Source of the DNA: Isoetes taiwanensis | Lineage: Eukaryota; Streptophyta; Lycopodiopsida; Isoetales; Isoetaceae | Reading direction: 5' to 3' | DNA: 64,000 nt | NCBI GenBank assembly: GCA_021234155.1 | Contig: JAJEKV010000027.1 | Coordinates: 4,772,623-4,836,622 of the forward strand | Part shown: one piece after another, positions 1 through 64,000 of the stretch | Position numbering within the stretch: the stretch's first letter is position 1 | Layout of the letters: each line of letters begins with the position of its first letter | Notes under the pieces: model-generated | What the model saw: the letters and a program-made list of their open reading frames with translations, nothing else | Database searches by the model: none | Told to the model about the DNA's origin: nothing | Made by a program: the position numbers and the translations under genes

Positions 1-1171
1 AGTAGCCTAGTCAATCCAACAATTACATCATACTAGGCTATGCATCGTGGACCAAAAAAAAACCCGGACAAAAAACCTTTTAGCATGGTGTTTCTAAGGG
101 TTCAATGAATAGTAGCCTAGATGTGCAAAGGCAAGGTTTTCAAGGTTAAACAAAGTTTCTAAGGAACAGTAAACTTTTTAATTCCAAGTGAACAGTGCGG
201 CCTTTTAATTCCAAGTGAACAGTGCGGAACGAATAGCTCGATTCTTTTTGTGCGAAACATTATAGGTTTCATTCAATCGATCAAAAACATGCTCTCTGTA
301 TTGTATTCCAATCGCAGAAAACATAGCTCAGGCCTCAAGCAGGTTGCCGAGCCACAAATCTCAGGCCTCAAGCAGGTTGCCGAGCCACAAATCTATCATT
401 TGTTATTCTGAAAATGTTGCTACCAGGTTTTCAAATGTGCCTAATGTTTTGTGACTGTAACGTGAACTATGAACTGTGACTGCAATATTGCTTATGAGTT
501 GCAAATGAACCATTAAAAACCCTGCGACTGTAGAACAACAAATAACAAACGCATACCATAAAACTCCAAACCCAACAAACTGTACGACAAAACTCCAAAA
601 CTGTTATGTTGCATGCCATGTTTCAAACTGGAAATAACCGATGAATTTTTGGTTCCTGTCATCTGTGTATGTCATCTGTGTAACTCCATCTGAACTTGTC
701 CTGATAATTAAACTTGTTCGAATGATAAACCTAAACTTTCTGTTTGTGACGAGAATAGTTCTAGACATACCTTTGTCATTGAAATCTACAAAAGAGAACA
801 CCCTGCAATGCATACAAATAGACATCTTGATCTTTTCTGCAAAGATTAGATGAATCTGAGAAAAACCTGAATCTGAGAAAGTGTCTACAACCTTTCGTAT
901 CCTACTAGAGTTGGATTTAAGTGCAGCAAGATGCCATGTATTTCACAATAAAGAATCTGCCAGAATCAAACAGATTTTTCGTCAGAGCTTTGAGTACAGC
1001 AAGATTTTCTGCCAAATACATGGCTCTCTCTTCACATTCTGTCACTGCTGCAGAAATGATATTATTCAAATTACAAGTAAAATAACTGAAAATGGCATTC
1101 ATTGAGAATAAAGGAGCAGCTTCTAACACATGTAGCTGATGCAAAACCCACAATTAAGCCAAAGCATTTTC
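1..1171. other. intergenic, two short tandem duplications
   Basis: No convincing coding sequence; the short open frames have no recognisable motif. Two direct tandem duplications are visible: a 26-bp period near 177-228 containing TTTTAATTCCAAGTGAACAG twice, and an exact 33-bp unit at 328-360 repeated at 361-393 (begins TCAGGCCTCAAGCAGG). Confidence 0.6.
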
Positions 1172-2250
1172 TCAATCCAATAGATAGTAAAAAGCACGTC
1201 GTCCAATGCCACTTTTTCTAACAGTCAACACCTTTAGAAGACAATCCCAAGACTGCCACCTCTTCTCCTCATAAGATGGTACCAAACATCGTGCTCCTCT
1301 CTTGTTTGTTAAATCCAACCATGTAATCTTCACTTTTTTGTCTTTTTCATTCACTGCATCAACAAGAGCATACCAGCAACCATCAGATGAGGTCAGGTGG
1401 GGTGCAGAACCATGCTTGATAGCTTGAACGGCAACAACATCCTCCTCCAAGGGCCAAATAGGAATATTTCCAGGCTTATGCAGTTGAAGTAGCCTATTTG
1501 GCAATGTCACAGTCTTGGTCTCAAGCGCAATGCTCCTTGTATCCCTAACTGTCCTCATGGGCAAAATGCATATTTCTCGAAGTATGTAGCGTACTGGCAA
1601 GATAGACTCATAATTAAAAGGCTCCATCCCTTCCGCCAAGATGGGCATTCCAGTTGCCTCATCAAGATCGATACTAGCATTTATTAGCTGATATCTATAA
1701 TAATCTGCTGCAAAATACACATTTGTTTCAGATCCTTCTTTATGGGAGAAAACATACCTGAGCTTACCATACCATTGTCCATTAGAAATGTCTTTATTCT
1801 GAACTACCATCGCATCCCCTTTTGTAAATATTGATCCCGCAAGCAAGATACCCTTATATTGTGAAACAGTGGATTGAGATAGAGCATTGAGACCATATGC
1901 CTTCTGAAGGTAAATCTCTTCTTCTATTGTGTATTCCCTTGTCTTTCCACGTCCAATAAGTATGCCTTTGCTGGAAATGATGTTTTCCCAAGCCTCTAAC
2001 TTATACCTTTTGTATGTTGACCATAGCTCAATCGCCATGCTTTGAGAGCTTGCACAGATGATGCCTCCACTTGAGATAGATGAAGTCATAGATGCAAATG
2101 AGTTGCCATCTTCAATACCTACCAAAGCTGACCGCAAATACAATTCAGCACGTTTAGGAGGTAACAATCCATCCATATCCAAAGCCTTCGCACGATAGAT
2201 GCATGTTTTTCTTTTGTAACTAGGATGAACTACAATGGCCAGAATCCATG
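1172..2250 (-). CDS. hypothetical protein, possible TNP2/KDZ-like transposase C-terminal region
   Basis: A long open frame runs on the minus strand from about 2401 to 1172. Its first ~50 codons lie antisense to the exon of the plus-strand neighbour, so a real start is more likely near the Met at about 2176 (MDGLLPPKRAELYLRSAL). The C-terminal half contains a stretch reading QWYGKLRYVF, followed by LDEATGMPIL and ILPVRYILREICILP. That order (a 'YGxLxxVF' strand, then a 'LDExTGxPI' turn, then a 'I.P..' strand) resembles, from memory, the poorly described tails of TNP2/KDZ-like transposases in seed-free plants. No DDE catalytic residues are present, so this is at best a tail or a lone exon. Function not established; it could equally be an unrelated host gene. 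Confidence 0.35.
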
Positions 2251-3035
2251 ACAATTTCTGCAATGGACAAGCGATTTGAATCATTGGACAATGACGATGA
2301 TGACTTTGAAGACATTGGAAATGCTGATCCGGCGGTAACCCATGCTGCAAAGAAGCGACGAAGTGATGGTAGTGTGAATTCGGTATGTATCTTGCATCCA
2401 CGTCTCTTAAAACAAAAATCTGAAATCTGAAAATCTGAAATCTCTAAATCTGAAATCTGAAATCTGGAAATCTGAAATCTGAAAATCGGTCTGGCTCAGC
2501 TATGGCACTGCATGGAAGCATATTTAATTGCTGGCACTTGTGATATATGAAGTTAGAACAGAAATATTGAAACAGGGTTTGCCTTGAATAGCAACTCACA
2601 CGCATGTATTCTATGTGTAACCAGTCCACCTCTTAAAACTAACATTTCTATTATGCTATGTGTTCGTTGTAGGTTCCTCAAGAATATTGCAAGAATGAAT
2701 ATGTGTCTTTGCTTTGTGGAAATGAAAAATTTGGTTTAGGGCTGATTCATGAAATAGATCCTGCTGCATTGGCACATGGAATACCAATTGGCGAAGGTAA
2801 TGTTTCTTTAAATATTTATTATCTTGAGAATGGTTCTGAGGAGCTGCCGATGCCATTTCCTATGAGCGAACTTGAGATTCTTAGAGATCTTGGCAATGAC
2901 ATGAAACAATGGTTTGTGCGATGGCCAAAATCAAGGCTTCGTCATGTACCTCAGATTGAAGCGCAAAAAATTTTGTCTGATCTTAACTCAATGAAAGAAA
3001 ACATTTCTGGTATGGAAGATTCAGAGCGGTGGTGA
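2248..3035 (+). CDS. DUF8039-like transposon-associated protein (two exons)
   Basis: Exon 1 (2248-2382) begins with an acidic stretch and a basic AKKRR patch, then ends at a GTATGT donor. Exon 2 begins at 2673 after TTGTAG and continues in the same frame to a stop at 3033-3035. Exon 2 reads as a small domain with G-LIHEIDP, AHGIPIGEGNVSL, LPMPFPMSE and WFVRWPKSRL. That pattern (glycine strand, 'hGxPlppGxVkVsv', 'L.lP.P', 'G....WPkxl') matches what I know of DUF8039, a domain usually found in plant transposon proteins beside Ulp1 proteases or long transposases. The exon 1/2 junction is phase 0 and clean. A possible further exon starts after the acceptor near 3163. Start at 2248 is the first ATG; the true 5' end may lie upstream. 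Function unknown; DUF8039 assignment is from memory of the family. Confidence 0.5.
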
Positions 3036-3162
3036 TGATTTGCAGGTATGGGATCTTTGGAATTGGTCTTTTTTATGATAGCATCGGATTTCAGATTTCA
3101 GATTTTCATTTTAGGAGTGTGTTTTGCAAATATTTTCTTGAACAATTGCATGTATTGATGCA

Positions 3163-3469
3163 GGCTATAAACTCAAAGCAGATGAGCATATTGGAAAAGA
3201 TGTCGTCCCTCAAACACAAGACTATTTGCATGATTGCGCTTGACAAGGAGAAGATTGATGATGTTAATGCTGTTGATCTTCTTAAATTGAGCAAAGAACT
3301 GAAGAAAAGACACAAGGCATTTTCTGGTCTATTGAAATCCAAGGTGAGGGGTGCAGATTTGTATAAGCTCTTTGTAATGGCGTGCGTGAAGTGCAATATT
3401 ATGAAAATCTCCAGAGAGGGTTGGAGAACGGGCACTATCAATCATTCTACGGTCACATTGATAAGCTGA
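3163..3469 (+). CDS. possible 3' exon of the DUF8039-like gene
   Basis: After TGATGCAG near 3163 an open frame continues to 3469. It encodes a lysine-rich, probably helical region (repeated KKxK and ELKK) with several cysteines near the end (FVMACVKCNIMK). It may be a terminal exon joined to the upstream DUF8039-like exon, but the upstream stop at 3033-3035 means a donor before it would have to be used. I recognise no domain. Confidence 0.25.
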
Positions 3470-4867
3470 TCACATTGTGATCTTGGATAAACTTAAAAGA
3501 CATATTCAACGTATTTGTGATGATATTACATTGAGAATTTTTTAAACTTGCAGTCTGTTTTCAATGTTGATCAATTATCAATGTAATATTCATTGTCCAA
3601 TTACATTCTGAAATCAATCTATCCTTGCTTGGCAAAGTAGCTGTGGATACCATAGTGAACCATTAAAAAAGCATATAAATGCTTTGAGCGAAAAGTAGTA
3701 GTGCTTAAGTACTATTTATAAACCATGTACGACAAAAAAACAGTTGTATGGTTCAAACGGAAAGTAGTAGCACATAAAGAACTATTTTGAAACCATTGAA
3801 GAGACCACTACATTTAACTAGTTGGTTTAGCAATGCTTGGACTGATAAACATTTATGGTTAATAGTCTTAAACCACCAGGCATGCATGCTAGAAAACTAT
3901 GTGTACTACAAATCATAACCATTAGGCATACACGTTAAGAACTATGCATGTACAATTAATAAGACTGCTACTGTTTCCGTTCATCAAACAAAAGTGATTT
4001 AGACCAGAGAGACCTAGTGATTTGTCGTCTTGACCATTGCGTATATGATAGAAGAAACAACTCAATCTTCAACGGAAAGAACACCATTCTTTCTGTGCAT
4101 TAACTTAAGAAGCTTGAGACTAGAGACCATTAGTGGTTTATCATCCTTAACAAGGATACCTTGAATGAAAAGGTTGCCATGCTTTCTATGCATTAATTGA
4201 CACTCTTTATGCTAGAAGCAGTTAGTGAATTACCAAACTCAATAAGTATTGCAATACATAAGAAACCATTCACAATCCTTAATAGTAACTTGAAACGCTT
4301 CATACTACATAACTCATTAATGGTTCATGAATAATAACCATGAACCTAATGCATAAAAAAATCATGTACATTTAGAACAAACAATTACATCTAAGATTGA
4401 AAAGCACATCAATGCTTTAAAACAATAACCTAAACACTTTGACCAACTAAATAATGGCAATTAACAACATATAACACATTGTCAACCATGTGCAGACCAT
4501 GCAAATTAGCATGCTAGTTTACCACAGTAACAAACCACTGTAAATACCACATTATAATATCACATGAATAGACCACTACATTAAGGCACATCCACAATCA
4601 TAATGTTTTACCATATGGACGAACCTTACCATTAAAACATTATAATATACCACATCCATTTAGCGACATATTATACCACTTTGAAATACACTACAAAAAA
4701 GCCATTTTTAATTACCATGCTATAATACCACTCTAACAAATCTTAAAAGAAAACCAAGTAGGTTAGCCCTGTATGGTTTTTAATGATATCAACCCACAAA
4801 GACGCATTGGTTTTGCAGAATAGTTTTCTAGTCATAACTATGGGAAAGACCATGTAGTGTTTTATTT
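3470..4867. other. AT-rich non-coding spacer
   Basis: No gene is seen. The stretch is AT-rich and strikingly full of AACCAT/ATGGTT words on both strands, giving it the look of old, degenerate repeat DNA. It ends where the truncated Ty3/gypsy element begins at about 4870. Confidence 0.5.
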
Positions 4868-5548
4868 TTGGGTGCCTTGTGTATGATCAACTACGGCTAC
4901 CAATGCCTAACTCCAAACACTTGGCACAATCCCGTGTCAAAAGTAGAGGTTTCGCAGCAGATGTTGGCCGACATGCAGCAGCTGGTGGAAGAAGTTCGAG
5001 GATATCTTCTGGCAGCAAGGAGTCGACAAAAGAGCATCGCCGACAAGCATCGAACAGTCAGAGAGTTCCAAGTTGGCGAAGACGTATGGCTCAAGATCAA
5101 AGTCAAGCAGGCAAAGCTCCGCATCGGAAATTGTAAGAAGCTTGCTCCAAGGTGGGCTGGACCTTTCAGAATAGTCCAGAGAGTAGGTAATCAATCCTAC
5201 AAGTTAGACTTGCCAGCATACCTAAAGATTCATAAAGTCTTCCACGTGAGTTTATTGAAGAAGCATACTCCCAATCCAGACGAAGACTTGGACACTCCAA
5301 CGTTGTTGGAAATGACGGAGGAGCAGCTGGAAATAGTTCCAGAATTGATTCTTGATAAAGCCTTCAAGAAAACAAGGAGATCGGAGTTTCTCCAATATTT
5401 GGTCAAGTGGAAGCACTTGCCGGTGGAAGACGCGACATAGGTACTTAAGAAGGACCTATTAAAGCAGTACCCACAGTTTATGGAGCAATGGGACGGCAAG
5501 GTCATCTTCGAAGAAATCGGCTCAGGCATGACGATTTGTGTAGATTAA
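4868..5548 (+). pseudogene. Ty3/gypsy integrase C-terminus with chromodomain, one nonsense codon
   Basis: The frame begins inside integrase at YGYQCLTPNTWHNPV, runs through the GPY/F region (RWAGPFRIVQRVGNQSYKLD), then IHKVFHVSLLKKH, and into a chromodomain (FLQYLVKWKHLPVEDAT). These mark a chromovirus, whose chromodomain directs integration into methylated-histone chromatin. At 5438-5440 a TAG stands where the family normally has the aromatic Trp of the 'ATWE' motif, so a TGG-to-TAG change is likely. The frame reopens and continues to TAA at 5546-5548. The 5' end is truncated, so the protein is not functional. Confidence 0.85.
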
Positions 5549-6439
5549 TTCTATGTGTAGTTAAGATTAATCTGCGCATGCAACCTATGCTAGGTATGGG
5601 TTGCATGCGTTGTTACTGATGATGAGACCACTATGGTGATCTCTAGGGCGTGGTGTAATGTCAAGGTAGGCATGACCGCGTTCCTCTTGGACGAGTGGAA
5701 GGTAGATTAGGGAGTCTACTTCTGTCCCACGGAAGTAGACGACCTCGAGAGAAAGGAGGTCATTGAGGAATGCATTGATAGGAAAGGCACCTCTAGCCCC
5801 ATATATGCATTGATAGGAGGAATCTGTCCTTCACGCCCCATATACAGGAAGGACCCTATCCTCCACGCTGGGCAACTAAAGGTGTAGGCATGAGCGGCAT
5901 ATAGGCATTATAGGCCGCTGTCTCCACGGCCACGATGGAAGAAACATCCTCTTCCTACGCCGGGAGATTAGCCATGCATTCATGTAGATAGGTGGGGTGG
6001 TCACCATATAACCAAAATTTTACTAATAATTAAAATGGTACTAACGTAGTGTCGACCTGCAGGCCAATAGAGCGCTCCAGAGGGCAAGGAGGTCGAGCTA
6101 CGAAGACTTACAACACAAATTTTGTTAGAATGTGTTGCAAGGAATGAAGAGTACCTCGAACGTTAATTATATATATGAAATATTATAATTTTGATAAACT
6201 AGATTGTTGTGATAAGTGAATTATTGAGTAACTTGTTTTAATGACCTTACGAATTGATAAGTTATTTCATAAGATAATGGCGTAATAATGTTCTAAAAAT
6301 ATTACCTTAAGGTAATCTTAATAAATGTGTAAGTATTATAGTAGTATATTGTATGCATCAGGTTGATTGCAGGTTAGGAAGATTCCAAGGTGGGGAGACC
6401 CACGATGCTGCGGACATCATCATTTCAATGTGGGGAGAA
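5549..6439 (+). other. Ty3/gypsy 3' untranslated region and polypurine tract
   Basis: This roughly 890-bp stretch between the pol remnant and the LTR has no open frame of interest. It contains several short inverted and direct repeats around 5690-5900 (for example GAAGTAGAC and GTCTACTTC) and ends in a purine tract abutting the LTR start. Confidence 0.6.
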
Positions 6440-8018
6440 TGTGACGTTCCAACACAGTATACGGTCCCAGGACGTATACTGCACTGCATCGTCACGCGTA
6501 CACGCCACTCTGACTGACGTGTACGCCAACGTGTAGCCAGGCGGGTAGCCCCTAGGGGGCAACTTGCAAGGTATGTGCATTTATTAATGAGCACATTTAC
6601 CAATGTGCACATTTATTAAGGTGCACACCTTTCCATGTAGATACATTTATGCCACCTAGCCATTTAAGGCAAGTGGGCCATTCCCAATTATCCCACATGC
6701 CTAAAGGGATAATTGGAAACCCTAGCCCTAACCCCTTGTCTATTTAGGTAGGAGGAAACCTTAACTTGCCATTTTAGTCCATAGGGTTCTAGAGCTCTGT
6801 TTTGGCTGCCCCAGGAGTCAAAACCGCCTCCCAGACTCTGTCTAAGCGAATTGCACCATTAGTTTTCCTTGATTCGAGCAGTTCAGCAGGATGGTGGAAC
6901 TCAGGACAGGAGGACCGAGCCAGGGATCAGGTATTTGGTCGATTTAATAGCCTAAACCATCTTCCAGTCATTGCATCAGTAGGTTTAGCATATTAAATCG
7001 CCCATAGCAGCCATCTAGATTTCCAGATACCAGACTCTAACTAAAGAACCTAACTCTATGATATAGATGAGATGTAGTTCTTTAGTTCTTCTGTGATGTA
7101 TATGGATGTTGTATCTCTATGAACTCCTTGTATTGGGAAGGGGAGTAGAGGCCCCAAAGCTTGGTAGTAGATGCTCCTAGATTAGCCTCTCTAGCACACT
7201 ATAGATTCGGCCTGTGCATAGGAGCCACACCTGGTTGTGGGTGAAGGGGCCAGACTGGCTTATAAAGAGGTTCGTGTTCTGACTCTTGAATGATCCCTCT
7301 GGTGTGTAAAGTCTGCCGGGGATCACTGTGGACTAGGTCTGATGGCTTGCCACTGCGTGTGGGCAAGGCATGGGCTCGACACCCGTGGAGTGATGCGTCA
7401 CTCTCCAGTGGGTTCAAGTCAAATAAGGGCAGTGGCCCTCTAGTCACCTTGAGTCAGCATGTAGATCTCTGGAGGGAGAGATCCCTACCTGCCCCATCGG
7501 AACTGGGGAGATGCAACCCAGGAATAGCCCCTTTGGCTATGCATCCGGCGGGCTACAGTCAGGTCCCAACACTTTTCAGCCTACTCTGCAAAGTGTGCAC
7601 AGGAGGGGCGGATGGAGTGGACAACCCTGTGCCATGTTCTTATGCCAGCCAAATCCATTGCCATGAATTCTGTCTGCTATGAACTCTGGAGACCCAAGCC
7701 GTCAGTCATCCCTTTGAGTCGGAGCCTTGGGTAGGATTTCCACATGTATTGTGCTGATCTTTGTCTATGCAGATGTTGATGTACCACCCTTCGAGGTGGA
7801 TATGTGATGATATTGTATACTGACATGTATGTTTACGCTTCCGCAGCTAGGTAGGCCCTGAGGGAGACGGGGTAAAATGACCCCTTCACTCTTCCCACTG
7901 GAACTCATTACGGTTGCATTGATATGTGGAGGGCCATGTATCAGCATGGAGCTGGTATGGGGGATGAACTCTTGTTTGTATACGGTGAGTACACCGTATA
8001 TGAGTAGGGGACGTCACA
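6440..8018 (+). repeat. long terminal repeat (3' LTR, 1.58 kb)
   Basis: The repeat opens TGTGACGT and closes ACGTCACA, an exact 8-bp terminal inverted repeat with the expected TG...CA ends. It follows directly on a purine tract. No second copy lies in the window, so boundaries rest on the inverted ends and on the position after pol. Confidence 0.75.
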
Positions 8019-11000
8019 ACACGAGAAGCAAAACCTACTGCTCATGATGCAAAAATAGAATAATTTGATGTTAAAAAGAACAACAATGTGCCTCTCTCAT
8101 GATGCAAAAATACAACAATCCAATGGGGAATGCACGCATGAGAGTATGCACGAGAGATAAGTAGCAAGAGAATTGACCCTTATGTAACATTTTTCACATT
8201 GCTTAGATGCATAATGAGCCATTCCCATATGTATAGACCTAGCGCACAACAATTTTTGCATCCCTATATCTTTAGCATCTGTTATTCTTATAGTTAATGA
8301 AGTCCAAAGGTTTTGAGAGCCATTAGGCACAATTTAAACTTGGAGTAATAGAGTACGTGACAACCAATAATAATTTATCTATGAATTTGTCTAGTTATAT
8401 TAGGTTACATGGAGAATTATATTATTATGTAAATAGATAAATCTAAAACATTAGGTACCAGGACTCGAATATTCGAAAGAAAGGCGTGAAAGCTAAGCTG
8501 ATAATAGATGTCAAATCAAAAAGATAATAGAAATCTAGTCAACAGGATGCTTCATGTAGAAGGAGTATAGGATGCGAGCGTACAAAATTAAAACAGTAAA
8601 ATAGATTAAGGGGAATATTAAAGATTGGGGGATGCAAGTTCAGGACATAAAACGAATTAGACTACATGGAAGGCCGGGAGGTGATGCATGTACGAAATCA
8701 ACATCCGCATATACCAGGCACAGGACCATCCGGACACAAGTAGATCTTCTGCATTTAGTTTAATTTGCGAAGATATTCTTATGAAACACTCAGAGTAAAC
8801 GAGGGACGCGATGCAAATGGAAAGCGACATAGCCAGCACATTGGCAACATCTCCAAAAGTGGAGTCGGTATCACGGAGAAGTGTTACAAGTGTAGAGTAG
8901 ATGGACAAGGAAAGAGAATTGTGGAGGCGATAGCTCAAGATGACGGGCCAACTCCTTGGCGTATATATTATGTTACGAGTAGATTTAGAGACCAATGGAC
9001 CAATGTGGCTGCCAAGTCAAGTGCATCTATGGTCTCGGCATCTCCCAAGGAGGGTTCATCATGAGGTCCAAGCATTATTATGGTAAGCCCTACTCATGCT
9101 CCAGAACCTAGGGACAAGAATGCCAACTGAGCAAATGGGTAGGTGTCTGTTGCTGGACTACTATTAGGTTTGACCACTTAAAGTAGGAAAGAAAGGGACG
9201 AGAATGCCAACTGAGAAAATAGATAGGGTGTGCTCTTGGACTGAATCTGACCACTTGAATAGGTCTTCTTGTACCGCTAGGGAGATTATCCTCATGGTAG
9301 CCCTGAGAAGCCATGGGTGGATAAATGTGGAGCATGGGAGGGGTAAGACTCTTCACACCTAAGACGATGCTTGGATTGGGTAACTTACTAGATTTCTTTG
9401 AGGGATGAAACACGCCCAATACCCTGCGCATAGGCAAATGCTAGATATAACATCTATCTATCTATCTATCTATATGGAAAGACGGGATTGCACTTGACAC
9501 ATATACTTACTAATCAGAATACATAACAAACAAGAGTTGATCACCTTACATTGATCAGAGTGCACAAAAGAAAGGAAATCCCTACTTATATGTTATCTAC
9601 TTCTAGATAGATAGAATCTTTAACTTCCGCGAAGAATCATGTTGGAAGTTGAGATTAGGGGGCTAGATGCAAGAGACTAGGGTTCCACTTTTGTCTGCTC
9701 CTCTTCCAAGGCCTTTGAGAATAGGGCCAACATATCACACATGAGGCAAAACTTTGGGCTTTAAGATCGTAATACTCACATACCTATATTTAGATTATAA
9801 GATCTCTACGGGGGAGGAGGGCTATCTAACAGTGCCTGCACAACCTAATTGATAGTACTCAAGTTTATGACCAACCCTCAAAAGGTGATACTGAGGCCAC
9901 AAGTGGGCTTGACTTGGGAGCCGAATAGGGTTCACCTTGATGAGATAATTTTATAAGATTGATCTAGACAAGCTTATAGCCAAAGAGAGTGGTAAGTAAT
10001 GCCCAATGAGAGTAGAAAGTGTCGGCAAGGGGGCTTCACCTTGTGGAAGCTATTCAAACCCATGTGCATGAATGGGAGAGGGTGGTTTTTGACCCTATGT
10101 TGTATGTATACTAGGGGTCATAAGGGTTCTCAAATGTTGTTCTAGTTATACAAAAACCATATGGAAAGAGGTCAACTTTGCCCATCAAAAACACGTATAC
10201 TGGGATTTTTTGGCTACCCTGTGCATGAAGGTGGCATGTCCTGTATAAAAAAAAGTGCATCTTCTGGGAGTATCGGTTTTATTTTCTTTTTTTCAAAAAA
10301 AAAAATCATCAAGTTGCTCGTATCTTTTGATAAGATTACAAAAATGCTCCTCAAATGGAGTGTTTATGGTAAAGATGATATGTAATTTTTACCTCATCAT
10401 ATTGAAATAGGTATCTTCATGAGTCTAGCTTGAACTAAGGTATTTTCAACGAGATTAAATTAATCTAAAATTGAAGTTTCACAAACTATGATTCTTCGAG
10501 CCGTTCGACATTCTTAGAATTCAAAACATTATAACTTGTATATTGCTATTAATATCTTATTCTTTGTAATATTTTTTGTGAAGAGTACTTCCTCATTTGA
10601 TCACCAAACCAAGCACAAACTCAGAAGTTATTGCCCTTCACTTTATGAAAAAGGAGGGACATTTTTTAAATTCAAAATATTGCAGCTCACATTTAACTCC
10701 GCCTCAGATGGCTTTACCGTCACTAGAATCTCAGCTATAACTTCGTGAAGCTTAGCTCGTCATTTGATCATCGAAAATAAGGAAATTATTGCCATTTTGG
10801 TAAATTTGGCTTCACAAACTCTAACCATTAAAAATAACTTAACTATATAGATAGATAGATAGATAGTATTTTAATGTCATGCCACTAGGCAGCATCCAAC
10901 TGGATATGTATATACATCCTAGCTGTGTTCTATTCCTATGGTACATTTCTGCGAGGCCATCTTTTTCCTCCAATATCATGGAATCATCGGCATTCACGGC

Positions 11001-11084
11001 TGGATGCACAAGTAAAAAATGGATGGATAGATGGATAGAGTAAGCTACCCAACTGTTATATTTTCATTTCTTTGTTGAAGGACG
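8019..11084. other. non-coding, degenerate repeat DNA
   Basis: No intact gene. A (TCTA)n microsatellite lies at about 9451-9473, and a (GATA)n tract at about 10846-10866. The second is followed by a sequence (TGCCACTAGGCAGCATCCAA) also found beside the SINE at 27.3 kb, so 10846-10920 is probably a truncated SINE of that family. Confidence 0.5.
8901..9086 (+). pseudogene. possible decayed coding fragment
   Basis: From an ATG at 8901 the frame reads MDKERELWRR, then a TAG, then a well-composed stretch including GVYIMLRVDLETNGPMWLPS and LPRRVHHEVQALLW before a stop. The amino-acid composition is protein-like, and the single TAG could be a mutated CAG or TGG. I recognise no family. It may be a stray exon of a captured gene. 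Confidence 0.22.
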
Positions 11085-12120
11085 TCAGACTTTATTTATC
11101 AAGAAGTTAAATACAAGTAAAGATGCAAAGACAAAGAAAAAAATCTCAGAGGATAAACAGTGACCCACTGAGTGAAGCAACTGGCCTATGCATAAGAGCG
11201 CACAATCCAGAAACTCCTGAAAGATCAAGCGCCTCTTATGAGAGACAAGTGAAGAACAATGATAAGACTTAGCAATGCTACCTTGAGCATATTGAATAAC
11301 ACATTCACTTGCCACATCAGGCCTTTGAAGACTACCAGTCTTTATCTCTTCTAGATAGTCCAAAGCAACCAACCTGCTGCTAGATGAAAAGCCTGGCTTG
11401 TAACTTTGTCTGGGTACTTGGATAAATTGTCAAAAGCACTTGTTGACTTGTTAGTGAGACCTGAAAAATGGAGAACAACCAATCCCATACATGTCTGAGG
11501 TGGCCACACATGAAAAAGCAATGCTCAATGGCCTCAGATCCACGTTTGCATACTGAACACAGATCTGATATTCTAGGATCGAACTTGTGGACACACACAT
11601 TAACCCGAAGACATCTATGAAGAACCTGTCACCAAAGTATTGCCACTTTAGGATGAAGTAGCTTATCCCATGCCCAAGTCCACATCTACTGCCATTGAGG
11701 AGGAAGGAGTTGAAGGGCCACTTATTAGGGAGAATATCAATATCAAGCAAGAACTTATAAATAGACTTCACAAGTCTGTGCTCCTTAACTTCCTAATGCC
11801 AAATCGATACCAAAATATCTTCTTGTTGTGGTAGAATAAGCTGTAGATTGTTAGCACTTTTTGGCAAAGAGCTCTATCCCGTTGTCCCAACAAAAACATT
11901 AACTGAAAAGCCTCCCATGTCAACAAATGATTTGAGTCATACAGTGTTGCAATTGTTAAGACTAGCCATTTTCCAACGTCTTTGAGTCAATGGATGCACT
12001 GTAAAGCAAAGTGGTGCATTGTCAGCCAAGGGAATCCACCAACAAGGTGCAATCAACTGAGCACGAGCGGTTGGGTTAAAGTGAAATAACATTCTGACTG
12101 TGTGCCAGGAATCTAACAAG
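11085..12120 (-). pseudogene. LINE 3' remnant with zinc-binding RT tail
   Basis: Read on the minus strand, 12120 to 11085 carries broken frames of the C-terminal part of a plant LINE reverse transcriptase. Recognisable pieces are EDILVSIWH and KSIYKFLLDID (about 11700-11800). Then, after one frameshift, comes a zinc-binding motif of the zf-RVT type (about 11590-11480: C-x-x-C in LCSVCKRG, then EAIEHCFFMCGH and W). The remainder is an untranslated tail ending near 11085 with an AATAAA-like word. Several stops and frameshifts show it is dead. Confidence 0.7.
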
Positions 12121-13374
12121 CTCTTTAAAAGGGAGAAGCATTAGGATAAGGCCCAACTGTTATATTGTAAGGGTAATATGAATCAGTCCCCCATTTTGGC
12201 ATGGCAGAGGAGCCTTCTCTCCACTGTCGCCAGTCAGAACCCCTCTACGGGGCTAGAATGGGATCCTAATTGTCTTACCCCTACATTTTAACCAAATCAT
12301 AGAAATGAGCTTTTGTGAACCTTATCTTATTATAGTTTCCATAAACCTCCAATGTTCGAGTTTGATATTTGTGAGAGGGTTTTCTCGCATGGTTGGGCTA
12401 AGATTCCTGTGGCGTATTGTATAGAAAACTGTATTTTGTTTCATGTTTGAGGAGCTTGTTTGCAATTAAAGGTCAATCTTCCTTTTTTGGCTTGATGTTC
12501 TTTTTTGTCGATGCTATGCATGGTATGAAAAAGGAAAGGGTCGAATGCGCACATGGGCAGATCTCCTGGGTGGACAGGTATTCCTGCCGTGCCGTTTCTG
12601 TCGGGTTTGGAAGGCTCTGCAGATTTGGAGCGATATGGTAAGTAGATGTTCTTCATCTGGAGGTTTCAATCCTCCGAGTCCTTTTTTGTTACTTATGTTA
12701 TTTATGAGTTTAGAGGATTGCTGCCACCGTGGATCCAGGGCTTCAAAGATGCTATAGAAAATCCGGGCTGTTTGGGAAGCGCCGATTCTGTTGCAAGGGG
12801 GTTGCTTGATTGGCCTGTTCCGGTTCTTGCTTGGTTGGGTTGTTCTGATGAATCCAGGAGAGGCGATTTTGCTGCTTGTGCCGTATTTGAAGGCTATAAG
12901 GAGGCGGCGTCATCCTGTTGTGGTTGGGTGCAGCAAGAGAAAGGCCCCTGAATAGGCTCTTCTTTGGTCTTCCTTGTCTTCTGTTGAGTCTATGCTATTC
13001 TGTAATAATCTTCAGTAGTCTCTGCGCAATCATCTCTTATAGTGAGTCTCCTTTTGTCGTGTTGTGTAATCGTATATATAAGTCGCTTAGTTGTGTTGAC
13101 CATGCCATCTGTAAATCCATGAGTTTGAGACCATGGTTATGTAAAAATCCTGTGTTCATTATAGAAATGCTGTTTTTAGACCATATGTTCAATCGAGACC
13201 ATAGGAAATGGTAAGTTCATTTCCTGCCAAAATGTTTATAACCATGGATCTGGCATGATGCCAGGAATATGCCACCAATCAATGGCTCCCAATGAACGAA
13301 AGATAAAAAACCCATAAACCTCCAATAATTATCTATACAAGTGATATTTTGAAGAACCTTACCAAATTGCAACA
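12121..13374. other. non-coding spacer
   Basis: Short open frames on both strands (for example 12646-12951 plus) have no recognisable motifs or splice logic. Nothing else is seen. Confidence 0.4.
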
Positions 13375-13593
13375 TTAAGGTAAGGTTATCGGTCTGGCCG
13401 AGGCTGATAACCAAAAATGCGTGACCGAGGCTGTACGTCCGAGGCCAGATATTTGCACGTAAGGCCGAGGCCCGCTAGGGCCGAAGGCTGGGCGGAGGCC
13501 TCACGTGCAAATATCTGGCCGAGGACGTACAGCCGAGGCCACGCATTTTTTGTTATCAGCCGAGGCAAAAACCGATAACCACCTTATCGGGCT
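13375..13593. repeat. GC-rich foldback (inverted-repeat) element
   Basis: The sequence folds back on itself over about 200 bp. The left arm runs AAGGTTATCGGT, GGCCGAGGCTGATAAC, AAAATGCGTG, CTGTACGTCC, GAGGCCAGATATTTGCACGT. The right arm gives the reverse complement of these in the opposite order (ACGTGCAAATATCTGGCC ... GGACGTACAG ... CACGCATTTT ... GTTATCAGCCGAGGC ... ACCGATAACC). A GCCGAGGC-rich centre of about 40 bp separates the arms. This is a MITE- or foldback-type element, or a Helitron-like hairpin. No flanking duplication was identified. Confidence 0.75.
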
Positions 13594-13625
13594 AATAACT
13601 AATTATCTCCTAGTACTATAACTAA

Positions 13626-13645
13626 TTATCACTCCGGAGTGATAA
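13626..13645. repeat. perfect 20-bp palindrome
   Basis: TTATCACTCC is followed immediately by its reverse complement GGAGTGATAA. It lies about 30 bp beyond the foldback element in AT-rich DNA. Role unknown. Confidence 0.8.
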
Positions 13646-15389
13646 CTTAATCATGGGACTCTCCCCAAAACCCCCAAACCCCCAAAAGGTGCTCTGCCCG
13701 CGTTTTTGAGTCCCCAAATTGGATTCTAAGCACCCTTTCCGCAGCCAGAGACCCCTCAAACTTTGGAAGTCATGGCCACAGAAGATGGGCAGCTGGAAAC
13801 CCAAGGCGAGGGCGCCCGGCAAAACGGTCCCGATCGGCCATCACGACGGGGAGAGTCATCCTCCATGAAGAAGGAGGCTCGGGCTAAGGCTAAGGCCCCT
13901 CAACAGGCCAGCCCGCCGGAAGGGATCGATTGCTCGCACCACATAGGAACTCCCCGCCTCAGAGGATTGGAGCCACGTCAAAGCGGGAGTGGAGGCTAAC
14001 GGTGCTTTCGTGGATTGAGGCTAACAAAGCGTTCGGCCGGGTTGGCATGACAAGGAGATGGAGTCCTCGGATCCCATGTGCTCAAAAGGCAACCGATGGT
14101 CGAAAGAACCGCATCACAGTCTGAGACCCAACGACGGCCGCGTGGAAGATGGCCTTGGCCCGCACACTTCGGCAGCAACAAAGCCGTGCAGAGGTCGGTC
14201 CGACATGCGGGCCGCCTGAACTCGTGGTTCATCACTCTAGACACCATGACGCAGAAAGGGAGCCCCGCAATCACGAGACGATGGTCACGCGGTGTCACCG
14301 GCTTCCGGGCGAGGTGGAGGCAGCCACCACCATGGCATCTGGAGCGCCAGGCCGCTCTTGCGCATGCCCGCATACGCCTTCGGGATCTTCGTGAGTAAGA
14401 TCGAACAGCAAGCCCGCCCCTGGATGCCCGTGTCTTTGGGGCTCGAAAGCACGCCTCGCTACTCGAGCACGGAGCTCCGTGGGTTGCGGGCAACCATCCA
14501 TAAACCCGAGCCGGGATCTCCCTACCGAGGTTCATAGTCACCGTGTAGCGGTCGCGAGGCGAGAGATGGCCAAGCGGCCAGCCGAGGCCACGCAAGAGCT
14601 GTGCTCCCGACTTCCGCGGGGCGAACGCGGCTCGGACCGCTACCCGCCCACGGCCTCCGCGCCGGCAATGAGGCCCCCCTGACTTTGCCCGCACTCCAGC
14701 CACTCCCGCCATCCCGGCCACCACCACCACCCCGGCCACCCGGCCCTGCCCCTCGCCCACCTTTGACCTGGACCCTTGGGAACTCGGGGCCTTGGCGGAG
14801 AGGCCCCTGTCGGTAGTTCGAGGCATGCCGAGCGGCCCGGGGGAGTTCGTCCACAACATCCGGCGACATTCTCGATCGGATGACATTCCCGGGCGGTTCA
14901 CATTTCTCGAGCAGCCCGTCATGGGGCTCGGTACCGGTCGTGACCGCATTGTCATATTCACGGTTGCGGATGCAATGTGTCCGTGATGCCATATTGCGCC
15001 CGGGGGCCGAATCTTTGAAGGGGACATCCATGTCGTGGGCCACCGACCTCACACCCGTGCAACGGAGGCACGCAGACGGGAGCTTGTCGGGGAGGCATTA
15101 CCGCCACCGAGGGGTGCCGCGGGATTGGTTCGAGGCAAGATGCACATTTTCCGGCTGACTGCTCTGCTGCGGACCCGCCCGACTCCAGCGGCCCCAACCG
15201 CGGTACGCACGGGCCCTCGCCGCTTCTCCTACCACTCCTGCTCCTACTCCTGCTCTCTCACGACCCACACCCTCTCAGCCACATGCTGCCTCCGCTCCAT
15301 CTACTTCTCCCACTCGGCCTCTGCTTCCGTCCTCCCCAGACTTCGAGTACAGCGCATACCCATGCCTGGCCCGACAAATAGGAATTGTG

Positions 15390-16210
15390 CCTCCGGGTGG
15401 TCTCATGGAATTGTCCGAGGCTTCCCTTGGCGAAGGGGCGATCCCGAACTCCATGGCGTGCGATATGGATCTCATCTTTCTCATGGAGACATGGGAGCAT
15501 CTTTGAGCACGAGCTACGATCCTGGGGTTACCAACATTTCTCGGTCTTCAATACACATGCGGTGACGAGGAGGGTCATGGTGGAGTGGCTTGCTACTACC
15601 GGACAACCTTGGCACATTCCGGTTACCCTCTAGAAGACGACCCGGACACAACCGGTACTTGTGGGTTCGTGTGCATAATACCAGTGGCAACCCTCTTTTT
15701 ACGGCCGCTGTTATTTCCCTCACGCGAGCACCTTCTATCGCAGCCACCCCGTCGCGGATAGGATGGACCCTTATGTCGATCTATATGATGACATACGGCA
15801 GACACCAAATAGGTTGGGTAGGGTCGTCCTTCTTGGAGATTTCAATGCACGACGGGGAGTAGAGCAGCCCATGCGACTTGACCCCCACGACGATGTCCTG
15901 CGGCTTCTACGCTCGAAGCAACCCTCGCCACGAGGATCGGATGACGGCCGGTCACTTTCGCTTTGGCGAGCATTGCTCCTGCTATGTGGTATTTTTTACT
16001 TCATAATTTGCAATGGCACATCCACAAAGGCCCGATTCTCGCAAGTGCACATGCATGGGACAATCGGGGGAGGGTCTAGTGTGGTGGACTATGTGCTCGT
16101 AGTTGCGCCAAGATATGCATCTCATCGGTCGTTTCCTCGGTGAGCACGCAGATTTCGGGATGAGGAGGTCGACTCGGATCACCTCCCACTTTATTTGGAC
16201 CTGCTTTGGC
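15390..16210 (+). pseudogene. LINE APE-type endonuclease, frameshifted
   Basis: In shifting frames one can read the N-terminal RVVSWN motif (15398 on), LMETWEH (about 15480), then VVLLGDFNARRG (about 15826-15860). Next come DYVLVVAP (about 16088) and finally SDHLPLYLDL (about 16174). These are the conserved stations of the apurinic-endonuclease domain of L1-like LINEs (the GDFN and SDH motifs carry active-site residues). At least three frame changes separate them. Confidence 0.75.
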
Positions 16211-16839
16211 AAGCCGCTAGAACCCCCACTATGACAGCCCCTCGCCGTCCTCAGTTGAGACTAGATTATGAGCAGGCAGAGGACTACGCCGAGATGCTCA
16301 TGGGCGCCCTCCCGGTAATTCTGCGGACCTCCACACTAGAGCAACGTGATGCACTACCGGTGACCGCTATTACGGGATGCGGCGGACATGTGCTTTGGGA
16401 CCCCCTCCCGTCGGCGCCGCGGTCAACAACATTCCCGCAGAACCGATGGTTTGATGCGGTGTAAAGAACGCATGGCGGCGGCTCCGTCACATTCGGATCC
16501 GTGTGTATTGGCTTGTAGGCCACCACCGCGATCAGCGCCCATCCGGAAGGAGACAAAGGCGCGGTACCTTGCCGTGCATCGGGGGGAGATGTTCACCGGC
16601 TGACACTCATCCTCGAACCTTTTGGCGCAGAGTGCTTGAAAGGCCCGGACCCTACGGGGGATATCACACCCGGTGGGAAACGATACTTGCGGCGGCTCTA
16701 TGACCCACCAGGGGGCCAGACGCCCATACCCCACCGGGATGGCCCCATTGGTTCTCGTGGAGGAGGATGTTGTGGACGGCCCGCAACGGTGGGCTAATGG
16801 GAAGGCGGTGACCTCGATGGTATGCGAGGCCGAGTTACT

Positions 16840-17700
16840 CAAATGGGCGGCGCGTAGCTTGTGCCGGTCCTCACTACCACGCTCAACGAGCATTGCGGGA
16901 AGGTTTCCCAGACAATGGACCATAGCGGGGTTGTTCCCATTCACAAGGCGAGGCGACCCAATTTGTCCGACCAATTACGGACGATCATGGTCGGCCAAGA
17001 TTTGCCAAACCGCTTGGGGGCATTCTCGGCAGCGCCAGTTGACTCGGCAGAGGCGGCCGGATGTCGCGAGCCCTCACCGCAGGTAGGCTTTAGACCCCGC
17101 CACTCAACGATTGACCATATCTTTACACCTGCTTGGCATCGATTGAAGACACCGGAATCATCGGCGAGGACTTGTATTGTTTGCTTTGTGGACTTCACGG
17201 CTTTTGATACGGTTCCGGGGAAAAAGGCGTAGGCTAGATCAGCGTCAATCGGGCTCCCGCCGCTGTCGCGAAATGCCATATCTGGGTTGTATGAGAGTTG
17301 TTTTGGCATGATCGTGCGGCCGGGCGGGCATTTCACCCGGTAGTATCGGGTCCCAAGCAGGGGTTGCCCCTCTCACCAACACTTTTTTGGCCTCTACATT
17401 GATCGGTAAGAGCCCCGCTTCTCGAGCATGGGGATGGCATACAACTTTTGCACTGTGTCATCCGCCCAAAATCATCTATGCGGGCGATGTTGGCCTTTCT
17501 TTGCCCACACCCCGGCTATCACGCCTCACTTGGATGCCCTAGACACATTTTGTCGCTCTGACGACATGCGCCGTGAATCGGCCAAGACCGGGGTGGTTCT
17601 CATATCCTCTTCATCGTCACCCCATGCCTCCTGCACTCACATATCGGGATGGCTGTGGACGTCACGCCCACCTACAAGTACCTAGGGGTGGAGTTCCCCT
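16840..17700 (+). pseudogene. LINE reverse transcriptase, frameshifted
   Basis: Recognisable RT blocks are GVVPIHKARRPNLSDQLRTI (about 16925-16985), VGFRPRHSTIDHIFTPAWH (about 17083-17140) and IVCFVDFTAFDTVP (about 17176-17217, catalytic block A). Then QGCPLSPT-LFGLYID follows (about 17355-17402). The block C box is IYAGDVGLL at about 17475, where YADD is expected: the first catalytic Asp is replaced by Gly. VTPTYKYLGVEF follows at about 17655-17692. The mutated YADD and many frameshifts show the enzyme is dead. Confidence 0.8.
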
Positions 17701-18429
17701 CCTCGCCTCTCTGTGGAAGGCCTCTATCCGCTATGGGTGACGGTAGCCGGAAAGCGCTTTTATACCATGCGGAGAACAAATCACCGTGCGAGCTCTATGA
17801 TTGGGGCCATCGGTCCACATCTGTTTTTCGCACCGGTCGAGCCCGTCCCTTCAGACGGTCGAGGTTTGGGGCGGTCATCTCTTTGGCGACACTGAATGAC
17901 TTGGGCAGTCGTGAAGGCATTTTTTGGCACGGGCACTTGGGGTGAAACCCTCGAGTCCCCTATTAGATTCTCGGCTGCGAAACCGATTCTTGCCGCTCAC
18001 GGGCCCTTGATAGACACATCGCCTATTTTTGTAGCGCATTACTATGAGTGATGCTTTCGGCTCCGCGACGGCTTACAGCGTGGCAATGGGTCCATAGCGG
18101 CAGGAGCTGTTGGAGGGCTAAGAGAGATCGATGGTTCGCCCGGATGGAACGTCTGAGAACACAATCGTCGCGGTGAACCTGGCCGATCGTGGCGGCTAGC
18201 GGGGAGTACTAGGCGGCTTGCTTCCTTGGCAAGCTCACGGGACCCCGGCTAGAGCGAGTCAAAAGCGGCCCATTACAAGGAGCACATCAACCCCGTGTTA
18301 GCGGGGCCACGGCTCTCGCGTTCCCGCCCCAAAAGCGCGGACTCATTGCCTCCATTCGCCCGCGGGTGCCCACCATCTTCGCGCCAGAGGCAGGCGGTGG
18401 ATTGGGGAGCCAGCGCCAGAAACTCTGTC

Positions 18430-18650
18430 GATCTTTGTCAAGCGGGTGCCATTGAGGATGAGTCTCACACTTTTGAGTTGCCAGCGTTCGGTCGGTCCCG
18501 CCAATCACGCTCCCTTAGTACGGCCGGACTTGCCCTTACATTTGCTGATGAACACACCGCCGAGACGTGCCACCGGGTCGTACATTCGAGGGTGCTTTCG
18601 ACCATGGTCACCTTTGCCCCACTGGCTGCCCGATTGGGCACTACGGTGCG
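18430..18650 (+). pseudogene. LINE C-terminal zinc-binding region
   Basis: The frame reads LCQAGAIEDESHTFELPAF at about 18433-18490, the usual C-x-G-x-E-DE-x-H-x-x-F motif that follows RT in this LINE type. A proline-containing helix follows, then, after a frameshift, SYIRGCF (about 18575). The second Cys of the motif is replaced by Leu. The LINE ends soon after. Confidence 0.6.
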
Positions 18651-19147
18651 GTGCATGACTCAGATATATTTGGGTGTTTATATGTTAGGGCCGGTTTGTC
18701 CAGGCCGATTGATTCTTTGCCCGCGGTTTTTCCCTCGAAAACTCTTCGGGGCGGGGTTTTTTTAATCCGGGCAGTAATCCGCTTGCTGCGTTTTTGTATT
18801 GGGTCCCATAGACCGATTGGTCTCCGTGGACGATAAAAATACCTTCCTTCCTTCCCACAATAGAGTCCGATAAGGTTTCTAATAGTTTCCTTTAAAAAGT
18901 TTCTTAAGTAAAACTGGCGTTCTTAATTATTAGGTGGTGGAAACGTGCGAGTAAAACCAGACTAAAGTACTGCGACGCCGAACTCCTTTTGGTTGCATTC
19001 CGGCCTCATCAGCTTAAAGGTTTGTTTCGTTGCTTAACCAGCGCATTTTCTTAAAAACAGCTTCTCTGACAACTTTAATCTCTCCATTTTCCGAGGAATG
19101 CAAGTAAAATCTTTGGTTATGTGAGGTTTTTGCATTTTTGGATCGGG

Positions 19148-21987
19148 ATGGATACTTCAGGATTTATCACCTCTTTGATGACTTCTGCTATTATATTGGT
19201 TCTATTTTTTCTTGTATATTGGTGGGTTTCCAGGCGTCCAAGTAATTTTGTGATCTACTATCCGGCACTTATTTTAAATGGGGTGGGGGTACCAGAGGAC
19301 GCGCAATATAGAAGTCCCTGGCAATGGATCGTAGACGCATGGCAGGTTTCTGAAGAGGAGATTGTGTCTTTTGCTGGTCTAGATGCTGCAGTTTATTTGA
19401 ATCTGCTTGACACAGGTAAACTCTCTTTTTATTTGACAAGAAACTAATGCTCTGTTCATTAGAACGAATTGGAGATATTTTCTGTTTTTAGACTGCTCTT
19501 CTGTTCATTAGAACATATATTTCTGTTTTTTAAAATCATCTTCTTCTTCGTAGATGTTGTTGCATGGAGTAATTGATATTTAGAGTGGTAGATATTTGTA
19601 GCTCTAGCTTTTCAGCAGGATGTCTAGGAATAGGACCATCTTTGTGCTTTCCAATGTTGAGGGAACATTTAGATGTTTTCGCGTAGGTTAGGACATGATA
19701 AGCATAGCCTAGGGTATGCTTGTCTGCTTTCTAGCTCTTCTTAAAAAAGAACATGAAGGATGTCGATATGTTGTCAAAATTATACCAATTTGCAGCTTTG
19801 AAGATTTTGGGCTGCACTGCAATATTTGGCATTCTGGTGCTTCTACCACTGGCAGCAACTGGCAACCAATTGAAACAAAGATCTAAAGGAACCACAAGCT
19901 CTGCAAATAATTCAACAAGACGCACCAATGTCAATTCTACCTTTAGTGGCTTTGATGCACTGGACATGGCCAATTTGAAGGTTGATGTTGTGATATTATG
20001 GATTAATTTTCAATTTATTGAATTAAGACATTGATCCTTATCATATTTTCTTGCCATCTTGGTGCAGCAAAAAGATCCAAAAATGTGGGCATTTATTGTT
20101 GGTGTTTACTGGTTGTCCATTGCATGTTATATGGTGCTCTGGAGGAAATATAAACATATCATCCTACTCAGGAACAAGGATCGTTCTTCTCTGGAATCTA
20201 AGCCAGAACATTACACTGTGCTAGTGAGAGACATACCACCTGTTAAGGACGGTACATTCATGGAACAAGTTGATGCCTATTTCCAAAAGATTCATCCACG
20301 AACTTATGAAAAATCGATAGTCGTGACAAATTTCAAAAAGGTAGCTTTGGAGATTGTAACTTGTTGCAGACCTTCCTTTTATCTTTTAATAGGGTGACCG
20401 TATTTTAGGCTTTTAAATGTTGGGCAAAATTGGAGAAGTATAAAAAGAAGTTAGCCCATGCAGAAGCAATCTTTGCAGAATCTAAAACTAAGCGAAATCC
20501 AGAAGGTATTCGTCCTTGTCATAAGACAGGGACTTTAGGACTTTCAGGTCAAAGGGTGGATTCCATGGATTTCTATCAAGATAAGGTTAAGAAGTGGAAA
20601 TTGAAGTATGAGGATGAAAAGAGGAGGACCTTATCTAGAGAGCAACAATCTTCAGCATTAGCTATCTTCAATAACAGGATGAAAGCAGCTGCTGCAGGAC
20701 AGTCTGTGCATTCACGATTTACTCAGCAATGGTCCACAAGTATAGCTCCTGAACCTCGAGACATCATTTGGGAAAATCTGGCTATCCCATTTTACCAGCG
20801 CTTGATAAGACAAGCAGTGGTCCACACACTTGTTTTTCTGACAATTTGTTTTTCCATGATTCCCATCAGTTTTGTGTCTGCATTGACAACTCTAAGTAAT
20901 CTTCGAAAGACCCTTCCCTTTCTGAATCCTATTGTGAATATAAGTGTTCTACATTCTGTACTGGAAGCATACCTCCCTCAGCTGGCCCTTATCACCTTCT
21001 TAAATTTTCTGCCAACTTTTCTTCATTTCCTATCAAAGTTAGAGGGAATTTCCTCCCAAAGTGACCTGGTATGGGCTACTTCCGGGAAGTTCTTCTCTTT
21101 CATGATCTTTGTTGTATTTCTGGGTGTTGCACTCACAAGTTCATTGTTTAACACTCTAAAGCAAATTGAAAAAGAACCGAGCGGCACCGTGAGCCTTATT
21201 GGTAAATCTCTTACAAGTGCATCTTCATTCTTTGTAACGTTTATTGCTCTCAAGTAAGTGCTTTTGTCTGGCAAATACTGCAAAAAAATTGTTTGTCTTA
21301 ACCTAAAATATAAGGATGGAACAGGTTTTCAGCTGGCTATGGATCAGAAGTGTTACGGCTTGTGCCCCTTTTAATGTATTATCTTAAGCGTAGGTATATT
21401 TGCAAAACTGAAGACGAAATTCGAGAGGCCTGGGAACCTGGCTCCTTTCAATATTCCACAAGCGTCCCGAATGATCTTCTAATACTAACAATTGCTATTT
21501 GTTATGCTGTGATTGCACCCATGGTGCTTCCATTTGGATTGCTCTACTTTGGTCTGGGCTGGATTGTTCTTCGAAACCAGGTGTGTTTCTGTTCCCTCCA
21601 AATCTTTCACATTTTTTTGTATGCTGATTTTTCCAATTTTATCAGGCCCTAAAGGTCTATGTACCAAAATTTGAAAGTGGTGGCAGGATGTGGCCACATA
21701 TACATAACCGAATTATGGCAGCACTCTTGGTTTCCCAAATTGTAATAATTAGTTTCTTCACAGTAAAAGAATTCATGTATACCATTTTCTTGGTGCCACT
21801 TCCTTTTGCAACGGTTACATTTGGATATGTCTGTCACAAAACCTTTTATTATGCATTTGAAGTGACTCCACTTTCTATTGCAAGTGTTGAAACGACGGAA
21901 ATGCCTGTAATCTCTATGATTGTAGAGGCTTATACCCCTACATGCTTATCTGCAGAGGATGATGAATTCAAAGATGCTGAAGTTTGA
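19148..21987 (+). CDS. OSCA/CSC1-like calcium-permeable mechanosensitive channel
   Basis: A six-exon model with all phases matching gives 722 residues: 19148-19415, 19796-19980, 20068-20340, 20409-21253, 21325-21580, 21646-21987, all with GT-AG introns of 65-380 bp. The family (OSCA/TMEM63, DUF221) forms dimeric Ca2+-permeable cation channels opened by osmotic or mechanical membrane tension. Order of parts: an N-terminal membrane helix (SLMTSAIILVLFFLVYWWVS), a second after exon junction 1 (ALKILGCTAIFGILVLLPL), and a third (WAFIVGVYWLSIACYMVLW). Next come the cytosolic PHM7 domain, starting HYTVLVRDIPPV, with VTNFKK and a coiled KYKKKLAHAEA segment, and then the 7-TM block from RDIIWENLAIP through YVPKFESGGRMWPHIHNRI. 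Length fits the usual 700-770. It looks HYP1/OSCA-like. The start is the Met of MDTSGF, since TSGFITSL leads straight into the first helix. No lesion seen; the only clearly intact large host gene here. Confidence 0.9.
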
Positions 21988-22039
21988 AGATGCACATTTC
22001 AACATGCATCTAGAACCACCCAAACATCACAAGCATAAA

Positions 22040-22520
22040 AGACAACTTAACGAGGGGCTTGTATAGAGTTTTAACTCTTGTACTGAAGATTCTTTAGATG
22101 TCAATTCTTTGCTCAGTACAACGTGATGCAACTTCTTGATTGTAACAGAGACAAGGAAGGTAGAGACAAGGAAGGTTGAATTGTTTTTCATTTTTTGGGA
22201 GGTTTGCCAAAATGGCTTTGTAATTTTAGGATCTTCTTACAAAATAACAGCTGCTTTGACATTTGGTAAATCTGAGGTATTTCCAAGTAATTTTGTGATC
22301 CCAATCGTAGTTCTGCCACTTGTCATGTGGATGGCAGATATCCAACGCATGGAATTCGAAGCAGTATTTGGCAAGATGTTTGGCAGGAGTTGTGGTTTGT
22401 GTATTTCTTGGATGGCAAGATGTTTGGCAGGAGTTGTGGTTTGTGTATTTCTTGGATCTCTTCGGAAGGATTAAATTAAGTGGAGAACGTCACTAATGAA
22501 GCATCTACCTTACTATCTCT
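22040..22520. other. OSCA 3' flank with tandem duplications
   Basis: The 3' untranslated region and flank of the channel gene lie here. Two exact tandem duplications are present: GAGACAAGGAAGGT (15-bp period at 22148 and 22163) and a 44-bp unit at 22369-22412 repeated at 22413-22456 (starts TGGCAAGATGTTTGGCAGG). Confidence 0.55.
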
Positions 22521-22544
22521 AACATATAATTATAAAAGGGCAGT

Positions 22545-22727
22545 TTCTAGAATGTTCTATTATTAGATATTGAACCGAGATTTTTGAATGGTTGGTATAA
22601 GGAGAAGCTACTAGACGAGGCATTTCTAGAAGCCGTTGTGGAGGGTGTCGCGGAGTTTCTGGAAGGTAACCAGAATGTTTGGGGGCTTCTGGAATGATCT
22701 GGAGAATGCTTTGTTTTGGTATAAAAG
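22545..22727 (+). promoter_or_regulatory. heat-shock-element cluster upstream of a TATA box
   Basis: TTCTAGAATGTTC at 22545-22557 fits the heat-shock element rule (alternating TTC and GAA every 5 bp) perfectly. Further TTC-nn-GAA pairs occur at 22624-22631 (TTCTAGAA), 22657-22664 (TTCTGGAA, with GAA again at 22673) and 22687-22694 (TTCTGGAA). TATAAAAG follows at 22720-22727. The following ~170 bp resembles a leader. At about 22899 TAGTATCAAGTG weakly recalls the initiator-Met primer-binding site of copia elements. This may therefore be the LTR or leader of a heat-responsive retroelement, or a host promoter. No downstream gene is identified. Confidence 0.45.
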
Positions 22728-22899
22728 AGAGGAGCGGCCGGTAGGTTTAACCCATTGCGCCTTGTGGCGGCCATAGGTTTAGGGAAGGGGGTTTCTGGAA
22801 AGAGACGACGGAGGCTGTAGGGCGCCTGTTCTGTTTTCCTTCCGCTTTTCTTTTTATTCCAGTTTCTGTGTTGTTGACGCCTTCGGCATCAGGGGTAGT

Positions 22900-25260
22900 A
22901 TCAAGTGTGGGTAGCGATGCAGATTCAAGCAGATATCTGGCTGTTCACTTGCGTATAAAACAGGTAATTATTTATTCCTTTGTTCAGGGTTGTGATAATA
23001 GATACTGTAGTGTTCTTGCCAGGGAAGCCTCTGTAGAAGCATCCTCTGATATGAAAGCATGGGCTTCGACTCTAGAACCTCATCGCCACTACACCAAAAT
23101 ATAACTGCGGTAAAGAGTACCAAAAAGAATAATAAAAGGCTTCTCTGTTGGCTTCTCTCTAGTACCCGCAGAACAGAATAACCACAGCTCTGGTTTTACT
23201 ATATTCTTAAAAGGACATGGATTCTTAAAACACATAAATTCTTTTGTCGTTTTCAAAAAATATATGCATACTACCCTTGATTCTGCCTGCTCCAGTTTCA
23301 AGCTTTTGGGGCATCGAGATTTCTATAAAATTGGAGCTTCAGTAGGCCGATGGTGGAACAGTCAGGTTATTTGGTTAAATCAGTTGGTATTGCCCCACAG
23401 AGATTTAACGTTCTCTGATATCGGAGCTACCGTCCTAGAGCAGTAAAAAAAAAACCAAGGTAATACTTCTTATGAAACAGAAAAAATATGTCTTGTGCCT
23501 CTGGACTATACAGGTACATATTGCAGCATTTTCAGGAGGTATCTTGGCTAAAAAAGCCTGTATTTGAGAAAGCAAGCAAGCAAGCAAGCTTAATATCTTG
23601 ATGCTATTATGCAGAGGTAAAGATTGGGCATGAGCAAGGACCTGGCAAATCTCTGGTTTTTTTAACAATAATATATGACAGGATGAGTAGTGAAAAGTTT
23701 AAGGCTTGCTTCAAAATTTAGAAAACCGTAGTGAAAAGTTTGAGTCTTGCTCTTCATCTTCCATGTTTCAAATCTACTTCACCGAATTGTGGCAACAAAT
23801 TTGTCAGCTCATTACAGACATGGTTATGGGAGGCGGTTCAACAATTTGCTATTCAAAATTATTCCTCTATTTCTATTGTAAGGTAAGGGCTGCTGGTATC
23901 TGGTAAGAGATCTCAATCTACGAAAATGGGAATCAATCTGCAAAAAAATGGCTTCTAACTTAACATGTCCCAGGTGTTATTCTCATTTTCCATACTCCGA
24001 ACTCTAAAATGCAGAAGCACCATTTCTGAGTTACAGAATCCTCAAATATCACCCGCACACAAATCTACTCAGCCTGCCATATTGAGCCCAGGCTCTTAGC
24101 TATCTACGAATGCACATCTATCTGCAACTACATAATTGGCACATGAAATCGTGCCATTCTCAGAAGTAAAGCAAAAAATAAGAAAATCATAACTAGAAAT
24201 ACTCGGAATGAGGCCCGACTCCATCTCATGTTATCACATTTCTCTAATAATTACCTCAGGACTTTTAAGGCAAATTCCTTGCGCACGAAAGCCACAAACG
24301 GATCAAATGGATTGCAAAATTGAACCAGCCGGACTCTCACGTCGCTGTTGCACCAGGCATCCAATATGGACGATCTCTTATCTAAGCGCAGCCAAAATTT
24401 AACAACCTAATAAACCTTCTGTCGGGGCATTTTTCGACATTCGTTCGATTAGCTTCCCCGACACGTCCATGTATCTATCTATCTATAAACTTCCCTGTTT
24501 TTTGTTTTGTATTTGGAATGCAATGGTGTGGAGTAAGATTTGGCTGGTGTAGAGTATGGGAAACCGTATATTTTAGGCGATTTGAGCAGCTTGTTGGCAT
24601 TTAGATGTCTAATTTGTAATTTCGAACTGGTTGCAAGCTTGTTGTTGCCATATGGTTGGCAAATTTTCATTGTGGATAGCGTTTCAGGCCAGTTTCTTTT
24701 CCAGCAGGTGCAGCGGAGCAGAGCGGGGGCAGCCATGGTTTCAAGGGCGCTGTTACAGGGGGATCTCTACTGTAGGTCGTGCCTGCAGCGCCCAGCGGAT
24801 CTGCCTCAACGCCCAGCGGACCTGTACGTGAAAAGGAATCTTGGGTCTGGAGCGGCAGCGTGGAAACCACTTGGGATTTGGGATTTGGAGCGGCAGCGAT
24901 AGCCGGCTTTGGGGTTTCTTATCCGGATTTGGGGTTTGTTGTCAGCATGGCGGCACAGGGGAGGGGCAACCACACAGACAGAATTTGCAATCTGTTTGAG
25001 CAAGAAATTTGCTTCAAGATTCAAAGCCATAGAGGCCGGAATTGGGGTTTGAGCAAAAAATATTGGCCAAATCTTCAGATTTAAAGCCGCACAGGCCGGA
25101 TTTTACAGTCCGTGGCCTTGAGCAAAAAATCTCACGAAATCTTCAGATGTCCAGGGGCCCAAGAGGGCGGATGGGTGTGCCATGGCAGGACGGCGATGCG
25201 TGTAGGATGGCAGGACAGCTTATACTATGCCGGGACATGCCATAGCTGTGGTTCCTTGAG
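22900..25260. other. non-coding spacer
   Basis: No gene that I can support. An (AAGC)5 microsatellite lies at 23570-23589 and a short (TATC)n at about 24473-24486. A GC-richer stretch near 24700-25200 has open frames (for example 24540-24902 plus) with duplicated short words such as GCGCCCAGCGGA, but no domain. Confidence 0.4.
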
Positions 25261-27485
<2,225 letters not shown>

Positions 27486-28118
27486 AACTCATGACACTAA
27501 AGTTCGAATGTCAACCAACTAATAAAATGTACCTGCCTACACCATAGTTTTCTAGTGTGCCTTTGTGCTAGATTTATTTTTTTCTCAAAATACGTGACAT
27601 AAAGTAGTTTTAATCCTCTACAACAAAATGACTCCCAATCTTAGCCTTCTTACAACTTCTTGAAGTTTATGCCCTGCATAAATTCTTGGCATGTCTGTTT
27701 CTCGATGATCAACCCACAATGAGTTAGCACATTATTTTCAATTATTACCATTGTGGAATGTTTGTCTATAGAGCCACAATCCATTGTAGCAATGATCGTA
27801 GCAACAAAATGGTACTTTCGACAAAGAAAAATAAAATACATTTCTTAGTGTTTTCACTCTCATTGTGTTTTTTTTTTTCTTTTTTTTTTTGAAGGTGACA
27901 TTGTATTTTTCTATTAATAATGATGTACAGTACAAAGAGTCCCCACAATGGACAGATAAAAGAATTATAGCCAATGTTATGGATCCCTATACATCAGTAC
28001 TACGTGTACTTTAGGAACTCTTCCACATTAGCAAGATGAGAGGGGGAAACCATATATTCTTAGTTATTCAGATTGTTTCCACAACTTGTCTCAACATTTG
28101 GGGCTAGGTCCTCAAAAC
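27486..28118. other. non-coding spacer
   Basis: AT-rich, with a T-rich run near 27868-27890. Open frames show nothing recognisable. Confidence 0.4.
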
Positions 28119-28480
28119 TTATCGAGTGGCATTTAAAGTAGCTATAGGACCCTTCATCTTGCCAATTCTGTCCAGTCCCTTATGGTGACTCACCCCCATC
28201 CTCTTATGATGGGACAAAGCCATCAAAGCTACTTCCATGTTAAAGTAATTCTTTATCTTGTCAATAGAGATGCTTTGACCCTCCAGAGCCACATCACAAC
28301 GATGGCTCCAAATAATCCAAAAGGTCACACTAACTAAAGAGACAGCAATGGAGCATGTGTCTGAGATCAGTATAACACTAGGCCACCCAAGTTGCTATAT
28401 GTCTAAACTAGGGACATGATATACCCAGTTCCAGAACTCAATAATCTTACGACAAAAAAGGATGTATGAAAGAGATTTAT
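28119..28480 (-). pseudogene. probable LINE tail fragment
   Basis: Continuing in the same minus-strand frame as the Harbinger fragment, the sequence changes character after about 28480. It reads SYILFCRKIIEFWNWVYHVP, a stop, then VTFWIIWSHRCDVALEG. The 'W-x-I-W-x-x-R-C' pattern recalls the region after the zinc-binding motif in plant LINEs. The join with the transposase piece looks like an insertion or rearrangement boundary. No intact domain. Confidence 0.35.
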
Positions 28481-29090
28481 TCGTAGCATTGTAACATGCA
28501 TCACCTAATATACAGTAGTTTCCCATTTTTCCAGATGTAAATTTGGTGCAAGCAGATGTTCTCTGAAATAGTGCCCAATCATGTGTGCTTCCTGCCTAAC
28601 CAACATCGTAATCCCATATCAGACATTGTAAAAGAATAGAATGAAAGCCCTTCATATGTAATAATCAGGAACATGTTCTATAGGAGCTATTATGGGAATG
28701 TGACTGCCATCCACTGCACCAATCACATTGGGAATGCCATGCTTGGCCTCAAACCCAACTGTATATTTCTTACAAGTACTCATGGAGGGCCAAATAAGAC
28801 CGCAATGTAGTCCTTCCCTCTTTATTTTAATTGCCTGACAAAATTCTATAATGCATCTATAAACTGTAGTGATACCAATTCCATATAATTCTGCTACCAC
28901 GGGAAGTGTTGAACCACTTGCAAGACGAGTCAATGCAATAGCTACTTTTTTTTGGAACTTCCAAAGCCAACCTTAGGTGCATGTCCTTCCTCACTAGCAC
29001 TGGATGTAAGACACCGCCCAACCATTCAAAAGTTGCCTATGACACCCTCATCTTTTGATGAAACATTATGTCTGTATGAGTGCAAGACAA
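28480..29090 (-). pseudogene. PIF/Harbinger transposase (HARBI1-like) remnant
   Basis: Minus strand, from about 29060 down: MRVS-stop-ATFEWLGGVL, VAIALTRLASGSTLPVV, ELYGIGITTVYRCIIEFCQA (helix-turn-helix-like), then KHGIPNVIGAVDGSHIPI with the first catalytic Asp. After a 1-nt frame change near 28660 come MKGFHSILLQC, DYDVG, a TAG where Trp is expected, AGSTHDWALFQRT and NYCILGDACYNAT. The GDA-Y box carries the second catalytic Asp. The third acidic residue is lost at the junction with the LINE-like piece. Stops and the frameshift make it a pseudogene. PIF/Harbinger elements cut and paste with 3-bp TTA/TAA target duplications. Confidence 0.85.
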
Positions 29091-29153
29091 GATGTTTTCA
29101 TAGTATCCTTCTATGTGCTTATACACCCAACAATTCCTTTGAACAGAGTTGCA

Positions 29154-29189
29154 TTTGAAACGGGAGTGTTGCACAACTCCCGTTTCAAA
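29154..29189. repeat. 14-bp-stem inverted repeat
   Basis: TTTGAAACGGGAGT and its exact reverse complement ACTCCCGTTTCAAA flank an 8-nt loop. It lies just upstream of the Harbinger remnant and could be part of its terminal region. A loosely similar sequence (GGGAATCTT..., CCCGTTTCAA, GCAACTCTGTT) recurs near 58568-58640. Confidence 0.7.
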
Positions 29190-30978
29190 GATTCCCTGTA
29201 AAAAACACAACATGATCCAGAAAGTGATCTTTTTGGGCAGAGGTTGAGATTCTTCAATAGTTCAATTTTTTTTACCCTAATTTTGGCACCTCATGCAGGG
29301 GAGAACTTGTTTTTGTAAAACAACATACTTGAAAAGGGCAAATTTTAGAAATGCAATGTAAATCTATCAAAGTATTACAAAAAAAACCATCAATTGTGGA
29401 ATGAAAAAAAATATATATTTCGGATATTTTGGTAACACATCAAATTTGAGTGGTGTTGTAATGCTAACAATAATTTATTAATCAGTTTTGAATTCAAAGG
29501 TCCAAGATATACTCGTCATCACCCTTCTTGCTTGTCTCAGGCTCTTCTTTTGATGTCGATTTGTTTGCTTGTCCGGTGAATCAACCCGTTCTTCTGCAGC
29601 TTTGTCTTCTGGATTAACAACTGGAGCAACTTCTTTTAGCTCTACAAAAACAACCTCTTCGTCAACAGAGCTCGTGAGAGGTGGCTGAATCTCTGATGAT
29701 GTCATCTTGGCATAATCAGATGAGGATTTGGCGCCTAGCTCTTGATTCTCATCAGGAAGGTTTGGTAAGACAACCAATCTCATCTTAATGAAGCTCACAG
29801 CCTCCTTGTCTATGTCCACGGCCACACAATTTCGGCCCTTCTTGAGTGCACATGCAATGGTGGTACCAGAGCCAGAGAACGCATCAAGCACCCAATCTCC
29901 TGGACGAGAAAACATGTCAATGAGATGGTTGATGAGTTTTTGGGGCTTCTGATAGTGGTTCACAATTCGCCTTTGTGCACTCGGGTCTTGCGACTTACAG
30001 AACAATGCGAGAAACTCTAAAACATTTGAGAAGTCGGTCGCGGTGTATGTTGAAATGCTCCATGGTCCTCTTGCCATCGAAGCTCCAGTAACCAACGTGC
30101 AGATATTCCACTTTGCTTAACAGCCTGGGGCCTCCACCATGATAATTTATATTCGTTTTGTACCTTCAAGAGAAAGGTCAATGGTCAGCAACAAAAGAAA
30201 ATAACAAGTAGTGTATTCCAGAATACGAAGCGTACCAGACTAAGTTCTCGTAACCAGCTTGGTCAGGAGATCCAAAGTGATTTTTAAAGCTGACTTCGAC
30301 AAGACCAGCTTGCATACTGGAGTGAAATACCACTAGCCGCCAGTGTCTAGCTGTAGTGATCTTCATTAAGCCTTTTATGAATTCATTGAAATCCGCATGC
30401 TTAAAAGGGATGTCATCGTATCGACTGTCTTTAATCTTGAAGCCGTAGGGAATGTCAGCAATGATTAGCATGAAATCTTGTGGCTTCATACTCGCTACAA
30501 GCTTGGTGCAGTCCCCATGTGCAATTGAGTAGAGATTGTTTTGGTCGAATAAAGTAAACGTTTCATAGTCCGTTTACTATGACCTCTACAACCGACGCTC
30601 TCCCAAAAGTTCTTTATTCCCGAGCAATCCTTACCAGGTGCATGAAACCTTCTGGTAGGTCCTTGTTTTTCTTCTTACTCTGCAAATCCACAAAATAATT
30701 AGAACATTTACAAATCTACGCTACCTAAACGCCCAAAGCAGGCTTACCCAGCCTTCAAACTTTGGAGCGTACTGAACAATTCTCTCGTCAGATGTAGCAA
30801 TAGGATAAAGCTCCTTGCACCGTTCCCATGTTTGCACATTCAATTGTTCCATCAAACATGTTTGACATGTAATGACGTTCTTCTGGCTGCAACATCCAAA
30901 CCAAGAATTACATCAGGGACACGTCTACAGAAGAACTTTAACGCAATCACAAAACAACACCACATCAAACAAGAAAAT

Positions 30979-31089
30979 CCAAAGTGTATTCCGGAATACA
31001 CTTTGGCTAACGTGTAAAGCCAAAGTGTATTCCGGAATACACTTTGGCTAACGTGTAAAGCCAAAGTGTATTCCGGAATACACTTTGGC
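30979..31089. repeat. three 41-bp tandem repeats of a perfect 28-30-bp palindrome
   Basis: Palindromes start at 30979, 31019 and 31060. Each consists of (G)CCAAAGTGTATTCC followed directly by its reverse complement, separated by TAACGTGTAAA. They lie in the intron between exons 4 and 5 of the ParB-methylase gene. Confidence 0.95.
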
Positions 31090-32928
31090 TTTGCTTCAGT
31101 TACTCAGCGTTGCAGACGGATTCGTAAGGCTAAAGTTTCCGGACTGTACAGAGCGTTGACACAAAAGACTAAACTTTCTAAAAGACTTACTTGTGCAACT
31201 CCTTCGACATTTCTTCTAAAGTAAATTCCTTGTCCACAACCTTTTGCAGTAACATTTCTAATAACGGAATGTCTGTAAATCCTTGAAGCTCTCTCCAGAC
31301 AGTGATAGTCATTTCTTTTTTTGGAACATCGGATCCTTTTTTCTTGTCTGTCACTTTGCCCTTACTTTTGAGGTCTTCGCGCTCGAACATATTAAAAATT
31401 TCGTTTTGTAAATCCCATATCTAAACATGGTAACAAGTGGCGTTAGTACAATGTATTCTGGAATAGAATGCTGGGACTAGCTACTTGAACTAAAATGCGG
31501 ACATACCCTTCCTTCTCTAAAAGCAAGCTGGAACCAGTTGTCATGGGCAATAAGAGAGGTCCTTTTGTTGTCCTCGTCGTACTTTAGACAACACTCTATG
31601 GCACACGCCTCTTTGAGCTCCAAGGACTATGCTGGCTTCTTTAGGTCTTCGCCATATTTTTCTTTAAATATAAGAAATTCTCTGTGCATAAACCTGATTT
31701 TATCCACGAAGCTCATCTTCAATTTGTACTCGTTGTCCGCATTGTGGGTGTTGGCAACGATCTTAGCTTCTTCGTCGGTAAGGCCACAATATACTGCACA
31801 AAGAACCGTCAGATACCTCGCGTTGAACTTCTCCTTGTACAGTTGCCTCCTTGCTTTAAAGCTGTGGTTCCCCCCTAACACATAATGCGTGTAGGTATTT
31901 TCCTTGTCATACTGGGCGGGGTCAATGCACTGTTGCCTGTCAACTAGCACAACTATAGGAGCTACATGAGCATACGGATTGCTCCTGATCCTGTCCTTCA
32001 AGTTCCTTAAATGATCTGCATAGATCTTCCGAACTTGAAGAGGTCTCTCACCGTTTTCGTTCTTTGGTGGCATTTCCCTATTTATTGCTACCATTTTTTC
32101 TGAAGTCTTGTCGACCTTCTTTTCTTTAATAGCCACACCAGGGGCTTTGTTTTTTCCTCTTGCCTTTTTTTGTTTTGGTTCTTCTTCTGGCTCTTCCGAT
32201 ACCACTAATGCCTGAGTTCTCTTCTTAGCTGGCTCTTTAGCAGCAACAGTGTTTCGTGGCACTGGCCTTCGTGGCTCTTGCTCCACAAAATCCTCTTTGC
32301 TCCCTTCATTACCAGATGGGCTGCTAACTGATTGTAAAGTCTTCACTAAACGAAGAACTTACAGTGTGTACAATGGACAACAGTGTTTGTTTGTTTATAT
32401 AGTGTGCCACATACTTGTAAAGTGGATTTGGGTTTACCCTAGTCAACCTCAACATAGCCTCATCAAGAACAAACATCCCCTGTGATGTACTAAATGACAG
32501 CCTACCGCGCTGTCCAGACTGCCCAGCAACACTGTCAACACTCTTTATATAGCCCATGCACTGGAATTCGACGTCGTCGTAACGTTTCTGTCCTGGACTC
32601 TTACAGGCGTGCAGGAATGTGAGTGTGGAGCACTTGCCTCCATGGCCTCTAGTAAAGAACCACTGAGTTTGGAAACATTCGTAGACAGTTGATTCAGATG
32701 GGCCACCCAGACTCTTCGGCGGCTGGTGCTTCTTTGTGACAAGCTTCACGATCTTCTTAGCAGGTTGCTTCTGGGCAGGGTTTTGGCTGTAGTAATGGTG
32801 TCATTAGCAAACAGAAACTAGAGCAGGATAATCAGCTAAAGTAACAAAAACGGAGAAAAAACAAGCATTTCGACACTTAAAACAAGGAAAAACATTGCAA
32901 TCCTTGACCTCTAAAGCCCTAAAAGTAA

Positions 32929-33288
32929 GCAAAAGTGTATTCCCGAATACACTTTTGCCGCACAAAGTAAAGCAAAATGTATTCCCGAATACACTTTTCC
33001 TTAGACTGTTTAGCCAAAATGTATTCTGGAATACACTTTGGCTTTCACTGTTAAGCCAAAGTGTATTCATACACTTTGGTTTTTACTGTTAAGCCAAAGT
33101 GTATTCCGGAATACACTTTGGTTTGACGGGATTGCCAAAGTGTATTCCCGAATACACTTCGGCTTTTGTTGGTAGGCAAAAGTGTATTCCGGAACACACT
33201 TTGGCTTACCAATGAAAGCCGAAGTGTATTCGGGAAACACTTTTGCCTACCAACGAAAGCCGAAGTGTATTCGGGAATACACTTTGGC
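32929..33288. repeat. array of about nine palindromic repeats
   Basis: Nine near-palindromes of the same type follow one another at roughly 35-45-bp spacing from 32929-32958 to 33259-33288. Arms vary (GCCAAAG, GCAAAAG, GCCGAAG) and so do centres (TTCCGGAA, TTCCCGAA, TTCGGGAA, TTCTGGAA). One copy near 33060 has lost its centre (GTGTATTCATACAC). The array fills intron 1 of the ParB-methylase gene, close to its promoter side. Confidence 0.95.
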
Positions 33289-33363
33289 TAGACAGAAGGA
33301 CAGTACGTCTAACTTGAATGATTAAAAGCACGTACAAATGACAAGTCGCACTAACCTGTCCAT

Positions 33364-33695
33364 GGTAAGCCTATGCAAATCGGAATACAGCTCGAGCGGA
33401 AATTTGCGGAGGCGCTGGGTCTGGCGACTGGAGCTGCGGAAGTCGAATAGAAAAATGAGGGCGCATTTTTTTCCTTTTAAAGATACGCTGACACGTTTGT
33501 CCAAGTTCTATGTGAAATCGAATACAATACATTGTGTGGGCCAATCACTGTGTATTCCGGAATACACTTGCAGTTTCTTTTTGTCTTCTCTTTTCCTTCC
33601 CTTCGCTGCACAACTCGATTTGTATTCCCGAATACAAAATGCACACCACTTCTGTGTTTTACTTACGTCTAACAAATGTTTTGCAGCTTCGTAAG
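33364..33695. promoter_or_regulatory. divergent intergenic region with palindromes
   Basis: This 332-bp gap separates the starts of the divergent ParB-methylase gene and the LPxPF/transposase-like gene. It holds one palindrome at about 33549-33566 (GTGTATTCC then GGAATACAC) and a weaker one at about 33620-33635 (TTGTATTCCCGAATACAA). By position it should contain both promoters. A TTTTGCAG acceptor-like site lies 10 bp before the plus-strand ATG, so that gene may have an upstream leader exon. Confidence 0.5.
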
Positions 33696-35111
33696 ATGGT
33701 TAACCGCGTGCTGAACAAGCTACCACCACCTTTTGTAGTATCTAGTTCGTCCAGTTCGGAGGGAGCCCTGGTCCAGGACGTTGTTTGTCATGATACCACC
33801 TCTTCTCCATCTCGTTCCTCAGCAACCTCCTCGTTGCTCGTCTTCGACACTCCGAGTCCAGAAACAAACAGGTTGCCACAACCCTTCCAGCCGTCGCCAA
33901 GTCCTGTACAAAACAGACTGCCCCCTCCATTCATTCCATCACCACCTGTACGTAACATGCTTCCACTACCCTTTGTTCCTTCCCCCGAAAGTGCACAGGC
34001 TCCACATGCAAAGGTTACTCGGAACAGGCTCCCTCCACCCTTTGTAGTATCTCCATCACCAAATAGAAGTGCAAGGTCTGCTGCACGGTTTGAAGAATAC
34101 GAGATTCACCACAACTTCTCTCAATATGACTTCAACACAAATGAGGATGATGTTGCAGCTTCAACACCTCGACACACAAATATTGTGACACATGGGTTTG
34201 CAGAGTTTCAAAGTGCAGTAAGAGATATGTTTGCAAGAACTCCTCAACAAGATGCTGCCACAACATCTGCTACCACAACAGGTTATGGCCCATCTCCTAC
34301 ATTTAACACCGTGCCTCTGCCTTTTCCGGGAACAGCTTCACGAGGCCTCTTTTCCTCTAGAAACACACCAATGAGGGTAGAGGAGGCCACTCCAAGAGTA
34401 GAACTCTCGTCCAAAGATGAAGGCAACAACGGCCAACAAGATTACATGTTCTCCAGCCAAACTACCCAGAAATTCAGGGTGGATTATGGATTGAGAGCAT
34501 GTTCATCTGTGAGAAGGAAAAACCTTATGGACGAGAACAAATTGAGGAGAATTCTAAGAACTACTAGATGCTGCTCATTGGGTTGCATCACCAAATTGAA
34601 CATGGCTAAACTTCGTGAAATTAGAAACAGGTACAGTTCGATGACATTATCAGATCAAAATGCCTACTTGGCATACAGTGTAAGGCCAGACCGCAAAACA
34701 TTCTTGCACTACATTAGAGGTGAACAAGTGTGCCAGAAATGTTTTATGGTTGTTCACCGTCTAGGGTCCACTAGAATCTCTCGAATACACCGAAGATTGG
34801 ATAAAGTCCCTGCAATTGATGATCACTGCGGGCTAGGAAGAGTTGTAACAATGCACGCCTTAGGTGCTGTAGCTTGGATGGAGAAATATTTTAGAGAGAC
34901 ATGTGAAAAGCTGCCAAACAGTAAAATGTATCATTTGACAGACAACATCACAAAAAAAGATGTCTTCAACCAGTACAAAGAAACATGCACTCAGTCTCAA
35001 CACATCTCTTACTCTCACTTCACTAGTCTGTGGAAAGTTCAGTTTGGTCTTGTGAAAATTCCCCGAAAATATAGATCGGGTCATGTACCTCGGGCCAAGA
35101 CGCAAAAATGA
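33696..35111 (+). CDS. LPxPF-repeat protein with transposase-like N-terminal domain
   Basis: The 471-residue frame starts at MVNRVLNKLPPPF. Its first ~120 residues carry five copies of N-x-LP-x-PF followed by a Ser/Pro stretch (NKLPPPFVVSS, NRLPQPFQPSP, NRLPPPFIPSP, NMLPLPFVPSP, NRLPPPFVVSP), plus a looser NTVPLPFPG further on. A Ser/Thr-rich, probably disordered region follows. The C-terminal ~170 residues are folded: CCSLGCITKLNMAKLREIR, then VCQKCFMVVHRLGSTRISRI, then HLTDNITKKDVFNQYKETC and SHFTSLWKVQFGLVKIPR. This order (paired Cys, an 'xCxxxFxxxHxLGxxRIxxI' helix pair, then a 'SxFxxxWKxxFxxVKIP' motif) is what I recall from the pre-catalytic region of a widespread eukaryotic DDE transposase group. 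The DDE domain itself is absent, so this is a truncated transposase, a separate DNA-binding subunit, or a gene with unmodelled 3' exons. It faces away from the ParB-methylase gene. Confidence 0.5.
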   Translation: MVNRVLNKLPPPFVVSSSSSSEGALVQDVVCHDTTSSPSRSSATSSLLVFDTPSPETNRLPQPFQPSPSPVQNRLPPPFIPSPPVRNMLPLPFVPSPESAQAPHAKVTRNRLPPPFVVSPSPNRSARSAARFEEYEIHHNFSQYDFNTNEDDVAASTPRHTNIVTHGFAEFQSAVRDMFARTPQQDAATTSATTTGYGPSPTFNTVPLPFPGTASRGLFSSRNTPMRVEEATPRVELSSKDEGNNGQQDYMFSSQTTQKFRVDYGLRACSSVRRKNLMDENKLRRILRTTRCCSLGCITKLNMAKLREIRNRYSSMTLSDQNAYLAYSVRPDRKTFLHYIRGEQVCQKCFMVVHRLGSTRISRIHRRLDKVPAIDDHCGLGRVVTMHALGAVAWMEKYFRETCEKLPNSKMYHLTDNITKKDVFNQYKETCTQSQHISYSHFTSLWKVQFGLVKIPRKYRSGHVPRAKTQK

Positions 35112-35331
35112 GCATGCAGGTAATATCACAGAAATTACCAAAGGTATGTTGATTGCTACTCCAACTGAGGACGATGATAAAGGGCGACCTTTCTGGATAG
35201 CAAGCCACCCATTTCTCCCTATCTTTCCCTAAACCTCTCTCCTTTGATACCCAGCTTAACCTGATCAGTTTTCCTGACCGTAAGACGCCAAATGCACAGC
35301 TAGGAAGTTTAGTCCCAGATGCACACCCACC
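35112..35331. other. short spacer, base composition shift
   Basis: Composition rises from AT-rich to GC-rich towards 35330. No gene seen. It could hold an intron of the upstream gene or the boundary between two elements. Confidence 0.4.
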
Positions 35332-36417
35332 ATGGTAGCAGCAGTAGCAGGCCCTGGCAAGAAGATCCTGGAGCTCCTTAAGCCCGGGAGGGAGGAGGAG
35401 TCGTCGAGTTCGACCGACGACACCTACCACGCCTCCCAGGAGGAGAATCAGAGTAGCTCCTCGGTGGAGACAACGGATGGATGAGACCGTCACCTTTGGC
35501 CATCCGTCCGACCAGGAGGAGCAGGAGCACCAGGAGGAGCACCAGGAGGAGCAGGAGCAGCAGGAGGAGGACGAGCAGGAGAAGCAGTAGTAGCAGGAGG
35601 TTGGCCCTTCCAAGAAGAGGAAGGGCAAGGAGAAGGTAGCGGAATGGCCGAGGGAGAGGGCCCAGAGGAAGACGAGGGAGAGGAAGAAGGAAGCGCGGAG
35701 AAGGGAGAAGCGGTCCAAGAGGGACCAGGACTGCCCAAGAGGGACGGTCAGGAACCTCGTCGGGAATCTACCGACGAGGGGGAGGAGGAAGAGGAGAGTG
35801 AGGGAGCCGGCCAGACGGAGGATGAGCCCGAGGGAGACGCCGGGGAACCCTCGAATCCTGACGCCCGCCCACCATACTCTAAGTGCCCTAAGCCACCTAA
35901 GGTCATAAAGAAGCAGAAGGTGGGCGAGCGGGAGTTCACGTTGAAGCAAGACCGTGAATTCCAGCGTTGGAAGAAAGTATACCAGGAGTACCTCTGGAGG
36001 TGGAAGAGGTACAATGACTGGTATTGTAAGCAAAACGTACAGAGGTACGTTAAAGGCGGGCGGCCGAAGAACCAGCCCAAGCCACCGCCACTATGGCCGG
36101 AGCCGTCGAAGAAGGTCCACCACGGGCCCAATTCAAGGCATGCCCGTGTCTTCAAGGAGATTAGGCACTTCCAACAGTGCACTAATCTCCTTATCAGGAA
36201 GGTGCCCTTCGAACGGCTCCTCCCGGAGATAATGCAGGACTTCCGGACCAATTATAGAGTGACACCCTTGACGGTTCGAGCCCTGCAGGAGGCAGCAGAG
36301 GCGAAGCTCATCCAGCTTTTTGAAGAAGGTAATCTCTGTGCAATCCACGCCAAGCGGGTGACGATAATGCCCAAGGATCTGCACTTGGCGAGGAGGATCC
36401 GCAAGGTGAAACCTTGA
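35332..36417 (+). pseudogene. acidic protein ending in a divergent histone H3 fold
   Basis: From an ATG at 35332 one frame runs to TGA at 36415-36417, interrupted by one TGA at 35482-35484; the open part starts at 35644 (257 residues). The N-terminal half is very acidic and low-complexity ([29 protein letters not shown]). A basic, aromatic linker follows ([20 protein letters not shown]), and the last ~90 residues form a histone H3 fold. Helix N reads [20 protein letters not shown], helix 1 [14 protein letters not shown], loop 1 TNYRVT, helix 2 [20 protein letters not shown], and loop 2 to helix 3 [14 protein letters not shown] then [14 protein letters not shown]. Loop 1 has canonical H3 length, and its Arg is kept. 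The RHFQ and TNLLI words are CENH3-like, the rest canonical. The usual H3 tail (ARTKQTARKS) is absent. In 35480-35640 another frame gives a Glu/Gln repeat then [10 protein letters not shown], so a frameshift may hide the true N-terminus. No family I know joins these parts. Confidence 0.7.
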
Positions 36418-37420
36418 GGAGCTCCATTTTTGTACATAAACTAAAATTATATATATATATAAACTTTTGTCTGTATAATTCTATTCCATATCTATATAAA
36501 AGTTTTTTTTTCCTGTAAATTAATTTCTTGTTTGATATAAAAGTGTTTTTGTATTGCAGTAGAATCTTTTGTATCATACTTAGAATACTCCTAATTGCTT
36601 AAATTGCATAAAATTTTGACCCAAAAATCAAAATTTGGCTCGAAGTCAACCCACTATGGCCGATTCATGCCAAAGCCCTCTGCGTCGCGAATGCAGATCC
36701 CTTTCACGCGAATGGACCCAAGTCACTTGATTTGGGGCAAAATTGATCCAATTTTTGTACTAAGAGATGTTACAATGCCTAAAATTCGTCTAGAAATGCA
36801 GTGTAGCACTTAATTTTAGTTAAAAATATCAAAATCAAGTCAAAATTGGCTCACTCGGGTCGATTCGAACCAAAGCCCTCTGCATCGCGAACGGAGACCC
36901 CTTTCGCGCAAATGGACCCGAGTCACCCAAATTTCCACTTTTAGATATCCAATTAGCATGAAATAAGTTGCTAATTAGTTTAGAATTGACCCAAATAGGC
37001 ATGTTAGCATTTTATAACCCTTAGAAATGTTTAATTGTGAGCAAAATCAGGCCACTCGGGTCGATTCGCGCCAAAGCCCTCTGCGTCGCGAACGTAGACC
37101 CCTTTCGCGCGAATGGACTCGAGTCGACCAACTTTGACCACGACTTGCCCAAATTTGTCCCATCAAACTGCCATATAGTGTTTCTTGATTTGTTTTGCTT
37201 AGATTTGCACTTCATGGTACCTCATTTGGAGATCCATAGCCTTAGAACAAAGGTCTGTTCGATCAAGAACCCTTGTGCATGGAAGCCGAGGCAGCCTTAG
37301 TCTATATAAGGGGGCCTCATTTGCCATTTCCTCTTCGCCAAACTTGCTCTCACCCTCTTACGCGATTTTCCAGGCGTTTATCAGTTCTTCCAAGCCATTT
37401 TCTACATCTATCTCTGCTCA
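36418..37420 (+). promoter_or_regulatory. three 200-bp direct repeats and TATA box
   Basis: Three copies of a CpG-rich core (about 36651-36726, 36851-36926, 37052-37125) repeat at 200-201-bp spacing in otherwise AT-rich DNA. Each reads roughly ACTCGGGTCGATTCGCGC, then CAAAGCCCTCTGCGTCGCGAA, then GCGCGAATGGACCCGAGT. The ends form an imperfect 18-bp inverted repeat, and the middle is partly palindromic. TATATAA at 37303-37309 precedes an ATG at 37421. The layout suggests a promoter or U3-type region of the following gag gene. I could not find an LTR end or primer-binding site. Confidence 0.5.
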
Positions 37421-38534
37421 ATGGCACCTACCAACTTCGTTCAATGGTACGACAGTGCCAACCACATCCGTGATTTCCCTGCTGAAGAGGCCTTCCATGT
37501 GTTTGATCATCTCTTCGACCTGCATGCAACCCTGACTAGAACCCCTTACTACACTGATATAGTTTGCCAGCATGACAAGCAAATCTTACCCTGGGAAGTT
37601 AGCCTTCCCCTAGGGGAGGGAAGTGGATATCCTTAGAGTCGCTGAGCCAAGCCATAGGGAAGGATCTAGAGTCAAGAGGCAGCTGTGGGACAGGACGAGG
37701 GACATGTCTGACTATATGACTTGTAAGGCTCACAGGCATAGGTATATTTCGGCACAGGCGGCTCTCTCTTTATACATGTAGTATAGGGCAGTCAACAAGG
37801 TGGGGGAGCCTTCGATCCAGCCTTTGGACCTAGCGCCACTCAACACAAGCATGGAGCAAAGCCAGATACAAGAGATTGAATCCTCGGAGTACGTGTACCA
37901 TGGCACAACATCAGGGACACTGCAGATTGAGCAGAGCTATGAGAAACTTGGGGAAGAAAACCCAGATTAGGAGAGCAGGGAGGCAGCAAGAATGGAGAGA
38001 TGCATAGCAAGGCATGATGATAACATTAGACGGGCCACAGAACCACCAATCGACATCACAACTCTATCGCCAATAGTAATCGAAGGTGAGGAGTACATTT
38101 TGGCAAACGATATCCTCAACCTCCCATACTGCGAAGAAGAGGGGCTCAGGATCGACGAGCTCTTAGGCTTGATTGCAAAGGAGCAGCAGAGCGACTTCAT
38201 TGACTACTCCTATCAGGAAGTCCCAAGAGAAGTAGCAGAGCGGCACTCCTACGCCGGCGAGACAATGTCTGACGTCGCCGCCTATGAATATATAAGAGAA
38301 ACGTACCAGCGGCAACAGCCAGTCATCCCAAAAGAGGAGTTCCAAGTCATTCAAAGCAGGTTATACAAACCAGGGAAGGCCGGAGCTCCAGCCGAACCGT
38401 TCGATCGTGAAGTATGCGCGAGGGGTCCAGCAGCATCAATTTGGAGAGCGCAACCACCATGTGGAGGGACCATGAAGAGTCTACGGTGGAGTAGCTCAAA
38501 TGAAGGGCACAGGATCGCAAGAAGCGGGGCATAG
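37421..38534 (+). pseudogene. leading region of gag polyprotein, broken
   Basis: The first frame (37421-37636) encodes MAPTNFVQWYDSANHIRDFP and ends in a frameshift. Downstream frames (37992-38534) are acidic and then low in complexity (EEGLRIDELLGLIAKEQQSD). No domain is recognised. Its position between a TATA box and the capsid suggests a long N-terminal Gag extension or a separate small ORF. Confidence 0.4.
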
Positions 38535-38969
38535 GGGAAGAGCGCTCCGATACTATCTTCCAGTCCTCAGTCAAGGATAAATGATAGTCTTCCACAAGGA
38601 GTTTAGCCCACGAGGAGAGGAGGCCGTGGCGCTCTTAATATCACTCTCAGGTTTTGGGCAGCATGCCAAGTTGCACAGCAACACGGATCACATCATCCTC
38701 TTCAAGAGATCCGTGGTACTCTACAACCTCGACTTCGCCAGGGGCCACTTGAGAGACGCACCAATGACGGTCGTCACGGCAACAACGCCTCCACTTCCTC
38801 CACCTCAAATGGCTCGAGCTCTCGAGGGTGGGTCAGCGAGAAACATCCTGTGCAACGTCGGCAAAGGCCTTCGACTTAAAGATGTCAAGAACTTCTTCAA
38901 ATCAATGCCAGGAACACCGGTTCAGGATATCAAGGCCAGGGCCGACAGCAACTGTGGCAGCCAAGGAAC

Positions 38970-39958
38970 TTGTTCGGCCGCGAGCAAGACGACGACCAAG
39001 ATATGACAGTTGAAACAGTAAATGCAAGCTTGGCTCAGATGAGGAATCAGATGCAGCAGTTACTACAGTGGGCAACACCACTAATGCATGCCCAAGAGTA
39101 TGGACCTCCACCACTGCCTCCACCTCCAAGGGGTCTTGACGGAACTCCTCAACCAGAGGGGAAAGAAGCCCAGGCTCCCGAGAAGCATAGGAAGAGAAAA
39201 AGAAGGCATAGGATGAGCCCATCTCCTTCCAGCTCTAGCAGATCAGAGACTTCAGACAGTGGATCCGGAAGTAGCTCCGAGAGTGAGTTAGACACGTCGC
39301 ATGGCAGAGATAAGGACAGAAAAACAGATGACTACCAAAAGAAAGTAGACAACGCAATGAGTAATGTGTGGAAGATAAGAAAGCTAGGCCAATTCTCGGG
39401 CAAGGACAGATCAGGTATGGAGGCAGAAGCATGGCTGGATGAGATGGAAGAATTCGGAAACTCTTATGGAATGAAAGATAAAGATATAGGCAAGGTGGCA
39501 ACAACAAACTTGATAGGGCCAGCCAGAATATGGTGGAAGGGTTATGCAAAATCAAACAAGTTGAGAAGAAACAACTGCAGGTTTAGGACATTCAGCGAGG
39601 CATTCCTAAGCATTATGTCCCGAGATCCCATACCAGCAGACAAATACAACAATTCTATAGGTTGGATCAGGGTAATTTATCCGTGGCTAAGTATAGGGAG
39701 GAGTTCATGAGGTTGAGATTGAATGTTCCAAGGATAACGGAAAGACAAGCCGTAGATGGGTATATCGAGGGCCTCAATAGCAACATCAAAAGGCTAGTGA
39801 GGGCAATAAATCCGAGAACAGTTGGGGAAGCAGAAGATAAAGCTCTCAGCTTAGAAGAGGCACCAGTGACCCCGGCACAGAAACAACTTCCATATAAAGG
39901 AAAGGCAGCAGGGCAATATCAGGCTAGACAGGCACCCTCTATTCCAGCAGGAGGCTAG
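38970..39958 (+). pseudogene. Ty3/gypsy Gag capsid, one frameshift
   Basis: After a Pro-rich and Ser/Arg-rich lead (PPPLPPPPRG, KHRKRKRRHRMSPSPSSSSR), the capsid fold of the retrotrans_gag family is clear. It reads KLGQFSGKDRSGMEAEAWLD, then TNLIGPARIWWKGY and FRTFSEAFLSI. A 1-nt frame change near 39660 leads into LDQGNLSVAKYREEFMRLR and AVDGYIEGLNSNIKRLVR. A zinc-knuckle-like LCFRCFQTEC lies near 40090, its later ligands lost. Confidence 0.8.
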
Positions 39959-40089
39959 TACCAGGGGAAAGCTCGGGGGAAGCCTTATGGGGAACGCAAG
40001 CCACAGGAAAGATCAGGGGGCAAGTCAGTTAGATTTCTCCTAAACAGCATCCCAAAGGAGAAAAGACAGGAATGCATTGAGAAGAAATT

Positions 40090-40570
40090 GTGCTTCAGGT
40101 GCTTCCAGACCGAATGCACAATTGCCCTTTTGTTATACAGGCGGCATTAGCTGAACTTGTCGATTGGGAGTCACCAGCCGAGGGGGATGACGAGGAAGGA
40201 GACCAACAGGAACCCCAAGACTTCATAGAAGGTGAGTGTAAAATTTGTGCAGCCATTGAGTCAGGGGAGGTTAAGAATCAGTCTACAATCATCTCGGCAG
40301 AAGGAATCATAGATAGCAAGCCATACATAGTCTTGATAGACACAGGTAGTTCCCACAAATTTGCCTCTCCAAGGCTAGCTGCTTTCATGAGGAATAAGAT
40401 CTTGAAGTCCAAGCCCAGGCAAGCGGCGCTATCTGCCACATTAAGGGGAGGAGAATTAGTTTTGACATAGACCTTAGTGGAAGCAAGTGGCCGATGGGTG
40501 CGAAAGTGATGGACATTGGGAAATATGACCTCATAGTAGGAATGGAGTTCCTCAGACCAGCAACGAGATC
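40090..40570 (+). pseudogene. Ty3/gypsy aspartic protease remnant
   Basis: The frame carries the active-site loop VLIDTGSSHKFAS (about 40329-40366). After a stop at 40468-40470 and a frame change comes MDIGKYDLIVGMEFL (about 40509-40552), the usual second half (hydrophobic-hydrophobic-G turn). A 20-bp tandem duplication (CAACGAGATCTCTATGA at 40561 and 40581) adds to the damage. Confidence 0.75.
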
Positions 40571-41021
40571 TCTATGACCGCAACGAGATCTCTATGACGG
40601 TGCCAGACGGCAATCGATACATAAGGTAAGAAGGTAACTTCAGCTATGCAATGTATCTCTATGAAGTAGTTGAGGAAAAGCATAATAAAGAATAGGGTGG
40701 ATTATATCTTGAGGCTAGAGGCAGTTGAGTCAAGTCAAGCAAAAGGAAGTGAGCCAAGTGAAAAGTAGTTGCCTAAGCCAATAGCAAGGCTTATAAAGGA
40801 GTTTCATGATGTATTCATGGATGAAATCCGTCACCTACTACCTTACAGGGGTATAGAGTGCGAAATCATGCTAGGGGGTTAGGATCTTGATTTCGGACGA
40901 AAATTGAAGATGCACATACACGTCAGCATGAGAGCGCCATTTTTCTTGAATCGTTTGTCTTTTATGATTCAAACTGAATCTTGATGAAATTCATCAGGAA
41001 CTTTTCAATAGAGTCGGATCT

Positions 41022-41384
41022 GTGATCGAATCCTTTGCTGGTCTTGTAGAGGCCAAGCAATTTTTGAATTCCTTACAATCTGAGCTTCACATGGATGGAA
41101 AATTCTTTGTAATTCTGAAACAGGAGCAGAGAATTACATGTGGTTTTCTTCAAGGCCCTTTCTCGGAGCTTTGGAATTTTCTAATCTTTAAACAATTTTT
41201 CCCGGATCATTTATTTGAAGCTGAATACACCTTCATACCCGAATCAGAAGAATTTGAAGGCCAAATTATTGAATCCTGGGTTCTTGAATTCACAGGAAGA
41301 CACAATATTTCTCCAACAGCTATCTTTCAAGTCTTCTGTGGCTGGGCAGATAACAAGATCACGGTAAAGGTGTTTACAGAATGA
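41022..41384 (+). CDS. small ORF in LINE 5' region, unknown
   Basis: A 120-residue frame (MIESFAGLVEAKQFLNSLQS ... VFCGWADNKITVKVFTE) precedes ORF1. It is rich in Phe and aromatic residues and shows no motif I recognise. It could be a LINE leader ORF or a decayed N-terminal part of ORF1. Confidence 0.3.
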   Translation: MIESFAGLVEAKQFLNSLQSELHMDGKFFVILKQEQRITCGFLQGPFSELWNFLIFKQFFPDHLFEAEYTFIPESEEFEGQIIESWVLEFTGRHNISPTAIFQVFCGWADNKITVKVFTE

Positions 41385-41565
41385 TATCAAGTGTTAAGGC
41401 TTTGGTTTTGTTTAATTCTGGCTTTAATTTGGCTTTCCTCTCTTTCTTCTTGTTTTATCCTTCAATTGTCAGCCTTGTTTTTCCTGATTGTCTCCCTTAA
41501 TTGCTCCTTTAGTCGATCCATATCTTGTTTTCCTTAGAACTCTGCTTTCCCCCCTTCTTTCCATG

Positions 41566-43335
41566 ATGGCTAACTTTACTGAAAATCCAAAAAATTCAAA
41601 TATTTCAAAAAACCTAAATGCCAACTCCCTCATTCTTCTGCACAATTTCATGCTTCTTGCTCCCGACCAAAGAGGCGACCTTCTTAAACAGTTAAGCTCT
41701 TTTCATTCTGATCCTTCAAATGTCTTTAAATTTGGGGATTTTGCTGACTTAAACCTTCTGTCAAAAGAGATGCATCACATTTCCAGAGATGTTCCACACT
41801 AGGACAATCTTTCCAAAGATCCAGCTTTTGATGGCTTCTCGCCTATTCTCGATGCAAATGGGGTGCCCATTCCTTATGGGGATCCAAGACCAGCACAACA
41901 AATTCATTCCAATCACGAGCTTACACAAGAATTTTTCAACCTTCAATATCTGTCCCGGCCTGATCTCCAATTGTTCAAAGGTATTCATCTTAATAACTCG
42001 TCTATTGCTTCCAAAATTGAATCTTTGTCTTCTACTACTGTTGTTATTTCTGTTGATAAAGTTGAGTCAACATTCAACAACTTTGGGATCATTTGCTGAG
42101 ATTAAACAAGGGAATAGTTATAAACTCTATTTACTGGCTTAACTATCCCTATTTGCTTATGGAATGTGGCAATAGCAGAACTGCAAATTTCATGCTCAAA
42201 ATGGGGCATTCGACCTTTAATACATTCCAAATCTCTTTCATTAAATGGAGTCCCTCTCTGTCTATCAATGATTTTGGAAAATTCTTCATTGCATCTGTCA
42301 GCATGAATGACTTATCCCCAATTTATTGGAATGAAGACTGCTTTTCAAAATTTTTTAACTCCCTTGGAACCTACATTTCCTCCGAATATTCTCCATATAA
42401 GCCTCCAAAATGCTATATCCAACTTGATACCTGTTAGAGCCTGAACTCTAACCTTGCAAGAAGGATGAAAAACCCAACACAATCTAACAGAACAAGGCAA
42501 TGCACAACACAAAGAATCATCATCTCCATAGCTAGATCAAGCAAAAGAAACTCTCTCCCAATACACCGTCTCTCTGTTCTTCTCTCTCTGCTCAGATAAC
42601 ACCGTCATGATCATCCCACAATGCATACGTGCAAATATCCTGCACGCGTGCATGTGCGTATCTCCCTCCATATACAGTATACAATCTTCTATACCACCTC
42701 AATAATGGTGAGTGTGGTGAGTGGTGACGAGTGTGGTGAGTGGTGACGAGTGTGGTGAGTGGTGAATGGTGACAAGTGTGGTGAGTGGTGACCACCCTAA
42801 CAATACCACTAAGCCAATTCCTACTTCCATTCCCCTTGTGGATTTCTTTGGTAAACCTATGACTCTAAATCTAAGACGGGTAGGACTGCCAAATTTCTGC
42901 CAGAATTGCAAAGCCAGGCATTTTTTTCACTCACCCTGCAGTCATAAAGACTTCAAAGATTCTGGAAATCAGGTTCAAGGAGATATACAAGGGAATTTAC
43001 ATGGTGATTCAAAAAACACCAATAACTCTCTTTATGCTTTAAAGCAAGGGCAAAGGCAGAAAATAGTACCCCAGAGAAATCAGTTCAACTCAGGAGATGT
43101 GGTTAATCAAAGTCAGCAGGATCAAACTCAGGAAGTTAACCACAACAATTTTAATCTGCAAGAATGGATTCCATACACAAGGATCAATGGCAGCAAAAAA
43201 AGAATTCTCAAAAAAAGGGAACTCAAACAGAAGCAACTGTTGGAAAAAGAAAATAATGCTTCAAGCTTCATGCACAGGAAATTTACTACTTTCAAGCTTG
43301 CACCCTCAACAATCAAAGTTCTAAACAGGGGTGTT
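41566..43335 (+). pseudogene. LINE ORF1, 5' part (RNA-binding, zinc knuckle)
   Basis: From MMANFTENPKNSNISKNL (41566) the frame is open to a stop at 41800-41802, then recovers through 42100-42431. Sequence such as FMLKMGHSTFNTFQISFIKW and PPKCYIQLDT resembles the DUF4283-type RNA-binding region of plant LINE ORF1. After the solo LTR the frame resumes TKPIPTSIPLVDFFGKP, then a CCHC zinc knuckle (FCQNCKARHFFHSPC, about 42894-42940) and a basic, Gln-rich tail up to the Ty3 insertion at 43336. ORF1 proteins coat LINE RNA. Stops and one frame change before 42110 show decay. Confidence 0.75.
42432..42802. repeat. 371-bp solo LTR with 5-bp target duplication
   Basis: The insert starts TGTTAG and ends CTAACA (6-bp inverted ends) and is flanked by ATACC at 42427-42431 and 42803-42807. 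It holds a minisatellite (about four 19-bp units GTGGTGAGTGGTGACGAGT, 42716-42790). Removing it with one ATACC restores the ORF1 frame. No internal domain remains, so it is a solo LTR or a small non-autonomous LTR element. Confidence 0.9.
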
Positions 43336-45798
43336 TGTTGCCCATTTCTGGCAACATGGACTAGCATCTATTATCAAAAACTTTTGTTTCATCCATATTT
43401 CCTCTAAGGAAAAGTTTCAGGCTATTGTGATCCCATTAGAGTTTGGAAGACATTTGACCAAGTTTGGAAGGCATTGGGGATCTCCTTTTATAGCCTAATC
43501 TTTTCCTTGAGGTAAAATACCTTTTAGACACATTCCCATTTGTTTAACATTTTCCTTTGATTTGAAGACCAGGCAAAGGCTATAGCAAGATTATCAAGGA
43601 AGCACAAGATGTTTTACCAAAGCTCAACCTTATGAAGCTTGCTTGAGTTTCATTAGTAGTTTGAAGTCACACATACAAGGATGCCATCTTGGAAGTGAAA
43701 CATGCTCTTATTCTAGCCTTGAAGTTTGGAAGACCCTTATAGAAGTTTGGAAGACCCTTAGGCTTTGAGCAAATGTATCTTAAACTCACGAGGTATGATT
43801 TGAGCATTAGAGACAATCTGAGATGAAATCAAGTGCTTCTGAGGGTACCCATCTTGTCTTCATTCCATATCCACCTTTTTTATGTCCTATGAACCTTTTA
43901 TAACCTTTCTCTCACCATGTTTTTCACTTTTGAGACCTTTTCCCATCATTTCACTACCCATTTTTTTATTGATCCTACCTTCAATTGAGAATTGCCCCCT
44001 AATGATCTTGAAAAACTTCAAAGGCAAGAAAACTCTTTTCTCATTCTCATTTCATCTTCCTAAACCCTAGTATAGCCTATTTACACCCTTTTCCCATCTT
44101 TTTCCCATGACTTTTTCACCATCCCTATGTTGCAATATTTATTGACCATGGGTCAAAATGGACAAAAATTTAAATGTTTCAGTTTGACCTGAAAACCTTC
44201 TAGATGGAAAGCTTGGCAAAAAAGAGCTAACATAGCCTTTTTAAATTTGAAAAAAACCTTTGGGAAGGCCTTCAAAACTGGATTCTTGGGATGCGTGCCA
44301 AAAAAATAAAAAACCTATTCTAGCCTATCTACCCTATCTATTTCTGCATAGTTCCGGTCACCCCCAATTTTTCCACGTGGGCGGGGGCGGGGCGGTTTAA
44401 CGGCTGGGTGTCCCCTCTCGTGGCACGTAAATTTAATAGTGGGGTCAACACTATTCCTTATATCTGAGAAAGCTGCCGGACTTCGTTTATGCCCGTGGGA
44501 TATATCACCCTTAAGAATTTTCGATGAACCCTAAGAAATGGGAGAACACGCTAAATCCGCCAATTAGGTGCCTAAATTTGATTGAATCCCATGCCAATTT
44601 TCCCCGAGATCAACTCCCCGAACCTTTTCCGAGACCTTGGGGACCCTCTGTGGCACTTGATCCGTGAGAAATTGCTCAAATTTGGCCTTAAATCACTTTC
44701 GGCGAGAGCTAGTTTTGTGAGAAGAACGGTTCTTAAACCGGCATTACAGATCAAATCGGGGCGCCCCTCGGAGATAGACCTCTGTGATCTTGGCATTTTG
44801 ATATTCGATATTATCTTGCTCGCTCTATTCAAAATTTGCTCTGCTTTCCCGCTTTCGTGATTGAAAGATCTCGTCCCAAAGTGACTTGTTCGACAAATTG
44901 AGGCACTTCAACTACAACTCAAAAATCATTTCATTCGGCTTCATTGGTAGTTCTGAGATTCACTAAAGGCTCAGACAGACCTGGATTTTACTTTCAAACA
45001 CTATTATATGTTTGAATTTGGTAATGCCTTGCTAACACTATCAAATTTCTTGTGTTACATTTCTATAATGCATAGTCTTTGCCTGGAAAGTTGTTGTCAC
45101 CATTGTATATTCATCTTTTGTAATCCTGCATTGTGCTTTTAAAGCTAAAAAACTAAAAACAAAACCCAAAATATTTATTCCAAGCTATATTCTTTTCAGA
45201 TAGTTGCATTTCATCTTCATAAAAACCTTAGAAACCTACACATTCAAAGAAAACACATAAAAAGACCTTTTTTCATAAGCATCCACGAGTTTGTTCTTTT
45301 CACGAGGCCTCGGCTACTTACAGAGAAACCAAAACTCTCTTTTGCTATTTAAACCCTATGCACATGATCTAGGGGTTATTTTGAAGTTGCCTGCCCAGAT
45401 CCCAACTCAAGATTCCTTATCAAACTCCATCTGCAAATTTTGGCCCTCTGTTTTGGCACTGGCCAACTTTTTGACCTGACTTTGACCTACATTTTCTCAA
45501 CCTTCCCCTATTCAAATCAAGTCAAATCTCCACCCCCAGTTTCCTTTGCTTGTTGATCATCTATACCACCAATCACATCTCAAAAAATCTCACAAGGTGT
45601 TAATGCGCAAGGCCATTTTTTGCTCTGACAGTTTTTTCAGTTTCAGTGACTTTAGTGATTTTGGAAAAACCAATATTCCAAAATGACTTTTCTCACTTCA
45701 TATGTCAAGGATTGATCACCCTAAGTGATCTGGAGGTCCTAACCATTTTGTTTGAGCTTCCTTAAGGTTAGAGTAAAATTCCAGGTTTTAGGCTAACA
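43336..45798 (+). repeat. 5' LTR
   Basis: 2463 bp, TG...CA ends. Nearly identical to the 3' LTR except for short clusters of differences (for example about 44365-44400, 44700-44720, 44850-44900, 45280-45300). Confidence 0.95.
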
Positions 45799-45801
45799 TT
45801 T

Positions 45802-45820
45802 TGGAGGTCCTACCGAGATT
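45802..45820 (+). promoter_or_regulatory. primer-binding site
   Basis: TGGAGGTCCTACCGAGAT starts 3 nt after the LTR end. TGG pairs with the CCA end of a tRNA, and the complement (ATCTCGGTAGGACCTCCA) has the form of a tRNA T-stem plus acceptor end. I did not identify the tRNA with certainty. Confidence 0.7.
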
Positions 45821-45841
45821 TTCACCTGGAAGTTGAACTCC

Positions 45842-47090
45842 ATGGCACCAAGAAAGACTGCTGAGCCTGCTGAGCAACCTGAGGTAACAGGTCAACCAGA
45901 TCTAGTAGGGGTAAGCATGAAAGTGGCTACCAGTTCCACAAAGAAATGTTACAAATGTTTACGCTTTGCCTTTTCCTCCACAAGCTCCTTACCAATTTGA
46001 GCTCACTATACCGTTTCTTCCCTTGTTATGATTCTTCCATGAATGCCAACCATTTCTTGAAGAATTTTGAAGAATATTATGAGGAGCATGGAAAGAAGAA
46101 AAGTACCAGGTTTCTTTGAGTTTATCAAATGCATGAAAGGTGATGAGGCCGGATCCCGGTTGGATTTCGAATCGTCGATAGGTACTAAGTGGGATGAATT
46201 GGAACAAAGGTTTCATCAAGGTTTGGTAAGACTACTTCACCCCAGGACCTTGTTTTTGAGCTCAATTCCTTTTCTATTAAATCTGGTGAAAGTGTGAAAC
46301 AAAGATGTGGAAAGATTTAACTCTTATTTGCTTTGGTGTGTAATAGGAACCATGTTTCCCACCCAACTTTGCATCCGTTTGCTTCCTTTATCGAGGTTTG
46401 ATGTCCAGCCTAAGATTTATAGAAAGTTATTAAAACTTCAAAAGTTTGGTGAGCTAGATTCAATCCATAAGACATTTGTAAAGGCTGTAGATTTAGTAGA
46501 AATGCTAAGCTATCTCACGATGATGAAATCGAGATCCATTCTACCCTCCTCATCATGATCTTGAGCACGAGTCACACTATGCTAATGCTGCCCCTGTATG
46601 CAGTTCGGAAGGAAAAGAAGAAGCCAAAAGTCTGAAGAGCTAGACCCTCGGGTTTTGAAATGAAATCTGAGATAAGTAAGGTATCCTGAAGCTCTCTTAG
46701 AAGTTACCAAACAACTCATGGAGTTAAAAAATAGTAATAATGCTCCTTCTTCTAGCTCACCATACACGAATGCACAAACCGTGGTAAACCCTATCATAGG
46801 GCTGAAAATTGCTTTGCAAAATCTTGTCCTAAATGCCACAAAAGGGGCCATTTTGGTAGAGAATGTCTGTTTGTTCTTTTGCAAAGAGATAGGTCATGAA
46901 GAGAAGTTCTGCAGTGTCAAGAATTACCTTGCAAAGCAAGAAAAAGGTAAAAAATTGTCCAATATTAGTTTTATTGAGACTTGTGCAGCAGAAGAACAAG
47001 AAGAACAAGATGTCATGGTTGTGCAAACACGTGCTAGGCTCCATTCAGGTACATCATCGCAAGTTCTGTCCCCACCGTGTAGCTCGTAAG
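45842..47090 (+). pseudogene. Ty3/gypsy gag, broken
   Basis: Starts MAPRKTAEPAEQPEVTGQPD at 45842. Capsid-like pieces appear in different frames: FEFIKCMKGDEAGSRLDFES and KWDELEQRFHQGLV near 46110-46230, then DVQPKIYRKLLKLQKFGELD near 46400. A zinc-knuckle-like CHKRGHFGREC follows around 46830-46870. Multiple stops and frameshifts. Confidence 0.75.
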
Positions 47091-47275
47091 GTAACATTTC
47101 AGCCAAACCCTCGGGGATATAGCTCCTCCCCCCGCTCAAAGGTATAAAATGAAAAGATTCCGAGCTTGATGAATTTGAATTGCTTATGAAAAACTCCAAG
47201 GTTACTGTAGACTTACTAACTTTACTAAGGATTGCACCATCATCATAGGGGAAAAGCTCATCAAGAATACCCAAA

Positions 47276-47572
47276 ATGTTGAAGAAATTGCTGCGAAAAC
47301 TTGCAACAACATTTCTCAGAGCCTTACCTGAGCACACTGAAGATCCGGGTGCTTTTATTTGTAGTGCTACTATAGGTACCTCCCATTTAGATAAGGTTTT
47401 GTTGGATGGAGGTTCCTCCCTAAATGTCATGCCTTATCATGTTATGAAGACACTGAATCTCAAAGTAGAAGACAACACTTCTATTGTTCTAAAATCCTTT
47501 TCCAATGCTAAGGTAGTACCAAAGGGAGTGGTGAGAAATGTGTCCGATTATCTGGGGGAATCATTGTCTTAG
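47276..47572 (+). pseudogene. Ty3/gypsy aspartic protease
   Basis: The frame contains KVLLDGGSSLNVMP (about 47395-47436), the active-site loop with D-G-G in place of the commoner D-T/S-G, as in some plant gypsy lineages. It ends at a stop at 47570-47572; the rest (MTVDARPI-type region) continues in other frames to about 47720. Confidence 0.75.
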
Positions 47573-48426
47573 CTACATTTGTGGTTGTTGACTTTGAGAA
47601 TGTTAATCATGCTAACATTTATGATTTATTGTTGGGAAGAAGGTGGATGAAAACAGTAGATGCTAGGCCTATATGGTCTGAAGGTATTTGCACTATTTCA
47701 AATGGAGCAACTTCCATTAAACTGTAAACCAAACTGACCCATACGCTAACATTAGATTCATAGATGTGGATATATTTTGCAGGAAGAAGAGTTAGGAGTT
47801 TACAGGTTTAGGTCTAGATGTTGATATAAATGCGAGTTATCAACTTTGCTCATGTAGAGTTCCCCTGATCCAAAAGAAAACAAGGCCTACCTCTGGTTTT
47901 GATGGAGGTATGTCTAAGAAATTAGGGATTGCTTCTTCCTCACTGCTATTCTCAAGGATGCAGATCTTAAGCTGATGACTAAGATAGGAGAATTCATCCT
48001 AATATTTCTTCTAATGCAATGTTTTGTAATATAGGGCCCTCATTGCAGCCCTCTGAGGAAGCAAGGTTCATGAATATATCTCCCATATTGTTATCTATGG
48101 AGACTCACAACTTGTTTGCAAAACAGATTTTGGGAGAATACCAAACAAAACATCAAGATATGGAGGATCTGAACACACAAGCTCGAGAATTGCTAACTTT
48201 TTTTTGATCATTGGGAAATTTATCATATTCCAAGGTCTAAAAACTTTGAGGCTGATTCTTTGTGCAGGGAAAACACTCTTAGAGCATCTCTCCGAGGGAG
48301 CTATCAAGGAAGATGTCCTAGATGAAGATGAACTCTCTCTCGGTTTCATCCTATCTTGACCATCAACCTAGCACAAGAGGAATCACACAAAGAACTTGAA
48401 GTACACAAAGGAGGTATGTCCGGACT

Positions 48427-49830
48427 TTGCAAATGGGAGATCTATATGATGAAGATTGCAAAGGTAAAATGATTAAGTACTTTGAAGATTGGGTGGATGT
48501 TTTTGCATGGGAATATTCAGAATTGAAAGGGGTTGATAGGAGCATTTGTGAGTTTGAGATAAAAGTTCGTGAAGATACTAAACCTGTCATGCAGAGATTG
48601 AGAAGAATTAATTCCTCACTTTTAGATCTTATCAAGCGGAATTATTCAAAAATGCGAGGAGTCGAGGTTTGATAGTTGACATTGTGAACCCTTCTTGGGT
48701 TTCTTGTATTGTTCCAGTTCTAAAAAAGAATGGTTCTCTAAGAATATGTGTGGATTATAGAGATCTAAATAAAGCTACTGTCAAAGATTGTTACCCTTTG
48801 CCTTTTTTGGAAGAAATACTTTATGCAGTGGCTGGCAAGTCTATGTACTCATTTTTGGATGGTTTCTCTGGTTTTAATCAGATTAGCATCAAAAAGGAAG
48901 ATCAGCCAAAGACATCCTTCATTACTCCATGGGGAACTTATGCAATGAAAAGGATGCCTTTTGGCTTAATGAATGCCCCTGCTACATTTCGAGAGAGCTA
49001 TGGATCTTGTCTTTGCAAACATGACTCCTGAGCAATTCAGAGTTTATCTTGATGATTTATGCTTAGGTACTGGTACAAGTGATCATATTTCAGAGCTAAC
49101 AAGGATATTTACATTGTGCAGGAAAACTGGAGTTAATCTAAACCCAAAGAAGTGCATCTTTTTGGCATCCAAAGGCCAGCTCTTAGGCCATGAGGTTTCT
49201 GCTAAAGGCCTTCAAGTAGCTGAAGAGAAGATCATAGCTTTAAAAAAGCTTCAAACACCCAGGACAATTAAAGAAGTCAAGGGATTTATGGGAATGACCT
49301 CTTTCTTAAGAGTGTATGTGCCTAATTTCTCTCACCTTATTAGTCCTATCTCTAAGTTGACTAGAGTAGGCCAAGTTAGTAAAAGAGAAAGTAAATATAG
49401 GCCTGTTGTTTGGACTGATGAGTGTGAAAAAGCTTTTTTGCAGATCATAGAGGCTATTTGCCATTCTACACTTTTAAAAACTCCAGACCTTTCATTACCA
49501 TTTAAAGTTTACATAACTATCACTAAAAAGGCTGCTGGAGTTGCCATTTTGCAGGGTAGACACCCTATTGCTTTTGCAAGCAAACAATGGTCTCAAACCA
49601 AGAGAAGTATGCTAAGATAGAAAGGAGTCTTTCAGCTGCTCTCATCTTTTTGATCGAGAGACAGGGTCATCTTTTACAAAAATCCCAAGCCACTATCTAC
49701 ATGCAGAGAACCCCATGCCTTTTTTTTGTATGGTAAGAAATTAGAAAACCTAAACTTCATAGGTGGGCTTGTAGGCTTCAATCTTATGATTTAAAGGTAA
49801 AGGTTATTCATGTATTGAACAACCCGAAGT
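48427..49830 (+). pseudogene. Ty3/gypsy reverse transcriptase and RNase H
   Basis: RT blocks are spread over three frames: FEDWVDVFAWEYSELKG and IKVREDTKPVMQRLRRI (48480-48610), IVPVLKKNGSLRICVDYRDL (48708-48768) and SFITPWGTYAMKRMPFGLM (48915-48971). A catalytic YLDDLCLG follows (about 49048), then GQLLGHEVSAKGLQV and IKEVKGFMGMTSFLR (49180-49310). RNase H begins at VVWTDECEKAFLQII (about 49407) and breaks up after 49620. Frame changes near 48670 and 48990 and a stop at 49618 disable it. Confidence 0.85.
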
Positions 49831-50099
49831 TTATACTTGCCTGCTTTGCCTACTTTGAACATGAGGAGTTGATACAAGAAGAAGAAATGACTAACCTTGT
49901 TGTAAATGAACAGGACTTGTCAACTATACCAGCTCAAGGTTGGCAACAACCTATTAGGAGGTTCCTTCAAGATCGGGGAGATACCTTCTGAATTTTCAAA
50001 AGCCAAGCTTACAAGTTTAAGTTAAAATGTTTGACTTACTCCTTGGTTGGTGACATCTTGTGCAAGGTAAATAGGGATGGTGTACTCTTAAGATGTGTT

Positions 50100-50815
50100 G
50101 ATGAAGATGAAGTCTGCCCCGGTACTTGCTGAAAATCACAAAGGTGTTTGTGGTGGTCATTTTGCAGCCAGACACAACTGCCAAGAAAATATTGAGGTCC
50201 GGTTATTTCTGGCCTCATTTATTTAAAGATTGTTATGATATTATAAAGACTTGTCATCAATGCCGGATCTTTGGCAAAAGAATCTTGCATCCCCGCTCCT
50301 CTTACAGAATTGTCTCCCCGGTCCATTTCAAGTTTGGGGATTGGACTATGTTGGCCCTATCAATCCCCATCCTCAGCCCAAAGATGAATACATTGTTGTG
50401 GCTACAGATCTGTTCACTAAGTGGTCGAAGCAAACCTTTTAAGGAAAGCAAATGCCCATACTAATGCTAGATTTTTGCATGAGAATATTTGCTCTAGGTT
50501 TGGCATTCCTTTTAAAATTTTGACTGATAGAGGCTCTACTTTTATTAATGAAGTTATTAATTTCCTTGTTTCAAGCCTCAAGATCAAGCATGTGAAAAGC
50601 TCAGCCCTATTATCCTCAAGGAAATGGCCAAGCTTGAGTCTACTAACAAAGTGCTTAAGGGTATTTTGCGTAAAAACAGTTTGCCAAAACCAAAGGGATT
50701 GGCACTTGAAATTATATGATGCTCTTTGGGCTCATAGAATTACTTCTAAAGTAGCTACTAATGCCTCACCTTTCAGTTTTAGTATATGGAGTAGAAGTCG
50801 TTATTCCAAATGAAG
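50100..50815 (+). pseudogene. Ty3/gypsy integrase
   Basis: The zinc-binding part shows HKGVCGGHF (about 50140) and CHQC (about 50244-50262, frame changes between). The core shows LDYVGPINPHPQPKDEYIVV (first Asp, about 50343), ILTDRGSTFINEV (second Asp, about 50518) and the YYPQGNGQA box (about 50606). There an extra T (CAAGCTTGAG) shifts the frame just before the catalytic Glu. No chromodomain follows. Confidence 0.8.
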
Positions 50816-51807
50816 TTAGAGATACCTTCTCTAAGGATGGCACTCAAGCTTGAGTTGGAGTTTTCTCAAGCCTTGAAGCACGTGTATGAAGTTCTGTTAA
50901 AATTAGATGAAGAAAGGTTTGTTGCAGAGAATTACAATTTGGTTTGAAGAAGGCTAAGAGTGCAGGCAGACTTTCAAGGCTGCTCACAAACCTCATGAGA
51001 CAAGTTTGCACCTATGGAATTAGTTTTAAAGTGGAATGCTGCAGGTGAAGGAAAGCTTTCAAAGTTTGAAAACCCCTGGGAAGGCCCTTATTAGATTCTA
51101 GGAGATGCTGGCTGCTCATCTTATAGGTTGGCAGATCTTGGTACAGGATTAGAGCTGCCAAATCCCATTAATATTCAACACCTTAAAAGATATTGGCCTC
51201 AGCATGCCTGCTTGAGCCTCTTCACTTCTATATAAGCATTTGTTCTAGCTTAGAATAGGTTAGTTTATAATTTCAAAGTTGAGGTTTTAATATTTCTTCT
51301 GACTAGCATATTTCCTTTGAGGTTTAATATGGTGTTTTCTGGCCACAAGGGATAAAGGCTTTGATTATTACCTATTAATGAGTTCTATGTTGTCATGACA
51401 GGGCCATTTGTCAAAACATTTCATCTGCTTTTCATACTGGCTTATTCTTCATGAGACCTTGCTTCTCCATTGGAGTTCTAGAGTGCTATCCATATATACT
51501 TTTCCACATTTCGTTTAGCACTCATGCTAACCTTGATTTACTGTCATATGCAGGTTCATTCTTCTCTCCTCCATTTTCATCTGCCTATAAGTTGCCTTAC
51601 ATTCCATTTCAACCTTCTATCCTTTTATTTTCATTCCCTACAATGCTCTGCACCACATTTCCACCATAGCAGAGTTCATATTACACTCATACCACTCATT
51701 TCATTACTCTACATCATTCTGTCACCTGCACCAGTATTTGAAGATCCTCAGTCTAAGTCTACATCTGTTAGGCTGAGGGGACCAACCTATTCTTTCCTTT
51801 GAGGAGA
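50816..51807 (+). other. Ty3/gypsy 3' non-coding region
   Basis: About 1 kb between integrase and the 3' LTR. Open frames near 51451-51669 are hydrophobic but unrecognised. It ends in a purine-rich tract (GAGGAGA) touching the LTR. Confidence 0.5.
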
Positions 51808-54258
51808 TGTTGCCCATTTCTGGCAACATGGACTAGCATCTATTATCAAAAACTTTTGTTTCATCCATATTTCCTCTAAGGAAAAGTTTCAGGCTATTGT
51901 GATCCCATTAGAGTTTGGAAGACATTTGACCAAGTTTGGAAGGCATTGGGAATCTCCTTTTATAGCCTAATCTTTTCCTTGAGGTAAAATACCTTTTAGA
52001 CACATTCCCATTTGTTTAACATTTTCCTTTGATTTGAAGACCAGGCAAAGGCTATAGCAAGATTATCAAGGAAGCACAAGATGTTTTACCAAAGCTCAAC
52101 CTTATGAAGCTTGCTTGAGTTTCATTAGTAGTTTGAAGTCACACATACAAGGATGCCATCTTGGAAGTGAAACATGCTCTTATTCTAGCCTTGAAGTTTG
52201 GAAGACCCTTATAGAAGTTTGGAAGACCCTTAGGCTTTGAGCAAATGTATCTTCACTATGAGGTATGATTTGAGCATTAGAGACAATCTGAGATGAAATC
52301 AAGTGCTACAGAGGTACCCATCTTGTCTTCATTCCATATCCACCTTTTTTATGTCCTATGAACCTTTTATAACCTTTCTCTCACCATGTTTTTCACTTTT
52401 GAGCCATTTTCCCATCATTTCACCCCATTTTTTATTGATCCTACCTTCAATTGAGAATTGCCCCTAATGATCTTGAAAAACTTCAAAGGCAAGAAAACTC
52501 TTTTCTCATTCTCATTTCATCTTCCTAAACCCTAGTATAGCCTATTTACACCCTTTTCCCATCTTTTTCCCATGACTTTTTCACCATCCCTATGTTGCAA
52601 TATTTATTGACCATGGGTCAAAATGGACAAAAATTTAAATGTTTCAGTTTGACCTGAAAACCTTCTAGATGGAAAGCTTGGCAAAAAAGAGCTAACATAG
52701 CCTTTTTAAATTTGAAAAAAACCTTTGGGAAGGCCTTCAAAACTGGATTCTTGGGATGCGTGCCAAAAAAAATAAAAAACCTATTCTAGCCTATCTACCC
52801 TATCTATTTCTGCATAGTTCCAGGTCACCCCCAATTTTTTCCACCACGGGCGTGGGGGCGGGGCCAGACACGGGCTGGGTGTCCCCTCTGCGTGGCACGT
52901 AAATTTAATAGTGGGGTCAACACTATTCCTTATATACAGAAGCTGCCAGACTCGTTTATGCCTGTGGGATATATCACCCTTAAGAATTTTCGATGAACCC
53001 TAAGAAATGGGAGAACCTGCTAAATCCGGCCAATTCGTGCCTAAATTTGATTGAATCTCGCCAATTTTCCCCCGAGATCAACTCCTGAACCTTTTCCGAG
53101 ACCTTGGGGACCCTCTGTGGCACTTGATCCGTGAGAAATTGCTCAAATTTGGCCTTAAATCACTCGGCCGAGCTAGTTTTGTGAGAAGAACAGTTCTTAA
53201 ACCGGCATTACAGATCAAATCGGGACGTCCCCTCAGAGATAGACCTCTGTGATCTTGGCGCATTTTGATATTCTGATATTATCTTGCTCTGCTCTATTCA
53301 AAATTTGCTCTGCTCTGCTCGTGATTGAAAGATCTGTCCCAGTGTGACTTGTTCGACAGCTGAGGCACTTCAACTACAACTCAAAAAATCATTTCATTCG
53401 GCTTCATTGGTAGTTCTGAGATTCACTAAAGGCTCAGACAGACCTGGATTTTACTTTCAAACACTATTATATGTTTGAATTTGGTAATGCCTTGCTAACA
53501 CTATCAAATTTCTTGTGTTACATTTCTATAATGCATAGTCTTTGCCTGGAAAGTTGTTGTCACCATTGTATATTCATCTTTTGTAATCCTGCATTGTGCT
53601 TTTAAAGCTAAAAAACTAAAAACAAAACCCAAAATATTTATTCCAAGCTATATTCTTTTCAGATAGTTGCATTTCATCTTCATAAAAACCTTAGAAACCT
53701 ACACATTCAAAGAAAACACATAAAAAGACCTTTTTTCATAACTGTCACAGAGTTTGTTCTTTTCCTGAGGCCTCGGCTACTTACAGAGAAACCAAAACTC
53801 TTTTTTGCTATTTAAACCCTATGCACATGATCTAGGGGTTATTTTGAAGTTGCCTGCCCAGATCCCAACTCAAGATTCCTTATCAAACTCCATCTGCAAA
53901 TTTTGGCCCTCTGTTTTGGCACTGGCCAACTTTTTGACCTGACTTTGACCTACATTTTCTCAACCTTCCCCTATTCAAATCAAGTCAAATCTCCACCCCC
54001 AGTTTCCTTTGCTTGTTGATCATCTATACCACCAATCACATCTCAAAAATCTCACAAGGTGTGTCTGCAAGGCCATTTTTTGCTCTGACAGTTTTTTCAG
54101 TTTCAGGGACTTTAGTGATTTTGGAAAAACCAATATTCCAAAATGACTTTTCTCACTTCATATGTCAAGGATTGATCACCCTAAGTGATCTGGAGGTCCT
54201 AACCATTTTGTTTGAGCTTCCTTAAGGTTAGACTAAAATTCCAGGTTTTAGGCTAACA
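51808..54258 (+). repeat. 3' LTR
   Basis: 2451 bp, TGTTGCCC to GGCTAACA, followed by the target duplication GTGTT. See the 5' LTR for differences. Confidence 0.95.
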
Positions 54259-55481
54259 GTGTTTTCATTGACACTGAGAACAACAAAGATTTGGCTACTG
54301 GAATTTCAACTAAAAAGGATGTCATTAGCAGTGGTCAAAATAAATCTGATCTTAAGGGTAAAGCTCCAATCCAGCACTCATCTCACACTCAACAGATTGA
54401 TTTACATCAAACCCTCAAGAATATTATGCTGGATACTAAAAAGGTTGCAGCTGAGAGACATGTTGGGATTAAGATTCATGATAATCCCAAATAAACTCAC
54501 CACTCGACTCTTGGTTGCAAACCACAGACTTCAAGGGATAAAGAAGAGCCATTAATTATAGAAAACAATACTTCAGATATGGTTAATTCTGAGAAGGCAG
54601 AATCTCAAAGAAAAATTCATTGCTCTAATAGCTTTGGTATCTTAGCTCATCTTAGCAATGATACTGTTGCAGACACTCTTGTAACTCCATCATCAGTTGA
54701 AATCATGGACTCCTCATTGCCTATTTCCATTCATCCTTTCACTCACAATCCCCCCTCTGTTCAACCCCTTATCGACCTATCTGACCCTCAAATTCTCCCT
54801 ATCAATCCTGCTCACCCTGAAAATCCCAGTTTTTCTAGTTCAATCTACAACCAAGTAGCTCAACCGCTTGCAGAGTTGCATGTGGAAGTTGATGGTCATG
54901 GTTTCCTTAACAGCAGCTTTGAACCTCAAGATGTGATAGATGGATATGAAAATTATAGTAAGGAAATGCAGTTCAACAGATCTGGGAACTTGGATGATGG
55001 AATAGAGCAGACAATAGGGCAGATAAACAATGGGAATAAGTTGCAAGATGAGGTATTTGTTCAGAAAGCTCAGGAATCTGCAATGAGCAAAAATGATGAA
55101 GTGGCATTCTCCAGGCAAGTTCTAAACCCTATTGATAATAATTTAATTTTATCCACTGCTGTTGATGTTCATGTAAGCTCAAATCCAAGCCCTTGCTGTG
55201 GATCTAAATTCTGGAGCTGTTCCCATCTACCAAACCAGGTAAGCTCTGACATTGATATTTCTGATAAAGAAAATGAGATTAATAATAGTGCTTTAAATAT
55301 TGTCAATAATGGCTCCTGGGAGGATGACTCTTACCTATTAATTCCTTCAACCTGTCCCAAATCAAAAAAAGGGAAGTCTAAAAATAAGGCAAAGATTAAG
55401 CATTCTAATAGAATTCTTAATAATCTAGGTACCCCTGCAAATAATACCAGGAATAAAGCCAAAGATAACTTCAAATCCTAA
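54259..55481 (+). pseudogene. LINE ORF1, 3' part
   Basis: Directly after the Ty3 element the ORF1 frame continues: FIDTENNKDLATGISTKKD, to a TAA at 54492-54494, then on in the same frame through 54579 to a stop at 55479-55481. The segment is Asn/Ser-rich with a basic end (KSKKGKSKNKAKIKHSN). It has no catalytic motif, as expected for the tail of ORF1. One in-frame stop is the only clear lesion. Confidence 0.75.
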
Positions 55482-55516
55482 TTTCATTTTCTTCTCATTT
55501 TCCTATCTATCATATG

Positions 55517-57990
55517 AAGATTTTATCTTGAAATTTAAGAGGAATTAAAGGTCCCCTTAAGAGAAGGAGGGCTATATCTCAGATTAGGGAATACAAGGCT
55601 GACATTATTTTGCTGCAAGAGCTGAGACTCCCCAACTTTAAATGTTCCAACCTGGCTGACTGGATTGGTCCAGGCCTGTCCTCTATCTGGATTGAGGCTT
55701 CTAACACTTCAGGGGGGGCTTTGTATAATCTGGAGAAATCTCACTCATTCTACCCTATATAACAGTCCATGTAATAGATGGCAAGTTGTGATCTTCAATT
55801 TCTCAAATTCCTTCTTTGGAATTATCAACATCTATGCTCCAACCAACTCGAGGGATAGAGAGTTAATCTGGCCTCAAATTAATAACTGGCTTCAAAATCA
55901 CAATTCTGTTTCTTGGATCCTAGCTGGTGATTTCAATAACACGCCCTGTGCTGATTTTAAATCCAACAACAACTTTAGTATGACTGTCAAAGAGAAGGAA
56001 AATTGGGAATCTTTGTTAGACGCACATCTCCTCAGTTATATTCCTTCTTCTACTGCTAAATTCACTTGGTCAAATAAACAGGATGGTCACTCCAGAGTTT
56101 ACTGTGCTTTAGATAGATTTTATGTTAAAAATTCTGAGTTATCTTTTTGGGACAATTGTGTTGTTTCCAGTGATGAGAGCACCTCTATTTCTGATCATCA
56201 GCCACAGTTCCTTGAGACTAAACATTCTCTGGGCATTAAGAGACAAGGAAATATTCCTTTTAAATTAAACTGTTCTATTCTGAGCAATGAAAAGTTCTGT
56301 GCTGACTTTAGTATGTTCTATAGCAACCTCCCGAGAAATAATGGTAATTTCTCAATGAAAGCTTTTTATTCCAAGATTAAGGCTGCCAAATCCTGGATCA
56401 AAGGTTGGTCCAAATCTTTGCATGCTCAGAAGAATGAAACAAAAAATAAGCTTTTCATTGCCATAAAAGAGGTCAGACCTAAGTTGCAGACAGATCCCTT
56501 AAATCCTTCTTTGCATCATATGGAGGATGATCTGGAGCATGATATTAAGAATATTGAAGAGTATGAAGCCAAAGGGGCTGCCATGAAAAGCAAGATTAAA
56601 TTTCATAATGACATGGATAATTGCAATTCCAAATTCTTTTTTAGAATTGCTAAGAACAGACTTCTCAAAAAGCAGCTCACTTCCATTCAAGATGACAATG
56701 GCACTATTCTTAATGATCCAAAGGGTATCTCTGATTTTCTTTCCTCTAAATACTCCTCTATTTTCTCTGATCAGCAAAATATCAATTGGGATACGCCTGA
56801 GGCTAAAAGTTATCTGGATATTCTTAACTCATTGCCTAATAATATTGTTGATCCCCTATGTGATCAAATTCTTAGAATTCCCTCAGAGGAAGAGATTAAG
56901 CAGATCCTAAATAGCCTGGCTAAAGGAAAAAGTCCTGGCCCTGATGGACTTCCTCCTGAATTTTACGTCAAATTCTGGGATCTCATCAAACAAGATTTGG
57001 TTCATATGGTTAATGGTTTTTGGTTATCCAGTCATTTGCACCCTGCTCTGTCCTCTGGATTTATTTCTCTTATTCCTAAAATTGACAATCCTGAGGCTTT
57101 TAGTGACTGGAGGCCTATTTCTTTGACCAACACTACTTATAAACTTTGTGCAAAAATCATAGCCAATAGAATCAAAGGTTTCCTCCAAAAAAATATTAGC
57201 CTGCATCAATCTGCTTTGTTATCTAACAGGTACATTCTTGATAACTATATTGCAGCCATGGAGGGCATGCATTGGGCTAAACTCTCGAACCAAAACTGTG
57301 TTCTATTGAAGCTTGACTTCTCTAAAGCCTTTGATACAGTCAGATGGGACTTTCTTACCCTCTCCCTTCAGAAAATTGGCATCCCAGCCAAATTGATTGA
57401 TTTGATTATGGGACTTAACATAAGAGCTCAGTCATCTATTCTTATTAATGGTTCATGAAGCAAGTTCTTTTCCTTGAACAAAGGTGTTAAGCAGGGGTGC
57501 CCTCTGGCCCCCTACCTTTTTATTATTGTTGCAGAAATGCTTACAAGGGTAATTCAGCACCATCAGCAGGAAGGAAACATTGAAGGTCTGTTGCTCCCTG
57601 ACAATGAAAACCAGCTATCTCTTATGCAATATGCTGATGACTCCTTCAGCTTCCTGAGGAATGAGATAAATAACATTGAATTTTTCTTGAATACCATTAA
57701 AGGATTTAGTGTTGCTTCTGGCATCTATCTAAATCAGCAGAAATGCACTATCTTAGGGGAGTCCAATCGACCTGATATTCTTGGCATCAAATGCTTTGGT
57801 TTTGACCATTCCTCTACTCTTCTTGGTATGCCCCTCTCTTTGGATACTTCTACTTCCCAACAGACGCAATGTAAGGTGGTTGGGGGCAGGGCCCAACCAA
57901 GCAATGTAGTGTGGTGTGTGGTAAGGTGGTGTGACGTTAAAACTACTATCTATCAAAAATCTCTGGTCCCCCATTGTTTCCAAAATTAGA
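55517..57990 (+). pseudogene. LINE ORF2: APE endonuclease and reverse transcriptase
   Basis: ORF2 opens at 55517 with MKILS, a TGA where the conserved Trp of 'SWNLRG' is expected, and NLRGIKGPLKRRR. A frame change at the G-run near 55712 leads into the long 55665-57458 frame. Endonuclease: IINIYAPTNSRDRELIWPQI, ILAGDFNNTPC, SRVYCALDRFYV, ISDHQP. RT: SLAKGKSPGPDGLPPEFY, DWRPISLTNTTYKL, LLKLDFSKAFDTVRWDFL. A TGA at 57456-57458 (probably another lost Trp) interrupts; then KGVKQGCPLAPYLFIIVAEM and the intact catalytic MQYADDSFSF follow. Near 57866-57945 a GT-rich insert disturbs the frame, with SKIRRKLNNYGSCL visible after it. The sequence stops at about 58020, so the C-terminus is missing. Least damaged RT in the window. 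Confidence 0.9.
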
Positions 57991-58019
57991 AGGAAGCTTA
58001 ATAATTATGGAAGTTGTCT

Positions 58020-58265
58020 ATGAAATCTGACAATCGTTTACGCCAGAGAACAATCAATTTACTTAAGAAGGCATGTAGCTACGAGGACGAAGATGAAGAA
58101 GAGGGTGGTAATGCTTCAGCCTCTGTTGACAGTGACGAGGAAGATAACTCAAGCACTTCCTCAAGCGACAGCGAAAGAAGCGAAGGTGACGAAGATGGCA
58201 TAAATGAGGATGAAGATGTGCTGGATCCCTCTGTGATCGCTCCTCACACTTTTGTACATAACTAA
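58020..58265 (+). pseudogene. acidic Ser-rich C-terminal fragment
   Basis: After the LINE truncation point the frame reads KSDNRLRQRTINLLKKAC, then a strongly acidic, serine-rich tail (EDEDEEEGG, SDEEDNSSTSSSDSERSEGD) ending DVLDPSVIAPHTFVHN. It looks like the last exon of some gene joined to the LINE by rearrangement. I recognise no family. The ATG at 58014 is in LINE sequence, so a native start is unlikely. Confidence 0.35.
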
Positions 58266-60015
58266 GTCTTGTAAAAAGACTGTAAATTTTGTATGTGAAT
58301 GTGAAGATTTTGTCTTCAATTTTTGAAAATACTACAATTTCAGTTGTAAACTTCACTTAAAGTTTTGGTTAAAATATATGTTCCCTCAAATTAGAGGTTT
58401 TCTCTAAAAACATACTTCATCCAAATTCTTATTGCTAGAAAAGTGTCACTTTGAAATAGCTAATTCTCTCATTGCACAACAAAATTAGTGATTTTGGGGG
58501 GGTCAAGATACAGTTTTATGTCTTTTTTTTTTTAAACCTCATTTTAGCCTTTTTTTTGAAAAAAAAGGGAATCTTCGAGGAATATTCCTTTTGATCCCGT
58601 TTCAACGATCCCCTCTCGTTTCTATTGCAACTCTGTTTTTGCTGCTTTGTCATGAAAGTCATCTTCTATACCAAGTCCAATACTTGCACACATGCATACA
58701 AATATCTATTTGATGGCAGTGCATCACTGGGCCTTAACATCTCCATTGTTATGAACAAGTGCAAGGTTTCAAAAATTTGTAGAAGACTTTGGCGAACACT
58801 TGGATCCATGGATTTCAAAATCCTGATGAAAAATCAGAATACAAGAACATATTAGATTTCGATACATGAGTAGATCTATACACACATTAGTAAACAAACA
58901 TGAGTAGATCTATACACACATTAATAAACAAACATGAGTAGATCTATACACACATTAATAAACAAACATGAGTAGATCTATACACACATTAATAAAAGGA
59001 TGCATATACATTACCAGCTTATACACCATATAAAAGGCAGACATATGCAACATCAACCAAATACAATGCTCAGAAGCTTGCATTTAGATTTTGAATGTAA
59101 ATATATTCACCCCTTAACCCTTGCATTCTTAAGTCATTTGGATCTTTGCAGAAGTTGAAAGTTGGATTTGTGTAGCTCTAGAAAAGTTGGATTTAAGCTT
59201 ATGTATCTTTTATAAAGTTAAAAGAAGATCACTAGGGTATGGTTGCCTTCATTCGTGCATAGACCCGCGACCGCTCACCTCCCCTCCTTGAACATATATT
59301 GCAGACCATAAAGATAAAAAAATAATGGCTAAGATTTGATGTCACGAGATAACAGCAACCATCCACCACCATTTACGAGCCCATCCACCACTATTTATAG
59401 ACTCCCGACTAAAAGTGTCATAATTTTCTTTCCCATCTATGTTTATCACACAGACATCTGTGTGATAAAGATAAATAGCTATTTGGAAGGGCTTTTTGAG
59501 GATGTAGACATCTGTCATGCTTGCCTCTTAAATATCTTGAAAAGCGTCGAAGAAGAGGATGGAGACCCCTTGCATAGTAGGAAGGAGACCCGCCTCGTGA
59601 AGGGGGCCATCAAAACCCTCCTCTTCCGCATACTCTAGTTTTTTGTAACTATGCCAGAATAAGACAATATTTTGTTCATGTGAAATGCAAACAAGTGAGA
59701 TATCCAGAGAAATATGTTTTTAACCAATTTTGACTTTGAGTCTATATTAGCTAGTTGTTACAACAACAACAACAACAACAACACTAATAATGTATTAATC
59801 ATGCCCACGTTGGATCTTGAAGATTATGGGGCAAATATTTACAATTGATTTATTTTCAGAAGTAAGTTATGGTGAGAGTCCACTGGCTTTATGTAAAGAC
59901 CAAGGTCAAGTGGCCTCATGCCAAGGATAGTGTCTAGGTTTGTTTCTTCAATTCCAAAATTCTCCTGAATATCTGAGTATGCAGGACAATGTATGAGTAT
60001 ATGGTATTTCATCTT
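58266..60015. other. non-coding, minisatellite and CAA repeat
   Basis: Holds a 34-bp minisatellite (four units from 58864 to about 58995, ACATGAGTAGATCTATACAC...), a (CAA)7 run at 59761-59782 and an A/T-run foldback near 58545-58570. The frame 59336-59638 has no recognised domain. Confidence 0.5.
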
Positions 60016-61000
60016 CTAATGCTTGGTGGTCACAGAAATGGCAAATCCATTGGAAACCCCTACCCATCTGCTTGTCTCAATACCAAGATGATGTGAACTT
60101 GTCCTGTATCTAGCAATCACTTGCTTGAGGTTTCTTGAGATATTGGATTTTAAATACTCTTGCTCAACATATACCAGCATTGAATTAATGTCATCTATGT
60201 ATTTTGTCATTCTACTACCTCGTACTGACCAGAGGCGTTCTATTGCATGAGTCTGCAATAAATCCTGAGCTCCTAGCTCTGAGCCCGGCAAATTTTCAAC
60301 TGTGACTCCCCCACCTATTCGCCCATTCCATAAGATCATGATGCCATCCTGATGCTCGTGTGAGCAAGAATGCTTGTTTAGATGGTCTATGGTCGGGCTG
60401 CAACTGAACTCTATTGGCAAAGTTAATTGCCTGGTAAAGTGCTTCCATCTCCAATGGGAACATGCCTGCCCCTGCTAGCATGATAGCAAAGGGCGTTTGA
60501 GTTTTCAACCCTAGTTCTTCTCTAAGAAATATCTTCAAAACCATCTCGATCTGTGTCCATTGCCTACATGATATATTAGGTCCCCAAATAGGAGAACCAC
60601 ACAGCACAACCGTCTGGACCAAGGCTTCGAACAATTCAAGCACCAGCTATCAAGATTAGCTTTCCTACATTTGGAAAGCATACCATAAAGCACATTTTTC
60701 CCACCTGAAATTCATTTTTGGATGCATTCCTCCATGAATATTTCGTTGCAAATTCTAGTCCCATGTATTTGTATGTGTTGACTATCTCCAATTCATGTCT
60801 CATATAGTTGAAAGATGGACGGTCTATGGTTCCTATTACCATGACTTTAGATTTTGATAAGTTAACCTGCATGTTTTTTTCATTACAAAATGATGTCAGA
60901 CTGTCCAATGTTATAAGAAACATTAAAATGTTTCCTACTACACTTTCGCAATACTCATTATCAATTGTGTCAAAAGTCATTCCTCAAAAGTCATTCCTGA
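60016..61000 (-). pseudogene. LINE RT C-terminal remnant
   Basis: On the minus strand from about 60980 down, three successive frames give TSFCNEKNMQVNLSKSKVMV and IVNTYKYMGLEF (the block after YADD), then VQTVVLCGSPIWG and FLREELGLKTQTPFAIMLAG. SSHHLGIETSRWVGV comes last. This is the thumb and connection region of a LINE RT related to the type at 13.7-18.8 kb. YADD and everything upstream are missing, and frames change near 60640 and 60400. Confidence 0.75.
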
Positions 61001-61743
61001 CCAACCTCATTGGTCCAATAAGGGCCACTCCATTATATGAATGTCCTTTAAGCTTGCGACTATATCCCGCACCCAAATGTAAGACCTGAGTTGGGGTTGC
61101 CGGTTATGCAGCTTGAGCTTCAAAGCCCGTTCAAAATTGATCCAATTTGGCAACATTATCACATTACATTAACAGGAACATTTGAGTCCTCCCCATAGCT
61201 TCTTATAGACATTACTAGTTTTAAACATTACTATAGTTTTGTTTTCATGAGAGCAAAACCTATAAAAACTAATAAATGTTTAGACAAGACCTTGGGTGTT
61301 ATGTTTCTCATTATTTGTTCTAAACTATTAGAGGATACTCCATAGTGGGAATATTATGGTTGTTATGAACCGAAACTCCATATCTAATAGGCACCAGAAC
61401 ACAAGCAATAGTTCGCAATTCAAATCTTGCATCTTTCTAAACTGACATGCGTCCATTATTACTAGGCATAATTAGAATCGTTAAGTGGGTCAATGTAGAG
61501 AATTGTTCGTTTGGGCGCCATCTCTATACAAACTCACTTTCTAGATGTAGGGGAGTCGGGAAAAAGAGAAACAAGGCCGCCGCGATAAATTTCTTGTATG
61601 CCTCGATAAATTTTTTGTATGTATAGAGGACATTTCTTCTGATGGAAACAGGCGACGGGTAAAGCAACCCTCATTAAACAAAAGACCAACCCCGGTGTCG
61701 AGTAAAAACCCTAACCCGACAATTTGTGAACCCTAGCCTGGCT
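61001..61743. other. non-coding, upstream flank of EEF1AKMT1-type gene
   Basis: No gene. A short imperfect duplication (GATAAATTTCTTGTATGCCT / GATAAATTTTTTGTATG) lies at about 61583-61622. The promoter of the next gene must lie in this stretch; no TATA box stands out. Confidence 0.5.
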
Positions 61744-62690
61744 ATGGCGACGGTGGCCAGCAACTACGACGACCAAAATGACGAAGACGTTCCTACTTTG
61801 AGTGCTCATGCTCTTGCTGCCCTTCAACAATTTGCCCAAGAGCAGCAGCTTTTGCAAAGCGTGGATGTGGGCACAGCTATGGTGCCTGAAAATTGGGGCA
61901 TGAGCCAGTTTTGGTACGATCCTAACACATCTCAGGCCTTGGCCAAGGAGGTTTATCATCTAACTAATGAAAGTAGCGGCAACGGAAAAGTGGCCTGTGT
62001 TTCATGCCCCTCTCTTTTTGCCCAGATCAAGGTTTGTGCCAGGCGTTTTGTAATATATTTTTCTTAGGTTTTTGTTCAATTGCACACTTTGCATTGCTTC
62101 CCTTGTCAAACTATGTATTCCTTTTCTCTGATAACATAGGAGAATGCAGAAAGATTATCCTGCAATAGATGCCCGGTTGTTGGAGTATGACCATAGATTT
62201 GCTAGGTATGGTTCAGACTTCGTGTACTATGATTTTAATTCTCCAGAAGATCTGCCTCATGAATTACAGCATTCTTTTGAGGTGGTGATTGCAGATCCTC
62301 CTTATCTAGTGAGTCGATGGTCATACTTTGAAATTTATGACATGTCTTTTGTTTTTTTTTCTCACATCTAAATTTCTTTCTCTTTGTCAGAGTGAAGATT
62401 GTTTAAAGCAAATATCTAAGACCGTGAATTTCCTCTCTAAGGACATTGTTCAGTATCCTGTCCTTTTGCTAACTGGTATATTTATTATGTTTTTTTGCAC
62501 GTAACATCATTCAAACAATTTATTCTTATTGACTCTCATGCAAGCAGGAGCTGTCCAACAGGAATATGCCTTCAAACTTCTTGGATTACGGCCCACTCTT
62601 TTCAGACCTTCCCATCAATGCAAACTTGGCAATGAGTTCAAGTTATTCACCAACTATGACCCTACAAGAAGCCTAGGAAGCTGGGAATAA
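61744..62690 (+). CDS. EEF1AKMT1: eEF1A lysine methyltransferase 1 (N6AMT2/Efm5 family)
   Basis: Four exons with matching phases give 224 residues: 61744-62031, 62150-62308, 62391-62475, 62548-62690. Family members transfer methyl groups from S-adenosylmethionine to a lysine of translation elongation factor eEF1A in the cytosol; they were first named N6AMT2 because of their DPPY box. Visible: a start region rich in acidic residues ([20 protein letters not shown]), [11 protein letters not shown], the WGMSQFWYD motif, and [10 protein letters not shown] (SAM-binding strand). Then [29 protein letters not shown] (catalytic motif at exon 2's end), [16 protein letters not shown] and [20 protein letters not shown] follow, and last [20 protein letters not shown] to the stop. 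Exon 2 uses the AG at 62148-62149; the earlier TAG would shift the frame. Length is close to the animal and yeast proteins (about 215-250). No lesion. Confidence 0.92.
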
Positions 62691-64000
62691 AATAGACAAG
62701 TCTGGATGCTTTGTAGACCATCACAAGTATAATGAGATTTATACAGCTCTGGTTCATTAAAGATTGAACGTGTGATCTGGTCTCATCTCAATTTGCAGAT
62801 TATTGATCTAGTTAACTGTAGAAAGTTGGTCTGGCTAGTTTAGGTCGCCATGTGGTTCGGTCTACTATAATAAAATAACAAAAGTTAGTTGCTGAATTGA
62901 CTAACCTTCTGTCAAAGATGGCAGTCAAGGGACTGACTATGGTTCAAACCTTTAGATTTTTTTTATTGCTAGAAACTGAGACATAACAATCTGCAATTGT
63001 TTTTGAAGCCTGGGGACAATTTCCAGAGTTTTGAAGCTGTTTAAATATTCTATAGGAGCATCTTAGAGCCTTGACACAGTTCGGCCAATTAAATGACTTC
63101 GTTTGGAACAGATTATTGTTTAGCAAGAGGCATCCTACCAAAATACTTTGGTGGTACTAATATAAATCCAACGGGGCATTGCGGTTGCAGTCAGGGTGCA
63201 TCCCCATTAAGATGTTCCAGGCACTTGCATCCCCATTAAGATGTTCCAGGCACATGCCTCTGCCATGTGACAAAGGCAAGGCCAAAATTTTTATATACCA
63301 AGCTAATTCAAGCTAATAGCTAATATTATAAGACTCATAATTCACCACCAAAATCTCGGTGTAATTTAGCTATTCGGCAATGGTTTTGGCCACCTAGAGT
63401 TTTGCGACCAAGCTACAGAGATCAATATGGATAAGCTCAAAGTATAAGTTACCCTTGCTGTAATAAGTTACTCTAGATTTACAAAAATTTGATGCGGGAT
63501 ATGGCCAGCCCATTTGGATTCTTTCTATTTTACTCACTACATGGCGTTGGCAAGGAAATCGGTGGCAACATATGGTGTGAATACATATATTATATTGCCA
63601 CGTCACTGGCATAGAGCAGCATGTACACAACAACCGTATAAAGTTATACCCTAAAAAATGACCATTGGAACCATTGACATATGCCTGTAACCATTGCCGC
63701 GTGGCAATAACAGGGAATAAATTACTAATCGCATATTTTTTATTAGCCTGAATAACTTTAGCTAAACTTGCTCGATATTAATCCCAAAACTTTCTGTGGT
63801 TTAGCTAAACTCTACACATTTTTCCTCTCATACTTTCTAGCGTTTAGCTAAACTAACCCAAACATCATCCCAAAAATTTCTATGGTGTGGCCAACAGAAA
63901 ATATTAAACCAAATTACTATACTTTTTTTCAATATATTCCACTTATTTTTAGTCATTTTCTTTGTAAAAACATTCTAAATTAATGTTAACTAGCAAAGTC
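62691..64000. other. non-coding 3' flank with small repeats
   Basis: No gene. A 29-bp tandem duplication (TGCATCCCCATTAAGATGTT...) lies at 63197 and 63226. The 12-bp palindrome GTTTAGCTAAAC occurs at 63799-63810 and 63842-63853, with a one-mismatch copy at about 63756-63767. Confidence 0.6.

Follow-up and report, generated by a model that had tools for sequence, protein, structure and literature searches.

The window analysed here, a stretch of 64,000 nucleotides from Isoetes taiwanensis (GCA_021234155.1, contig JAJEKV010000027.1, positions 4,772,623 to 4,836,622), contains a DNA transposon that has two divergent genes and is damaged in this copy. The minus-strand gene (33363-29494) fuses a ParB-like part to a class-beta N6/N4 DNA methyltransferase; its ATG at 33363 and its last codon near 29494 both lie inside the interval 29478-33363 assigned to it in a preliminary description. 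A divergent promoter region (33364-33695) separates it from the plus-strand gene, a presumed transposase, of which the N-terminal part (33696-35073) is common to other copies and is followed by a C-terminal remnant (35074-35203), the DUF7869 part between them being deleted in the window copy. The left terminal inverted repeat of about 25 bp is located at 29142-29166 on the plus strand and is common to 16 other sequences among those listed; the left end of L038 departs from this shared end after the first bases. The right end has been lost after about 35203, so a target duplication cannot be assessed in the window copy. A histone-H3-like open reading frame (35488-36414) was rejected as a part of the element, having no match in the fetched copies, and an Rfam scan of the window gave no hits.

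Complete copies of the element measured 8.1-9.1 kb. The left and right inverted repeats matched at 20-24 of 25 positions in all seven of them, and six had target-site duplications of 4 bp (ATAT, AATT, AAGG, AGAT, CCAA and TGTC), against 0 of 42 mismatched pairings used as control; m10, complete but without a duplication, was kept in the count. Target duplications of 4 bp without a fixed sequence are typical of Sola1 and Sola2 transposons, and this property was found in the Isoetes element. In two copies, DUF7869 (PF25273) was detected downstream in the divergent gene (8.2e-19 and 1.5e-17), which we presume to be the transposase; the word DUF7869 had no match in the literature searched. Neither of the two genes resembled ParA. 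In the 1.66-Gb genome, the ParB-like exon has 150 or more scored matches, and because so many dispersed copies share it, the gene is more than a chance reading. The ends, duplications and dispersed copies agree with the earlier suggestion that the gene is part of a mobile element.

Five introns, with phases 2, 0, 2, 0 and 2, interrupt the methyltransferase gene on the minus strand. Exon 1 (33356-33363) holds the start codon and first residues, and its form, ATGGACAG followed by GT, was also found in m12, L026, L028, L033 and L037, making 6 of 24 sequences by a narrow search pattern that the others did not match. After intron 1 (32787-33355), exon 2 (31507-32786) encodes an N-terminal domain of unknown type, a basic linker and the ParB-like domain with its GGNHS box. 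Intron 2 (31421-31506), exon 3 (31191-31420), intron 3 (30887-31190), exon 4 (30748-30886) and intron 4 (30680-30747) follow. The methyltransferase is split by intron 5 (30164-30235) into a first half in exon 5 (30236-30679; ADIPYGF, motif IV) and a second half in exon 6 (29494-30163; DAFSGSGTT, motif I), which also encodes a C-terminal tail. Donor GT was kept at introns 2-5 in 19/19, 19/19, 19/19 and 15/15 copies, and acceptor AG in 18/22 (shifted by a single base in one further copy), 17/19, 15/15 and 15/16. At least six introns had been proposed previously; the second and third exons of that model form one continuous exon in L028, L033, L037, m13 and L043, the last of which is open for 468 aa across the supposed junction, and because these five copies read straight through, the sixth intron in the window is a frameshift.

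The TAG that had been noted in this copy is real (31627-31629), and the frame damage suspected with it was found as well. Exon 2 also contains a frame break near 32327 and, where the ParB-like domain begins, an in-frame loss (near 32080); exon 5 is interrupted near 30560-30630 by stops and a frame break, and exon 6 has frame breaks near 30040 and 29560. The frame is broken in at least three places, in addition to the TAG, the stops of exon 5 and the in-frame loss, and the methyltransferase gene of the window copy is a pseudogene. The gene had been put forward as a candidate source of 6mA or 4mC; in this role the window copy looks dead, whereas exon 2 is open over long stretches in other copies, as are exons 5 and 6 in L029, which was established exon by exon and not for one whole copy.

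Profile searches found PF01555 at 29481-30116 with 64.1 bits (2.3e-17; cut-off 26.7), and the same domain of copy L029 scored 66.3 bits against the same cut-off, in agreement with the methyltransferase assignment. The window gene contains YVLGGNHSFKARRQLYKE and ADIPYGF ... DAFSGSGTT, so that catalytic motif IV, D[LI]PYGF, in exon 5 precedes the SAM motif I, FSGSGTT, in exon 6. Based on the D-L/I-P-Y motif, the product of the enzyme would more likely be 6mA than 4mC. Phage methyltransferase families also matched (phrog_67, 9.6e-26), with 20-37% identity to phage methyltransferases among the best 20 of 28 records. For the ParB-like part, PF02195 gave no match above threshold in the window gene or in copy L029; it was also absent from N15 SopB and from the N-terminal 220 residues of three plasmid ParB proteins. 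A tblastn search of 72,556 plasmids at E<=10 retrieved 10 records, one annotated 'ATP-binding protein' and nine 'ParB family protein', the nine each having an E of 0.6-5 and several of them being near-duplicates. Compared by hhalign with three of these ParB proteins, the domain showed similarity along the GGN box and the helix after it (86%; score 43.3, where the highest of 200 shuffles reached 20.2), a score inflated by the preselection of the three for similarity to the query. Profile comparison and motifs thus support the likeness to ParB. No solved-structure match was found for this part, and its single-sequence fold (pLDDT 40) was not used. The proposal of a ParB-methyltransferase fusion in one spliced gene therefore holds for the fusion, motifs and introns, and not for ParB at the Pfam threshold.

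The introns and the promoter of the element contain a palindrome, GTGTATTCNNGAATACAC, of 18 bp with 16 fixed bases, which frequently recurs at intervals of 40-43 bp. In the window copy (30211-33637), it occurs only in introns and the divergent promoter, starting at 30211 in intron 5, at 30984, 31025 and 31066 in intron 3 (all exact), at 31451 in intron 2 (degenerate), at 32935, 32977, 33019, 33099, 33140, 33182 and 33265 in intron 1, which holds the main array with a spacing of mostly 41-42 bp, and at 33550 and 33620 in the promoter; intron 4 is without it. A search of the whole window found 13 sites with the first pattern at <=3 mismatches (shuffles expect 0.01) and 14 with an N-centred pattern. 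Across 24 sequences, we counted 207 sites, 3 to 16 per sequence, with none in the coding stretches matched by tblastn, none near the element ends or past the transposase gene start, and none in the 51.6 kb of flanking DNA outside known element ends. Among 183 neighbour distances, 96 were 40-42 bp (42 bp alone 74 times) and 87, about half, fell outside this range. Exact sites numbered 4,650 genome-wide, and a backward control gave 0. Core positions 4, 6, 7 and 11-15 were constant at 203-207 of 207 sites, a figure inflated by the mismatch limit of the search. The flanks of the core were often alike within one copy, and a spacing of 41-43 bp corresponds to about four helical turns. At the centres, CG was found at 112 and TG or CA at 72 of 207 sites; change from CG to TG or CA is the pattern of 5mC decay, suggesting host methylation of the array cytosines.

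The sample of copies L009-L038 is not random: these were chosen among the palindrome positions that headed the list, and thus have the palindrome by design. Five copies (L043-L051) were chosen by protein match instead; all five contained the palindrome, each with the 41-43 bp spacing. Eight 3-kb loci (L001-L008) were excluded from all copy counts. Dividing 4,650 sites by 5.2 exact sites per sequence gives a rough guess of about 890 array-bearing copies. To compare the two genes, we used 20 copies (190 pairs), four of the 24 sequences being excluded for having fewer than 250 codons in one gene. The pN/pS was 0.25 in frame and 1.26 shifted for the methyltransferase gene, and 0.47 in frame and 0.99 shifted for the presumed transposase; these ratios are approximate, the synonymous sites being almost saturated, and constraint is stronger on the methyltransferase. 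Identity between copies switched inside the intron-1 array in three of six pairs (m09-L030, m16-L032 and W-m12, the left end of W-m12 being again 96% alike). In m11-L030 and m09-L031 the switch lay to the right of the array, within or close to the initial part of the transposase gene; m13-L015 showed no switch along the compared length. Despite discordant pairs, copies with more divergence in one gene tended to have more in the other (Spearman 0.60 over the full 190 pairs).

The transposon ends, both genes, the introns, the array, the constraint and the dispersed copies are read from sequence; what the protein does with the array is predicted. We lean, with modest confidence, towards a two-gene transposon, damaged in the window, in which a dimer of the ParB-like protein would bind the palindromes and nucleate on the array, and the fused methyltransferase would modify element DNA around its own promoter. 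Such a mark may keep the element expressible despite host cytosine methylation, and any protection would be incomplete, because the CpG decay suggests that the arrays were C-methylated. A stronger version, which we hold only tentatively, is a working plasmid-like partition module whose ParB-like protein loads on a sopC-like array split among the introns and promoter of its own gene, spreads and writes a bacterial-type base mark on the element, the array perhaps serving also as one of the joints where copies swap their two genes. In a plant, such a module would amount to an amino-methyltransferase devoted to DNA and equipped with target sites of its own.

The palindromes might instead serve the transposase or a host transcription factor, with the methyltransferase merely sharing the element. 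An 18-bp palindrome suits any dimeric DNA-binding protein, and the array also covers the transposase gene promoter. Transposase sites usually lie near element ends, however, whereas these are found away from the ends, none beyond the transposase gene start, and occupy methyltransferase introns 1, 2, 3 and 5 besides the shared promoter; we regard this explanation as unlikely. A still less probable one is that methylation times transposition, as Dam methylation does for bacterial IS10: half-methylated new DNA would be the substrate, and the mark would limit or license jumping rather than counter silencing. The stronger constraint on the methyltransferase than on the transposase is as expected there, because the element would need such a gene, but the ends, where control should act, are free of palindromes, and the target bases of the enzyme are only putative.

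That the arrays are short satellite repeats, spread within introns by slippage or conversion and without a protein partner, is about as poor a prospect, if not a slightly poorer one. It would account for the varying site number, the similar flanks within a copy and the identity switches inside the intron-1 array, but not readily for core letters kept (within the inflated figure given above), nor for the same core in separate introns and the promoter of copies whose synonymous sites are nearly saturated. As for contamination, or a bacterial gene acquired by the host, the nearest named relatives of the domains are indeed phage and plasmid proteins, but introns whose splice sites are kept, together with the inverted repeats, the 4-bp duplications and the many dispersed copies, leave it a negligible chance; contamination and a single host gene were both rejected, the former in agreement with the preliminary description, which had argued against contamination from the introns. 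A recent viral or prokaryote origin was not supported by scans that reach close relatives only: viral_contigs gave no relative of the methyltransferase part, and phages, viral_contigs and genome_contigs gave none of the ParB-like part.

Use of 6mA and 4mC by plants and algae is a matter of dispute, and the enzymes that write these marks are difficult to identify; here a candidate writer is accompanied by a candidate target (the 4,650 exact sites), so that one can ask directly whether bases close to the palindromes are methylated and whether this protein does it. If the preferred reading is true, the element would be a self-marking and possibly anti-silencing transposon device, uncommon among transposons in how it labels itself, and a ParB-array system operating in a nucleus.

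Similar fusions have been reported in algal transposons. Sola1-1_Ec32 of the brown alga Ectocarpus (21.5 kb; protein of 1104 aa) carries a ParB-like and N4mC/6mA methyltransferase gene opposite the transposase strand, as in Isoetes, and its authors already propose self-binding and self-modification (PMC12477816), citing green and red algal relatives (Iyer, Abhiman, Aravind 2011; Petroll 2025). The Isoetes element is shorter (8.1-9.1 kb), is likened to it by gene layout rather than protein alignment, and has a palindrome array, of which the part of that report available to us makes no mention; the array would be new, and so would a land-plant host, which the window fits, if confirmed. The preliminary description lacked the element ends, transposase gene, array and these algal fusions. 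The array resembles the F-plasmid centromere parS_F (sopC), whose 43-bp repeats with a 16-bp inverted repeat are bound by ParB_F (SopB) according to the accounts in PMC6238139 and PMC9178275: it too consists of tandem repeats, mostly of 41-43 bp, each with an inverted repeat (here the 18-bp palindrome), and lies beside a gene for a ParB-like protein. In contrast to sopC, it is split among introns and promoter, a methyltransferase is fused on, and binding is only predicted. Fungal DNA transposons with TET/JBP dioxygenases, discussed as a counter to silencing (PMC12730594), likewise carry a DNA-base-modifying enzyme, with another enzyme and chemistry and no cis array mentioned in the sections consulted. 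The N4CMT of bdelloid rotifers, described as having no eukaryotic homologs (PMC8885841), is also an intron-bearing, bacterial-type PF01555 methyltransferase in a eukaryote; there the gene belongs to the host, carries a fused chromodomain and marks transposons, whereas here the methyltransferase is carried by the transposon.

The ParB-like/methyltransferase fusion is a single gene on the minus strand, running from 33363 to 29494 of the window, which itself lies at C1031:4772623-4836622. Exon 1 is short and has the form ATGGACAG followed by GT, while the long exon 2 encodes an N-terminal domain matching no known family, a basic linker, and a ParB-like domain containing LGGNHSFKAR. Exons 3 and 4 lie between exon 2 and the methyltransferase exons 5 and 6, in which ADIPYGF (catalytic motif) precedes DAFSGSGTT (SAM motif), an order that, judged from the sequence, is the class beta arrangement. 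PF01555, the class-beta N6/N4 DNA methyltransferase domain, matched the window gene at 64.1 bits (cut-off 26.7) and the joined exons 5 and 6 of another element copy, L029, at 66.3 bits. The phage methyltransferase family phrog_67 matched residues 40-317 of 370 in L029 (9.6e-26). These results agree with the preliminary description of one gene with a ParB-like part followed by a class-beta methyltransferase.

Of the two profiles expected there, PF01555 was found, but the ParB domain PF02195 gave no Pfam match. A PF02195 match was likewise missing from N15 SopB and, over their first 220 residues, from three plasmid ParB proteins. Through tblastn of the domain against 72,556 plasmid records (E<=10), we found 10 records, 9 of them annotated as ParB family protein, each match being weak and several near-duplicates. 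Profile comparison with three of those plasmid proteins, whose preselection by similarity favours a match, gave a score of 43.3 and a probability of 86%, and the best of 200 shuffles scored 20.2. The domain matched nothing among solved structures. Taken from sequence comparison, the domain is probably ParB-like.

The window copy of the gene is a pseudogene. The TAG noted in the preliminary description lies at 31627-31629, and the frame is also broken where a second intron had been supposed. That stretch reads through in frame in five other copies (L028, L033, L037, m13, and L043, the last open for 468 aa across it); therefore the gene has five introns, with phases 2, 0, 2, 0, and 2, and not the six claimed. 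The copy is damaged further by frame breaks, by stop codons within exon 5, and by an in-frame loss where the ParB-like domain begins. Across copies, the donors of introns 2-5 were kept as GT in 19/19, 19/19, 19/19, and 15/15, and the acceptors as AG in 18/22 (with another shifted by a single base), 17/19, 15/15, and 15/16. The narrow exon 1 pattern was matched in 6 of 24 sequences.

Further copies were reached via the palindrome in the gene, and the window was compared with 23 fetched sequences, 24 in all. The results showed that the element has sharp ends, marked by an inverted repeat of about 25 bp. Both ends are present in seven copies, which are 8,138 to 9,061 bp long, and six of them carry a 4-bp target duplication (ATAT, CCAA, AGAT, TGTC, AATT, and AAGG), the exception being m10; none of 42 mismatched end pairings used as a control matched. 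The gene is thus part of a mobile element, as had been proposed. A second, divergent gene matched DUF7869 in pieces of two copies (8.2e-19 and 1.5e-17) and is presumed to encode the transposase. In the window copy, this second gene lacks its middle through a deletion at about 35073/35074, and the element has lost its right end after about 35203. Adjoining this lost end, a 309-aa ORF on the plus strand (35488-36414) has a histone-H3-like C-terminus (PF00125, 1.6e-28) after a long acidic stretch; it had no match in the fetched element copies. When the ParB-like exon was used as query, the genome (1,658,258,908 bases, 1,110 contigs) yielded 3,460 first-look candidates, 150 of which were scored, giving 166 matches. 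About 43 of about 150 matches listed contain an internal stop (counted by eye), and many have open frames of 450-500 aa in this exon alone.

The 18-bp palindrome GTGTATTCNNGAATACAC has 4,650 exact sites genome-wide, counted irrespective of whether they lie in element copies, and the pattern read backwards has 0; by our arithmetic, about 0.4 sites are expected by chance for 16 fixed bases in random sequence of genome size. The 24 sequences contain 207 sites at <=3 mismatches. Placed by nearest matched exon (one neighbour is missing in a few copies), 114 belong to intron 1 or the divergent promoter and 19 to intron 2; another 69 lie within or beside intron 3 and 5 within or beside intron 5, with none inside coding-exon stretches matched by tblastn. 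Beyond the known ends, no palindrome was found in 32,050 bases of left flank (17 sequences) or 19,516 bases of right flank. Among 183 neighbour distances, 135 were below 200 bp, including 42 bp in 74, 41 bp in 17, and 40 bp in 5. Because palindrome-found copies carry it by construction, five copies were fetched by protein instead; all five have the palindrome, and in each some of the distances are 41-43 bp. The palindrome centre is CG in 112 of the 207 sites and TG or CA in 72, as expected from decay of host-methylated CpG.

Using 20 copies (190 pairs), we obtained a pN/pS of 0.25 in frame versus 1.26 in a shifted frame for the methyltransferase gene and 0.47 versus 0.99 for the transposase, ratios that are rough since the methyltransferase gene is close to saturation at synonymous sites. 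At four-fold sites, divergence in one gene was correlated overall with that in the other (Spearman 0.60), with discordant pairs m09-L030 (0.53 versus 0.05) and m16-L032 (0.65 versus 0.08). Following identity along the element in six copy pairs, we found that three pairs (m09-L030, m16-L032, and the window copy with m12, at 33068-33138) show a switch within the intron-1 array; it lies further right in two (m11-L030 and m09-L031) and is absent from m13-L015. Element halves have therefore been exchanged between copies, with the array as one joining place, and from these alignments the history of one gene half can differ from that of the other.

ParB-methyltransferase transposon genes are already known as a kind, from brown, green, and red algae (PMC12477816); among the matches listed in open-licence literature there was no earlier account describing the array or a member from land plants. 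In the F-plasmid parS_F, a 43-bp repeat occurs twelve times, and its 16-bp inverted repeats are the sites to which ParB_F binds (PMC6238139, PMC9178275). Here, similarly, a ParB-like protein is encoded beside 18-bp palindromes, most often 41-43 bp apart, which suggests by analogy the same arrangement as parS_F/ParB_F. The ParB-like part would bind the palindrome array as ParB_F binds parS_F, and methylation of the element in cis by the attached enzyme would follow. Our guess for the predicted mark is 6mA, because the D-L/I-P-Y motif is nearer to DPPY, a motif of bacterial N6-adenine enzymes (PMC8885841). Since the array spans the shared promoter, the mark would be expected to act on expression, most likely countering silencing.

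Elsewhere in the window are a CSC1/OSCA-like channel exon on the plus strand (20409-21254; PF02714, 6.7e-30; PF14703, 2.8e-23) and pieces of Ty3 capsid and of LTR-type and LINE-type reverse transcriptase (39587-39955, 48612-49617, and 55626-57986; the type split is our own), which fit a plant genome without proving it. Just outside the left inverted repeat, a minus-strand piece (28655-28972), without a Pfam match above cut-off, resembles by eye what we take to be a Harbinger-type transposase motif. At 27018-27303, minus-strand frames are built of simple repeat, with SIYL repeated.
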